Assembly (NCBI GenBank): GCA_024401435.1
Contig: JAKSLB010000023.1
Span: forward strand, 1 to 47,797
Direction: 5' to 3'
DNA length: 47,797 nt
Source: Paludibacteraceae bacterium
Lineage (GTDB): Bacteria > Bacteroidota > Bacteroidia > Bacteroidales > Paludibacteraceae
Notes under the pieces: generated by a model
The model's database searches: none
What the model was told of the DNA's origin: nothing
The model's input: the letters and a program-made list of their open reading frames with translations, nothing else
Shown here: piece after piece, positions 1-47,797 of the stretch
Layout of the letters: each line of letters begins with the position of its first letter
How positions within the stretch are numbered: position 1 is the first letter of the stretch
Program-made: the position numbers and the translations under genes

Positions 1-85
1 ACAAGTAATCACTTTCCATGCCTTGTGAAAACATAAACATTTCACAAGAAAAAAATAGAGTTAAGAATAAAAAAAGCTTTTTCAT
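1..85 (-). CDS. Start of a secreted protein (partial, runs off left edge)
   Basis: Reading leftward from an ATG at 85-83, the frame stays open to the window edge and gives 28 residues. They begin MKKLFLFLTLFFSCEMF and continue through MFSQGMESDYL. This is a Lys-Lys n-region followed by a hydrophobic core, as in a signal peptide. A Cys at residue 14 follows FFS, so a lipoprotein is possible, but a later cleavage near FSQG also fits. The body lies outside the window, so no function can be given. It sits downstream of, and on the same strand as, the lipoprotein gene at 172-900, but the hairpin at 123-148 separates them. Confidence 0.6.
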   Translation of the reverse strand, partial: MKKLFLFLTLFFSCEMFMFSQGMESDYL

Positions 86-110
86 ATAAAAAATTTTTTT
101 TCGACATCAC

Positions 111-148
111 AAAAATAAAAAAAAAGCTCAACTTTCACGTTGAGCTTT
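111..148 (-). terminator. Rho-independent terminator of the lipoprotein gene
   Basis: A perfect 10-bp stem (AAAGCTCAAC at 123-132 with GTTGAGCTTT at 139-148) surrounds a 6-nt loop. In the leftward direction it is followed by a T-rich run (the A-rich stretch 111-122 on the + strand). It lies just past the stop codon of the gene at 172-900. Confidence 0.8.
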
Positions 149-171
149 GATAAATTATAAACTTCTAATAA

Positions 172-900
172 TTACTTTATGTAATTAAAAAGAATAGGCC
201 ATTTAGTTGATTCTTTATCGTTATAGATAAAATCAAATTGGTAACCCATATTATATTTAGACGACATAAATTGGATATCAATGTTATTCTTTTTTGCAAG
301 TTGAGCAATTTGAGCGCCAATAAATGTTGTATAGGAACCATCTTCAACATCAAATGATTTGCCCACCAAATCAGTTTTAATAATCGCCAACAACAATTTA
401 GCAGAGGATTCTTCTGATTCATTCTCAAAATATTCAGCGCCTAACAACTCATCACTCACACCTGTGATTTTCAAAGTATAAACAGGAGTTTCTGCTTCAA
501 TTTCGTAAGTATTAAATTCATAGACAACATCATCAATTTTTTTACCATCAACACGGCACTCGAAAGACACAATTTGTTTTAAATTTTTTATTTGGTAACG
601 TGTCTCATTATCTAATTTATTAATGTGTTTCCATACAATTGTCTTAATTTTATCAATGGCAACTGGAGATGTAGTATAAACAACATCATTCAATTCTGTT
701 TCTGCGTTTTTCAAAGCATTCTCAAAATTGAGTTCTGCTGAACTTTTTTCACCCACATTGATAACATCAAACATATGAGTTACTCGTAATGTGTTTTTGG
801 ATGAAGGCGTCTCTGTATCATCATCAGAGCAACTAGACACACACATAGCAGAAATGCACACTGACATTACTGCAATCATAAAATAATACAATTTTTTCAT
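172..900 (-). CDS. Unknown lipoprotein, 242 aa
   Basis: The N-terminus has a type II signal peptide (MKKLYYFMIAVMSVCISA) with Cys24 in a VSSC lipobox. It is followed by an acidic Asp/Glu/Thr stretch, typical of Bacteroidota lipoproteins sent to the outer membrane. The rest (about residues 38-242) is a soluble, mixed alpha/beta-looking domain with no catalytic motif I recognise. It is rich in Asp and Glu, with alternating hydrophobic strands around residues 130-160. A candidate -7 promoter box (TAATTTTG on the minus strand, 939-946) and a downstream terminator suggest a single-gene unit. I do not recognise the family. Confidence 0.75.
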   Translation of the reverse strand: MKKLYYFMIAVMSVCISAMCVSSCSDDDTETPSSKNTLRVTHMFDVINVGEKSSAELNFENALKNAETELNDVVYTTSPVAIDKIKTIVWKHINKLDNETRYQIKNLKQIVSFECRVDGKKIDDVVYEFNTYEIEAETPVYTLKITGVSDELLGAEYFENESEESSAKLLLAIIKTDLVGKSFDVEDGSYTTFIGAQIAQLAKKNNIDIQFMSSKYNMGYQFDFIYNDKESTKWPILFNYIK

Positions 901-938
901 TCTATAAAAAATCTAAATTACAACAATAAACTTAGAGA

Positions 939-946
939 CAAAATTA
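939..946 (-). promoter_or_regulatory. Putative -7 promoter box for the lipoprotein gene
   Basis: TAATTTTG on the minus strand matches the Bacteroidota -7 consensus TAnnTTTG, 38 bp upstream of the ATG at 900. A TTG lies 17 bp further upstream, a little closer than the usual -33 spacing. Confidence 0.45.
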
Positions 947-1086
947 GTAATTTTCCACTAAATCAAGGGCTCAATTCACTCCTAAAAATTTATCATATTA
1001 AAATATTTAAGAATAAGAATGTCATATTTAAACTATGAGAAAGCCATTTTTCACTATTAATTTTCGTATGTTAAGAAAATTTTATT

Positions 1087-1094
1087 TAAATTTG
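1087..1094 (+). promoter_or_regulatory. Putative -7 box of the oad operon
   Basis: TAAATTTG matches TAnnTTTG and ends 43 bp before the first gene of the oadG-oadA-oadB operon. No convincing TTTG -33 element is visible at the expected spacing, so this is a consensus match only. Confidence 0.4.
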
Positions 1095-1137
1095 GGAGTT
1101 TGAATTTAAAAATATATTTATAAGGTAATTATAACGT

Positions 1138-1401
1138 ATGAAAAATTTGATTTTCGCCCTATTACTTATGGGAATTGGATTAGCCACTGTGTTCTCGGTG
1201 TTAATTCTTATTATTTATTTTGGAAAAATTTTAATTTCACTCATCAACAAGTATGCTCCCGAAGAGGAAATTGAGAAAACTTCAGCAACAGCAAATACCG
1301 CAAGTACAGCAATTGATCCAAACGTAGCAACAGCTATTAACATGGCAATCAGCAAATTAACAGACGGGAAGTCTAAAGCAATAAAAATTGAAAGAATATA
1401 A
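1138..1401 (+). CDS. oadG: Oxaloacetate decarboxylase gamma subunit (OadG-like)
   Basis: This 87-aa protein has one N-terminal membrane helix (about residues 4-30), then a charged linker and a short C-terminal segment. That is the size and plan of OadG, the small integral-membrane subunit that holds the peripheral alpha subunit to the beta-subunit Na+ pump. The identification rests mostly on context: it is 20 bp upstream of oadA, which is 9 bp upstream of oadB. OadG sequences are poorly conserved. The Zn-binding His/Asp-rich C-terminus described for Klebsiella OadG is not evident here; the tail is Lys-rich. The start is the first ATG after the promoter-like box. Confidence 0.75.
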   Translation: MKNLIFALLLMGIGLATVFSVLILIIYFGKILISLINKYAPEEEIEKTSATANTASTAIDPNVATAINMAISKLTDGKSKAIKIERI

Positions 1402-1421
1402 AAAATAATCATACATAAAAA

Positions 1422-3257
1422 ATGGCTAAAGAAGTAAAATTCAGTCTCGTTTTCAGAGACATGTGGCAAGCCGCTGGTAAATATGTACCACGAGTTGACC
1501 AATTGTTGAAAGTAGCACCTGCCATCATTAAGATGGGATGCTTTGACAGAGTAGAAACAAACGGAGGTGGTTTTGAACAAGTAAACCTTCTCTATGGAGA
1601 AAATCCAAACAAAGCAGTTCGCGAATGGACAAAACCATTCCATGAAGCTGGAATTCAAACGCACATGTTGGATCGTGCATTAAATGGACTTCGTATGAGT
1701 CCAGTTCCTGCAGATGTACGTAAGCTTTTCTATCAAGTTAAGAAAAAACAAGGAACAGATATTACACGTACATTCTGTGGATTAAACGACACACGTAATA
1801 TCATACCATCTATTCAATATGCACATGATGCTGGTATGATTTCTCAATGTAGTCTTTGCATCACATACTCTCCTATTCACACAGTAGAGTATTATACAAA
1901 CATAGCTAAAGAATTAATCGAAGCTGGTTGTGATGAAATTTGTTTGAAAGATATGGCTGGTATTGGTCGTCCTGCATTTTTAGGAGAATTGACCAAGAAC
2001 ATCAAAGCCATCAAGGATATTACTATTCAATATCATAGTCACGCAGGACCTGGTTTCAACATGGCTTCCATATTAGAAGTATGTAAAGCTGGTTGTGATT
2101 ACGTTGATGTTGGTATGGAACCTCTATCTTGGGGAACTGGTCACGCAGATATCATAGCTGTTCAAGCCATGTTGAAGGATGCAGGATTCAAGGTTAAAGA
2201 GATTAACATGAGTGCTTACATGGAAGCTCGTTCACTCATCCAAGAGATGATGGATGACTTCTTAGGATACTACATTCCTGGTCGTAACCGTATGATGAAC
2301 TCTCTTTTGATTGGTCCTGGTCTTCCTGGAGGTATGATGGGATCTTTGATGACAGATTTGGAAACGAACCTTGATTCTATCAACAAATGGAAAGAGAAGA
2401 ATGGTAAGCCTAAGATGAGTCAAGACGAACTTCTTATCAAGTTATTCGATGAAGTTAAATATGTATGGCCTATGATGGGTTATCCATGTTTGGTTACACC
2501 ATTCTCACAATATGTTAAGAACATGGCATTGATGAACGTAATGCAAATGGAAAAAGGCAAAGAACGTTGGTCAATGATTGCCGATGATATTTGGGATATG
2601 ATGTTAGGAAAATCAGGAAACTTGCCTGGACCTTTAGCACCTGAATTGATTGCAAAAGCGAAAGAACAAGGTCGTGAATTCCACACAGAAAATCCACAAA
2701 GCAACTATCCAGATGCTCTTGACACATTCCGTGAAGAGATGAAAAAAGAAGGATGGGATTTCGGTCAAGACGATGAAGAATTGTTTGAATTAGCAATGCA
2801 TCCACAACAATATCGTGCATATAAATCAGGAAAAGCAAAAGCTGACTTCTTAGCAGATCTTGAAGAAAGAAAAGCCAAGAAAGCTGCTGGCAATGGTGGT
2901 GCTAAATTACCTCAAACTGTCACTATTGATGTTAATGGTGTTAAATACAATGTCACTATTGGCGCAAACGATGGCAATACAGCTTCTGCACCTTCTGCCC
3001 CTACAGCTGCAGCAGCTCCAGGAGAAGGAAACGATTTGTTATCTCCATTGGAAGGTAAGTTCTACCTTGTTAAGAACTCAGGTGACCCTGCAGTAAAAGT
3101 GGGTGATACAGTAAAGAAAGGACAAGTGGTTTGCTATGTTGAAGCTATGAAGACATTCAATGCTATTGCTGCTGAAGCTGATGGTGTTATCACTCAAATC
3201 TGTTTCACAAGTGGATCTTCCGTATCAGAAGACGATGTTTTAATGAAAATTAAATAA
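1422..3257 (+). CDS. oadA: Biotin-dependent oxaloacetate decarboxylase alpha subunit
   Basis: At 611 aa this is a full-length OadA. An N-terminal HMGL-like carboxyltransferase TIM barrel (about 5-270) carries the usual metal/carboxyl-Lys set: Asp13 in FRDMW, Lys176 in CLKDMAG, and His205/His207 in YHSHAGPG. A conserved PYC/OADA middle domain follows (about 290-470), then an Ala/Pro-rich flexible linker (about 525-535). The C-terminal biotinyl domain has the EAMKT motif, with Lys577 as the predicted biotinylation site. It moves CO2 from oxaloacetate onto biotin, and decarboxylation by OadB then drives Na+ export across the inner membrane. The active-site motif usually read as RDAHQS is RDMWQA here. 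This is how I remember Bacteroidota homologues, so it is probably a lineage trait and not damage. A related decarboxylase specificity cannot be excluded. Confidence 0.92.
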   Translation: MAKEVKFSLVFRDMWQAAGKYVPRVDQLLKVAPAIIKMGCFDRVETNGGGFEQVNLLYGENPNKAVREWTKPFHEAGIQTHMLDRALNGLRMSPVPADVRKLFYQVKKKQGTDITRTFCGLNDTRNIIPSIQYAHDAGMISQCSLCITYSPIHTVEYYTNIAKELIEAGCDEICLKDMAGIGRPAFLGELTKNIKAIKDITIQYHSHAGPGFNMASILEVCKAGCDYVDVGMEPLSWGTGHADIIAVQAMLKDAGFKVKEINMSAYMEARSLIQEMMDDFLGYYIPGRNRMMNSLLIGPGLPGGMMGSLMTDLETNLDSINKWKEKNGKPKMSQDELLIKLFDEVKYVWPMMGYPCLVTPFSQYVKNMALMNVMQMEKGKERWSMIADDIWDMMLGKSGNLPGPLAPELIAKAKEQGREFHTENPQSNYPDALDTFREEMKKEGWDFGQDDEELFELAMHPQQYRAYKSGKAKADFLADLEERKAKKAAGNGGAKLPQTVTIDVNGVKYNVTIGANDGNTASAPSAPTAAAAPGEGNDLLSPLEGKFYLVKNSGDPAVKVGDTVKKGQVVCYVEAMKTFNAIAAEADGVITQICFTSGSSVSEDDVLMKIK

Positions 3258-3266
3258 TTCGACATC

Positions 3267-4670
3267 ATGGAAGTATCAAACATATTCGGTAAAATATTAC
3301 AAATGACGGCGATTGACAATTTAATGTACAATCCGTCATACCTTATAATGATTCTTTTGGGCCTTTTCTTGCTCTATTTGGGTATAAAAAAGCAGTTTGA
3401 ACCATTGTTGTTGGTCCCCATTGCATTTGGCGTTTTAATCGCCAACTTCCCTGGTGGAGAAATGGGTGTGTTGGCTGTAAATGGTGTTGGTGAAATCTTC
3501 AGAATATCCAATGAAGCATTGAGAAATGGTCTTGGCGACGGATATCAAACTATCACATTGATAGGTGGTGTTCCAGATATCGCAGACGGTCTCGTACAAG
3601 TAGGACAACTTTTCTACGATCCTATGGTGAAAGGAAATGAGATTCTTCGAGATCCTGCTCTACTTGAAAACATTAAAGTTTACGACATCTGGGCAATGCC
3701 TTTACATGATATTGCTCATGAATTCGGTATTATGAACTATATCTATTACGCATTAATTAAATCAGGTTTGCTTCCTCCAATCATCTTTATGGGTGTGGGT
3801 GCCTTGACAGACTTTGGTCCAATGTTGCGTAACTTGAAATTAGCCATCTTCGGTGCAGGTGCACAGTTTGGTATTTTTGCAGTTCTTTTGGTAGCAAGTC
3901 AATTCTTTACTATGCAAGAGGCTGGTTCATTAGCCATCATCGGTGGTGCTGACGGACCAACAGCAATATTCACCACATTGAAATTAGCTCCTCACATGTT
4001 AGGTCCTATCGCTATTGCAGCTTATTCTTACATGGCATTAGTTCCTGTCATCATACCTTTAGTCGTTAAGTTGACATGTAGTGAAAAGGAATTAAAGATC
4101 AATATGAAAGAGCAAGATAAGTTATATCCTAACAAACAAGAGTTTAAGAACATGCGTGCATTGAAGATTATCTTCCCTATCGCTGTTACAATCATTGTAG
4201 CAATCATCGTACCAGATGCAGTCTCTTTGGTTGGTATGCTAATGTTTGGTAACTTAATCAAAGAAATTGGAAACAACACATCACGTTTGTTCCAAACTGC
4301 TTCTAATGGTATTATGAACACGGCAACTATATTCTTAGGTTTGTCTGTTGGTGCTACTATGACAGTAGATGCCTTCTTAAACTGGACTACCATTGGTATT
4401 GTTGCTGGTGGTTTCTGTGCATTCGGATTCTCAATCTTCGGTGGTATCATGTTGGTAAAAATCATGAATCTCTTCTCAAAGAAGAAGATCAATCCATTGG
4501 TTGGTGCAACTGGTTTGAGTGCCGTTCCTATGGCATCACGTGTAGCAAATGAGATTGCATTAAAATATGATCCAAGAAATCACGTGCTCAACTATTGTAT
4601 GTCATCAAATGTAGCAGGTGTAATCGGTTCTGCCGTTGCTGCTGGCATTTTGATCGCATTCTTAGGATAA
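3267..4670 (+). CDS. oadB: Oxaloacetate decarboxylase beta subunit, Na+ pump
   Basis: This 467-aa polytopic membrane protein is the OadB/MmdB/GcdB Na+-pumping subunit. The diagnostic GGADGPTAIF signature is present; its Asp229 aligns with the essential pore Asp (Asp203 in Klebsiella OadB). Hydrophobic segments run through the whole length, and a Gly/Ala-rich helix near the C-terminus contains SSNVAGVIGSA. It is longer than many OadB proteins (about 430 aa), mainly because of a larger N-terminal region and an inserted loop around residues 120-150. It is last in the operon, 9 bp after oadA, and is followed by a strong terminator. The same beta subunit type also serves methylmalonyl-CoA decarboxylase, so the substrate is set by the alpha subunit. 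Confidence 0.92.
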   Translation: MEVSNIFGKILQMTAIDNLMYNPSYLIMILLGLFLLYLGIKKQFEPLLLVPIAFGVLIANFPGGEMGVLAVNGVGEIFRISNEALRNGLGDGYQTITLIGGVPDIADGLVQVGQLFYDPMVKGNEILRDPALLENIKVYDIWAMPLHDIAHEFGIMNYIYYALIKSGLLPPIIFMGVGALTDFGPMLRNLKLAIFGAGAQFGIFAVLLVASQFFTMQEAGSLAIIGGADGPTAIFTTLKLAPHMLGPIAIAAYSYMALVPVIIPLVVKLTCSEKELKINMKEQDKLYPNKQEFKNMRALKIIFPIAVTIIVAIIVPDAVSLVGMLMFGNLIKEIGNNTSRLFQTASNGIMNTATIFLGLSVGATMTVDAFLNWTTIGIVAGGFCAFGFSIFGGIMLVKIMNLFSKKKINPLVGATGLSAVPMASRVANEIALKYDPRNHVLNYCMSSNVAGVIGSAVAAGILIAFLG

Positions 4671-4692
4671 ATAAGTTTTTTCCATACGAAAG

Positions 4693-4735
4693 GAACCCCG
4701 AAAGTTTTTTCTAGCTTTCGGGGTTCTCTTTTAAA
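4693..4735 (+). terminator. Rho-independent terminator after oadB
   Basis: A perfect 12-bp stem (GAACCCCGAAAG at 4693-4704 with CTTTCGGGGTTC at 4715-4726) has a 10-nt T-rich loop and is followed by TCTTTT. It lies 23 bp past the oadB stop. Confidence 0.9.
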
Positions 4736-4767
4736 TTGAATTTCTTTCCTTCATACTCAGTCTTGTA

Positions 4768-4974
4768 TTAAGGGGACTTCTATAAATTCCCCGATTATTA
4801 AATATTTTTAAATAGAGGTTATTCTTTAATCTTTTGTGTGCTTTTGAACTTTTGTCGCCATCTTGCTGATTTTCACTCAGTCACAGTGCCCGCACTGCTC
4901 CTTCGCTCAAATCATCAATCTGTCTGACAAAACCTTCAAAATCACTACAAAGCAATTTATAGAAATCCCCTTAA
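4768..4974. repeat. MITE-like element, copy 1 (207 bp, 21-bp inverted ends, TTAA termini)
   Basis: The left end (TTAAGGGGACTTCTATAAAT, 4768-4787) and the reverse complement of the right end (4954-4974) match at 20 of 21 bases. Both ends begin with TTAA. The interior has no gene of its own on either strand. Read to the right, its last 100 bp can be translated through the inverted repeat as ...TFKITTKQFIEIPLT, a tail I associate with spurious hypothetical proteins in Bacteroidales. Together with the terminator at 4693-4735, this element accounts for most of the 466-bp gap between oadB and the hydrolase gene; 4975-5093 is featureless AT-rich DNA. Confidence 0.75.
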
Positions 4975-5093
4975 CATATTGATGGAAATCATATCAAAGT
5001 CAATTCACATTCCATATTGATTATATCATATCAAAAAGAGAACAAATATTCTATCCTTTCATAAACATCAACACGAGTATTAAAATAATTTAT

Positions 5094-5101
5094 TAATTTT
5101 G
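5094..5101 (+). promoter_or_regulatory. Putative -7 box for the DUF3089 gene
   Basis: TAATTTTG matches TAnnTTTG, 35 bp before the ATG at 5137. It lies to the right of, and outside, the MITE-like element. Confidence 0.45.
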
Positions 5102-5136
5102 TATGGAACTTAGCCTAAAATAAAATTAATCAAATT

Positions 5137-6042
5137 ATGACTCCTAAATATTCAAACGAAAAATATTGGTTCGAATATGCCACTCAAAACACAGGTAAAC
5201 CTGTTGATATTTTTTATGTCTACCCTACCATTAATTCAGAGCCATTAAGTAACAAAGGAAACATTCCATCCTACACAGATATCAAACGTGCAGAAGTACG
5301 TAATGCAGCACGGAAAAATCAGTCTTACAACAAAGTTGTATATGCTGATAACGAATTTAATTTTTATGCTCCCTATTACAGGCAAATGACTACTAAAGTC
5401 TTTGAAATGAGTAAAACAGAAAGAACCGAAAGATCTAAATTATCCGTATCTGACATCAGACGTGCATTTCAATATTATATGCGAGAATTCAACAATGGTC
5501 GTCCATTTATTTTACTGAGTCATAGCCAAGGTTCTCAAATGTTGCTTGAACTTTTAAAATATGGTATGACAGACAAGCAATTCAATCAGATGATTGCTGC
5601 CTACTTAATGGGCTACGAGATAACACAAAAAGAATTAGACAAATTTCCGAATCGTCTAAAACCTGCCACTGGCGAACTAGACAAAGGGGTGATTATTTCC
5701 TATAATTCAGCAACTTCAGTTCAATCAAAATCACCATTATTGTCTAATTCCGTTGTCTGCATTAACCCATTAAATTGGAAAACAGATGGAACTTTAGCTC
5801 CCTCTAAATTGCATAAAGGTATTATTCGATATGATAAAACCATTCAAGGATACAAAGTAACCCCTGAATTTACGAGTGTACAGATTCAAGATCACATACT
5901 AATCTGTAAAGATGTGAATCCAGCCATTTGTTACAATGAAAAGATAAAAGAACCATTTCCTTTAGGCAACCTTCATTTTGCCGATACTTGGCTATATGCA
6001 GCCAATATAAAAGAAAACATGAGGAAAAGATGCGGTTTATAA
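5137..6042 (+). CDS. DUF3089 family alpha/beta hydrolase-like protein
   Basis: This 301-aa protein matches the DUF3089 family: an early GKPVDIFYVYPT segment (about residues 19-30), then a nucleophile elbow LLSHSQGS with Ser130 as the predicted catalytic residue, as in lipases and esterases. The N-terminal NEFNFYAPYYRQM region is also characteristic. The acid is not obvious; the C-terminal IQDHILICKDVN and GNLHFADTW segments could supply Asp and His. The substrate is unknown. Unlike many relatives there is no signal peptide. The only in-frame upstream ATG context is closed by stops (an ATG at 5103 ends after six codons), so the protein looks cytoplasmic. It is 63 bp upstream of the small exported protein of the radical SAM locus and may share its transcript. 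Confidence 0.8.
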   Translation: MTPKYSNEKYWFEYATQNTGKPVDIFYVYPTINSEPLSNKGNIPSYTDIKRAEVRNAARKNQSYNKVVYADNEFNFYAPYYRQMTTKVFEMSKTERTERSKLSVSDIRRAFQYYMREFNNGRPFILLSHSQGSQMLLELLKYGMTDKQFNQMIAAYLMGYEITQKELDKFPNRLKPATGELDKGVIISYNSATSVQSKSPLLSNSVVCINPLNWKTDGTLAPSKLHKGIIRYDKTIQGYKVTPEFTSVQIQDHILICKDVNPAICYNEKIKEPFPLGNLHFADTWLYAANIKENMRKRCGL

Positions 6043-6059
6043 AAAAATAAACATATTTG

Positions 6060-6086
6060 TAAAGGGTTCTTATAAATCCCCCGATA
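6060..6086 (+). repeat. Left-end fragment of the MITE-like repeat
   Basis: TAAAGGGTTCTTATAAATCC followed by CCCGATA matches the first 27 bp of the element at 4768. No interior or right end follows. The GGG...CCCCC arms can form a short hairpin. It lies in the 63-bp gap between the hydrolase gene and the gene for the small exported protein. Confidence 0.5.
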
Positions 6087-6105
6087 AAAAAATAAAAAAA
6101 CAAGT

Positions 6106-6381
6106 ATGAGAAATTTGATTAATAAAATATTACTAGTCATCATTGGAATAATCGGATATTCCAGTTCATCTTATGCATGTCATAAACATGAGAAAAGCAC
6201 TTCTTGTACAAAAAGTGAATCAACCATAAAGATAGGAAAAGCTGGTGATTTTTCGTGTATGTATGGTGTGCCAAAATCAAATTTTGAGACATTAGACACA
6301 ACAAAGGCAACGACAAAATCATCTGACAAAAAAAAGGCAGAAGCACAAGATAAGAAAGAAAAGAATGACTCAAAAAAATAA
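6106..6381 (+). CDS. Small exported protein with CMYGVP motif, candidate radical SAM substrate
   Basis: This 91-aa protein has an N-terminal signal or anchor (residues 1-24, MRNLINKILLVIIGIIGYSS) ending SYA before Cys25. A short Cys/His-containing stretch follows, then a central Cys51-Met-Tyr-Gly-Val-Pro motif, and a Lys/Ala/Asp-rich low-complexity tail from about residue 66. The C-x-Y-G-x-P motif resembles that of the small lipoproteins encoded beside radical SAM/SPASM enzymes in Bacteroidales (the rSAM/lipoprotein pair, from memory TIGR04133/TIGR04134). It precedes such an enzyme by 100 bp on the same strand. I infer that it is a modification target or partner. The sequence proves neither the modification nor the residue involved. 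Confidence 0.7.
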   Translation: MRNLINKILLVIIGIIGYSSSSYACHKHEKSTSCTKSESTIKIGKAGDFSCMYGVPKSNFETLDTTKATTKSSDKKKAEAQDKKEKNDSKK

Positions 6382-6481
6382 GATGTCACATAGAAAATTT
6401 TCACAAGTTGCTTTGTGATGGTTTTTAGAAAATCAGCTTTTTAAAGCATTAAAAAATCAAACGAGAAGGAAGAAAACGCAC

Positions 6482-7573
6482 ATGGAAGATCCAACAAAAA
6501 TTTCCATAAAGAAAAAATTAGCACAAAAATTATTCGACATATATCGTCACAATGCTGCAAAAGACCACCAACTAACGTATCTCTTTTGGGAATGTACCTT
6601 ACGATGCACACTCAGTTGTCTTCATTGCGGAAGTGATTGTCGTCAATCATCAGACATTAAAGACATGCCCGTTGAAGACTTCATTCAAGCAGTGAAACAG
6701 ATCATTCCAATTGTAGATCCTCATCATACCATGATTGTATTTACAGGAGGTGAAGTTCTTGTTCGCAAAGACATAGAACAAGCAGGTATTGAGCTATACA
6801 AATTAGGTTTTCCATGGGGAATTGTCAGCAATGGTTATCTATTAACGCAGGAACGACTCACCTCTCTTCTTCATGCTGGTATGAGAGCATGTACCATCAG
6901 TCTTGATGGACTCAAAGAGTCGCACAATTGGCTTCGTCAGAACGACCAATCATTCGATCGAGCCATCAATGCAATTAAAATGCTACCTCAAACAGACCTG
7001 CGATTTGATGTTGTGACTTGTGTAAACAACAGGAACTTTGAAGAATTACCGCAAATCAAACAACTATTAATTGATTTAGGAGTAAAAGAATGGAGAATAT
7101 TCACGATTTTCCCGATAGGAAGAGCAGCGAAGAATCAGGATTTACAATTGTCTGACGAAAAATTCAAAGCTGTTTTTGATTTTATTGAGGAGACAAGAAA
7201 AGAAGGTAAAATCAAGGCAAGTTATGGTTGTGAAGGATATTTAGGTGATTATGAAACACGCGTACGTGACAACTTTTTTTTCTGCCGAGCAGGTATCAAT
7301 GTAGGCTCAATTTTAGTGGATGGAAGCATATCTGCCTGTCCCGATCTAAGAAGTCGATTTATACAAGGCAACATTTACAAAGATAACTTTGCAGATGTAT
7401 GGCAAAACAAATACCAAATTATGAGAGATCGTTCATGGACAAAAACAGGGATTTGCAAAGGCTGTGAATTTTTCAATCATTGTGAAGGGAATGGTCTACA
7501 TCTTAGGAATGAGGAGACAAATGAAGTGGCATTTTGTCATCTTCATCGAATCATCGGTGAAAAAAACAAATAA
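6482..7573 (+). CDS. Radical SAM/SPASM enzyme of the rSAM/lipoprotein type
   Basis: This 363-aa protein carries the radical SAM cluster motif Cys42-x3-Cys46-x2-Cys49 (CTLSCLHC), preceded by LTYLFWECTLR, and the GGE SAM-binding motif in VFTGGEVLVR. Its C-terminal SPASM domain has FFCRAGINVG, SISACPDLRS, then C-x2-C-x5-C (CKGCEFFNHC) and a last Cys in AFCHLH, enough ligands for auxiliary 4Fe-4S clusters. SPASM enzymes usually modify ribosomal peptides or activate enzymes. The flanking genes are two small exported proteins sharing a CxYG motif, which points to the Bacteroidales rSAM/lipoprotein system. It is soluble, so any modification must occur before export. The start at 6482 follows a purine-rich AGAAGGAAG stretch. 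The chemistry is unknown. Confidence 0.88.
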   Translation: MEDPTKISIKKKLAQKLFDIYRHNAAKDHQLTYLFWECTLRCTLSCLHCGSDCRQSSDIKDMPVEDFIQAVKQIIPIVDPHHTMIVFTGGEVLVRKDIEQAGIELYKLGFPWGIVSNGYLLTQERLTSLLHAGMRACTISLDGLKESHNWLRQNDQSFDRAINAIKMLPQTDLRFDVVTCVNNRNFEELPQIKQLLIDLGVKEWRIFTIFPIGRAAKNQDLQLSDEKFKAVFDFIEETRKEGKIKASYGCEGYLGDYETRVRDNFFFCRAGINVGSILVDGSISACPDLRSRFIQGNIYKDNFADVWQNKYQIMRDRSWTKTGICKGCEFFNHCEGNGLHLRNEETNEVAFCHLHRIIGEKNK

Positions 7574-7804
7574 TCATCGACGTTTGTTATCCCCTGTATG
7601 ATTTCTTTGGGAATCGTCATCCGATTTGTTTTCATCATTTGAATCAGAATCATCATAGTCATTCGTATCTCGTTCTTCCCATTCCACATCCTCTACCCCA
7701 CCATACTCACAACGAAAAGAAGAACAACTGATACCGAACAATCCTAAAATTGAAATCATCACACTCAATTTCATTTTATTCAATTTCATTTTCATATCAC
7801 TCAC
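7574..7804 (-). CDS. Small acidic lipoprotein with CEYGG motif, convergent to the radical SAM gene
   Basis: This is a 76-aa lipoprotein. Signal peptide residues 1-26 end in the lipobox GISC, with Cys27 as the lipidated residue. Next comes Cys32-Glu-Tyr-Gly-Gly-Val, and then a very acidic, Asp/Asn/Ser-rich disordered tail. Its Cys-x-Tyr-Gly motif, five residues after the lipid Cys, parallels CMYGVP in the protein at 6106-6381. The stop codon abuts the radical SAM stop with no base between them, so the two genes are convergent. A good -7 box (TATCTTTG, 7848-7855) lies 44 bp upstream. Met4, Met6 or Met11 could also be the start. The second-target idea is an inference from motif and position. Confidence 0.65.
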   Translation of the reverse strand: MSDMKMKLNKMKLSVMISILGLFGISCSSFRCEYGGVEDVEWEERDTNDYDDSDSNDENKSDDDSQRNHTGDNKRR

Positions 7805-7847
7805 GATTCACATAAAACATATCATCAAATGATTATCTATCGACATA

Positions 7848-7855
7848 CAAAGATA
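7848..7855 (-). promoter_or_regulatory. -7 promoter box for the small acidic lipoprotein
   Basis: TATCTTTG on the minus strand is a perfect TAnnTTTG match. The same octamer precedes several other genes in the window (21561, 25878, 28074, 43019), and this supports it as the organism's preferred -7 element. Confidence 0.6.
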
Positions 7856-7902
7856 GCAAAACAGAAGAAACAAAAAAATTAGTTTGTTAGCAATAAAAGA
7901 AT

Positions 7903-7910
7903 TAAATTTG
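7903..7910 (+). promoter_or_regulatory. -7 promoter box for the GH9 endoglucanase gene
   Basis: TAAATTTG matches TAnnTTTG and ends 23 bp before the ATG at 7934. A TTTG at 7883-7886 could act as the -33 element, though the spacing is short. Confidence 0.55.
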
Positions 7911-7933
7911 CAGTTAAACAAAAATCACAGCTT

Positions 7934-9706
7934 ATGTTAAAAAAAATAATACCATTATTGCTCATCACGATGAGTTTTTCTGCAAATGCTTATAATTTTT
8001 CTTCATATAATTCAGCTTTTAGTAATGCTGATTACAGAGAAGCCATCAATATGGGATTAAAATTTTTTGGAGGTCAGCGTTGCGGTGACAGTCATAATTG
8101 GATGTTAGTCAACAATCCCGAACTCACCAAGAAATATTGCCACATACAAGATGGTAAAGGTTCCGTTAATGGTGGAGGTAATGGCAATTATGATTTAACA
8201 GGAGGATGGCATGACTGTGGAGACCACATCAAAGTTGGAACAACAATGGGATATGCAGCAGTTTCGTTGCTAATAGCATATGATATTTGGCCAGAAGCAT
8301 TTCAAGACAATTACGATGCCGAATATGGTGCACCGAACAAGATTCCTGATGTATTAGATGAAGCAAAATATGCGACAGACTATTTCATCAAATGTTTTCC
8401 TGACAATAACACATTTGTCTACTATGTAGGATCATCCGATGACCATAGAGTTTGGATGACATCTTCCAAGCAATCAGAGCGTCCTGTAAACGAAGGAGGA
8501 GATCCTCGTCCCGTATGGACCGCAAGCAATAAAGGAGGACCACAAGCCGCCAATTATGCATCTGCTTTAGCTCTAATGGCAATGAAATATCCTGATGCAG
8601 AATATAAAGAATTGTGTAAGACATACGCATTAAAAGCATATGAGTTCGCCAAAAGAAATAAATCGGAGCATGCTGCCATTCCAGAATTTTATGGCAGTCC
8701 AAATTCGGAATGGACAGATGAGTTATCACTTGCAGCAATCTTGTTATATAGATTAACAGGAGATACACAATACAAAACAGATGCCTTAAATTATCTAAAT
8801 GGGAAATGGGAATCCAATTCACCATTAGCGTGGGATACCATGTCAGATTTCTCATACTATTACATTGTAAAAGATGATCCAACAGCCAACAATGGACAAG
8901 GAGGAACTTACATCAACCATCTTGAAAAGAACGTATTCAATTTACATCTTCTAACAGCTCAATCCAATTCAAATGGATTCCCTTACTATGCAAGTAGATG
9001 GGGAACCAACAAATTAGCATTGGGTGGTGCTGTATCAGCTGCTTTATACAAAAAATTAGTAGATGATGAAGTAATTACGTCAGAGCACAACATGAACGAA
9101 GTCAAAAATTACATCAATAGGATTATTGACTATGTTTTAGGAAATAACGAATTCAACCATACATTCTTACATGGATTCAAAGGTGACATGACATATCGAA
9201 TTCATCATCGTAATGCCATGGGAAGAAACGACAATCCACCAACAGACACAAAAAACAAGTGTGATTTCATGTTTGCAAGTGGAGGAGTTATTGGCGGACC
9301 TTCAGACACAGGAGTTTTCAAAAACGTGGTCGAAGGAGGTGATAGTTACACAGAAACTGAAGGAGGCTGTGACTATAACGCACCATTTGTAGCTGCCATA
9401 GCTAGTTTGGTTGCAGAAAAAGACCCTGTGGATTTATCCTATACGGCACCAATATTATCTGAACGTTCCTATTCAGTCTATCCTACACTATTCAACGACT
9501 ATTTTATCATTGATATGATAGAACATGCATATACTGAAAATGCGAAGGCTGAAATTTACACTATTGATGGTCAATTAATTCATTCATATGACCTTTCTAA
9601 TCAAATATCATTTGTTGTCAACACAGACAACTATCCTACAGGATTTTACACACTTCGTATTACAGCTGACGGCAAATCTGTAAGTTATAAATTAATAAAA
9701 CATTAA
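7934..9706 (+). CDS. GH9 endoglucanase with a type IX secretion sorting tail
   Basis: This is a 590-aa secreted cellulase. The signal peptide (residues 1-20) ends in ANA. The GH9 catalytic (alpha/alpha)6 domain occupies about 25-495. It contains GGWHDCGDH, where Asp94 and Asp97 match the paired catalytic Asp residues of the family. HHRNAMGRND carries the conserved His/Arg near the C-terminal end of the domain. TETEGGCDYNAPF places Glu476 where the family has its proton donor. Residues about 505-590 (SVYPTLFNDYF... to ...GFYTLRITADGKSVSYKLIK) are a Por-type C-terminal sorting domain, so the enzyme should cross the outer membrane by the T9SS and be surface-anchored or released. The usual N-terminal Ig-like GH9 module is absent. 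It probably cleaves beta-1,4-glucan. Confidence 0.92.
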   Translation: MLKKIIPLLLITMSFSANAYNFSSYNSAFSNADYREAINMGLKFFGGQRCGDSHNWMLVNNPELTKKYCHIQDGKGSVNGGGNGNYDLTGGWHDCGDHIKVGTTMGYAAVSLLIAYDIWPEAFQDNYDAEYGAPNKIPDVLDEAKYATDYFIKCFPDNNTFVYYVGSSDDHRVWMTSSKQSERPVNEGGDPRPVWTASNKGGPQAANYASALALMAMKYPDAEYKELCKTYALKAYEFAKRNKSEHAAIPEFYGSPNSEWTDELSLAAILLYRLTGDTQYKTDALNYLNGKWESNSPLAWDTMSDFSYYYIVKDDPTANNGQGGTYINHLEKNVFNLHLLTAQSNSNGFPYYASRWGTNKLALGGAVSAALYKKLVDDEVITSEHNMNEVKNYINRIIDYVLGNNEFNHTFLHGFKGDMTYRIHHRNAMGRNDNPPTDTKNKCDFMFASGGVIGGPSDTGVFKNVVEGGDSYTETEGGCDYNAPFVAAIASLVAEKDPVDLSYTAPILSERSYSVYPTLFNDYFIIDMIEHAYTENAKAEIYTIDGQLIHSYDLSNQISFVVNTDNYPTGFYTLRITADGKSVSYKLIKH

Positions 9707-9720
9707 TATTCCATAAAAAA

Positions 9721-10404
9721 ATGAAAATCAAATTATTTATTCTAATATTTCTTCTCCTATTAATTGGAGGAGGTGCATTCTTCGGATTTAGATATTATTA
9801 TGTTTTTGGAGAAGGTGTAAAAAGCGGAGAACTAAATTATGTCGTCAAGAAAGGATATATTTTCAAGACCTACGAGGGGAAAATGATTCAAAGTGGATTT
9901 AAGAGTTCACCCAACGCAGGTTCCATACAATCGAACGAATTTATTTTCTCAATTGAAGATGCAGAGACTGCAGAGAAACTAATGACAATGGGAGGCAGAC
10001 AAATAGATGTACATTACAAAGAATATTTTCATTCTCTTCCATGGAGAGGTAATAGTGAATTTGTAGTGGAGAGTTATTCCATAAAAATCGAAAATATAAC
10101 ATTAGATAAAGTTAAACTTGATCTTGTTATTGGCGAAAAAGAGAAATTGTCAGCTTCTATTTATCCAGAAGATGCAACAAGCAAAAATATCAATTGGTCT
10201 TCATCCAATGATAACATAGCAACAGTATCATCAGACGGAGAAATCATTGCAAAAGCCACAGGTAAAGCTACCATTTATGCCACATCAGAAAACAAAACAA
10301 CCAGTTGTGATGTTTTCGTAACAGAAAAGAAACAAGAAAAAGAATACTTGGAATGGAATTCAAGCTCTAGGAACAATGAGCCACAAGAATATTATGAAGA
10401 ATAA
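9721..10404 (+). CDS. Membrane-anchored protein with a Big2 Ig-like domain
   Basis: This 227-aa protein begins with a hydrophobic helix (about residues 4-26) followed by a conserved Bacteroidota segment (GVKSGELNYVVKKGYIFKTY, then SNEFIFSIED). Database proteins with that segment are often labelled 6-phosphogluconate dehydrogenase, which is an error: there is no dehydrogenase motif. Residues about 122-200 form a bacterial Ig-like group 2 domain (NITLDKVKLDLVIGEKEKLS, SSNDNIATVSSDGEIIAKATG, ATIYAT). The tail is Glu/Ser/Asn-rich. The bulk should face the periplasm. It lies 14 bp after the GH9 gene and is probably cotranscribed, but nothing ties it to cellulose. The function is unknown. Confidence 0.75.
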   Translation: MKIKLFILIFLLLLIGGGAFFGFRYYYVFGEGVKSGELNYVVKKGYIFKTYEGKMIQSGFKSSPNAGSIQSNEFIFSIEDAETAEKLMTMGGRQIDVHYKEYFHSLPWRGNSEFVVESYSIKIENITLDKVKLDLVIGEKEKLSASIYPEDATSKNINWSSSNDNIATVSSDGEIIAKATGKATIYATSENKTTSCDVFVTEKKQEKEYLEWNSSSRNNEPQEYYEE

Positions 10405-10501
10405 TAGGCTTTTTTGACACATTAAAACCCATAGAATATTGTTTTTGTTTTTTTCTGATTTTTTTGCTAAATTCGTAGCAAATTTATAAAACTCATATAC
10501 A

Positions 10502-10777
10502 TTGAACACAAAAGAAATAACATCGGAAATTCGCAAACGTCTACAGATTGATGCTGAAACTGCAGATGTTTTATTTGCTTCTTTTGCAAATTGTCTAAAA
10601 GACGAGATGTTAAACGGCAATTCTGTATCTATTCCAGGATTCGGAATATTTGAAGCAAGAAGAAAGAAAGAGAGAATTTCTATCAATCCAACTACCAAAC
10701 AGAGATTACTCTCTCCCCCCAAACAATCATTAGCTTTTAAAGTTAGTGCCATTCTCAAAGACAAATTCAACAATTAA
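10502..10777 (+). CDS. HU-family DNA-binding protein
   Basis: This 91-aa protein has the HU/IHF fold: an N-terminal helical dimerisation region, the turn SIPGFGIFEARRKKERISIN (about residues 43-62) that matches the conserved GFGxF...R...NP segment, and a C-terminal AFKVSAILKDKFN helix. The arm is unusual (TTKQRLLSPPKQS instead of the common TGE-IPA pattern), so DNA-bending details may differ. The start codon is TTG at 10502; no in-frame ATG precedes the fold and HU proteins begin just before this segment. It is 5 bp upstream of a second HU-domain gene, so the two probably form an operon. Confidence 0.85.
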   Translation: MNTKEITSEIRKRLQIDAETADVLFASFANCLKDEMLNGNSVSIPGFGIFEARRKKERISINPTTKQRLLSPPKQSLAFKVSAILKDKFNN

Positions 10778-10782
10778 AAGTT

Positions 10783-12561
10783 ATGAACGAGAAAAAAAGT
10801 TTACAGGACATTTTAGGACAAATTGCAGAAGAATCAGGAGTAACAAAAAAGCTTTCTGAAAACTTCTTACGTGTACTTTTTGAAATAGTAGAAGAAGCTC
10901 TTGAAAAAGACGGAATTGCAAAAATCCCCAATCTTGGAACATTCAAAATTGTTGCCATAGAAGAACGTAAAAGTGTCAATGTTCAAAATGGTAATGAAAT
11001 GATTATTCCTGCTCACAAAAAGGTCTCGTTCACTCCCGAAAAAAATCTCAAAGAAGAAATCAACAAACCATATGCACATTTAGAGACGTATGTTTTAAAA
11101 GATGATGGTCCTGTTGATTCTTATTCTGACGAAGAAGAGGATGAGGAATTGGAAGAGGCAGTAATAGATTCACAAGAAACATCGCAAACAACCATTTCCG
11201 CTCCAATAATAGAAAGCGCCATCAACACTGTTGAAACTCCGACAGAAAACGTTGGTTCAAGTTATGGAATAAGCAACACAGTCAGCCAAGAAAACACACA
11301 GAATAATACTTATATCAACAATTCTAACCCATCTAATATGACTGACAATAATTTATCAAGCAATGACATTGAAGGAACTCAAATCAATAACGAGAATCCT
11401 ACAAATACAAATGACATTGAAAACACGGCAACTTCTCAAAGCGAAGTGTCATCGAATTTACAAAAAGCAATTGTTTCAGAAGACACGACAACGTCAACAC
11501 CTGAAACAACATCTGAGATAACACCTGAAGAAACATCAGTTTCGACTGGAATGGCATCTGAACCATCATCAGAACCATCCGGAAATGTGTCAACATCCGT
11601 TATTACACCAAATGACAATAACGAGACAAATACAACAGTTGACAATACAACGACAAATACAGAAGTCGTTTCAGAGCAAGTCTCTTCTATCGACAATGTT
11701 ACAGAATCAGAAGTAAAAAAAGAGTCGAATGAAGTTGAACTTACTTCTACAGAAGAATCATCTCAACCAGCAGAACCTGTAAGTGCTGAAAATGCAGAAG
11801 GCACTTCTAACAGTGCACCAGCGACATCATCAGAAGATGAGAAAGACGTTAAAAACGAGGTTACAGAAAACAAGGAAGAGAAGAAAGAAAAGAAGAGCAA
11901 AGAAGAAATATCCAAGAACAAGAAATGGATACCATGGTTATTCCTTGGTTTAATAATTATATTAGCTCTTTTGTTTGGAATAAGATATGCAATGGACAAT
12001 AACATATTGGACAATTCTTTCAACAAACAAAACACTGTAGTCGATACGGTTCCCAATGCACCCGTAACCCAAGATTCGACTAAAGCACCTGTCAAAGAAG
12101 CGACAAATGAAGATGATCTTTTCGAAACAGAGGCAGTAGAAGAACCTGATTGTTTCGAAAATCCAGATATGTGTAGAAATACAGCAGCAACTTCCGACAC
12201 AGAAGGAAACACAGCAAGTGAAGATTCAAATATTGAAACACATTCATTTGATCAAACTTTAGTTGATTATATGAATAGCAAGTATCCTGATTTAGACTTC
12301 CCATCAACAATCAAAGTAAGAGAAGATTATGTTGTAAAAGAAGGTAGTCGATTAGCACAAATTTCAAGAAACAATTTTGATGGAGAATTTATATTCTGGG
12401 GATATATCTATTTCTTCAATACAGATGTATTATCAAAACCAGGAGCTGTCAAGACAGGTATGACATTAAAGATTCCAGATCTGGATGCTAAATATTTAAA
12501 CACAAAATCGTCAACATTCAAAAAATTGGCAGAAGAAGTAAATAATTTAGCTTCAAAATGA
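10783..12561 (+). CDS. Membrane-anchored HU-domain protein with a LysM-like C-terminus
   Basis: This 592-aa protein has four parts. Residues 1-95 are an HU-like DNA-binding domain (KIPNLGTFKI...VSFTPEKNLKEEIN). Residues about 105-365 are a long acidic, Ser/Thr/Asn/Glu-rich disordered region. A Lys/Glu-rich stretch (KEEKKEKKSKEE) then precedes one membrane helix (WIPWLFLGLIIILALLFGI, about 384-404). The C-terminal region (about 510-572; VKEGSRLAQISRNNFDGEFI... to ...GMTLKIPDL) resembles a LysM peptidoglycan-binding module. The positive-inside rule puts the HU domain in the cytoplasm and the LysM in the periplasm, so the protein could tether DNA to the cell wall. This is inference from architecture. 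It is 5 bp downstream of the small HU gene. Confidence 0.82.
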   Translation: MNEKKSLQDILGQIAEESGVTKKLSENFLRVLFEIVEEALEKDGIAKIPNLGTFKIVAIEERKSVNVQNGNEMIIPAHKKVSFTPEKNLKEEINKPYAHLETYVLKDDGPVDSYSDEEEDEELEEAVIDSQETSQTTISAPIIESAINTVETPTENVGSSYGISNTVSQENTQNNTYINNSNPSNMTDNNLSSNDIEGTQINNENPTNTNDIENTATSQSEVSSNLQKAIVSEDTTTSTPETTSEITPEETSVSTGMASEPSSEPSGNVSTSVITPNDNNETNTTVDNTTTNTEVVSEQVSSIDNVTESEVKKESNEVELTSTEESSQPAEPVSAENAEGTSNSAPATSSEDEKDVKNEVTENKEEKKEKKSKEEISKNKKWIPWLFLGLIIILALLFGIRYAMDNNILDNSFNKQNTVVDTVPNAPVTQDSTKAPVKEATNEDDLFETEAVEEPDCFENPDMCRNTAATSDTEGNTASEDSNIETHSFDQTLVDYMNSKYPDLDFPSTIKVREDYVVKEGSRLAQISRNNFDGEFIFWGYIYFFNTDVLSKPGAVKTGMTLKIPDLDAKYLNTKSSTFKKLAEEVNNLASK

Positions 12562-12692
12562 AATAAAGGTTAAAATGAACTCATTGTGATTAAATATTGT
12601 TAATAGAGCAAATAGTCAAACAATATTAAGCAAGAAGCATAGTTTTCAAATTAAAGAATAAGAAAAATAAACAAATAAATATTTTTTGTAAA

Positions 12693-13685
12693 ATGGACCA
12701 GATTGATATTAGAACATTGAACGAGAAGATTGAAAAGCAAAGTTCTTTCGTTGACATGCTTATGATGGGAATGGACAAAACCATTGTCGGACAAAAGCAT
12801 TTGGTTGAATCATTGTTAATCGGACTATTAGCAGACGGACACGTATTATTAGAGGGTGTACCAGGTTTGGCAAAGACGTTAGCAATAAAAACTTTGGGTG
12901 AATTGATAGATGCAAAATACAGTCGTATTCAGTTTACTCCTGATTTGTTGCCAGCAGACGTTGTTGGAACGATGATTTATAGTCAGAAATCAGAGGAGTT
13001 TAACATAAAGAAGGGTCCTATATTTGCCAATTTAGTACTTGCAGATGAGATCAACCGTGCACCAGCTAAAGTACAGAGTGCACTACTAGAAGCAATGCAA
13101 GAGAGACAAGTAACAATTGGAGAAGAGACATTCCAGTTACCAAAACCTTTCTTAGTATTGGCAACACAAAACCCAATCGAGCAAGAAGGTACATATCCAT
13201 TACCAGAGGCACAAGTAGACCGATTTATGTTGAAAGTGCACATTACCTATCCGAAACCAGAAGAGGAAAAATTAATCATTCGTCAAAACATCAAAAAGGA
13301 AAAGACAGAGATTCAACCTATTTTGAAGCCAGAAGATATAGTAGCAGCAAGAAAGGTTGTTCAAGAAGTGTATTTGGATGAAAAAATCGAGAGATACATT
13401 GTTGACATTGTCAATGCCACACGTTTCCCTGATTCATACAAATTATCGGATTTAAAAGAAATGATTTCTTTTGGTGGATCTCCACGTGCATCTATCAACT
13501 TAGCATTAGCATCACGTGCATACGCATTTATCAAACGTAGAGGTTATGTTATTCCAGAAGATGTTCGTGCAATTTCTATGGACGTACTTCGTCATCGTAT
13601 TGGATTAAGTTACGAAGCAGAAGCAAACAATATGACATCAGAAGATATTGTCAACACTATATTAAACACTGTTGAAGTACCTTAA
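12693..13685 (+). CDS. MoxR-type AAA+ ATPase of the Bat operon
   Basis: At 330 aa this is a full-length MoxR ATPase. The Walker A is GVPGLAKT (residues 55-62), the Walker B is LVLADE (Asp118-Glu119), and the sensor region TQNPIEQEGTYPLPEAQVDRF is conserved. MoxR proteins act as chaperone-like ATPases for partner von Willebrand A (vWA) domain proteins, often helping metal insertion or complex assembly. Here it heads the block MoxR, DUF58, a BatD-like accessory protein, then BatA-BatE, the standard Bacteroidota aerotolerance arrangement. The 131-bp gap upstream holds the likely promoter, but I see only an imperfect -7 candidate near 12682. It is cytoplasmic. Confidence 0.93.
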   Translation: MDQIDIRTLNEKIEKQSSFVDMLMMGMDKTIVGQKHLVESLLIGLLADGHVLLEGVPGLAKTLAIKTLGELIDAKYSRIQFTPDLLPADVVGTMIYSQKSEEFNIKKGPIFANLVLADEINRAPAKVQSALLEAMQERQVTIGEETFQLPKPFLVLATQNPIEQEGTYPLPEAQVDRFMLKVHITYPKPEEEKLIIRQNIKKEKTEIQPILKPEDIVAARKVVQEVYLDEKIERYIVDIVNATRFPDSYKLSDLKEMISFGGSPRASINLALASRAYAFIKRRGYVIPEDVRAISMDVLRHRIGLSYEAEANNMTSEDIVNTILNTVEVP

Positions 13686-13728
13686 TCGTTTATTCTTTCA
13701 GGACTGATTCCTATAAATATTAAAAGCG

Positions 13729-14598
13729 ATGAAAGATACAAACGAAATATTAAAGAAAGTACGTAAAATAGAGATAAAGACGAAGGGGCTCTCTCGTAAT
13801 ATATTTGCAGGAGAGTACCACACCGCCTTTAAAGGTCGAGGTATGACCTTCTCTGAAGTACGAGAATATCAATATGGTGATGATGTCAGAAACATTGATT
13901 GGAATGTAACAGCCCGATTCAACAAACCATATATAAAGGTGTTTGAAGAGGAACGTGAAATGACAATGATGTTATTAGTGGATGTTTCTGGTAGTGGTGA
14001 ATTTGGAACCGTCAATCAAATCAAAAGAGATATGATGACAGAATTAGCTGCGACAATCGCATTCTCTGCCATTCAAAACAATGATAAGATTGGTGTTATA
14101 TTCTTCACCGACCAAATAGAAAAGTTCATACCTCCTCAAAAAGGTAAAAAGCACGTACTTTATATTATCCGTGAATTATTAGGGTTTGAGCCACAAAGTA
14201 AAAAAACGGATATACAAGGAGCTTTGCAATACATGACCAATGCGATTAAGAAAAGATGTACAGCTTTTATCATTTCCGATTTTATTAGCAATGATTTTTC
14301 GAAATCATTAACAATCGCCAATCGAAAACATGATATGGTAGCATTACAAATTTACGATCGCAGAGAAATGGAACTTCCAGCTGTTGGTTTATTAAAAGTA
14401 AAAGATGCAGAAACTGGTAATGATATGTGGATTGACACATCTGACAAGAAGTTACGCAATAGTTACCATCAATACTGGGACAATAGGCAAAACGAATTGA
14501 AACAATATTTCAATCAAAGTGGTGTCGATTTCACCACTATTGCCACAGACGAAGATTATGTAAAAGCTCTTATGAAATTATTCAAGCAAAGGATTTGA
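13729..14598 (+). CDS. DUF58 domain protein, MoxR partner
   Basis: This 289-aa protein is a DUF58 member. The N-terminal RGMTFSEVREYQYGDDVRNIDW segment (about residues 37-58) is the family signature. It is followed by a degenerate vWA fold starting LLVDVSGSGEFG, whose Asp-x-Ser-x-Ser is consistent with a MIDAS metal site. No signal peptide or membrane helix is seen, so it should be cytoplasmic or at the membrane surface. Genes for DUF58 proteins almost always follow moxR, as here (43-bp gap). It is thought to be the client or adaptor of the ATPase. The specific role in the Bat system is not known. Confidence 0.9.
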   Translation: MKDTNEILKKVRKIEIKTKGLSRNIFAGEYHTAFKGRGMTFSEVREYQYGDDVRNIDWNVTARFNKPYIKVFEEEREMTMMLLVDVSGSGEFGTVNQIKRDMMTELAATIAFSAIQNNDKIGVIFFTDQIEKFIPPQKGKKHVLYIIRELLGFEPQSKKTDIQGALQYMTNAIKKRCTAFIISDFISNDFSKSLTIANRKHDMVALQIYDRREMELPAVGLLKVKDAETGNDMWIDTSDKKLRNSYHQYWDNRQNELKQYFNQSGVDFTTIATDEDYVKALMKLFKQRI

Positions 14599-14615
14599 GA
14601 TAAAATAAATTTATC

Positions 14616-15611
14616 ATGAAATCAATAAAACGATCTGTATTTCTTTTTATTTTTACCATACTAGGTTTCTCTGCCATGAGTGAAGCCATAGATGTTAATG
14701 CAACACTTACACCCAAAGAAATAAAAATTGGAGAACAAAGTTGCATTCATTTCGAAATCACTCAACCACAAAGTGCGAGCATAATATTCCCTAATTTTTT
14801 TAATGACACACTCGTTCCCGGCATTGAAATTATTCATGTTTCAAAATTAGATACAACCAAAGGTGACAATGGTGATATTAAAATATCTCAAGATATAATC
14901 ATCACATCATTTGATTCTGGAAGTTATACAATTCCAGCATTTAAATTTGAAGCAAAGGTGAAAATTTATGAAACCGAGAAACTATTTCTTAATGTCAACA
15001 CGATAGAAGCAGATTTTGTACATTCACAAATCACGGATATTGAAGACAATTATGAACCTGGAATAAACTGGAAAAGGATTTTTCTCTATTTATCAATCTT
15101 TGTTATCTTAGCTGGTTTAGGATTTATTGGTTATACCATATATCAATATTTCAAACGAATCAAAGAGACAACAGACAATGATATAAAAGAAATAGATTCT
15201 AGATTACCTCATGAAATTGCACTTGAAGAACTTGATGTAATCAAAGAGGAGAAAGTTTGGAAACAAGGACAAACAAAGCAATATTATACGAGTATAACAG
15301 ACACATTGCGTCAATATTTTGAAAAACGATTCAATATTGCAGCAATGGAAATGACATCCTCAGAAATAATAGAATCCTTGAAGCGAAACAATGACGCATC
15401 TCCTGTCGTTGATAATATGGAACAAATATTTTCCACCTCTGATATGGTTAAATTTGCAAAGCAAGAACCAACATTAGAAGAAAACGAACTAAGTATTTTT
15501 AATGCTTATCGTATTATCAATGAAACCATCTATATTCCTCCTGTAGTTGAAGAAAAAGATACGGAATTTACCATAGAAATTGATGATGAATTAAAGAATA
15601 AACTCAAATGA
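14616..15611 (+). CDS. BatD-like accessory membrane protein of the Bat operon
   Basis: This 331-aa protein has a signal peptide (about residues 1-24), a periplasmic beta-rich domain (about 25-150) with the IKIGEQSCIHFEI pattern seen in BatD-type Ig-like domains, one membrane helix (about 153-176), and a cytoplasmic helical domain ending in an acidic tail. The cytoplasmic part (TLRQYFEKRFNIAAMEMTSSEI) resembles the DUF4381-type region found in moxR/vWA operons. It occupies the position of the unnamed gene between DUF58 and batA in other Bacteroidales. Its stop overlaps the batA start by 4 bp (ATGA), indicating translational coupling. The precise function is unknown. Confidence 0.8.
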   Translation: MKSIKRSVFLFIFTILGFSAMSEAIDVNATLTPKEIKIGEQSCIHFEITQPQSASIIFPNFFNDTLVPGIEIIHVSKLDTTKGDNGDIKISQDIIITSFDSGSYTIPAFKFEAKVKIYETEKLFLNVNTIEADFVHSQITDIEDNYEPGINWKRIFLYLSIFVILAGLGFIGYTIYQYFKRIKETTDNDIKEIDSRLPHEIALEELDVIKEEKVWKQGQTKQYYTSITDTLRQYFEKRFNIAAMEMTSSEIIESLKRNNDASPVVDNMEQIFSTSDMVKFAKQEPTLEENELSIFNAYRIINETIYIPPVVEEKDTEFTIEIDDELKNKLK

Positions 15612-16753
15612 AAGACAAAAATTCAAAACTGATATACATTAGTATCTCGATATTTGTATTAGCAGTTATTGCCGTTATCTGTAAAATACTATTAGATTCA
15701 GATGTATTTGCAAGTCTAAAGAGTGTTTTATTCCCTTCTGACAATTCATCTGATGTGAATAAGATCATAGAATTTGCACATCCTAAATATTTATATTTAT
15801 TACTAACGCTAATTCCATTAGCAGCATGGTATATTTATAGAAGGAAACGCACAACTGCCAATTTACAAATCTCTACTACAAAAGCGTTTGAAGGTGTAGA
15901 AAAAAGTTATAAGTATTACTTATTACATCTTCCATTTGCTCTTCGTTTAGGTGCGATTGCGTTACTTATCATAGTTCTTGCTCGTCCACAATCTTCCAAT
16001 TCATGGTCTAATAAAGATATAGAAGGAATAGACATTGTTATGGCCATGGATATCTCAGGTAGTATGATTGCAGAGGATTTAAAGCCGAATCGTATGGAAG
16101 CTGCCAAAAAAGTGGGTGCAGAATTCATTGGTTCTCGTCCCAACGACAACATTGGTATTGTTGTATTTGCAGGAGAGAGTTTCACTTTAAGTCCACTAAC
16201 AACAGACAAACCATCTTTAATTAGTCTGATGAACAACATAACAGACGATATGATTACGGAAGATGGAACTGCAATTGGTATGGGATTAGCGAATGCTGTC
16301 AATAGAATCAAAGACAGTCAGGCGAAATCAAAAGTGATCATACTCTTAACCGATGGATCAAACAACCGAGGAGAGATTGATCCGTTAACAGCTGCAGATT
16401 TAGCAAAAGCTTTTAATATTAGAGTCTACACAATTGGTGTAGGAACGAAAGGGTTAGCGCCCTACCCTGTGAGAACAGTTTTTGGCATTCAAAGACAAAA
16501 TATAAAAGTGGATATTGATGAAAAAACATTACAGGCCATTTCAGACAAAACGAATGGTCAATATTTCCGTGCCACTGATAACAAATCTTTGAAAGCTATA
16601 TATGCTGAAATTGATCAACTGGAAAAGACGAAATTACAGGTAACTGAATATTCCAAGAAGCAAGAAGAGTTCTTACCATATGCTTTAGGAGCATTACTTT
16701 TACTTCTTATCGAAGTGATTTTAAGGAATACTGTATTACGTCATATTCCATAA
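15608..16753 (+). CDS. batA: BatA, vWA membrane protein
   Basis: At 381 aa this is BatA with an intact MIDAS: Asp148-x-Ser150-x-Ser152 (MDISGSM), the TxxG-type loop EDGTAIGMG, and LLTDGSNN. Membrane helices lie at about 62-77 and 105-125, with another near the C-terminus (about 358-376). The vWA domain faces the periplasm. The standard BatA start region (FAHPKYLYLLL, like BatB's FANPQYLYLL) begins only at residue 56. The first 55 residues, with an extra hydrophobic helix (about 8-28), are an extension not usual for the family. The ATGA overlap with the upstream gene supports the extended start. Bat proteins promote oxygen tolerance in Bacteroides; the mechanism is unresolved. Confidence 0.92.
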   Translation: MKDKNSKLIYISISIFVLAVIAVICKILLDSDVFASLKSVLFPSDNSSDVNKIIEFAHPKYLYLLLTLIPLAAWYIYRRKRTTANLQISTTKAFEGVEKSYKYYLLHLPFALRLGAIALLIIVLARPQSSNSWSNKDIEGIDIVMAMDISGSMIAEDLKPNRMEAAKKVGAEFIGSRPNDNIGIVVFAGESFTLSPLTTDKPSLISLMNNITDDMITEDGTAIGMGLANAVNRIKDSQAKSKVIILLTDGSNNRGEIDPLTAADLAKAFNIRVYTIGVGTKGLAPYPVRTVFGIQRQNIKVDIDEKTLQAISDKTNGQYFRATDNKSLKAIYAEIDQLEKTKLQVTEYSKKQEEFLPYALGALLLLLIEVILRNTVLRHIP

Positions 16754-16772
16754 ATGTAGAAAGGAGATTATT

Positions 16773-17801
16773 ATGCTATTTAGATTTGCAAATCCACAAT
16801 ATTTATATCTACTAATTATAATTCCGATATTAGTAGGTTGGTACACATATACAAGGATACAAAGGAAAAATGCTTTGAAAAAATTCGGAGACATTACACT
16901 TTTGAAAAATTTAATGCCCGGAGAATCTAAAATCAAACAAAATTTAAAATTTGGTATTCTATTGTTAGCCATAACTGGTGTAATATTCGTTATTGCAAGA
17001 CCACAATTTGGTTCAAAGCTTGAAACTGTAAAGAAAAAAGGATTGGAGGTAATGATTGCATTAGACATTTCCAATTCAATGATGGCACAGGATATTCGTC
17101 CGAACCGATTGGAAAAGTCGAAACAAATGTTATACAAATTACTAGATGAACTCAATAACGACAAGTTTGGAGTCATCATCTTTGCGGGACAACCCTTCAC
17201 GCAATTACCCATTACGACAGACTACCAAGCAGCTAAGATGTTTATTTCTTCTATTCAACCAGGTATAATTCGTCAACAAGGTACTGCTATCGGTGCTGCG
17301 TTAGAATTAGCATCACGATCTTTTTCTGAAGAAGAAGAAAACACGAAAGGTCAAGCTGTTATCATCATCACAGATGGTGAAAACCACGAAGATGATGCTG
17401 AAAAAATAGCAAAAGAAATGGCTGCTAAAGGGATTCAAATAAACGTTATAGGTATTGGTAATCCCCAAGGCTCTCCTATTCCTATGGAAGGTTCCTCTGG
17501 TATGAAGAAAGATAAAAATGGAAATACAGTCATCACAAAATTAGATGAATCAATGTGTCAAAGGATAGCAATGGCTGGAAATGGTATTTACATTCATGCA
17601 GACAATACAAATGATGCCATCACAGCTATGCAAAAGGAATTAGAAAAAATTTCCAAAGGCGATGTCGATTCAAAGCAATACTCAGAATATGAAGAACAAT
17701 TTCCTCCAATCGTTTGGATTGTTTTAGTTCTTCTTATAATTGAGACTATTATTTTAGAACGTAAAAACGGCTTATTCAAAGGTTTTAAATTATTTGATTA
17801 A
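16773..17801 (+). CDS. batB: BatB, vWA membrane protein
   Basis: At 342 aa this is BatB. The N-terminal FANPQYLYLLIIIP helix is followed by a second helix (about 58-76), a vWA domain with MIDAS Asp98-x-Ser100-x-Ser102 (LDISNSM) and VIIITDGENHEDD, and a last helix before the C-terminus (about 312-330). It is a paralogue of BatA, with which it is thought to act in one complex. It follows batA by 19 bp with a clear purine-rich ribosome-binding stretch (GAAAGGAG). The start gives the canonical family N-terminus. Confidence 0.93.
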   Translation: MLFRFANPQYLYLLIIIPILVGWYTYTRIQRKNALKKFGDITLLKNLMPGESKIKQNLKFGILLLAITGVIFVIARPQFGSKLETVKKKGLEVMIALDISNSMMAQDIRPNRLEKSKQMLYKLLDELNNDKFGVIIFAGQPFTQLPITTDYQAAKMFISSIQPGIIRQQGTAIGAALELASRSFSEEEENTKGQAVIIITDGENHEDDAEKIAKEMAAKGIQINVIGIGNPQGSPIPMEGSSGMKKDKNGNTVITKLDESMCQRIAMAGNGIYIHADNTNDAITAMQKELEKISKGDVDSKQYSEYEEQFPPIVWIVLVLLIIETIILERKNGLFKGFKLFD

Positions 17802-17807
17802 TGCAAT

Positions 17808-18680
17808 ATGAATAAAAAAGAGATCATCATAATTAGCATTGCGGCAACTATCATTCTTGTCCTACTAATTCTATTATTATCCAATAAAGAATCCTTATCA
17901 TTTCATCAACCCGATGATTATATTAGCAAAGGAAACGATTATTTCGATGATGAGGAATATGACAAATCTGTTATCGAATATGTAGGTGCGACGACAAAAG
18001 ATTCCACAAACACAGGTGCCTTATACAATAATGCCAACGCAAGTTACAGAAAAGGTCAATATGATGCTGCCGATAAATCATACGAAGATGCAGCCAGATC
18101 TACATTTAAGATCAATGCTCCAGAAGAGTCTAAAAATCTTGTGTCAAGCATTTTTCATAACAAAGGAAATGCAGGTATGAAACAAGTAACTCCTCTTGAT
18201 TCTATCCTTATGACAAATGAGATGATAAAGGAAGCCGAAGCACAAGGTAGAAATGTAAATGATGTGAAGCAACAATTCTATAACTCTTTACAAGAGAATG
18301 CAAAGAAAATAGGTTCTCCCATCAAAAATTACAAAGAAGCCTTACGCAACAATCCTAAAAACGACAGTACTCGTTTCAATCTCGCTATGGCTCAAAATTA
18401 CCAAGCAAAGGTGATGGAAATATTATCTACTATGACACCACCTAATCAAGACAATCAAAACAATCAAAACCAAGATAAAAAAGACGACAAAAAAGATCAG
18501 CAACAAGATCAGCAGCAACAGCAGCAGGAGCAAAAGCAAGAACAAGAGCAATCTGATCAAATGTCTAAAGACAATGCCGAAAAAATATTAAAGGCATTGG
18601 AAGAGGATGAAAAAGACAATATCAAAAAGAGAAAAGCTGAAAAGCAAGATTCTCGTAGTACAATTGAAAAAGACTGGTAA
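17808..18680 (+). CDS. batC: BatC, TPR protein
   Basis: This 290-aa protein has an N-terminal membrane helix (about 5-24), then tetratricopeptide-like repeats (about 40-85, 110-130 and 170-205: SKGNDYFDDEEYDKSVIEY, NNANASYRKGQYDAADKSYE, NYKEALRNNPKNDSTRFNLA). After these come a Gln/Asp/Lys low-complexity stretch (about 215-245) and a charged helical tail. This matches BatC, which scaffolds the Bat complex on the periplasmic side. It is 6 bp after batB. The poly-Gln tract is encoded by CAG/CAA repeats and could vary in length between strains. Confidence 0.88.
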   Translation: MNKKEIIIISIAATIILVLLILLLSNKESLSFHQPDDYISKGNDYFDDEEYDKSVIEYVGATTKDSTNTGALYNNANASYRKGQYDAADKSYEDAARSTFKINAPEESKNLVSSIFHNKGNAGMKQVTPLDSILMTNEMIKEAEAQGRNVNDVKQQFYNSLQENAKKIGSPIKNYKEALRNNPKNDSTRFNLAMAQNYQAKVMEILSTMTPPNQDNQNNQNQDKKDDKKDQQQDQQQQQQEQKQEQEQSDQMSKDNAEKILKALEEDEKDNIKKRKAEKQDSRSTIEKDW

Positions 18681-18720
18681 TTTTCCAATCATACAGTTTT
18701 ATTTGTACGTTGATTATATG

Positions 18721-18728
18721 TAATTTTG
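18721..18728 (+). promoter_or_regulatory. Putative internal -7 box ahead of batD
   Basis: TAATTTTG matches TAnnTTTG, 24 bp before the batD start, with TTTG at 18702-18705. The 72-bp batC-batD gap is the widest after DUF58 in this operon, so batD-batE may have a second promoter. Confidence 0.45.
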
Positions 18729-18752
18729 CAAAGATTTTGAAAAGAACTAAAG

Positions 18753-20606
18753 ATGAAGAAAATAGTATTAATACTTTTATCGCTCACTATTGCATGTTTT
18801 AATGTTTTAGCAGAGGATGACGTCAATATTAAAGCAACTGCACCGAATGTTGTAGGTATGGGTCAGCAATTTAGACTGGAATTTCACATTAGAAATGCAA
18901 AACCAAGCGACCTTCAAATACCTGAATTAACTGATTTTGATGTCTTGATGGGACCATCAACTTCTCAAGCGAGTCAAATCAGTATCGTCAATGGTAACAT
19001 GACAAAAACAGAAAACACGACGTACACTTACGTGTTGACACCCAAAAGAGAAGGAACCTTTACAATTTCACCCGCACGTTTCACACACAATGGGAAAACC
19101 ATTATGTCAAACGCACTAACCATTAAGGTTGATTCCAAAGCTGCATCATCTCAACAAAATTCAAGCAATGTTGGCGGTAATAATCAAGTCAGAAATGAAG
19201 ATGTCGGTCTTTCCGACAAAGACATTTTCTGTGTTGTTGAATATTCCAAAAAGAAAGTTTACGAAGGTGAACAATTGGTAGCCACCGTTAAACTTTATCA
19301 TAAAGGCAATGTAACAGGATTTGATGAAGTAAAACTTCCTGAATATAATGGTTTCATTGCTCAAGAAATCAACATTGATGACAAGGACAGAAACGCAGGT
19401 ATTGAAACATACAATGGAGATCGTTATTATGTTTATATTATCAAAAAGTCTATTCTTTTCCCTCAAAGAGCAGGAACAATAAACATTGAAAACGGGAAAA
19501 TGACCATCATAGCCCAAATTCAAAGAAGATCAAATAGAAGACGTAGTTTTTGGGATATGGACGATTTCTTTAGTACGACACAAAACGTAAAGAAAAATAT
19601 TATCATCAATGGTTCAAAGATTGAAGTTATGGCTTTACCTCAAGAGAATAGGCCTGCAGACTTTAATGGTGCTGTTGGTTCATATAAAATAGAATCATCC
19701 ATCAATTCTACTGAAGTAAAATCGAATGATCCTGTTAATGTGAAAATTAAAATCTCTGGTACTGGTAACATAAAATACATAAAGAACCCAGAAATAAAAT
19801 TCCCGAATGACTTTGAGATTTATGATCCAACTGTAGATACCAAAGTTAACACTTCTGGTAATGTTGTTAGTGGATCTAAGACCATCGAATATTTGACGAT
19901 TCCTCGTTATGCAGGAACCTATGAAATTCCTTCGGTTACTTTTTCTTACTTCGACCCTAAGACAAAAAAATATAACACGCTAAAAACAGAAGCATATACA
20001 CTTCACGTTGAAAAAGGAGAAAAAGGAAATGAGGAAACTACCATTGTAGGTTCCAACTTCTCATCTAAAGAAAATGTAAAATATTTAGGACAAGATATCC
20101 ATTTTATCAACACGAAGGATAAAAGTCTAAAAGCTAAAACAACACCATTCTTTGGTTCTACGGCTTACTACTTATGGTTTATCATTCCATTATGTTTGTT
20201 TATCACTCTATTTATTCTTTATAGAAAGCAATTGAAGGAAAATTCCAATTTAGTTCTTGTGAAGAACAAGCGTGCTAACAAACAAGCTACTAAGCGATTA
20301 AAGCAAGCTAATATTCATTTACAAGCCAACGAGAAAGAGTTGTTCTACGAAGAAGTGTCCAAAGCTTTATTGGGTTACACTAGTGACAAATTGAACATTC
20401 CAATGTCAGAATTGGATAAAGACAACATTGAAATGAAACTTACAGACCATAATGTTGCTCCTCAAACGATTAAGAATTTCATGGATATCTTGCAAACATG
20501 CGAATTTGCTCGTTTTGCACCTTCTGAAAGTCATGAATATATGGATGACTTATACAACAAAACTGTTGACTTAATCGGTCTATTAGAAGAACAAATAAAA
20601 AAATAA
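18753..20606 (+). CDS. batD: BatD
   Basis: At 617 aa this is full-length BatD. A signal peptide (about 1-20, ending LAEDD) is followed by a long periplasmic region of Ig-like beta domains (about 25-440; repeated patterns such as VGMGQQFRLEFHI, VYEGEQLVATVKLYHKG, SNDPVNVKIKISGTGN). One membrane helix follows (AYYLWFIIPLCLFITLFILY, about 470-490), then a cytoplasmic helical tail. BatD is a conserved member of the Bat operon, likely an assembly or structural partner of the BatA/BatB vWA proteins. The gene at 14616 is a shorter paralogue-like relative in the same operon. Confidence 0.92.
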   Translation: MKKIVLILLSLTIACFNVLAEDDVNIKATAPNVVGMGQQFRLEFHIRNAKPSDLQIPELTDFDVLMGPSTSQASQISIVNGNMTKTENTTYTYVLTPKREGTFTISPARFTHNGKTIMSNALTIKVDSKAASSQQNSSNVGGNNQVRNEDVGLSDKDIFCVVEYSKKKVYEGEQLVATVKLYHKGNVTGFDEVKLPEYNGFIAQEINIDDKDRNAGIETYNGDRYYVYIIKKSILFPQRAGTINIENGKMTIIAQIQRRSNRRRSFWDMDDFFSTTQNVKKNIIINGSKIEVMALPQENRPADFNGAVGSYKIESSINSTEVKSNDPVNVKIKISGTGNIKYIKNPEIKFPNDFEIYDPTVDTKVNTSGNVVSGSKTIEYLTIPRYAGTYEIPSVTFSYFDPKTKKYNTLKTEAYTLHVEKGEKGNEETTIVGSNFSSKENVKYLGQDIHFINTKDKSLKAKTTPFFGSTAYYLWFIIPLCLFITLFILYRKQLKENSNLVLVKNKRANKQATKRLKQANIHLQANEKELFYEEVSKALLGYTSDKLNIPMSELDKDNIEMKLTDHNVAPQTIKNFMDILQTCEFARFAPSESHEYMDDLYNKTVDLIGLLEEQIKK

Positions 20607-20610
20607 TGAT

Positions 20611-21363
20611 ATGAAACGAAATATTTTAGTAACATTATTATTACTATTTTCCATTTTTTCTTATTCGGCAGAATCTTTTAGAATCTCCGAAGCAAACAAC
20701 TTATACACTCAAGAGAATTATAAAGCTGCAGATAGTCTTTATCAAATGATTCTTGAAGAAGAAGGTGTGTCTGCTGCACTCTATTATAATCTTGGAAATG
20801 CGAAATATAAGCAAGGTGAAATTGCTCCTGCTATCTTAAATTACGAAAGAGCTTTGAAATTAGATCCCAATAACGAAGATATCCTTTTCAATTTGGAAAT
20901 GGCTAAATTACAAACGAAGGATAAAATTGAAAATCTCGATAACTTCATCTTTACAGAATGGAACAAATCCATTCAAAACATGTTCAGCAGCAATGGATGG
21001 GCAGTAATTTCAATTATTTGTTTTTTACTATTATTAGGAGGCGTCTATTTATATTTCTTTGGGAAAAGTTCTGTTTACAAGAAAATTGCCTTTTATACAA
21101 GTATTTTCTGTTTATTAATTTGCATCGTATCCATTAACTATGCAAGCAAACAGAAACACATTCTTGAAACCCACGATACTGCTATCATTTTCGCTCCTTC
21201 CGTAACAGGAAAAGGATCACCCGATAAAGGAGGAACTGACCTATTCCTTCTTCATGAAGGCACTAAAGTAAGAGTTAAAAGCAAGCTGAACGGATGGGTT
21301 GAAATCCAAATTGCAGATGGTAATGTTGGTTGGATTGAAGAAAAAGACTTAGAAATCATCTAA
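20611..21363 (+). CDS. batE: BatE, TPR and SH3 domain protein
   Basis: This 250-aa protein has a signal peptide (about 1-20), TPR repeats (about 22-110; NNLYTQENYKAADSLYQMIL, YNLGNAKYKQGEIAPAILNYERALKLDPNN), two membrane helices (about 129-148 and 154-172), and a C-terminal bacterial SH3-like domain (GTKVRVKSKLNGWVEIQIADGNVGWI, about 215-245). This is the BatE plan. It lies 4 bp after batD and a terminator follows. The SH3 domain may bind peptidoglycan or a partner protein. Among the Bat TPR proteins, BatE completes the set of five. Confidence 0.92.
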   Translation: MKRNILVTLLLLFSIFSYSAESFRISEANNLYTQENYKAADSLYQMILEEEGVSAALYYNLGNAKYKQGEIAPAILNYERALKLDPNNEDILFNLEMAKLQTKDKIENLDNFIFTEWNKSIQNMFSSNGWAVISIICFLLLLGGVYLYFFGKSSVYKKIAFYTSIFCLLICIVSINYASKQKHILETHDTAIIFAPSVTGKGSPDKGGTDLFLLHEGTKVRVKSKLNGWVEIQIADGNVGWIEEKDLEII

Positions 21364-21451
21364 AAGGGATTAGTATAATTTGTAATTTTTAAACATTGGG
21401 AATTTTATTGCCCCCCTAAAACACACAACTATTATTCTTAATATGCAATAT

Positions 21452-21482
21452 AAAGCGATTCATTTTTTGAATCGCTTTTTTT
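21452..21482 (+). terminator. Rho-independent terminator of the Bat operon
   Basis: A perfect 11-bp stem (AAAGCGATTCA at 21452-21462 with TGAATCGCTTT at 21468-21478) has a TTTTT loop and runs into a T tract. Confidence 0.88.
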
Positions 21483-21560
21483 AATACCCTTATAGATGAT
21501 ATAAAACACAATTTTTCAACATTTTTTATTGCATAAATTTCATTAAAACAATGAAATATC

Positions 21561-21568
21561 TATCTTTG
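21561..21568 (+). promoter_or_regulatory. -7 promoter box for the CPA1 antiporter gene
   Basis: TATCTTTG is a perfect TAnnTTTG match, 25 bp before the ATG at 21594 and just past the Bat terminator. Confidence 0.65.
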
Positions 21569-21593
21569 TAAAATAACCAATTAAAATGATTTT

Positions 21594-23087
21594 ATGCAAA
21601 TAGAAACGATTCTTCTTATCCTTTCGATTTTACTTCTTTTTAGTATGGCAGCGGGTAAAATCAGTTCTCGATTAGGTACACCTGCTTTATTAATTTTCTT
21701 AATCGTTGGAATGATAGGTGGTAGTGATGGACTCGGTATTCAATTCGATGACATATCCACAGCGCAAACAATAGGAACCGTTTCTCTCTGTGTAATACTA
21801 TTTTCCGGAGGATTGGACACACGAATCAATGATATCAAACCCATTATTAAGCAAGGTGTATTATTAGCTACATTAGGAGTCCTATTAACATCCATTATTA
21901 CAGGTTTTTTGGTTTATTTATTAAGTAAATCTCATATTATAGGTGTTGAGACATCCATTTTAACATGCTTGTTATTAGCAGCGACAATGTCTTCTACAGA
22001 CTCTGCATCCGTATTTTCAATTTTACGATCGAAAGGATTGCATTTAAAGAACAATTTAAAACCAATGCTTGAATTAGAGAGTGGTAGTAATGATCCTATG
22101 GCATACGTTCTTGTAATCACACTGATAGAATTCATAAAACTAGACACCACACCCAACTTCGGTAGTGCTATTATCATATTGATAGTTCAAATATGTGTCG
22201 GTATTTTAGCAGGTTTTTTGTTAGGAAAAATTTCTTTATGGATTATCAATAAGATTAACATTGACAACTCATCACTCTACCCTATTTTAGTCTTCACATT
22301 TTCCATCTTTATTTTTTCGTTTACCTATTTCATCAAAGGGAATGGATATCTAGCGGTTTATATAGGAGGATTAGTCATTGGTAATTCATCATTTGTTCAC
22401 AAAAGGTCATCTGTTAATTTTATGGATGGATTGACATGGTTGTGTCAACTATTATTATTTCTCACTCTCGGTTTATTAGTAAATCCACACGAACTAATAC
22501 CCATTATCATCCCTGGATTAATCATCAGCATTTTAATGATTTTCATATCAAGACCATTGAGTGTTTTTATCAGTTTACTTCCATTTAGGGAAATGAAATT
22601 TAAAGACAAAACATATATATCATGGTGTGGATTACGTGGCGCTGTTCCTATTATTTTTGCCATTATGACCTTGGCTGCTGACGTACCCAATGCACGTTTC
22701 ATTTTCAATATAGTTTTCTTCTGTACATTAGTTTCTTTATTATTACAAGGAACTACACTTCCATTCGTTGCCAAACTACTAAAATTAGACGAACAAAATC
22801 ATCAACTAAATGCATTAGAAGAATTTGACATTGATTTCTCTGACGAGATTAAATCTGTCACCTCAGAAATAACAATTACAGAATCAGCTTTAACTAATGG
22901 TAACAAACTAATGAATCTAAGTTTGCCGGATAAAACATTAGTCGTAATGATTAAACGTAACGATAAATATTTTGTACCAACAGGTAAAACAACACTCATG
23001 GTTGGTGACAAGTTACTAATTATCACCGACGATCAATCAGCACTCATCGAAACCTATAAATCATTAGGTGTTATTAGAAAAGAATAA
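21594..23087 (+). CDS. K+/H+ or Na+/H+ antiporter, CPA1 type with RCK_C domain
   Basis: This 497-aa protein has about 12 membrane helices (1-395), including the CPA antiporter motifs SSTDSAS and ELESGSNDPMA (the Asn-Asp pair of the ion site). The C-terminal cytoplasmic region (about 425-495; VTSEITITESALTNGNKLM..., VPTGKTTLMVGDKLLIITD) is a TrkA-C/RCK_C regulatory domain. This combination matches the NhaP2/CvrA potassium/proton antiporter group. It exchanges a monovalent cation for protons across the inner membrane. The ion preference cannot be told from sequence alone. It is a single-gene unit between a -7 box and a terminator shared with nhaD. Confidence 0.88.
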   Translation: MQIETILLILSILLLFSMAAGKISSRLGTPALLIFLIVGMIGGSDGLGIQFDDISTAQTIGTVSLCVILFSGGLDTRINDIKPIIKQGVLLATLGVLLTSIITGFLVYLLSKSHIIGVETSILTCLLLAATMSSTDSASVFSILRSKGLHLKNNLKPMLELESGSNDPMAYVLVITLIEFIKLDTTPNFGSAIIILIVQICVGILAGFLLGKISLWIINKINIDNSSLYPILVFTFSIFIFSFTYFIKGNGYLAVYIGGLVIGNSSFVHKRSSVNFMDGLTWLCQLLLFLTLGLLVNPHELIPIIIPGLIISILMIFISRPLSVFISLLPFREMKFKDKTYISWCGLRGAVPIIFAIMTLAADVPNARFIFNIVFFCTLVSLLLQGTTLPFVAKLLKLDEQNHQLNALEEFDIDFSDEIKSVTSEITITESALTNGNKLMNLSLPDKTLVVMIKRNDKYFVPTGKTTLMVGDKLLIITDDQSALIETYKSLGVIRKE

Positions 23088-23108
23088 TATTCGAATATGC
23101 AAACAAAG

Positions 23109-23146
23109 AAAGAGGCTTTTGTCCAATTGACAAAAGCCTCTTTCGT
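23109..23146. terminator. Bidirectional terminator between the CPA1 antiporter and nhaD genes
   Basis: A perfect 15-bp stem (AAAGAGGCTTTTGTC at 23109-23123 with GACAAAAGCCTCTTT at 23129-23143) has a 5-nt loop and lies between convergent genes. Its core, AAAGAGRCTTTKTC, recurs in the terminator at 26376-26408. Confidence 0.88.
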
Positions 23147-23163
23147 ATTATTCAATCAAATCA

Positions 23164-24555
23164 TTATAGATGGAATAGAATGAAAACGATTGCACCAGAT
23201 AGATATCCTAACAAGGCCAACCAAGAAATACGTTTTAAGTACCATCCAAATGTGATTTTCTCTAATCCCATAGCGACAACACCTGCAGCAGAACCTACAA
23301 TCAATATACTACCACCAACGCCAGCGCAATAAGCTAAGAACAACCAGAATACACCATCAGGGGCAAATGCTCCTGTCGCAGCCAAATCATACATACCCAT
23401 AGCACCTGCCACCAAAGGAACATTATCAACTACAGATGATAAGAATCCAATAATTATATTAATCGCATATACATTCTTATTAAAGATTGTATCCAATGAC
23501 TGTGACAAATCAGTAAGGATTCCAGCACATTGTAAAGCAGCAACAGCCATTAATATACCCAAGAAGAACAAAATAGTTGTCATATCGATACGAGTCAAGA
23601 CAAATGAAATCGTCGCTTTTGACTCAGAAGGCATATCTTTCTTACGATGATACATCAACTCTGTATACAACCACAATATACTCAATCCTAATAATACACC
23701 AATAAATGGTGGCAAATGAGTGATTGTCTTAAAAATTGGAACAAAGATCAAACTACCAACGCCAAGGAAAAATATAATCTTTTGTTCTGTTTTAGTAACA
23801 TAAGCCAATGTTGGATTAATAGGAGTCTTCGTGTCAAGTTCTGTAGGTACACCATCTTCTTCATGTTCCATACGTATCATTCTGGATGCAAAAATTAATG
23901 GTATGACAACGGAAATAATAGATGGTAAAATCAACGATGGTATAATCATCTCTGCAGAAACATTTCCCTTAACCCATAACATGATAGTGGTAACATCACC
24001 AATTGGAGAGAAAGCTCCACCACTATTGGCAGCAATAACAATAAGGCCAGCAAACAACCAACGATCTTCTTGTCTTCTTATTAATTTTCGAAGCATCATC
24101 AACATCACAATAGTTGTGGTCAAATTATCCAAAATGGCAGACATAAAAAAGGTAATCAACGCAATTGTCCACATCAATTTTCGTTTATCCTTTACTTTGA
24201 TTCTATCAGTAATAATAGAAAAACCACCATGGACATCTATCAATTCAACTATCGTCATTGCGCCCATCAAAAAGAAAAGGATTTCAGCCACATCACCTAC
24301 ATGTTCAATAATTTGAACACTGGTAACATAATTAAACACATTCTCTTTCATAGACAATCCATTATCCACCATCGAATGAAGATATTCAGAAAACTCAGAC
24401 GAAGAAGAAAGAATTGCAGGAGATGCAATAATATAAATAGTCCACAAAAAACTACACAAAACTAATGCAGTTGCAGCCTTATTAATTTTTATTTGATGTT
24501 CCAAAGCTATAGCTGTATAACCTAAAAGGAACAAAACGACCATCAAAACTAACAT
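23164..24555 (-). CDS. nhaD: NhaD-type Na+/H+ antiporter
   Basis: This 463-aa membrane protein belongs to the ion transporter superfamily NhaD group. It has about 12 hydrophobic helices, with two inverted-repeat signature regions containing SAILDNLTTTIVMLMMLRKL (about 138-157) and, later, IIGFLSSVVDNVPLVAGAMG. Both carry the Asp-Asn pair typical of this family. It exports Na+ in exchange for protons at the inner membrane. It starts 17 bp after the stop of the small membrane protein gene at 24573, so the two probably form an operon. NhaD beside an oxaloacetate decarboxylase and a CPA1 antiporter in one window fits a sodium-cycling physiology. Confidence 0.9.
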   Translation of the reverse strand: MLVLMVVLFLLGYTAIALEHQIKINKAATALVLCSFLWTIYIIASPAILSSSSEFSEYLHSMVDNGLSMKENVFNYVTSVQIIEHVGDVAEILFFLMGAMTIVELIDVHGGFSIITDRIKVKDKRKLMWTIALITFFMSAILDNLTTTIVMLMMLRKLIRRQEDRWLFAGLIVIAANSGGAFSPIGDVTTIMLWVKGNVSAEMIIPSLILPSIISVVIPLIFASRMIRMEHEEDGVPTELDTKTPINPTLAYVTKTEQKIIFFLGVGSLIFVPIFKTITHLPPFIGVLLGLSILWLYTELMYHRKKDMPSESKATISFVLTRIDMTTILFFLGILMAVAALQCAGILTDLSQSLDTIFNKNVYAINIIIGFLSSVVDNVPLVAGAMGMYDLAATGAFAPDGVFWLFLAYCAGVGGSILIVGSAAGVVAMGLEKITFGWYLKRISWLALLGYLSGAIVFILFHL

Positions 24556-24572
24556 ATAACTACGCTATGCGA

Positions 24573-25133
24573 TTATTTTTTATTATTAGTATACATATTT
24601 ATCATTTCAATAATCGAAGAGATTTCAGTCTCTTCTGTATGTTTTACCATATCACAAACTGGCACATATTGGTAAGGAACAAATTTCATTAACATAGAAT
24701 AAAACAAATTACCTTCTTTAGTACCATACAAATGAAGAACAGTTCCTGATTGATCGCCTTGTTTCATTCCCCCTATTGCTTTAAAATTTCTTGATTTGTA
24801 ATTGTTTTCCAACTTGCTAAGTTCTGAATTATCAAAATACAAATCATATTTCACCAATTGAGTCTGCGATTGTTTATCGAAATAAATATAATTGGTTGAA
24901 CAAGCCTTCACAAGACCTGTAATAAACAAAACCAAGCCAATTGAAAAGACACACATCGAAGTCATTCCTGCTGGAATAGCATCTATGGTAGCAAGTCCTA
25001 TCAAAGCAGCACCAACAACAAATAAAACAATACCAACTATAGGTGCCTTTTTCTTTCTTTCTACTCTTTCAGAATCATTTACGATAATATCTTCAATTGT
25101 AACAACATTATTATTTTCCATATTATTATTCAT
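24573..25133 (-). CDS. Unknown membrane protein, 186 aa
   Basis: The protein has a short charged, Asn-rich N-terminus (1-30) and two closely spaced membrane helices (about 32-51 and 56-75). A soluble cytoplasmic-looking domain follows (about 85-186). Its pattern (YIYFDKQSQTQLVKYDLYFD, GTVLHLYGTKEGNLFYSMLMKFVPYQYVPVC) recalls Bacteroidota two-helix proteins of unknown role. I see no catalytic motif. It lies 17 bp upstream of nhaD on the same strand, so it may influence the antiporter, but that is only a positional argument. No convincing -7 box is visible upstream; the MITE-like copy 2 begins 25 bp beyond its start. Confidence 0.75.
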   Translation of the reverse strand: MNNNMENNNVVTIEDIIVNDSERVERKKKAPIVGIVLFVVGAALIGLATIDAIPAGMTSMCVFSIGLVLFITGLVKACSTNYIYFDKQSQTQLVKYDLYFDNSELSKLENNYKSRNFKAIGGMKQGDQSGTVLHLYGTKEGNLFYSMLMKFVPYQYVPVCDMVKHTEETEISSIIEMINMYTNNKK

Positions 25134-25157
25134 TTAAAAATTTATTTATTGTATCAT

Positions 25158-25355
25158 TTCAAGGAGACATTGAAAACTCCTCTATTATTAATATTATAAA
25201 ACGAGTATTCTCAAATCTTTTGTACACTTTTAAATTTTGGCGTCATTTTGCTGTTTTACTCAAGCATAATCACGATTCTATTTCTTCGATCTAATCGAAA
25301 AAATAAAATTTTCAAAACTGTCCAAAAAGAATTTTTTAGAGAATCCCCTCATTCA
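25158..25355. repeat. MITE-like element, degraded copy 2
   Basis: About 198 bp align along their length with the element at 4768-4974. Examples are CTTTTGTACACTTTTAAATT then TTGGCGTCATTTTGCTGTTT, against CTTTTGTGTGCTTTTGAACT then TTTGTCGCCATCTTGCTGAT. The ends are eroded (AAGGAGACATTGAAAAC and GAATCCCCTC) and lack TTAA. It fills most of the gap between the membrane protein gene and the small gene at 25450. Confidence 0.6.
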
Positions 25356-25449
25356 AATAAACAACATCTACTAATCCCTAAAAAGAAATGGTGGTTTATT
25401 GAATGTGTATAAAACGCTCTTAAAGCATAAGAGTCTAAATAAAAAATTT

Positions 25450-25836
25450 TCAAATGATAATTTTACACAGTTGGTAGATATAATAACCTATTACTTTCAA
25501 ATGCGAACGAAAGACCATCTGCAAGTAAGAACAATGATGGAGCTTTACGAATACGCTTTGCTTAACTATAAATCTACAAAAAAATCTATATGAAAAATGA
25601 ACTCTGGATGTATTATTCCTTTCTATGGAAGGAACAGAAATTTGTGTAGGTTGGACAAAATCTGTTGAATAGAAATGAACGGCATCTAACTGAAAGACAT
25701 CGGATGAAGAGGTTGCTTTTTGTAAACAAACATTTTCATCGTTCCGAGAACTCTCTTTGTTTTCATAAACATGAAAACAGAATAAAATTCCCACAAGGAT
25801 GAATAAAATCTTACTATATTTCAATAAACTCTTCAT
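25450..25836 (-). CDS. Small exported protein of unknown function, 128 aa
   Basis: The N-terminus is a good signal peptide or anchor (MKSLLKYSKILFILVGILFCFHVY). A short variable region follows, then a basic/hydrophobic C-terminus containing FIVKQSVFVKLHHCSYLQMV and ending in LCKIII. This outline resembles a group of about 110-130-aa Bacteroidales proteins with a QRQS...HSS segment and a KLII-type end, but I hold that similarity from memory only. A one-mismatch -7 box (TAACTTCG, 25850-25857, minus strand) lies 13 bp upstream, which would give a very short leader. A rival TTG-start frame of 64 codons overlaps on the other strand (25399-25593). I prefer the minus-strand gene because of its ATG, signal peptide and promoter match. 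Confidence 0.5.
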   Translation of the reverse strand: MKSLLKYSKILFILVGILFCFHVYENKESSRNDENVCLQKATSSSDVFQLDAVHFYSTDFVQPTQISVPSIERNNTSRVHFSYRFFCRFIVKQSVFVKLHHCSYLQMVFRSHLKVIGYYIYQLCKIII

Positions 25837-25877
25837 AAAAATCAGCGTACGAAGTTACTAATATTTTAGATAATCAC

Positions 25878-25885
25878 TATCTTTG
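25878..25885 (+). promoter_or_regulatory. -7 promoter box for the lipoprotein at 25960
   Basis: TATCTTTG is a perfect TAnnTTTG match, 74 bp upstream of the ATG. This gives a leader of about 65 nt. Confidence 0.55.
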
Positions 25886-25959
25886 TAAGGATTTTTTTTA
25901 GAATTACTCTATTAACGACAAGATTTTTTTCACATAAAAATTCTTAATACCATTTAATA

Positions 25960-26358
25960 ATGAAAAAAGCATTCTTAATATCATTGATTTTAGTATTTTT
26001 CTGTTCTTGCTCTCACTTAACCGTTAAAGACAAAAGTAGTAAAGCAGAAGTGGTTTCACAAAACGATTCTGAAACGAACGAAATGGAGGCTCGAAAATTC
26101 ATACAAAACGCCGCAGCTCTTCAATATATTGATTATGCGACAGTCATTAAAGACACGGCTTATATTGGTATTCCATCACGTTACGGAAGAGAACATTATC
26201 AAGACAATACCGCTGCTACATTTTTAGGCGATATTCGCAAAGCTGGGAAATTTACAAATATTTTCTGTTGTAAAGTGATTAATACTGGTAACGATTTCAT
26301 TTGGAATGACAGTATTGTCTCCGGACAAGTTATCGGTTATGCAGAAGTTTCTAAATAA
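25960..26358 (+). CDS. Unknown lipoprotein, 132 aa
   Basis: Signal peptide residues 1-14 lead to a Cys15-Ser-Cys17 pair (FFCSCSH); Cys15 or Cys17 is the lipid site. The mature part has a short Lys/Ser/Glu linker and a domain of about 85 residues (about 45-132) with mixed beta strands (YIDYATVIKDTAYIGIPSRY, FTNIFCCKVINTGND, SGQVIGYAEVSK). I do not recognise the family. It stands alone between a perfect -7 box and a terminator shared with hpt. Confidence 0.75.
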   Translation: MKKAFLISLILVFFCSCSHLTVKDKSSKAEVVSQNDSETNEMEARKFIQNAAALQYIDYATVIKDTAYIGIPSRYGREHYQDNTAATFLGDIRKAGKFTNIFCCKVINTGNDFIWNDSIVSGQVIGYAEVSK

Positions 26359-26375
26359 AAGATAAATAAAACGAA

Positions 26376-26412
26376 AAAGAGACTTTGTCATGATGACAAA
26401 GCCTCTTTTTTT
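26376..26412. terminator. Bidirectional terminator between the lipoprotein gene and hpt
   Basis: A 15-bp stem with one A-C mismatch (26376-26390 with 26394-26408) has a TGA loop. It is followed by a T run rightward and an A run leftward, and lies between convergent genes. The stem sequence resembles the terminator at 23109. Confidence 0.85.
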
Positions 26413-26432
26413 GATGTATACTTAAATAAAAA

Positions 26433-26957
26433 TTACTCTGTATAATACAATGCAGGGAAGTTACGACCACAGCCATCATAATCTAAGCCATAACCAACGA
26501 CAAATTTATTAGGCAAACTCATTCCTAAATAATCAATTTTCACACGATTATTCAAAACGTCTGGTTTACTGAAAAGACTTACGACAGTGACTGACTTAGG
26601 CTGAAATTTGGCAATTTCCTTTAAAAAGAACTCCATCGTTTGACCCGTATCCACCATATCTTCTAACAGAACAACATTTCGATCTTTCACGTTAGTAGGA
26701 ATCGGAAGAACAGGAGTAATACTACCTGTAGAATGCATTCCTTCATAGGAAGTATACTTGACACAACCAAGAGTGATGGAATGATTCAGATATCTAACGA
26801 AATCAGCAGCAAAGATAAAGGCACCATTCATCATTACTAAATAATATGGATTTTTACCTTCAAAATCGGAATCCACCTTAGCTGCCAATCGTTTTACAAT
26901 CGTCTGAATTTCATCAGCAGAGACAAACTCTTTAAAATCTCTATCCTTTACTAACAT
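26433..26957 (-). CDS. hpt: Hypoxanthine phosphoribosyltransferase
   Basis: This 174-aa protein has the type I phosphoribosyltransferase PRPP loop VVLLEDMVDTGQTM (about residues 94-107). It also has the N-terminal YLVMMNGAFIFAADFVRYL region and the C-terminal PNKFVVGYGLDYDGCGRNFP purine-binding hood typical of HPRT. It converts hypoxanthine (and usually guanine) with PRPP to IMP or GMP in purine salvage, in the cytoplasm. It follows the TerC gene by 39 bp on the same strand and may be read from the TerC promoter. The downstream hairpin ends the unit. Confidence 0.93.
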   Translation of the reverse strand: MLVKDRDFKEFVSADEIQTIVKRLAAKVDSDFEGKNPYYLVMMNGAFIFAADFVRYLNHSITLGCVKYTSYEGMHSTGSITPVLPIPTNVKDRNVVLLEDMVDTGQTMEFFLKEIAKFQPKSVTVVSLFSKPDVLNNRVKIDYLGMSLPNKFVVGYGLDYDGCGRNFPALYYTE

Positions 26958-26996
26958 TATAAACCGAATAAATACGATTAAAAAGTTATCTTATTC

Positions 26997-28049
26997 TTAT
27001 GCGATTTCCTTCTTTTTAGGGAATAGAATCGAAGCTAAAATACTCAAAGCAATAATACCCAATATGACTAATAATGATACTGGAGTACTTATTTCTATTT
27101 CGCAAAAAGTATGCAATAACATCTTAACACCAATGAAGGCTAACAAGAATCCCAAACCTGTTTTCAAACGACAGAACATATTCATCACATTACTCAACAT
27201 AAAGAATAATGATCGAAGTCCCATGATAGCAAAAATATTAGAGAAGAAAACAATGTAAGGATCTTGTGTCACAGAAAAGATGGCTGGAATAGAATCCACA
27301 GCAAATAAAATATCAGAGAATTCAATTACCAATAAGACCAAGAACAAAGTCGTTATGTATCTTTTACCATCTTTTTTAACAAAGAAATCATGACCTGTCC
27401 ACCCTTTTAACAATCTAAAATGCTTAGATGCAAAACGAACAACAGGGTGATTATCCGGATCTATTTTTTCATCTTCATCTTTTGCAAAAAGCATTTTTCC
27501 TCCTGATATCACCAATATACCGCCAAACACAGCCAAGACCCATGCGAATCTTTGAATCAACGCTGCACTCAAGAAGATAAATGTGAAACGTAACACAATG
27601 GCTCCTATAATACCCCAGAACAATACTCTATGATAATATTTTTGTTCAATTCCGAAACTCATAAATATCATAATCATAACGAATATGTTATCAATGGAAA
27701 GAGCCTCTTCAATCACATAACCAGTGAAATATTCCAAAGTTAATGCGCTACGATAGTGCTGCAAATTTTCTTCTAATCCAATTAATGGATCTATTTTCAA
27801 GCCATGTCCATGTTTAGCGTTTATAGTCATTAATTCTTCTAAAGAATCTACACCATGAATATACTCTCCAAAGAAGTAAATTAATCCACCAAAAATAGCT
27901 GCAACAGCTACCCAAATACAAGTCCACATCATAGACTCTTTAAAAGTTACAACATGGTCATCCTTATGGAAAACGCCTAAATCTAAAGCCAACATAAAGG
28001 AGATTATCAACATGAAACCTCCAAAGGATAAAAAATCGTAAATATTCAT
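26997..28049 (-). CDS. TerC/Alx family membrane protein
   Basis: This 350-aa polytopic protein belongs to the TerC family. The motifs AVDSIPAIFSVTQDP and EEALSIDNIFVMIMIF, each with acidic residues in membrane helices, are characteristic, as is SDILFAVD. About nine membrane helices are visible. Members include Alx and YceF-like proteins. They are linked to manganese or other metal export, during or after membrane insertion of metalloproteins, and to tellurite resistance. It has its own perfect -7 box (TATCTTTG, 28074-28081), so it is separate from the NRPS operon upstream. Confidence 0.9.
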   Translation of the reverse strand: MNIYDFLSFGGFMLIISFMLALDLGVFHKDDHVVTFKESMMWTCIWVAVAAIFGGLIYFFGEYIHGVDSLEELMTINAKHGHGLKIDPLIGLEENLQHYRSALTLEYFTGYVIEEALSIDNIFVMIMIFMSFGIEQKYYHRVLFWGIIGAIVLRFTFIFLSAALIQRFAWVLAVFGGILVISGGKMLFAKDEDEKIDPDNHPVVRFASKHFRLLKGWTGHDFFVKKDGKRYITTLFLVLLVIEFSDILFAVDSIPAIFSVTQDPYIVFFSNIFAIMGLRSLFFMLSNVMNMFCRLKTGLGFLLAFIGVKMLLHTFCEIEISTPVSLLVILGIIALSILASILFPKKKEIA

Positions 28050-28073
28050 TCTAAGTAATCTTAAATTTTAACG

Positions 28074-28081
28074 CAAAGATA
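28074..28081 (-). promoter_or_regulatory. -7 promoter box for the TerC gene
   Basis: TATCTTTG on the minus strand, 24 bp upstream of the ATG at 28049. It marks the boundary between the NRPS operon and the TerC-hpt unit. Confidence 0.65.
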
Positions 28082-28145
28082 GTGTTATTTAGTGAACGTA
28101 TTCTTATTTTTTTTAAAATAATTTCAATAATAACATATTCAAAAT

Positions 28146-28724
28146 TTAAATGTGATTTTTAACAATACTAATAACGTAAGAATCAACACGAATGGTTTCG
28201 CATTGCCATAATTTATGATCATATTCGAGACACTTTTGGTACTGAAATGGCATAACAGAAAAAGTATTCAACGAAATATTCATTCCCTTTCCTACTGCTT
28301 TTACCAAAGCTTCTTTTTGAGTCCATAGAATATGAAAACGTGTCAATGGTTCTTCTTGCATCCATACAAGTTCATCTTCTGCAAAAACATGATTGCAAAC
28401 TTGTAAGTTCTTTTCATCCATTATTTCAACATCAATTCCTATTTCAAATTCATCTTGTGCAATCACACACAGATCTCCACTATGTGAAAGATTGAACGAC
28501 GGTCCATCCTTAAAAAAAGGCTTACCATAACCATTAAATAATATATCTGACTCTTTCAACATGGGAAATGTTTGTTTCAACAAATAAGTGGCAGTCAAAC
28601 TTCTTAGACGGTCATTTTCCTGCTTATATTTCATAGCATTTGCGTAACGATTCGGAAATTGAATCGAAACAGTTTCAATCATAACGGGTGTCAAATCATG
28701 AATATTCATCAAATGCCAATTCAT
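28146..28724 (-). CDS. Sfp-type 4'-phosphopantetheinyl transferase
   Basis: This 192-aa protein has the family motifs: NLSHSGD (residues 78-83 region), GIDVE (Mg2+ ligands Asp98 and Glu100), and WTQKEALVKAVGKGM (Trp134, Lys137, Glu138, Lys142). It transfers the 4'-phosphopantetheine arm from coenzyme A to the Ser of carrier domains. At 192 aa it is a short, pseudo-dimeric Sfp-like type. Its ATG overlaps the stop of the phosphatase/kinase gene by 4 bp, and the NRPS three genes upstream has two carrier domains. It is therefore the obvious activating enzyme of the NRPS, though it could also serve other carriers. Confidence 0.92.
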   Translation of the reverse strand: MNWHLMNIHDLTPVMIETVSIQFPNRYANAMKYKQENDRLRSLTATYLLKQTFPMLKESDILFNGYGKPFFKDGPSFNLSHSGDLCVIAQDEFEIGIDVEIMDEKNLQVCNHVFAEDELVWMQEEPLTRFHILWTQKEALVKAVGKGMNISLNTFSVMPFQYQKCLEYDHKLWQCETIRVDSYVISIVKNHI

Positions 28725-30499
28725 GACTCCTTACATTTTTTAACAATTATCAATCTATTTATATCATTGAACCGCTCGTAATAGACTTCATCCATAATAT
28801 TTTTCACAAGGTATATTCCCAAACCTCCTATTCTTTCATGATTATTCAAATCAGGATCTTCCATTGTCAATGGATTGAACGCAATGCCATGGTCTTCAAA
28901 CATAATTCGAACATATAAATCTGAAAATACCGTTTTTACAGAGAATAAGCCTTTTTCACCATCTGGATAGGCATGTTCCACAATATTAGACAATACATCA
29001 TCTATTGCAGTCATCACCAACATTTTATCCTTATCATCCAAACATGATTTTTTCACTTGTTCATCAAGCCAATCAAGTACTTTTCCCACATTGGCAGAAG
29101 TGGCTTCAACCTCCATTTCATCAACAAATAAATATGTCAATACTTCATTTCTTTTGATGGTCATAATCGTTATATCATCAAACTGATCAACGCCATTAGA
29201 AAAAGACGACACGTTATTTCTCACATTTTCGCACAACATTTTAGCAGAATCAAACGAACCAGATACAGATTTCAACAAACCATTGGTTCCAAAACGTTCT
29301 CCATTTTTATTTTCTGAATCTGTAACGCCATCCGTATAAAGAACCAACGTTTCATTCTGAAACAAATGAAAGAAATGAGAGGTGTACACAACACCTGGCA
29401 ACCCCAAAAATGGTTGGGGTTCACATTCCACGAATGACATATTTTTATTTTTATCAATCAACACTGGTGGATTGTGACCTGCATTCACATAAGATCCGCA
29501 ACCTGTTTTCACATCATAAATAGCCATCCACACCGTCACGAACATACAATCCACATTGTCTTTCGAAATAAGAGAATTGGTTAATGTTAGAATTTCACCC
29601 AAATCCGAATGGGATAGACAAATCGAATGAATGGTATTTTTAGTAGACATCATAAACATTGCAGCAGGGAGCCCTTTATCGGAAACATCTGCCACGAGAA
29701 ATGCTAACTTATCTGGTCCCATCCAAAAAACGTCATAAAAATCCCCTGCGGTTTCTTTGGCTGGAATAATCAAAGAAAACAAATCAATATGTTTGTTTAG
29801 ATTTAGTTTGGACACATCAGGAAAACTTTGTCGCTGAATTTCCGCAGCCATCGTTAATTCTGATTTTGCCATCATGATTTTTTGTGTTTCCTCCACTTGT
29901 TTATTCATTATCTTTAAACTGTTTTTTGTATTTTCAACAGCTAAAAAAACGAACAACAAATACGATATCATCTTAACAACAAAATGAGATTTCAAATAGA
30001 GCCAATAACTTTCATAATGCCAAAAATTCAAACCGACACAATGCAACTTATAAAACACTTCTACATGATTCTCTAAATAGTATCCTAAAGATGATGATAA
30101 AAACAAAGAAACAAGCAATGTTATCGAAACCCAGATTGTAAAAAATTTATCACAATATCTCGCGCTTAAAAACAAGGGACAAAGAATCATCAACACAACA
30201 TAATAAGAAAAGCACAAATCCAAGAATGCAGTGATAATCAAAAAATTAAACGCCAAAGCATACTTGGTTTTCTGCAACACATTTTTTTTATACAATGTGA
30301 CACATGCTGGAATGATACTAAATACCAACAAAACAGGAAAAACACAATCAAAGATGTCATAGTTCATATAGTCAAATCCCTTTACCAAAAGGAAAAATAA
30401 CAATTGAACAATGCCAACACCTAACAATGCAAAAGAAACGAACTTATTCGCATTAAGTTCGTTCTCTTCATATAATGTTTTCTCTATGTTATTTATCAT
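28721..30499 (-). CDS. Membrane SpoIIE/RsbU phosphatase fused to an RsbW-like kinase domain
   Basis: This 592-aa signalling protein has three parts. About six membrane helices (about 22-170) form a sensor-like region, followed by a short coiled coil (NKQVEETQKIMMAKSELTMAAEIQRQ). A PP2C-type SpoIIE phosphatase domain (about 225-425) has the metal motif AGDFYD at Asp253 and VADVSDKGLPAAMFM. A C-terminal histidine-kinase-like ATPase domain of the RsbW/SpoIIAB type (about 455-590) has AIDDVLSNIVEHAYP (Asn505) and GGLGIYLVKNIMDEV. Opposing kinase and phosphatase activities toward a STAS protein are thus joined in one chain. It overlaps the STAS gene by 11 bp and the PPTase gene by 4 bp. No classical sigma-B exists in Bacteroidota, so the output partner is unknown. 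Confidence 0.9.
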   Translation of the reverse strand: MINNIEKTLYEENELNANKFVSFALLGVGIVQLLFFLLVKGFDYMNYDIFDCVFPVLLVFSIIPACVTLYKKNVLQKTKYALAFNFLIITAFLDLCFSYYVVLMILCPLFLSARYCDKFFTIWVSITLLVSLFLSSSLGYYLENHVEVFYKLHCVGLNFWHYESYWLYLKSHFVVKMISYLLFVFLAVENTKNSLKIMNKQVEETQKIMMAKSELTMAAEIQRQSFPDVSKLNLNKHIDLFSLIIPAKETAGDFYDVFWMGPDKLAFLVADVSDKGLPAAMFMMSTKNTIHSICLSHSDLGEILTLTNSLISKDNVDCMFVTVWMAIYDVKTGCGSYVNAGHNPPVLIDKNKNMSFVECEPQPFLGLPGVVYTSHFFHLFQNETLVLYTDGVTDSENKNGERFGTNGLLKSVSGSFDSAKMLCENVRNNVSSFSNGVDQFDDITIMTIKRNEVLTYLFVDEMEVEATSANVGKVLDWLDEQVKKSCLDDKDKMLVMTAIDDVLSNIVEHAYPDGEKGLFSVKTVFSDLYVRIMFEDHGIAFNPLTMEDPDLNNHERIGGLGIYLVKNIMDEVYYERFNDINRLIIVKKCKES

Positions 30500-30797
30500 C
30501 TTTTATTATTTCCAAAACATCTAACAAACCAGACAGACGAAAAACTTCATATACTGCCGGATTTAAGTTCTTCATCACCATCCTTCCACAACTTTTCATT
30601 TTTTGGTTATACATCAAAATTATGCGTATACCCTTGGATGAAACGTAATCCACTTTGCTAAAATCCATTATCAACTGAGTAACGCCTTCTAAATTATTCT
30701 CAATTATTGCATTAAAATCATCAGCTGTTGTAGAATCTAAATGTCCTTCTGGAATAACCGTTAAAACCGTTTCATTATTAATTATTTCTGTATTCAT
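30489..30797 (-). CDS. STAS domain anti-sigma factor antagonist (RsbV/SpoIIAA-like)
   Basis: Starting at the Met at 30797 (MNTEIINNETVLTV) gives a 103-aa single STAS domain, the normal RsbV length. An upstream in-frame Met at 30824 would add nine residues without homology. The phosphorylation loop reads VDYVSSKGIRII. Ser54 aligns with Ser58 of SpoIIAA, and Ser53 replaces the preceding Asp, the common YxSSxG variant. The protein should be phosphorylated by an RsbW-type kinase and dephosphorylated by a SpoIIE-type phosphatase. Both activities are encoded by the overlapping next gene. It is 43-70 bp downstream of the NRPS gene on the same strand. Confidence 0.9.
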   Translation of the reverse strand: MNTEIINNETVLTVIPEGHLDSTTADDFNAIIENNLEGVTQLIMDFSKVDYVSSKGIRIILMYNQKMKSCGRMVMKNLNPAVYEVFRLSGLLDVLEIIKDDK

Positions 30798-30867
30798 AAT
30801 TCTTACTATTTTATCATAAAACATAAAAACTTTTGTAAAAGTATGTTGCGATATTTTTCATTGAAAT

Positions 30868-33800
30868 TTATCTGTCAAAGAAACATAATTCAATCAACTT
30901 ATCCAACATCTTTCGTAAATAATCCTTACTAATCAATGGCCAAGCAAAGCCAAGTCGATACAATGCCTTGATTGTATAAGCTGTATCTGACGTGATACGG
31001 ACACGCATCTCGTATTTTTCACCATCACCTGTATATTTCATCAAATCTGTTGGTGACTCTTTGGATTTGTTGAGATAAGCGATAAAGCCGGTAAAGGCTG
31101 ACAAATCTTGATTATCTTGTTTCAAAACCTTCTCGAATCGTTTTTCGAACTCTGATTGCTCAACGATATCTATTTTAATACCACGCTTAATCATCTCATT
31201 GATGAAATAGCCATAATGAATTTCGTGACAGTTTTTAGCATGGAAGACGGTAAAGCTATCTGGTGTACCAGACAACATAACAACAGCCTTAGCTACGCAG
31301 TCAATTGGAGAGTATTCTATTCCTGCATCCATCATATCAACAGGATAGCAGCCTAATTTTTCATATCCAAGGAATTGTTTTAAGAATCCATTACTATAGG
31401 AATTAATCTGAAACTCTCCATCGGTCTCTCGTGGCATCAAATTACCCAAACGAATAATTTTACCTCTTAATTTTCCTCTTGATGTTGCATCAATAATAGC
31501 TTGTTCTGCCAAATACTTTGAATAAATGTATTTGTTTTCAAGCGACTGACCAATATTCAAATTATTCTCTCTGAAAATGATATCAGAAGGAACATTTCCA
31601 TTAACTGATTCACCACTAACACTTAACGATGACATCTGGACAAAACGAGCATTCTGTTTTTGCGATAATTCAATCAAATTCTCCACTCCAGAGAAATTAT
31701 CATTCAACAGAGATTCATTTTTATCAAAATGCTTCACATTCGCTGCACAATTAATAATAGTATCAAACTGATAAGTTGACAATTTATCCACAAGATCTTT
31801 ATCGGAAATATCACAATTCACAACAGCCACACGATTTTTATCGACCTTTTCGTACCAATCCTCAAAATAATAAACCATCATCATCTCCATACGTGTTTCT
31901 GCCGGCAATCCATCTTTGCTTCTTACTAAACAAATTACCTTACCTGTTGTCGTATCTATCAACTCTTTGAATATATGACTACCTAAAAATCCAGTCACAC
32001 CTGTCAATACCACATCTCCTACACCTTCATTCTTTATATTTGGCAAATTAGAAACAACATTATAATCCAAACATGAATAATCATATTGTTTCTTAGACTC
32101 TCCTGATGGTGCAAAGATATCATCCGACTTGGAACCTTTAGAAACAAACGCTGCTAATTTTTGAGGCGTCGAATTTTCAAACAAATTCTTATATACGATA
32201 TCTATTTGTGCATTGTTACACTTAACAATCAACTGAACAGCGGATATGGATGTTCCTCCTATTGCAAAGAAATCGTCATCTGCATATACTTTGTCAATGC
32301 CCAAAACAGACTGATATATAGAACATAATTTTGCTTCCATCTCAGTCTTAGGTTCTTCACCCACTTTCGTTGATTGCAACTCAGGTTTTGGCAATTTCCG
32401 TTTATCCACCTTACCATTCACATTCAACGGAATTTGATCTATCTGCATAATAACAGCAGGAATCATATATGGTGGTTTCTTTGTTCCTATGAACGACTTC
32501 AAATCTTCAATATCTATTTGATTATCGGCAACGATAAACGCAGCAACAAACTTTCCGCCTGTTGGACTATCATATGCTTGAACTGTGGCATTTTTGATTC
32601 CTTCATAATCCCTAATAACACATTCCACTTCCGTCAACTCAATTCTGAAACCACGGACTTTCACTTGTCCATCCCGACGACCAATGAAATCATAATTACC
32701 ATCAGGTAATAATCGAACAACATCACCCGTCTTATACATTCGTTCGTATCCCACCTCGTGTGAAAACGGATTGGCAACAAATACCTCCTGCGTCTTTTCC
32801 GGTCTATTCAGATACCCTCTGGCAACTTGCGGCGTTGCAATACACAATTCTCCACATGCACCAATTGGTAACAAATGACCATATTTATCTGTCACATATA
32901 ATTTCACATTAGGATTTGCACAGCCAATCGGTAAAAGTTGACTATCATCTTTCACCACAGAATGTGTAACATATGCCATTGTTTCACTTGGTCCATAACC
33001 ATTAACAAAAGTAAAATTTGTTGGGGGATTGAAAGGAACTAACTTTTCACCTCCTACTAAGAAATGAGTCAACGTTTTACTGGTCGTCGAACTTGCAAAC
33101 ATACGACCCACTTGAGTGGTCATAAATCCAAATGTGATAGCATGTTTATTATAGAACTCATCCAATTTCATTAAATCCATACGTATATCATCTGGAATGA
33201 CATACAAAGATGCACCTGCCATACAAGCCGTAAACACATCCATCACACCACCATCAAATCCATAACTTGCATACGTGGCAATTCGAGATTGTTGGGTAAT
33301 ATTATTAATCTTTGAATGTGTATGGAAGAAAGCCACAATATTACGATGTTCAAGGACACATCCCTTAGGAGTACCTGTCGTTCCTGATGTATAAATAATG
33401 ACTAAAGCATTATTCGGCGTAATATCAACTTCTATTTTAGCCGTTTCTGGTAATGATTCTATTTCATCAACATACAAAACTGTACCTTCATATTCATCCA
33501 AAAGAGGTCGTAAATTTCTATCTGCAATTAATAGTTTTGCACCACAATCTTTTACCATGAAATTAAGTCGATCCTTCGGATAGGTTGGATCCAATGGTTG
33601 ATAGGCTGCACCAGATCTCACAACACCCATGGCTGAAATCGTCATATATTCATTACGGGGTACGATAATCGATACAAAATCATCCTTTCCAATACCTAAT
33701 TTATGGATATAAGATGCAATCTTATTACTCATCACATCCAAATCTCGATAGGTATATTCCTTGTCTTGATAAACTATTGCAATGTTCTCTGGATGATCTT

Positions 33801-36800
33801 TCACCGCTTCTTCGAACAAGTCTGTCACTGTTTGTGTCGAATCATACTCATATGCTGTTTGATTGAACTGGTTCAATCTGTTTTTTTCATCATTATCAAG
33901 AATAAGAATATCTTTGAGAGATGGCTTTTCAACAAACTCAAGCAATGCCTTATCAAAAGACTTAACCATGCCCAATATCAATTCTTCACTAAATTTAGTC
34001 TTGTCATAATCTGCTTGATAAACAAATAGTCCATCCTTTAATGCCACTTGAAGTACAATTGGAGCTTTTTCATCAGATGAAGGTAAAGATATCAATTCCG
34101 TTGGATAGCCACAGAATGTATCAAACATGAAATTATCACCTTGATAGATAAACATCACATCGGCTTGCACTCCTATTTCTCTACTGATTTCTGCAAATGA
34201 ATAGATGTCATTCGCCATACTATTCATCAATTGATCTGATACTTTTGAAATCAACTCTCGTGGTGAACATTCTGACATTTCACATAATACTGGCAATGTT
34301 TTCACCAACATTGAAACTGTATTACTTACACGAGAATCCATACGTCCGTTATAAACGGTTGAGAACACAGAATAATCTGTATTATTGTATTTAGACAAGA
34401 TGAAACCAAACGCAGCACATAATAAGCCATTAACTGACATATTATTTTCTTTTACATAATGGAGAACCGACTGGGTCACTTCTAACTTACTTTGTAGAGT
34501 AAACGAACCACTGTCTTGTTTGCTTGTCTTGTACAAATCAGAGTTAGGTAAGAAATCAAAATCTAATCCAGACAAAAGATCATTGTAGTATTTACGAGCT
34601 TTTGACAAAACTTCTGTTTTTCGATTTTTCTCCTCTTGCAAAGCGACCTCATATCCTGTAAAGATTTCATTCTCTACAATCTGCCCCATATAAGCTTTTG
34701 AAATAGAATCAAAAAACAGATTCATTGAAGTACCATCACTGATGATATGATGCATATCAACGAATAGATACAATTCCTTCGCTTGAATGATTTTTATTCG
34801 GAACAAACGATCGCCTTCTATATTGTATGGAACAATCAGTTTATCTTTTACTGATGCTATTGAATCAGCAGTGACAACTTCAATGTCATGAACATCAAAA
34901 GAATCCGTCACACGTTTTTGTCGAATTTCACCTTCTGCGTTATAGAACAAACGTGTATTGATATAAGAATGAGCAGCAACAGCTTTTACAATTGCATTCT
35001 TCAGTTCATCCACATTCAAACTCGTACTCAATTGAAGTAACACAGGAATGTTGTATATTGTCATATTAGGATGAGACATACATTCAACAAAGATTCCTTC
35101 TTGAGTTTTAGACAATGGATAATCTTCGAGTTGTTCTAATTCTTCGGTTTGACTATTAGCAAGTATAAATTGCTCCAACTTTTCAACGGTATTATTCTCT
35201 TTCAGATCTCGAATTTGAATCACCACATTGAAAGCTTCCGAAAGCAATACATTTAATTTGACACTTCCTATAGAGGTAAGTCCCGCATAAAAGATATCTG
35301 TATTAATACCAAAATTAGAGATACCAATAACATCTGCAACTTTCTCAAAAATAGCTTGTTGCATATCATTTTGAGGGAGTACAATATTTTCGATTTTCTT
35401 TTCTGGTTTAGGAAGTTTTTTCTTATCCACCTTACCATTCACATTCAATGGAATGCTCTCTATTTGCATTGTAACGGCAGGTACCATATACGATGGCTTT
35501 TGTGACAAGATAAAATCGTTCAATGCAGACACATCAACTGTAGTGTCTGAAACAACAAACGCAGCAATGAATTTTCCTCCACTCTTTTCTTCAAAAGCTT
35601 GAACTGTAACGTCTTTAATCTGTTCATAAGAACGAATAACGCTTTCAACTTCAGTCAACTCAATTCTGAAGCCACGAACCTTCACCTGACCATCATTACG
35701 TCCAATATAATCAAGCATTCCATTCGGTAGCATACGAACAACATCTCCTGTTCGATACGCTCTCTCGTATCCTTTTTGTCTTGTAAACGGATTAGGAATA
35801 AATGTTTCAATTGTTTTTTCAGGACGGTTTAAGTATCCTCTACCAACTTGATGACCCGAAATCAGCAATTCGCCTGGAACTCCTATTGGCAATCGTTGAA
35901 GATTCTTATCTACAACATATAACTTAATGTTTTTATTAGCACTTCCGATAGGAACTCTATCGTACATTTGATCCACAACAAAAGAACTAATATAGGCGAT
36001 TGATTCAGATGGTCCGTAACCATTAACCAACTTTAAGTTTTTATCAGACATATCAACTGGAACCAATGCTTCTCCACCCACCATGAAACTACGAAGTGTT
36101 TTACATTTGGTCAATTCAACAAATTGTCGTCCAACTTGAGTGGTCATAAAGCCATGGGTGATATCATTGTCAATATAAAATTTATCCAAAGCTAAAATAT
36201 CCAATCGGATCTCTTCCGGAACAATATATAAGGTTCCTCCTGAAAGGAAAGCTCCAATAAAATCCATCACAAAAGCATCAAATCCGTAACTTGGATAAGA
36301 AGCAATACGTGAATTATCAGTTAGGGAATAAATTGTTTTATGACTATTATATAAAGCGACGACATTTCGATGTTCTATCATAACTCCTTTCGGAACACCT
36401 GTAGTTCCAGACGTGTATAATAAAACATACAAACTATCAGGAGCCGGACTTGATAAGATGTTCTTAGCTTTCGGAAGATTTGGAATATCCTCTATATATA
36501 AAACCGGTCCTTTATAATCCTCAATAGATGATTCGTATTGATGATTCGTAATCAGCAACTTTGCAGAAGCATCTTTCACCATAAAAGACAATCGTTCTTT
36601 GGGATAACTTGTATCCAAAGGTTGATAACCTGCACCTGATTTCAAAACACCAATCGTGGCAACTGCCATATATTCGCAACGCGGAATCATAACCGAAACC
36701 ACATCATTTTTACCAACACCTAAATTATGAATGTAAGAAGCAATAGATTCAGAGATTTCATCTAATTCTTTATACGTTATTTTTTTATCATTGAATGAAA

Positions 36801-38310
36801 CTGCCAATTTGTTTTCATTTTTAGCCACTTGGCGTCTGAACAATGTGACGAAATCAGTCATTTCATATTCTTCTTCTGTCTCATTATAGATATCCAATTG
36901 CTTTTGCTGTTCTGTTGGAAGTAGAATGAAATCATTAAAATTATCCTTACACATCATTTCAGAAAGGACCTGAAAATAAGTTTGTAAGAAGCTCTCTACC
37001 AAATCATCATTATACAAATCTTTTCTATAAACAACTCTAAACAAATAACCTTCTACTTCTTTGAAAACTTCCATAGATATTTTAGAGACAGACTCTTCCA
37101 CATAGAGTTGTTCAAACTTCACCATAACATCACCTAATTGAACGGAAAAGAAATGTCCTGGTTGGTAAACAAACATAAAGTCATTTGCAAATCCATACTT
37201 AGAAGCAAGTGTCGGAAATGGATAAAAATCATTTGCTATCAATTCACGCAACTGTTTATGCTTATCCAACAAATATTGCGTCACATTGTTTTGTGAAGTA
37301 AAATCAGAAGCAATGGCAATGGTCTTTACCAACATACCCATGGTATCTATGGTTTCAATGTTATGACGACCACTTTCTGCCATACAAACCAATGCCTTAT
37401 TAGAACCATTAAATATTGCCAGGGTATACTCAAAAGCAGACAAAAATAAAGTATTAGCTGTAATTCCGTTGCTCTTAGTGAATTTTGCAATGTTTTCATG
37501 AGAGAACTTTCCATTCATTAAAAATTTTTTTATACCTGCCTGGGGTTCTTTCAATAGTAAATTATTCGTTGCAAAATCATTGTCATAGTTAAAATCATCA
37601 AAAACAGATGTATAGAATTGTTCTGCCTGCTGATATTCATACGTATTTGTCAATTGCTCTTCTAACAATGAAACATCAAATAGAGAGACTTTCTCTTGTG
37701 GTAAATGTTCACCGTTATAAGCCATCGTCACTTCATTATTGAAAATAACATCTGATGTGCCGTCAAATACAATATGATGGGAATCGAATAAGATATAAAT
37801 GCTTTCAACATCGTCCAAAATAGTTACTCGAGCAAGAACATCCTTCTTCAAATCAAAAGGTTTCAAAAAGGCTTTGATCTCTTTTTCTGCATCCTCTTTA
37901 GCTATTTTTTTATAAACAGTTTTAGTCGCTCCTTCAAAAGGTACCATAGAAGGAACGCCATTCACATCTTCTATATGAGAAAAAAACACTGCATGATTTG
38001 CCAAGACTTGATCAAAAGCATTTATCATACGCTCAACATCAATATCACCCCTTTTTATTTTTGCTCCAAAAGGACAATTGTAAATTAAAGATGTGGGATT
38101 TTTAATGTAAGAGAAATATATACCCATCTGACTCGATGTCAATGGATATGACACTCTTTTCGTATGGAGTGATTTTTCTAAATTTTCTTGTATTTCATCC
38201 CATTGTTTAAGGTATGAGTCTCGTTCATTTTCTGGAATCTGCGATATTTTTTTTGCTGTAAAATCACGAATCAAAGAAAACAGCGCTGATTGATTTTCTT
38301 TTTCTGACAT
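30868..38310 (-). CDS. Two-module non-ribosomal peptide synthetase with terminal reductase (C-A-T-C-A-T-R)
   Basis: Residue numbers here count from the upstream ATG at 38340; the likelier start, MSEKENQ at 38310, is residue 11. Domains in order: condensation C1 (about 55-480, His188-His189-IVF-Asp-Gly); adenylation A1 (about 500-1000, LYTSGTTGVPKG, NGYGPSES, YRTGD); carrier T1 (Ser1023 in AGLTSIG); condensation C2 (about 1080-1500, His1197-His1198-IIS-Asp-Gly); adenylation A2 (about 1530-1990, IYTSGTTGTPKG, NGYGPSET, YKTGD); carrier T2 (Ser2031 in IGGTSIS); thioester reductase R (about 2105-2490, GVTGFLG from Gly2114 and Tyr2271-x3-Lys2275). Every catalytic motif is intact. The first C domain suggests the first amino acid is N-acylated. 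The R domain implies release as an aldehyde (or alcohol), as in known gut dipeptide-aldehyde/pyrazinone NRPSs. It heads an operon with STAS, phosphatase/kinase and PPTase genes. Confidence 0.94.
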   Translation of the reverse strand: MSEKENQSALFSLIRDFTAKKISQIPENERDSYLKQWDEIQENLEKSLHTKRVSYPLTSSQMGIYFSYIKNPTSLIYNCPFGAKIKRGDIDVERMINAFDQVLANHAVFFSHIEDVNGVPSMVPFEGATKTVYKKIAKEDAEKEIKAFLKPFDLKKDVLARVTILDDVESIYILFDSHHIVFDGTSDVIFNNEVTMAYNGEHLPQEKVSLFDVSLLEEQLTNTYEYQQAEQFYTSVFDDFNYDNDFATNNLLLKEPQAGIKKFLMNGKFSHENIAKFTKSNGITANTLFLSAFEYTLAIFNGSNKALVCMAESGRHNIETIDTMGMLVKTIAIASDFTSQNNVTQYLLDKHKQLRELIANDFYPFPTLASKYGFANDFMFVYQPGHFFSVQLGDVMVKFEQLYVEESVSKISMEVFKEVEGYLFRVVYRKDLYNDDLVESFLQTYFQVLSEMMCKDNFNDFILLPTEQQKQLDIYNETEEEYEMTDFVTLFRRQVAKNENKLAVSFNDKKITYKELDEISESIASYIHNLGVGKNDVVSVMIPRCEYMAVATIGVLKSGAGYQPLDTSYPKERLSFMVKDASAKLLITNHQYESSIEDYKGPVLYIEDIPNLPKAKNILSSPAPDSLYVLLYTSGTTGVPKGVMIEHRNVVALYNSHKTIYSLTDNSRIASYPSYGFDAFVMDFIGAFLSGGTLYIVPEEIRLDILALDKFYIDNDITHGFMTTQVGRQFVELTKCKTLRSFMVGGEALVPVDMSDKNLKLVNGYGPSESIAYISSFVVDQMYDRVPIGSANKNIKLYVVDKNLQRLPIGVPGELLISGHQVGRGYLNRPEKTIETFIPNPFTRQKGYERAYRTGDVVRMLPNGMLDYIGRNDGQVKVRGFRIELTEVESVIRSYEQIKDVTVQAFEEKSGGKFIAAFVVSDTTVDVSALNDFILSQKPSYMVPAVTMQIESIPLNVNGKVDKKKLPKPEKKIENIVLPQNDMQQAIFEKVADVIGISNFGINTDIFYAGLTSIGSVKLNVLLSEAFNVVIQIRDLKENNTVEKLEQFILANSQTEELEQLEDYPLSKTQEGIFVECMSHPNMTIYNIPVLLQLSTSLNVDELKNAIVKAVAAHSYINTRLFYNAEGEIRQKRVTDSFDVHDIEVVTADSIASVKDKLIVPYNIEGDRLFRIKIIQAKELYLFVDMHHIISDGTSMNLFFDSISKAYMGQIVENEIFTGYEVALQEEKNRKTEVLSKARKYYNDLLSGLDFDFLPNSDLYKTSKQDSGSFTLQSKLEVTQSVLHYVKENNMSVNGLLCAAFGFILSKYNNTDYSVFSTVYNGRMDSRVSNTVSMLVKTLPVLCEMSECSPRELISKVSDQLMNSMANDIYSFAEISREIGVQADVMFIYQGDNFMFDTFCGYPTELISLPSSDEKAPIVLQVALKDGLFVYQADYDKTKFSEELILGMVKSFDKALLEFVEKPSLKDILILDNDEKNRLNQFNQTAYEYDSTQTVTDLFEEAVKDHPENIAIVYQDKEYTYRDLDVMSNKIASYIHKLGIGKDDFVSIIVPRNEYMTISAMGVVRSGAAYQPLDPTYPKDRLNFMVKDCGAKLLIADRNLRPLLDEYEGTVLYVDEIESLPETAKIEVDITPNNALVIIYTSGTTGTPKGCVLEHRNIVAFFHTHSKINNITQQSRIATYASYGFDGGVMDVFTACMAGASLYVIPDDIRMDLMKLDEFYNKHAITFGFMTTQVGRMFASSTTSKTLTHFLVGGEKLVPFNPPTNFTFVNGYGPSETMAYVTHSVVKDDSQLLPIGCANPNVKLYVTDKYGHLLPIGACGELCIATPQVARGYLNRPEKTQEVFVANPFSHEVGYERMYKTGDVVRLLPDGNYDFIGRRDGQVKVRGFRIELTEVECVIRDYEGIKNATVQAYDSPTGGKFVAAFIVADNQIDIEDLKSFIGTKKPPYMIPAVIMQIDQIPLNVNGKVDKRKLPKPELQSTKVGEEPKTEMEAKLCSIYQSVLGIDKVYADDDFFAIGGTSISAVQLIVKCNNAQIDIVYKNLFENSTPQKLAAFVSKGSKSDDIFAPSGESKKQYDYSCLDYNVVSNLPNIKNEGVGDVVLTGVTGFLGSHIFKELIDTTTGKVICLVRSKDGLPAETRMEMMMVYYFEDWYEKVDKNRVAVVNCDISDKDLVDKLSTYQFDTIINCAANVKHFDKNESLLNDNFSGVENLIELSQKQNARFVQMSSLSVSGESVNGNVPSDIIFRENNLNIGQSLENKYIYSKYLAEQAIIDATSRGKLRGKIIRLGNLMPRETDGEFQINSYSNGFLKQFLGYEKLGCYPVDMMDAGIEYSPIDCVAKAVVMLSGTPDSFTVFHAKNCHEIHYGYFINEMIKRGIKIDIVEQSEFEKRFEKVLKQDNQDLSAFTGFIAYLNKSKESPTDLMKYTGDGEKYEMRVRITSDTAYTIKALYRLGFAWPLISKDYLRKMLDKLIELCFFDR

Positions 38311-38504
38311 ACTTACCTTTTTTTTATTAAAATATAACACACCAATAAATAGATTCTGAACAATTTCAATAATCCTATTAAAAATCCAGGATTAAACAAA
38401 TCAAAATACTAAGTTGGCACACAAACTTTTCAAATTCACCTTTTAGTACAATCATTCTCAACAAGATACATTGTCAAGAACACGTATAAATATGACGTAT
38501 ATTG

Positions 38505-38512
38505 CAAACTTA
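38505..38512 (-). promoter_or_regulatory. Putative -7 box of the NRPS operon
   Basis: TAAGTTTG on the minus strand matches TAnnTTTG. A TTTG 28 bp upstream (38537-38540) is roughly at -33. This would give a long leader of about 190 nt before the start at 38310, AT-rich and without an obvious structure apart from a weak AATCCT...AGGATT hairpin at 38371-38393. Confidence 0.45.
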
Positions 38513-38555
38513 TGAAAAAAGGAGACAAAATCGAAACAAAATATTCAATAATCTA

Positions 38556-38650
38556 TTGGGTCTTTTATAAAATCCCCGATTTTTTTTAATTTTTAAATAA
38601 GGATTATAAATCTTCAAAACCACTACAAAGCAATTTATAGAAATCCACTA
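38556..38650. repeat. MITE-like element, internally deleted copy 3
   Basis: The left end (GGGTCTTTTATAAAATCCCC then GATT) is followed after only about 40 bp by the right end (ACTACAAAGCAATTTATAGA then AATCC). This right end is identical over more than 25 bp to that of copy 1. About 110 bp of interior is missing. The right terminal repeat runs into the 3' end of the hybrid regulator gene, whose TAG stop lies within it (38648-38650). Confidence 0.7.
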
Positions 38651-41600
38651 TTGTTTTAAATTATTTTCTTTTGATTCTTTGTATTCTGTTGGGGTCATTC
38701 CATACTTTTGTTTGAAACAACGACTAAAATAACGAGAATCTGACATACCAATCATATATGTTATTTGCGTCATTGTATAGTTCCCCTCTTCAATTAATTT
38801 TGCAGCACGAGTCAATCGTGTTTCTCGAATGAACTCCATTGGGGTCTGTCCCACTAACGATTTCACTTTCGATAACAAATGCCAACGACTCACCTTCAAC
38901 GCATCTTGTGCATCTTCTACGGTAAATGACACATTGTCCATATTCGACTCTATCACCTCAATAAACTGACGCATCAATTCATCATCTTTAACATTTAATG
39001 GTTCACCTTCAATATCCGATTGAATATCCTCATTTTCATCCTCTTGATTAATCTCTACCGTTTTATTGGACATTCCACTTTGGATCAACGATTCTCTATA
39101 TTTCTCCTGCCATCTTCTTCTTTCTTCTAAAATATTATTGATTCGAGCTTCCAAATATGGCATATTGAATGGTTTCGTAATATAATCGTTTGCACCGATG
39201 TTCATACAATCAATTTTGCTCTGTAAATCGGTTTTAGCGGTCAACAAAACAATAGGAATATGAGACGTTTGTTCGTTTTCGCGAATCATTTTTGTCATCT
39301 CAATTCCATCCATCTCAGGCATCATAATATCTGTAATGATAAAATTAGGCAACTCCCTCATAGCAGCTTCATAACCTAATTTTCCATTTGCAGCTTCAAT
39401 CACCGTAAACCGTTTCTGTAGAACACTTCTCAAGAACTCTCGCATCTGATCATTGTCCTCAACAATCAACAATGTCATAGACTCTTTTGTTGATGCCATC
39501 GTCACAGATGATTCTTCCTCTCCATTGTTTTCTTCTGGTTCTTCTTTAACTATGATATCTGTAGTATTATCAAAATGTTCAATTCCAGGCAAAAAGGCAA
39601 TTGTAAAGACAGAACCTTTATTCTCCTCACTTTCAACTTGAATGGTAGCTCTATGCATATCAACAATTTCTTTCACCAAAGAGAGTCCTATCCCTGTACC
39701 ACTTTGCTTTGTTAAAGAATAGTCTTGTAATGTAGTATAACGATCAAAAATAATTGACAGTTTATCTTTAGGCATACCACAACCTTCATCAGAAACCACA
39801 ATTACCCCTTTACCTTCTTTCACTTCAATCTTAACAGTGACTTTCTTTCCTTCTGGTGTGAATTTAAATGCATTAGACAACAGATTAAACATAATAGTAT
39901 CCACTTTGTCTTTATCCACCCAATAAGTTGCTCCATTGGTCTCATCATCAATTTTGAACTGAATGTTTCTATTTTCAGCCAATCGAAGAAAATTAGCACT
40001 ACAAGAAGAGACAAATTGACCAAAATTCGTCTTCTCCACCTTCAATCGCATCTTATTGCTCTGTATCTTACGAAAATCCAATATTTGATTCATCATTCTC
40101 AACATACGACTTGCATTGGTATGAACCACCTCCAACTGTTTTCTATCCTCTTCATTGATAGAACCATTTTCCAACACATTTTCTAATGGAGCATTGATCA
40201 ACGTAAGCGGTGTTCGTAATTCATGAGAGATATCTGTAAAAAATTGCAACTTAGAATCTGAAATTTCCTGTTCCATCTTCATCTTCGTTCGCAAACGATA
40301 AACAATAGCTGCTACAGCTAACAAGAAAACCAAAAGTAAGGCATACAAACAATAAGCCCAACCACTTTCCCAAAAAGAAGGAAGAACATGAATCTTAATT
40401 TCTCTTTCATTATCATACCACGTACCTTCACTATTGGTTGATTTTACTAAAAAGCGATACTCACCTTTAGGTAAGTTTGTATAAGTAGCTAATCGCTGTG
40501 TCCCTACATAGTTCCATTCTGTTTCAAATGGCTCCAACTTATATGCATACTGAATATGTTCAGGGAAACGATAATCCAATGCAGCATAACCAATAGAAAA
40601 CACCGATTGATTATGTTCCAAAGTTATCTCAGACAAGGCACTCACATCTTGATGAATTGGTGAATTTTCTTGATGAATATCCTGTTCTTTATTAAACAAC
40701 AAAAATCTGGTAAACACGATAGAAGGAGCATATTCCGTTGTTGTGATTTCTGATGGTTTGAATGAATAAAAACCATCATCTGTTCCTGCTACCAAATCAC
40801 CAGAATATCGACGAATCAAACTATGACCCGAAAAACGATCCGTTCGAAATCCTCTGAACTGACCAAATGATTCAAAAGAGTTGTTTTGTTCATCAAACTT
40901 AACAATAGACTCTTCCGATAACACCCATAAATTATTCTGTTGATCTTCTTGTATTTCAAGTAACAAATCGGAAGGGAACATTCTATTTTGTCTATTGTAT
41001 GAAATGAATTCTGGCGTTTGAAACAAGACAAATTCATTCGACAGGCGGAATAAACCACCTCCATAAGAAGCCATCCAGATATTCCCTTTTTGATCTTGAT
41101 AAATATCGTAAATACAACTATTCGTCAAATTGGTATTTTCTGTATTATAAAAGAAGAAACGAATGTTCTCAGGTGAATCAAAATCAGAGGAGAAAATTGT
41201 CAATCCCTCACTAGAACCCAACCAGATATTCCCTTGAGAATCTTCCATCAAAGCGTGAGATTGATCCACGGTCGGAGGATAAGTGTTTTTCAATAAGTTT
41301 TCTTTATGAATGAAGCGATATCCTTTTTCATCTGATTGCAAAAGATGCAACCCCCCATTACGTGTAGCTAACCACAAATGACCTTTTGAATCTTCCAACA
41401 AATCACTAATCTCATATGACAAAGGCGAAAACTCATCGGAAACAGATTCACATTTAGCCACCTGATATTTGGAATCAGACTGCTTTGTCAAACATAATAA
41501 AGAACGGTCTGTAGCGACCCAAATTTTTCCTTTACGATCTTGATACAAGAAAGAAACAAGTGCAAACTTGGATGGAGAGTTTTGTATTTCTCCATTACTA

Positions 41601-42925
41601 TTCACATAACCGATTCGATTGGAATTCACATCAAACAAACTCAATGAACCATCCTTGGAAGCAACCCATAATCGCTTCATATCATCTTCCCAAAGAGCTG
41701 TCACATCCAATTGTTTTCGATTAAAACGATTAAAATCAGCAGCCACATGTTGAAAAGACTCATTAAAAAAAACAGTCTTTATGACACCTGAATTTTCCTT
41801 TGCTGACCATATAACCCCCATCGTGTCAGTAATGGATACCTGTTCATCGTAATCATTCAAGAAACTTTTATGTATAGAGAATGTATTGTGATCTAAGACA
41901 TAAACATTTGTTTCGTTTTTTACAGTAAATAATAAATCACCTTGAAGATCTTTCCAACATTTTTCAAAGGAACTGTCAAATTCTTTCGAAAAAATTACCG
42001 CATTATCCAAAAGACGGAAAACGAACATTTGATTCTGTTGCGTTAAAGCACAGCAATAAGAATCATTCATCAAATAGAGAGACACAATTGGTTGTTGTGT
42101 AGGCAACTTCACCTCAACCATGCGTCGTTTTGTCTTCTCATATTTGTAGACAACACCTGCCACCGATGACACAATCAGTTCATTTGGACTTTCTATCATA
42201 GAATAGACAGATGGATTAGTTCCATTGATAGGAAAGGATGTTAAAACCGTATCTCTACCTTGCAACGAAAACAAACCTTTATTGGTTAACAACCAACGTT
42301 TATCATTTTGACCCAAGAAAACAGAGCGTACATCTTCACTATTCACAGATGAATCACCAAAACAGAAACGATCCATTTGAACAGAAGAAAGAGTGTCAAT
42401 TGTCAGGCGTATAGCACCTGCCGCATTAGTACCTAATAACCAAATCTCATTGTCGTTGAGTTGCAACATCCGACCAGTAGAAAAATAATCATCTCCCCTA
42501 TTCTCATCAGCAGATGGATATAGAGAAAATGATTCTGTAGTCGGATCAAAACGAAGAACCTGACCAATATCGTTAAGTATCCAAAAGCATCCACAAGCAT
42601 CTCGCTTCATGGACAAGAATTGGTTACTCACACTTCTTTGTAATTCTTTTGAACTTGCCTTGAAATTTTTAAAATCATAGCCGTCAAAACGACTTAGCCC
42701 ATTTTTTGATACGATCCAGAGAAATCCATTTTTCTCTTTTATCATATCCATCACAGTGTTTTGAGCTAATCCGTCTTGTACTGTATAAAAACTATAATAG
42801 GATGACAATTGTTTCTCATTCTTTATATTATCATAAGAACCTTGCGTCCATCCACAGCAATAGGGAAAGAGAAGTAATAATAATATAAAGAATCGTAACT
42901 TCATTCTTCTTTTTTTATCTTTCAT
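38648..42925 (-). CDS. Hybrid two-component system regulator (sensor kinase, receiver, AraC HTH)
   Basis: This is about 1,425 aa from the Met at 42925. An alternative Met at 42904 directly begins the signal peptide, and an outer Met at 42961 is less likely. Residues below count from 42961. Parts: a signal peptide; 14 or so two-component beta-propeller repeats (about 50-740; GLSRFDGYDFKNF, KGNIWMASYGGGLFRL); a Y_Y_Y domain (about 780-850); a membrane helix (about 862-882); HisKA with His913 (DISHELRTPL); HATPase (NLLSNAFKFTP, DEGCGMP); a receiver with Asp1211 (TDIMMPEMDG); and a C-terminal AraC helix-turn-helix. All phosphotransfer residues are present. Such HTCS proteins usually sense oligosaccharides and control adjacent SusCD loci, but no susC or susD is in this window. 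The NRPS operon is the next gene downstream. Confidence 0.94.
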   Translation of the reverse strand: MKDKKRRMKLRFFILLLLLFPYCCGWTQGSYDNIKNEKQLSSYYSFYTVQDGLAQNTVMDMIKEKNGFLWIVSKNGLSRFDGYDFKNFKASSKELQRSVSNQFLSMKRDACGCFWILNDIGQVLRFDPTTESFSLYPSADENRGDDYFSTGRMLQLNDNEIWLLGTNAAGAIRLTIDTLSSVQMDRFCFGDSSVNSEDVRSVFLGQNDKRWLLTNKGLFSLQGRDTVLTSFPINGTNPSVYSMIESPNELIVSSVAGVVYKYEKTKRRMVEVKLPTQQPIVSLYLMNDSYCCALTQQNQMFVFRLLDNAVIFSKEFDSSFEKCWKDLQGDLLFTVKNETNVYVLDHNTFSIHKSFLNDYDEQVSITDTMGVIWSAKENSGVIKTVFFNESFQHVAADFNRFNRKQLDVTALWEDDMKRLWVASKDGSLSLFDVNSNRIGYVNSNGEIQNSPSKFALVSFLYQDRKGKIWVATDRSLLCLTKQSDSKYQVAKCESVSDEFSPLSYEISDLLEDSKGHLWLATRNGGLHLLQSDEKGYRFIHKENLLKNTYPPTVDQSHALMEDSQGNIWLGSSEGLTIFSSDFDSPENIRFFFYNTENTNLTNSCIYDIYQDQKGNIWMASYGGGLFRLSNEFVLFQTPEFISYNRQNRMFPSDLLLEIQEDQQNNLWVLSEESIVKFDEQNNSFESFGQFRGFRTDRFSGHSLIRRYSGDLVAGTDDGFYSFKPSEITTTEYAPSIVFTRFLLFNKEQDIHQENSPIHQDVSALSEITLEHNQSVFSIGYAALDYRFPEHIQYAYKLEPFETEWNYVGTQRLATYTNLPKGEYRFLVKSTNSEGTWYDNEREIKIHVLPSFWESGWAYCLYALLLVFLLAVAAIVYRLRTKMKMEQEISDSKLQFFTDISHELRTPLTLINAPLENVLENGSINEEDRKQLEVVHTNASRMLRMMNQILDFRKIQSNKMRLKVEKTNFGQFVSSCSANFLRLAENRNIQFKIDDETNGATYWVDKDKVDTIMFNLLSNAFKFTPEGKKVTVKIEVKEGKGVIVVSDEGCGMPKDKLSIIFDRYTTLQDYSLTKQSGTGIGLSLVKEIVDMHRATIQVESEENKGSVFTIAFLPGIEHFDNTTDIIVKEEPEENNGEEESSVTMASTKESMTLLIVEDNDQMREFLRSVLQKRFTVIEAANGKLGYEAAMRELPNFIITDIMMPEMDGIEMTKMIRENEQTSHIPIVLLTAKTDLQSKIDCMNIGANDYITKPFNMPYLEARINNILEERRRWQEKYRESLIQSGMSNKTVEINQEDENEDIQSDIEGEPLNVKDDELMRQFIEVIESNMDNVSFTVEDAQDALKVSRWHLLSKVKSLVGQTPMEFIRETRLTRAAKLIEEGNYTMTQITYMIGMSDSRYFSRCFKQKYGMTPTEYKESKENNLKQ

Positions 42926-42972
42926 TTCTTCTGTTGTGAAAAAAAAATTCACAATAAACATTCCGAAAAGAT

Positions 42973-42998
42973 TTTAGGGGACTTTAATAAATTCCCTT
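42973..42998 (-). repeat. Left-end fragment of the MITE-like repeat
   Basis: TTTTAGGGGACTTTAATAAA followed by TTCCCT resembles the first 26 bp of the element at 4768, without interior or right end. GGGGA and TTCCC can pair. It would lie in the 5' leader of the hybrid regulator mRNA, since the -7 box is at 43019-43026. Confidence 0.45.
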
Positions 42999-43018
42999 TA
43001 ATAAATCTCTTCACTTAG

Positions 43019-43026
43019 CAAAGATA
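43019..43026 (-). promoter_or_regulatory. -7 promoter box for the hybrid regulator gene
   Basis: TATCTTTG on the minus strand is a perfect TAnnTTTG match. It overlaps the end of the upstream intergenic region and sits about 95 bp before the preferred start at 42925. Confidence 0.6.
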
Positions 43027-43045
43027 AAAAATAATGAAGAAAAAA

Positions 43046-43555
43046 TCACTTATTAGGGAAAGATGATTTTAAGAAAGGAAGTAAATAAGATGCAGCTTCC
43101 ACATTATGAGTAAACCACACTCTTCCTTTCTTGTTAGAATAGATAACATATCGATCATAAACGTTACCTTTCTTCTCCTTAAAGCAAGAAACTTCATTAA
43201 AATCAATTTCTTTGTGCTTTCCGTGACAATCAAAGACAAAGGAATTTTTTGTCACACACAATGTTGCTGTCGAATAATATATATCTTTCAACAAGACATA
43301 TAAAGACAAACAAAAAATGAAACCAAAAATAAAAGGGAAAATAACATTTAGCTTCAACCCAATTGTTATTGCAATTAAGGATAAAGATACGCCACAAATA
43401 ATTGAAAGTGTTTTCCAACCTCTTTTTGATTTTTGCATATCTACGACAAAGCCCTTTTCTGGATTTAATAATCCTTCCTCATTCCATTTAGTCCAATACG
43501 AATTTATGTTTTCCTCGCATAAATTTACATATTCATAACCCTCTTTTTCAAACAT
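43046..43555 (-). CDS. Unknown two-helix membrane protein, 169 aa
   Basis: A soluble N-terminus (about 1-48, with a YWTKWNEEGLLNPEKGF segment) precedes two membrane helices (about 49-68 and 73-92). A C-terminal domain of about 75 residues follows (TLCVTKNSFVFDCHGKHKEIDFNEVSCFKEKK, then RVWFTHN). The alternating strand pattern resembles the PH-like domains seen in bacterial membrane proteins. I do not recognise the family. A -7 box (TATTTTTG, 43606-43613) lies 51 bp upstream. The gene stands between the ApbE gene and the hybrid regulator on the same strand. Confidence 0.72.
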   Translation of the reverse strand: MFEKEGYEYVNLCEENINSYWTKWNEEGLLNPEKGFVVDMQKSKRGWKTLSIICGVSLSLIAITIGLKLNVIFPFIFGFIFCLSLYVLLKDIYYSTATLCVTKNSFVFDCHGKHKEIDFNEVSCFKEKKGNVYDRYVIYSNKKGRVWFTHNVEAASYLLPFLKSSFPNK

Positions 43556-43605
43556 ACTACTTAAATTTTTTATTTCTATTTTAGTTGCGTTCAGTTAACT
43601 GATTG

Positions 43606-43613
43606 CAAAAATA
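43606..43613 (-). promoter_or_regulatory. Putative -7 box for the two-helix membrane protein gene
   Basis: TATTTTTG on the minus strand matches TAnnTTTG in an otherwise featureless 143-bp AT-rich gap. Confidence 0.45.
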
Positions 43614-43698
43614 ATCAAAATTCGTTTCAAATGAAAAAATTTCAATCATTTTTTTACTGAGCGAATAAAAATTGATTTATCAATAATTTTATGGTTTT

Positions 43699-44736
43699 TT
43701 ATTTTTTAGGGGAAGAAGTCCCTTTTAAATATTTTTCAAACGATTCTGTGTATTTGACCTGTAACTGATTATTTTCATCCGAATAGATAAAATAAGCGGC
43801 CATATCACTATGAGCAGAAGCATATGCGAAAGCACTATCCAAGCCCATGACCATAAATGCGGTTGCAAATGCGTCGGCTGTCATACAATCAGATGCGACA
43901 ACTGAAGAACTTAACAAATTATGTTCTACGGGATAACCAGTGGCAGGATTTATAGTGTGCGAATAGCGTTTTCCATCTTTATAATAAAATTGTCGATAAT
44001 TACCTGAAGTTGCCAAACCACAATCCGTTAGAGAGACAACGGTTTGTACATCTGGTCGATCAATGGAATTTGTATCTGTTGGTAGAGTAATTCCAATATT
44101 CCAATCGGTTCCTTTCGAATTCATACCTAAAGTAACTATCTCCCCTCCTATTTCAACCATGTAATTAGATATACCAAGTGATTTTAAATAACCAGCCACG
44201 ACATCACAAGAATAACCTTTCGCTATTGCTGCAGCATCTAACATAATATTGGGATTCTCTTTTACAACCCTTCCTTCTACAATTTTCACCTTTTGGTAAC
44301 CAATACATTGTTTCAAAGAATCAATCAACTCCGGCGTTACATTTTCACTCTTCTTAAATCCAAATCCCCAACAATTCACCAAAGGAGCTACCGTCATATC
44401 AAACGCACCATTGGTTTGTTGTGAAACATATTGTCCCTTTTCAAACACTTTCACAAAAAAACTATCCAATACGACTGTTGTATCATTCGTATTCACACGT
44501 GAAATAACAGAAGAAGGAACGAACGTTGACAAAGACATATCAAATGTATGAAAAACAGAATCCAAAGACTCTGTATTCACACAATTAGTATAGGCTCCAT
44601 AGGTGATGGAATAATATGTCCCGTGCACTTCCCCACGGAGATTATAATAGTTTAATGATTTTTGAGTACAAGAAGTCGTACCCAACCATAAAAAGAAAAC
44701 ACTTATCAAGCAAAAAATGAAACCAATTTTTTTCAT
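43699..44736 (-). CDS. apbE: ApbE-type FAD:protein FMN transferase lipoprotein
   Basis: This is about 345 aa from the Met at 44736 (MKKIGFIFCLISVFFLW), with the lipobox TSC near residue 24. ApbE motifs are all visible: GTYYSITYGA at the N-terminus, FDMTVAPLVNCWGFG, MLDAAAIAKGYSCDVVAGYL, VEIGGEI, the SHTINPATGYPV flavin-site segment, and SDCMTADAFATAFMVMG with the Mg2+-binding Asp. It attaches FMN to Thr of periplasm-facing proteins such as the NQR and RNF subunits. The -7 box TACTTTTG at 44755-44762 overlaps the first ATG (44757), so transcription should begin inside the longer frame. The Met at 44745 or 44736 must then be the true start; 44736 gives the cleanest signal peptide. Confidence 0.92.
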   Translation of the reverse strand: MKKIGFIFCLISVFFLWLGTTSCTQKSLNYYNLRGEVHGTYYSITYGAYTNCVNTESLDSVFHTFDMSLSTFVPSSVISRVNTNDTTVVLDSFFVKVFEKGQYVSQQTNGAFDMTVAPLVNCWGFGFKKSENVTPELIDSLKQCIGYQKVKIVEGRVVKENPNIMLDAAAIAKGYSCDVVAGYLKSLGISNYMVEIGGEIVTLGMNSKGTDWNIGITLPTDTNSIDRPDVQTVVSLTDCGLATSGNYRQFYYKDGKRYSHTINPATGYPVEHNLLSSSVVASDCMTADAFATAFMVMGLDSAFAYASAHSDMAAYFIYSDENNQLQVKYTESFEKYLKGTSSPKK

Positions 44737-44754
44737 AACATTCATATTTCCATG

Positions 44755-44762
44755 CAAAAGTA
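44755..44762 (-). promoter_or_regulatory. -7 promoter box that fixes the apbE start
   Basis: TACTTTTG on the minus strand matches TAnnTTTG. Its position puts the transcription start near 44748, downstream of the outermost ATG of the apbE frame. Confidence 0.5.
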
Positions 44763-44800
44763 TAAAAATAATTATTACTATCCGTTAAAAAATGTCGAAT

Positions 44801-44844
44801 AAAAATAAGGCTGATTTCTTGATGGAATCAGCCCTTTGGTTTAT
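44801..44844. terminator. Terminator at the end of the RHS array
   Basis: GGCTGATT (44809-44816) pairs with AATCAGCC (44826-44833), with further weak pairs inside. Read leftward it is followed by TTATTTTTATT, and rightward by a T-rich tract. It separates the RHS array from apbE. Confidence 0.7.
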
Positions 44845-44893
44845 TTTTTGTTCACCACAAACAATGTTAGGAAATCTTCACCTTGATGTCATG

Positions 44894-45037
44894 CTATTGG
44901 ATATTAAGAATTTTAATCACTTTCAAACGCAAACACCCATACGGACGCATCCCCACATACTTCTCCCACAGCGGATCGACGCTCAGCCACGCAGCAGAAG
45001 TGGGGTCAAGATAGCGAGCACCGTAGTAGTAGAGACC
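44894..45037 (-). pseudogene. RHS C-terminal core remnant without a toxin
   Basis: Read leftward, 34 codons encode GLYYYGARYLDPTSAAWLSV followed by DPLWEKYVGMRPYG, the end of an RHS/YD-repeat core. After the core the frame runs through 13 unrelated codons to a TAG at 44894-44896. It lacks the ...YCAGNPVRLVD continuation and any tip domain. It begins 19 bp after the stop of the small membrane protein gene. At DNA level it is close to the core of the neighbouring cassette (45675-45765). It is therefore probably a duplicated or recombined fragment left behind by cassette exchange. The ORF on the opposite strand here is a shadow. The rest of 44758-45056 holds only the terminator. Confidence 0.75.
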
Positions 45038-45056
45038 TTTATTGATTAGATGAATT

Positions 45057-45311
45057 TCACTTGATTTTTTTTCTTGTAAAATCTATGATCAGTGTAATAA
45101 TCATTACAATAATCACATTGACAATTAAACACGTAGGGTAACTCCCGTGTTGAATGTCACCATTCAGATAAATCCAATATTTAAACATCGGTAACCCAAT
45201 GCCAAAATCTCTAGGGCAACATAGCCATGCTCTTTCCACATAACTATTTATTGGAATAGAAAGAATCAAATACGAAATAAAGACAACGACAAAAAGAAAT
45301 ATTTTTTTCAT
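45057..45311 (-). CDS. Small membrane protein, candidate immunity protein, 84 aa
   Basis: This protein has two hydrophobic helices (about 3-20 and 62-78, LIVNVIIVMIITLIIDFTR). They flank a short loop with two Cys and several aromatic residues (AWLCCPRDFGIGLPMFKYWIYL). I do not recognise the family. Its ATG (45311-45309) overlaps by 4 bp the stop codon that the upstream RHS toxin frame would have if one base were restored (see the RHS cassette at 45337). A small gene directly coupled to an RHS tip is usually its immunity protein. Two membrane helices suggest protection against a toxin acting at or across the inner membrane. This role is an inference. Confidence 0.6.
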   Translation of the reverse strand: MKKIFLFVVVFISYLILSIPINSYVERAWLCCPRDFGIGLPMFKYWIYLNGDIQHGSYPTCLIVNVIIVMIITLIIDFTRKKIK

Positions 45312-45336
45312 TCTATTGTAGGATTTTTGTAAGATT

Positions 45337-46158
45337 CTATTTCATTGTAAAAACCATTCTGATCTTTTCCATCCTTTGCTTTTGTATATAATTTATTCCA
45401 CTTTTATCATCTGGATTAATTATGGTTCCTTTAGCCCAATCATCGTGGTCTGCATCCCAAAACGAGGTTGTTGTTAATGAAATTCCTATTGACGATCCTT
45501 TTATAGTGTAAAATCCATCTTTGTCCTTAGAACACACATAAATATGTCTATCTTTATCATTTAAATCACCTCCAATGACAGTATAGGTTCGATCTTCATT
45601 TTGAGCTACTTTAGTACATTCTCCCGTTGAATCCACCAACCTCACCGGATTCCCCGCACAATACCCATAAGGCGACATTCCCACATACTTCTCAAACAGC
45701 GGATCGACGCTCAGCCACATGGCCTCTGATGGGTCGAGATAGCGGGCACCATAGTAGTAGAGACCGGTTTCGGAATCGAGTTCCTTTGCGTTGAAAAGAT
45801 AAGGTGACTGCCAACCACCGGACTGCTGTTCCACGAAGATTTCGCCGTAAGGGATGTAGGAGATAACCCGCGAGGCGCGGCCATCGTAATCTGTTACCAC
45901 ATTTGTACTTCCCAAATGATCGGGATGATAGAAATAAATATTCTGCTCCTTCTGCGGATTTGACTCTCCGTCTGATGATAAATCATTGTACATTCCATCA
46001 ATTTGTTTGCTGCAACAGAATGATTTGCCATCCACATAGTCATCCTCTCGGAGAAGATTGTTTTTCGCATTTAATTGTTTGTAACGTTTCTCCATGGCTT
46101 CATTTTGACTTATATATATTTGTTTATAATTGCTAACTTTGCACACGTCGACACACAA
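45337..46158 (-). CDS. Truncated RHS cassette with a frameshifted tip domain
   Basis: This 273-aa frame contains only the last part of an RHS core: YFYHPDHLGSTNVVTDYDGR (about residues 75-94), SYIPYGEIFVEQQSGGWQSP, ELDSETGLYYYGARYLDPSE and YGYCAGNPVRLVDSTGECT. A tip domain of about 90 residues follows (YTVIGGDLNDKDRHIYVCSK, KGSSIGISLTTTSFWDADHD). It has no signal peptide and none of the usual long upstream core, as in orphan RHS cassettes. The last 16 codons look wrong. One extra base in the T run at 45402-45405 would instead read DDKKWNKLYTKAKDGKDQNG and continue FYNEIESYKNPTIE, ending at a TGA that overlaps the next ATG. I call a probable one-base frameshift (natural or an assembly error). 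The toxin activity is unknown. Confidence 0.75.
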   Translation of the reverse strand: MCVDVCKVSNYKQIYISQNEAMEKRYKQLNAKNNLLREDDYVDGKSFCCSKQIDGMYNDLSSDGESNPQKEQNIYFYHPDHLGSTNVVTDYDGRASRVISYIPYGEIFVEQQSGGWQSPYLFNAKELDSETGLYYYGARYLDPSEAMWLSVDPLFEKYVGMSPYGYCAGNPVRLVDSTGECTKVAQNEDRTYTVIGGDLNDKDRHIYVCSKDKDGFYTIKGSSIGISLTTTSFWDADHDDWAKGTIINPDDKSGINYIQKQRMEKIRMVFTMK

Positions 46159-46210
46159 TCAAAAGCCTTTGAAATCCATTATAATGTTTTTTTATGACAT
46201 AAACAAACAT

Positions 46211-46864
46211 TCAATTTGAAATTTTATCATTATACACAAGTCCACTTTTAATCAAATGTTTAAGGATCTTCTTTGCTTCAGGATCTCCTTGATTAGCAGC
46301 CTTTTTATACCATTCAGCAGCTGTATCATAGTTTTTTTGTACATATTCACCTTTCATATAGATAATGCCCATGTTAAATTGTGCTTCAACAAGTCCTTGA
46401 TCGGCTGCTTTCTTTAACCATTCCAATGCCTTAGGAAAACTTTGTGAAACACCTTCTCCATTCATATAGCTATTCGCTAAATTATATTGAGCAACAACAT
46501 CACCCTTCTCTGCTGCTTTTATATAATATTCGACTGCTTTGTGAAAATTTTGCACTACACCTTCACCATTATAGTAACAATTTCCCAAATTACGTTGTGC
46601 TGCTGTATTACCTTGTTCTGCTGACTTCTTCCACATATTAAAAGCAGATTTAAAATCTTTCTTATGGTAATAGTAAACCCCAATGCGTCTTTGTATCTCC
46701 GAATCATCTTGAGTGGATAATTTATTATACCATTCATACGCACATTCATAATCCATTTCTACTCCAATGCCATCATAATAACAGTCTGCAAGTCTTCGTT
46801 GAGCTATTGCATCCCCAGACTCTGCTAATTGAATTAATTCTTCTGTTTTTTCTTTTTTTTTCAT
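46211..46864 (-). CDS. Sel1-repeat protein, candidate immunity or adaptor protein
   Basis: This 217-aa cytoplasmic protein is made almost entirely of Sel1-like repeats of about 36 residues (about five; for example AQRRLADCYYDGIGVEMDYE, AQRNLGNCYYNGEGVVQNFH, AQYNLANSYMNGEGVSQSFP). These form an alpha-helical solenoid. There is no signal peptide. It lies 89 bp downstream of one RHS tip gene and 52 bp upstream of the next, all on the same strand. Sel1-repeat proteins are one of the recurrent immunity-protein types in bacterial polymorphic toxin loci, which makes immunity to the upstream RHS tip the best guess. A general protein-protein adaptor is possible. Confidence 0.88.
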   Translation of the reverse strand: MKKKEKTEELIQLAESGDAIAQRRLADCYYDGIGVEMDYECAYEWYNKLSTQDDSEIQRRIGVYYYHKKDFKSAFNMWKKSAEQGNTAAQRNLGNCYYNGEGVVQNFHKAVEYYIKAAEKGDVVAQYNLANSYMNGEGVSQSFPKALEWLKKAADQGLVEAQFNMGIIYMKGEYVQKNYDTAAEWYKKAANQGDPEAKKILKHLIKSGLVYNDKISN

Positions 46865-46953
46865 AAAATCGTTTTAGTATTTATCTCATCCGAATATTAA
46901 AATTAATAATACCATTTTTATATAGACAAAATGAAACTATTTATTTTTACTAT

Positions 46954-47797
46954 TTAATGCATATTTCGATTTAAGGGACCTCTTTGTATACAATTTTGTT
47001 CATATTCCCATTCATAAGTTTGACGACGATTGGGGAATGGTCCAATTTTTTTCATTTCTTTGTTGTTCATGAAAGACTTTGTATAACGTCTTTCGGGATT
47101 AACTTTTGAGGTAATTCCATTTTTCAAAAATTTGCCAGATTCCTTTTCGTAAAGTTTATATCCCCACGTTGGTCTTGAGCTTGATAAAGAATTACCATGA
47201 ACTTTAGGTGTTTTACCCACCTTTGGTCCAGTTTTTCCCGTAATGAACATTAATCCAAGAGCTGCACATGTATAAGAAGACTCCTTACTAATTCCAAAAT
47301 ATTGTAGAGCTGATGCCCCCCATTCTGTCAACTTATCAAAAATAGGATCTAAAAATGGAATCAAAGACGCATTTTGAAGTCCTTCATCTTGAGGATACCA
47401 TGCCAATCCAGCCAAGAAATCATCTGAACTAAAATCAAAAAAAGAAACAATATTTCTGTCCGATTTAACAATATCTCCTACTTTAAGAAAGACCTTTTTA
47501 TCTCCTTCTGAAAAGCCAAATCCTTGCTCCTTCATCAATGCAATGGCATCGGAAGGATTTATATTCATCGACTTTGCCAACGTGTAAGCATTGTCACCTT
47601 TTTGCGCCACCCAATTCCCATCAGCATCTTGTTCCCACATTCCATTTGGATCAACCATTTTTATTGGATTGTTTAGGCAATAATTATATGGAGAAATTCC
47701 TATATGGTCTTCCCACATTGGATCCACACCAATCCATCTTATATCCATCGGATCCAAGTATCTTGCTCCATAGTAGTACATGCCTGTCTCCTCATCC
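46954..47797 (-). CDS. RHS protein C-terminus with a GIY-YIG-like tip (partial at the right edge)
   Basis: The frame is open to the window edge: before the first Met it reads DEETG, continuing the RHS signature as DEETGMYYYGARYLDP. The visible part is the end of the core (WIGVDPMWEDHIGISPYNYC, NPIKMVDPNGMW), a LysM-like segment (about 50-90; VAQKGDNAYTLAKSMNINPS), a linker with a hydrophobic patch (ASLIPFLDPIFDKL), and a basic tip of about 70 residues (WGYKLYEKESGKFLKNGITS, NPERRYT, ending GPLNRNMH). The GYKLYE...KNGIT...R pattern resembles the GIY-YIG nuclease fold, so a nuclease toxin is plausible. I could not identify the catalytic Glu with certainty. The bulk of the RHS shell lies beyond the window. 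Confidence 0.85.
   Translation of the reverse strand, partial: DEETGMYYYGARYLDPMDIRWIGVDPMWEDHIGISPYNYCLNNPIKMVDPNGMWEQDADGNWVAQKGDNAYTLAKSMNINPSDAIALMKEQGFGFSEGDKKVFLKVGDIVKSDRNIVSFFDFSSDDFLAGLAWYPQDEGLQNASLIPFLDPIFDKLTEWGASALQYFGISKESSYTCAALGLMFITGKTGPKVGKTPKVHGNSLSSSRPTWGYKLYEKESGKFLKNGITSKVNPERRYTKSFMNNKEMKKIGPFPNRRQTYEWEYEQNCIQRGPLNRNMH

What the first reader, a model, noticed from the sequence alone, without database searches (positions are those of the whole stretch)
28146..38310. NRPS operon that carries its own partner-switching signalling module
A C-A-T-C-A-T-R peptide synthetase, a STAS antagonist, a membrane SpoIIE-phosphatase/RsbW-kinase fusion and an Sfp-type PPTase lie head to tail. 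The first gap is 43-70 bp and the other junctions overlap by 11 bp and 4 bp. NRPS plus PPTase is enough to make an N-capped dipeptide aldehyde. The added kinase/phosphatase/antagonist set is a complete RsbV/RsbU/RsbW switch, yet Bacteroidota have no sigma-B. So the switch may control synthesis, export or response to the peptide through an unknown partner, possibly acting after transcription on the NRPS or on a sigma/anti-sigma pair elsewhere. I know of no described system of this composition, but I cannot search.
Basis: partly seen in the sequence, partly recalled or inferred. Interest (0 to 1): 0.82.

Follow-up and report, generated by a model that had tools for sequence, protein, structure and literature searches.

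The report
Signal-switched peptide-aldehyde synthesis gene cassette
Four adjoining genes in this bacterium appear to make a small reactive peptide and to carry their own on/off phosphate switch; the same pairing recurs in many anaerobic bacteria and in methanogens, where a kinase-like part of the switch is often fused to a neighbouring exporter.

Summary
A C-A-T-C-A-T-R peptide synthetase, a STAS antagonist, a SpoIIE-phosphatase/RsbW-like-kinase fusion and a PPTase lie head to tail at 28146-38310, as one block between two genes that are neighbours in four of four relatives examined. Fifteen other genomes of the genus lack the synthetase and the phosphatase/kinase. The pairing is not chance: 23 of 24 other family genomes with a related synthetase carry SpoIIE and STAS beside it (the exception runs off its contig), in several gene orders. 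Of 80 named loci with a related reductase domain, 51 show STAS or SpoIIE, in eight phyla including archaea. The composition is partly described: Leahy et al. 2010 noted it in Methanobrevibacter ruminantium. New here are its breadth and an RsbW-like domain fused to the MATE exporter beside the synthetase (23 of 44 MATE frames by my HMM; 5 of 14 scanned with Pfam). Seven of eight methanogen loci carry the whole set, and archaea have no sigma factors, so a sigma client is unlikely for the class. I propose a sigma-independent switch gating export or assembly of an N-capped dipeptide aldehyde. In the window the client is unknown: no such exporter is present.

The parts
30868..38340 (-). NRPS, C-A-T-C-A-T-R, 2490 aa from GTG 38340 (2480 aa from ATG 38310); both C domains keep HHxxxDG; R domain keeps the G-x-T-G-x-x-G, Tyr and Lys positions
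   Evidence: residues 1996-2488 match solved chain 6vtj_A, 2.1e-69
30489..30824 (-). STAS antagonist (RsbV/SpoIIAA type), 111 aa, or 102 aa from ATG 30797; candidate phospho-serine Ser54 in VSSKG
   Evidence: TIGR00377 over its cut-off; this Ser in all 29 rows
28721..30499 (-). SpoIIE PP2C phosphatase fused to RsbW-like HATPase, with an N-terminal hydrophobic helical part, 592 aa; metal-site Asp residues and N-box Asn kept, N-box Glu is Asp
   Evidence: (nearest solved fold 3ke6, RsbU-RsbW domains of Rv1364c)
28146..28724 (-). Sfp-type 4'-phosphopantetheinyl transferase, 192 aa
38341..38647 (.). Right junction: 307 bp between the NRPS and the hybrid two-component regulator that borders TerC in relatives
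28050..28145 (.). Left junction: 96 bp between the PPTase and TerC

Best explanation
A four-gene cassette that is present or absent as a block. The PPTase activates the NRPS; the NRPS joins two amino acids, probably under an N-acyl cap added through its starter C domain, and the R domain releases the chain as an aldehyde (inferred from domain order and from characterised relatives). The phosphatase/kinase protein and the STAS protein form a sigma-independent partner switch: the HATPase domain phosphorylates STAS Ser54, the SpoIIE domain removes the phosphate when the membrane part receives a signal, and unphosphorylated STAS then binds a client. For the class the best candidate client is the peptide's output machinery, because in Bacillota, a Mycoplasmatota bin and methanogens the MATE exporter beside the NRPS carries an RsbW-like domain of its own. 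In the window, where no such exporter was found, the client is unknown (the NRPS, an unlinked exporter or another protein). Shown: gene content, block-wise presence or absence, recurrence, conserved catalytic residues, exporter fusion in relatives. Inferred: product, phosphorylation, client, direction of control.
For: 23 of 24 other family genomes with a related NRPS have SpoIIE and STAS within 4 kb of it. All 24 have a phosphatase/kinase match somewhere, against 41 of 225 genomes without the NRPS. Order level: 17 of 22 other hits fetched; 3 have both genes (G501, G602, G512), 1 has STAS only. 80 named loci: STAS 49, SpoIIE 43, both 41. Gene order varies over 59 loci. MATE frames: 44; HATPase tail by my HMM in 23, of which 22 keep N-box and G1 motif, 21 adjoin the NRPS, 17 have STAS in the locus. 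All 8 methanogen loci have the fused exporter; 7 of 8 show phosphatase, kinase and STAS too; archaea have no sigma factors (general knowledge). No SigB/F/G match over the cut-off in the own genome. The block lies between a two-component regulator and TerC, which are neighbours in 4 of 4 relatives examined.
Against: No biochemical data. No MATE beside the cassette and no HATPase-tailed MATE in the own genome. The N-box Glu is Asp in the window and in L142. G056 has phosphatase and STAS but no HATPase domain. 23 of 80 named loci show no switch domain; many are cut short, but so do 10 of 53 with at least 6 kb seen downstream. Two R-ending order-level NRPSs in long fetched regions have no switch genes (L150, L152). 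Pfam finds the HATPase in only 5 of 14 MATE proteins scanned. Six of the 23 HMM-positive MATE loci show no STAS, and 10 no SpoIIE. 16 switch modules fetched in the family lie away from a complete NRPS. In the M. ruminantium lauric-acid paper MatE, NRPS mru_0351 and PPTase genes are listed as raised, but 'phosphatase' and 'anti-sigma' do not occur in its main text.
Confidence: 0.6

Rival explanations
1. Classical switch: the STAS/kinase pair frees an unlinked sigma or anti-sigma partner and controls transcription of the NRPS operon.
For: The domain set is that of RsbU/V/W. Leahy et al. 2010 proposed regulation of NRPS expression. Three places in the own genome match the SigBFG model below its cut-off.
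Against: No SigB/F/G match over the cut-off in the own genome (assembly 93% complete). No sigma or anti-sigma family was seen among the recurrent neighbour families whose representatives I scanned. Seven of eight methanogen loci carry the whole set, and archaea have no sigma factors.
Confidence: 0.17
2. The switch reads the peptide rather than controls it: the membrane sensor binds the exported product or its pyrazinone, and the switch sets a response elsewhere (autoinduction or self-protection).
For: In L121 and L144 the sensor part has a PDC domain over the Pfam cut-off; in L139 PDC and dCache matches are below it. Such folds bind small molecules (general knowledge). SpoIIE and R-domain distances correlate (r 0.81 over 59 loci, 0 of 2000 permutations).
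Against: The window's sensor part has no Pfam match. The correlation is also expected from shared descent.
Confidence: 0.15
3. Neighbours without a functional link: switch modules are common in these genomes and landed beside the NRPS.
For: Family genomes with a match carry one to five each, and 16 fetched modules lie away from a complete NRPS.
Against: 23 of 24 adjacency in the family; recurrence in other families and phyla with changed gene order; NRPS-linked and unlinked SpoIIE domains need 3 changes on the tree against 14.8 in shuffles (near-copies help such clustering).
Confidence: 0.04

Closest known systems
Methanobrevibacter ruminantium M1 NRPS clusters around mru0068 and mru0512-0516 (Leahy et al. 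2010, PMC2812497, passages seen)
   Same: Two-module NRPS with starter C (text: terminal thioesterase; legend of its Figure S8: thioester reductase), anti-sigma factor antagonist, serine phosphatases, MatE protein; PPTase with phosphatase, antagonist and kinase elsewhere
   Different: Archaeon; MatE beside the NRPS; kinase a separate gene; PPTase not in the NRPS cluster. The passages seen do not mention an ATPase domain on MatE
AusA/AusB of Staphylococcus aureus and gut dipeptide-aldehyde clusters such as that of ruminopeptin
   Same: Two-module NRPS ending in R plus PPTase (AusAB, passages); NCBIfam AusA is the best model, 1101.5 bits
   Different: Far below the AusA cut-off of 2500; AusA is A-T-C-A-T-R without starter C; the AusAB passages seen name no STAS or SpoIIE gene
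SpoIIE-HATPase fusion Rv1364c of Mycobacterium tuberculosis (3ke6)
   Same: Phosphatase followed by RsbW-like kinase in one chain; best fold match and the only sequence match among solved structures at E 1e-5
   Different: From memory: Rv1364c also carries sensor and antagonist domains and is tied to a sigma factor; here the antagonist is a separate gene
Sigma-independent partner switches SiaABCD (Pseudomonas) and SypE/SypA (Vibrio), recalled
   Same: PP2C phosphatase, HATPase kinase and small antagonist controlling something other than a sigma factor (recalled); the SiaA PP2C domain is among the fold matches
   Different: Clients there are a diguanylate cyclase or biofilm control (recalled); no NRPS

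Membership tests
RsbU/RsbV/RsbW-type partner switch | PP2C (SpoIIE) phosphatase, GHKL kinase and STAS antagonist encoded together | tested here: met
RsbU/RsbV/RsbW-type partner switch | Phosphorylatable Ser/Thr two residues before Gly in the antagonist | tested here: met
   (residue present; phosphorylation itself not testable here)
RsbU/RsbV/RsbW-type partner switch | Kinase N-box Glu and Asn, G1 and G2 boxes | tested here: inconclusive
   Asn505, D-x-G and GGLGI kept; the Glu is Asp in the window
RsbU/RsbV/RsbW-type partner switch with sigma-B/F/G client | Sigma-B/F/G client in the genome | tested here: not met
   no match over the TIGR02980 cut-off in the own genome (assembly 93% complete, so absence is not absolute); hence filed as sigma-independent, not as a sigma-B system
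AusA (aureusimine) synthetase | Score over the NF047350 equivalog cut-off | tested here: not met
   1101.5 against 2500 bits
Reductive-release two-module NRPS | Two C-A-T modules plus R with catalytic residues, PPTase partner | tested here: met
Reductive-release two-module NRPS | Aldehyde product | not testable with these tools
   needs expression and mass spectrometry
M. ruminantium-type NRPS/switch cluster | NRPS with antagonist and serine phosphatase beside it | tested here: met
M. ruminantium-type NRPS/switch cluster | MatE exporter beside the NRPS | tested here: not met
   the MatE matches of the own genome lie on other contigs

The most novel reading that the evidence does not exclude
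A widespread class of peptide gene clusters in anaerobic bacteria and methanogens uses partner switching with no transcription step: unphosphorylated STAS binds an RsbW-like domain on the MATE exporter (or, in lineages such as the window's, another output component) and so gates release of a peptide aldehyde. A transporter would take the place of the sigma factor as the client of an RsbV-type antagonist.
Probability: 0.33. Interest if true: 0.87.

Novelty: new variant of a known kind. Interest (0 to 1): 0.72.

Why it matters
Dipeptide aldehydes of gut anaerobes have been ascribed protease inhibition (passage), and how their clusters are controlled is not clear from the papers I saw. A dedicated phosphate switch that recurs with such synthetases in bacteria and methanogens gives a direct handle on when they act. 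An RsbW-like domain fused to an exporter would extend partner switching from transcription and enzyme control to transport, and the STAS-exporter binding test is simple. Methanogens with the whole set offer a natural test of a sigma-free switch.

Tried and rejected
Tried without use: adenylation specificity. PDB alignments of both A domains gave linear gramicidin synthetase as nearest; I read no confident substrate code, so none is claimed. Alignment of the G054 intergenic stretch with the two window junctions scored no better than shuffles, so exact insertion points are unknown. Promoter and terminator scan: at chance level. No Rfam match and no tRNA in the window. The N-terminal part of the phosphatase/kinase was not identified: no Pfam match, and the 50 Foldseek rows shown name phosphatases and kinases.

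Considered and rejected: that only this genome pairs the genes; that NRPSs of the order carry the switch in general (six fetched regions whose NRPS shows no R domain have none: L148, L149, L151, L153, L156, L157); that base composition marks the cassette as foreign (34.4% against 34.2% G+C for the window).

Of the 17 order-level regions fetched (5 of 22 hits were not: G269, G312, G447, G478, G567), five run to contig ends (G620, G484, G277, G552, G421). Domain labels come from my own HMMs seeded with the window's domains (the MATE model with a protein of L218), cut-off E 1e-3 (MATE 1e-5). The 44-locus neighbour family was merged through shared HATPase domains, so I use for MATE counts. began with 66 loci and dropped 7 (SpoIIE 6 kb or more away, short domains, identical R domains). 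L125/L215, L040/L161 and L041/L160 are probably the same contigs (equal contig lengths). Phylum names come from titles of metagenome bins, which may be mis-binned. Shared descent is not controlled in the distance correlation. In G126 the NRPS is split over frames; I left it as it is. Of the 16 'unlinked' modules, L265 has an adenylation-type frame of 915 aa about 2.7 kb away.

Literature: ten searches. None of their listings showed me a paper on a MATE-HATPase fusion or on the breadth of the pairing, but the library lacks most subscription journals, long lists were cut (20 of 161, 20 of 296, 10 of 37), and I saw only passages of five papers.
Full report
What is there. Four minus-strand genes run head to tail at 28146-38310: a 2490-aa peptide synthetase (C-A-T-C-A-T-R), a 111-aa STAS protein, a 592-aa protein with a SpoIIE phosphatase and an RsbW-like HATPase domain behind a hydrophobic helical part, and a 192-aa PPTase. 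Both condensation domains keep HHxxxDG; the reductase keeps the Rossmann motif and the Tyr and Lys positions. The STAS serine aligns with the SpoIIAA serine two before Gly and is in all 29 STAS rows compared. The phosphatase Asp residues and the N-box Asn column are invariant over 13 rows; the N-box Glu is Asp in the window. The model of the fusion protein (mean pLDDT 81.6, pTM 0.52) matches the RsbU-RsbW domains of Rv1364c best. The own genome has condensation domains in this gene only, one HATPase_c_2 match over the cut-off and no SigB/F/G match over the cut-off.

A block that is present or absent. None of 15 other genomes of the genus has the phosphatase/kinase at E 1e-10. For the NRPS, 13 of these 15 show matches of only 25-30% identity in frames of 552-572 aa, and two show none at E 1e-20. 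STAS and PPTase were not searched there separately. In G054, whose TerC is 88% identical, the hybrid two-component regulator and TerC are neighbours with 192 bp between them; in G113, G128 and G091 they lie 0-6 bp apart (4 of the 13 relatives with a TerC match were fetched). In the window exactly the four genes lie between them. G+C is as around, so I claim a block gained or lost, not recent import. The family is perhaps Paludibacteraceae: this rests only on one matching contig length and its record title.

The pairing recurs. Of 250 family genomes, 25 including the own have a related NRPS at E 1e-90. Of the 24 others, 23 have SpoIIE and STAS within 4 kb of it; in G041 the NRPS runs to the contig end. 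All 24 have a phosphatase/kinase match somewhere, against 41 of 225 genomes without the NRPS. With one to five matches in a genome of about 2 Mb, chance adjacency would be one or two percent (my estimate). A contiguous four-gene set in another order is seen in G040 (PPTase, NRPS, phosphatase/kinase, STAS) and G512. At order level, 22 other genomes of 393 match the NRPS. Of 17 fetched, G501, G602 and G512 have both genes, G566 has STAS only, five run to contig ends, six have no R domain and no switch genes, and two R-ending ones (L150, L152) have no switch genes. A scan of named genomes with the reductase alignment gave 80 loci, 35-62% identical: 49 with STAS, 43 with SpoIIE, 41 with both, 57 with any switch domain; with at least 6 kb seen downstream, 43 of 53 have any and 34 both. 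By phylum, STAS or SpoIIE is seen in 23 of 46 Bacillota, 13 of 19 Bacteroidota, 8 of 8 Methanobacteriota, 3 of 3 Actinomycetota and one of one in four others. Upstream genes are often out of view, because the long NRPS uses up the flank.

Not one frozen block. Over 59 loci the order is phosphatase-STAS-NRPS in 20, NRPS-STAS-phosphatase in 19, and eight other arrangements in the rest. Pairwise distances of R domain and SpoIIE domain correlate (r 0.81), as do R and STAS (0.72), with 0 of 2000 permutations as high; shared descent contributes. On a tree of 75 SpoIIE domains, NRPS-linked and unlinked ones need 3 label changes (shuffled mean 14.8), and the window groups with G056, G501 and UBA1739 at 100/99.

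The exporter. I found 44 MATE frames in 42 loci; 38 of the 44 are the gene next to the NRPS (26 downstream, 12 upstream). My HMM finds an HATPase tail in 23 of them (14 Bacillota, 8 Methanobacteriota, 1 Mycoplasmatota); 22 keep N-box and G1 motifs and 21 adjoin the NRPS. Pfam finds HATPase_c_2 in 5 of the 14 MATE proteins I gave it: L166 (first copy), L206, L189, L231 and L218, but not L207, the second L166 copy, L197, L223, L176, L177, L210 (465 aa), L140 or L143. Six frames have an unrelated tail. The L207 copy models as a MATE followed by an alpha/beta domain (pTM 0.78); the fold-search rows shown are MATE and related flippases and do not identify the tail. STAS is in view in 17 of the 23 HMM-positive loci and SpoIIE in 13. 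Some Bacteroidota loci have instead a MATE without tail, an RND or SNF-type transporter or an outer-membrane-barrel-like protein. The window has none of these in its cassette, and the five MATE frames elsewhere in its genome are 433-519 aa.

How it most likely works. Domain order predicts an N-capped dipeptide aldehyde; ruminopeptin of Ruminococcus bromii is a dipeptide aldehyde (review passage, PMC12327764). The switch would work as RsbU/V/W does, with an unusual client. A sigma client is hard to hold for the class: seven of eight methanogen loci show phosphatase, kinase, STAS, NRPS and fused exporter, and archaea have no sigma factors (general knowledge). No sigma or anti-sigma family was seen among the recurrent neighbour families scanned. 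The exporter's RsbW-like tail is the obvious alternative client. For the window this is inference by kinship, since its only RsbW-like domain of that kind sits on the phosphatase.

What was known. Leahy et al. 2010 (PMC2812497, passages) described the composition in M. ruminantium and proposed environment sensing, regulation of NRPS expression and export. In the lauric-acid transcriptome (PMC5816558, table passage) both MatE genes, NRPS mru_0351 and the PPTase have positive values; mru_0068 is not in the passage seen, and 'phosphatase' and 'anti-sigma' do not occur in the main text. The rumen survey (PMC8241843, passages) reports 5,346 NRPS clusters and similarity between archaeal and Firmicutes clusters; 'phosphatase', 'sigma' and 'transporter' do not occur as word starts in its main text. 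Sigma-independent switches in Pseudomonas and Vibrio are recalled, not looked up. So the kind is known; the breadth, the Bacteroidota cassette and the exporter fusion are the new parts as far as my searches reach.

Noticed in passing
L270 3858-9498; also L259, L264, L266, L267, L268, L271, L272 and L131 2-3880: In the same family, SpoIIE-HATPase+STAS modules away from NRPSs sit beside a block of about 355, 285, 200 and 267 aa. In L270 these are RelA_SpoT, APH, HD_4 and Y_phosphatase3, in L131 RelA_SpoT and APH; the other loci were judged by gene length only, and L268 lacks the last gene. A second possible sigma-free use of the switch, on alarmone metabolism.
   Followed up: partly
L159: The closest named relative of the R domain (62%) is in a bin titled Firmicutes bacterium UBA1739, although its SpoIIE domain groups with Bacteroidales copies: transfer between phyla or mis-binning.
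   Followed up: no
L038 9762-19132: G056 keeps STAS and the membrane SpoIIE part but shows no HATPase domain; about 600 bp separate it from the NRPS.
   Followed up: no
L215 11458-12651 and related ORFs in L125, L159, L178, L235: An iron-containing alcohol dehydrogenase lies near the NRPS (L215 by Pfam; the rest by clustering; L125 and L215 are probably one contig), possibly reducing the aldehyde to an alcohol.
   Followed up: no
L195 13563-15395: A clostripain-family peptidase (Peptidase_C11) near a switch-linked NRPS, a possible target or protection protein for a peptide aldehyde.
   Followed up: no
window 38648-42961 and 26997-28049: Hybrid two-component regulator and TerC, neighbours in four relatives, form the conserved frame around the cassette.
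   Followed up: yes
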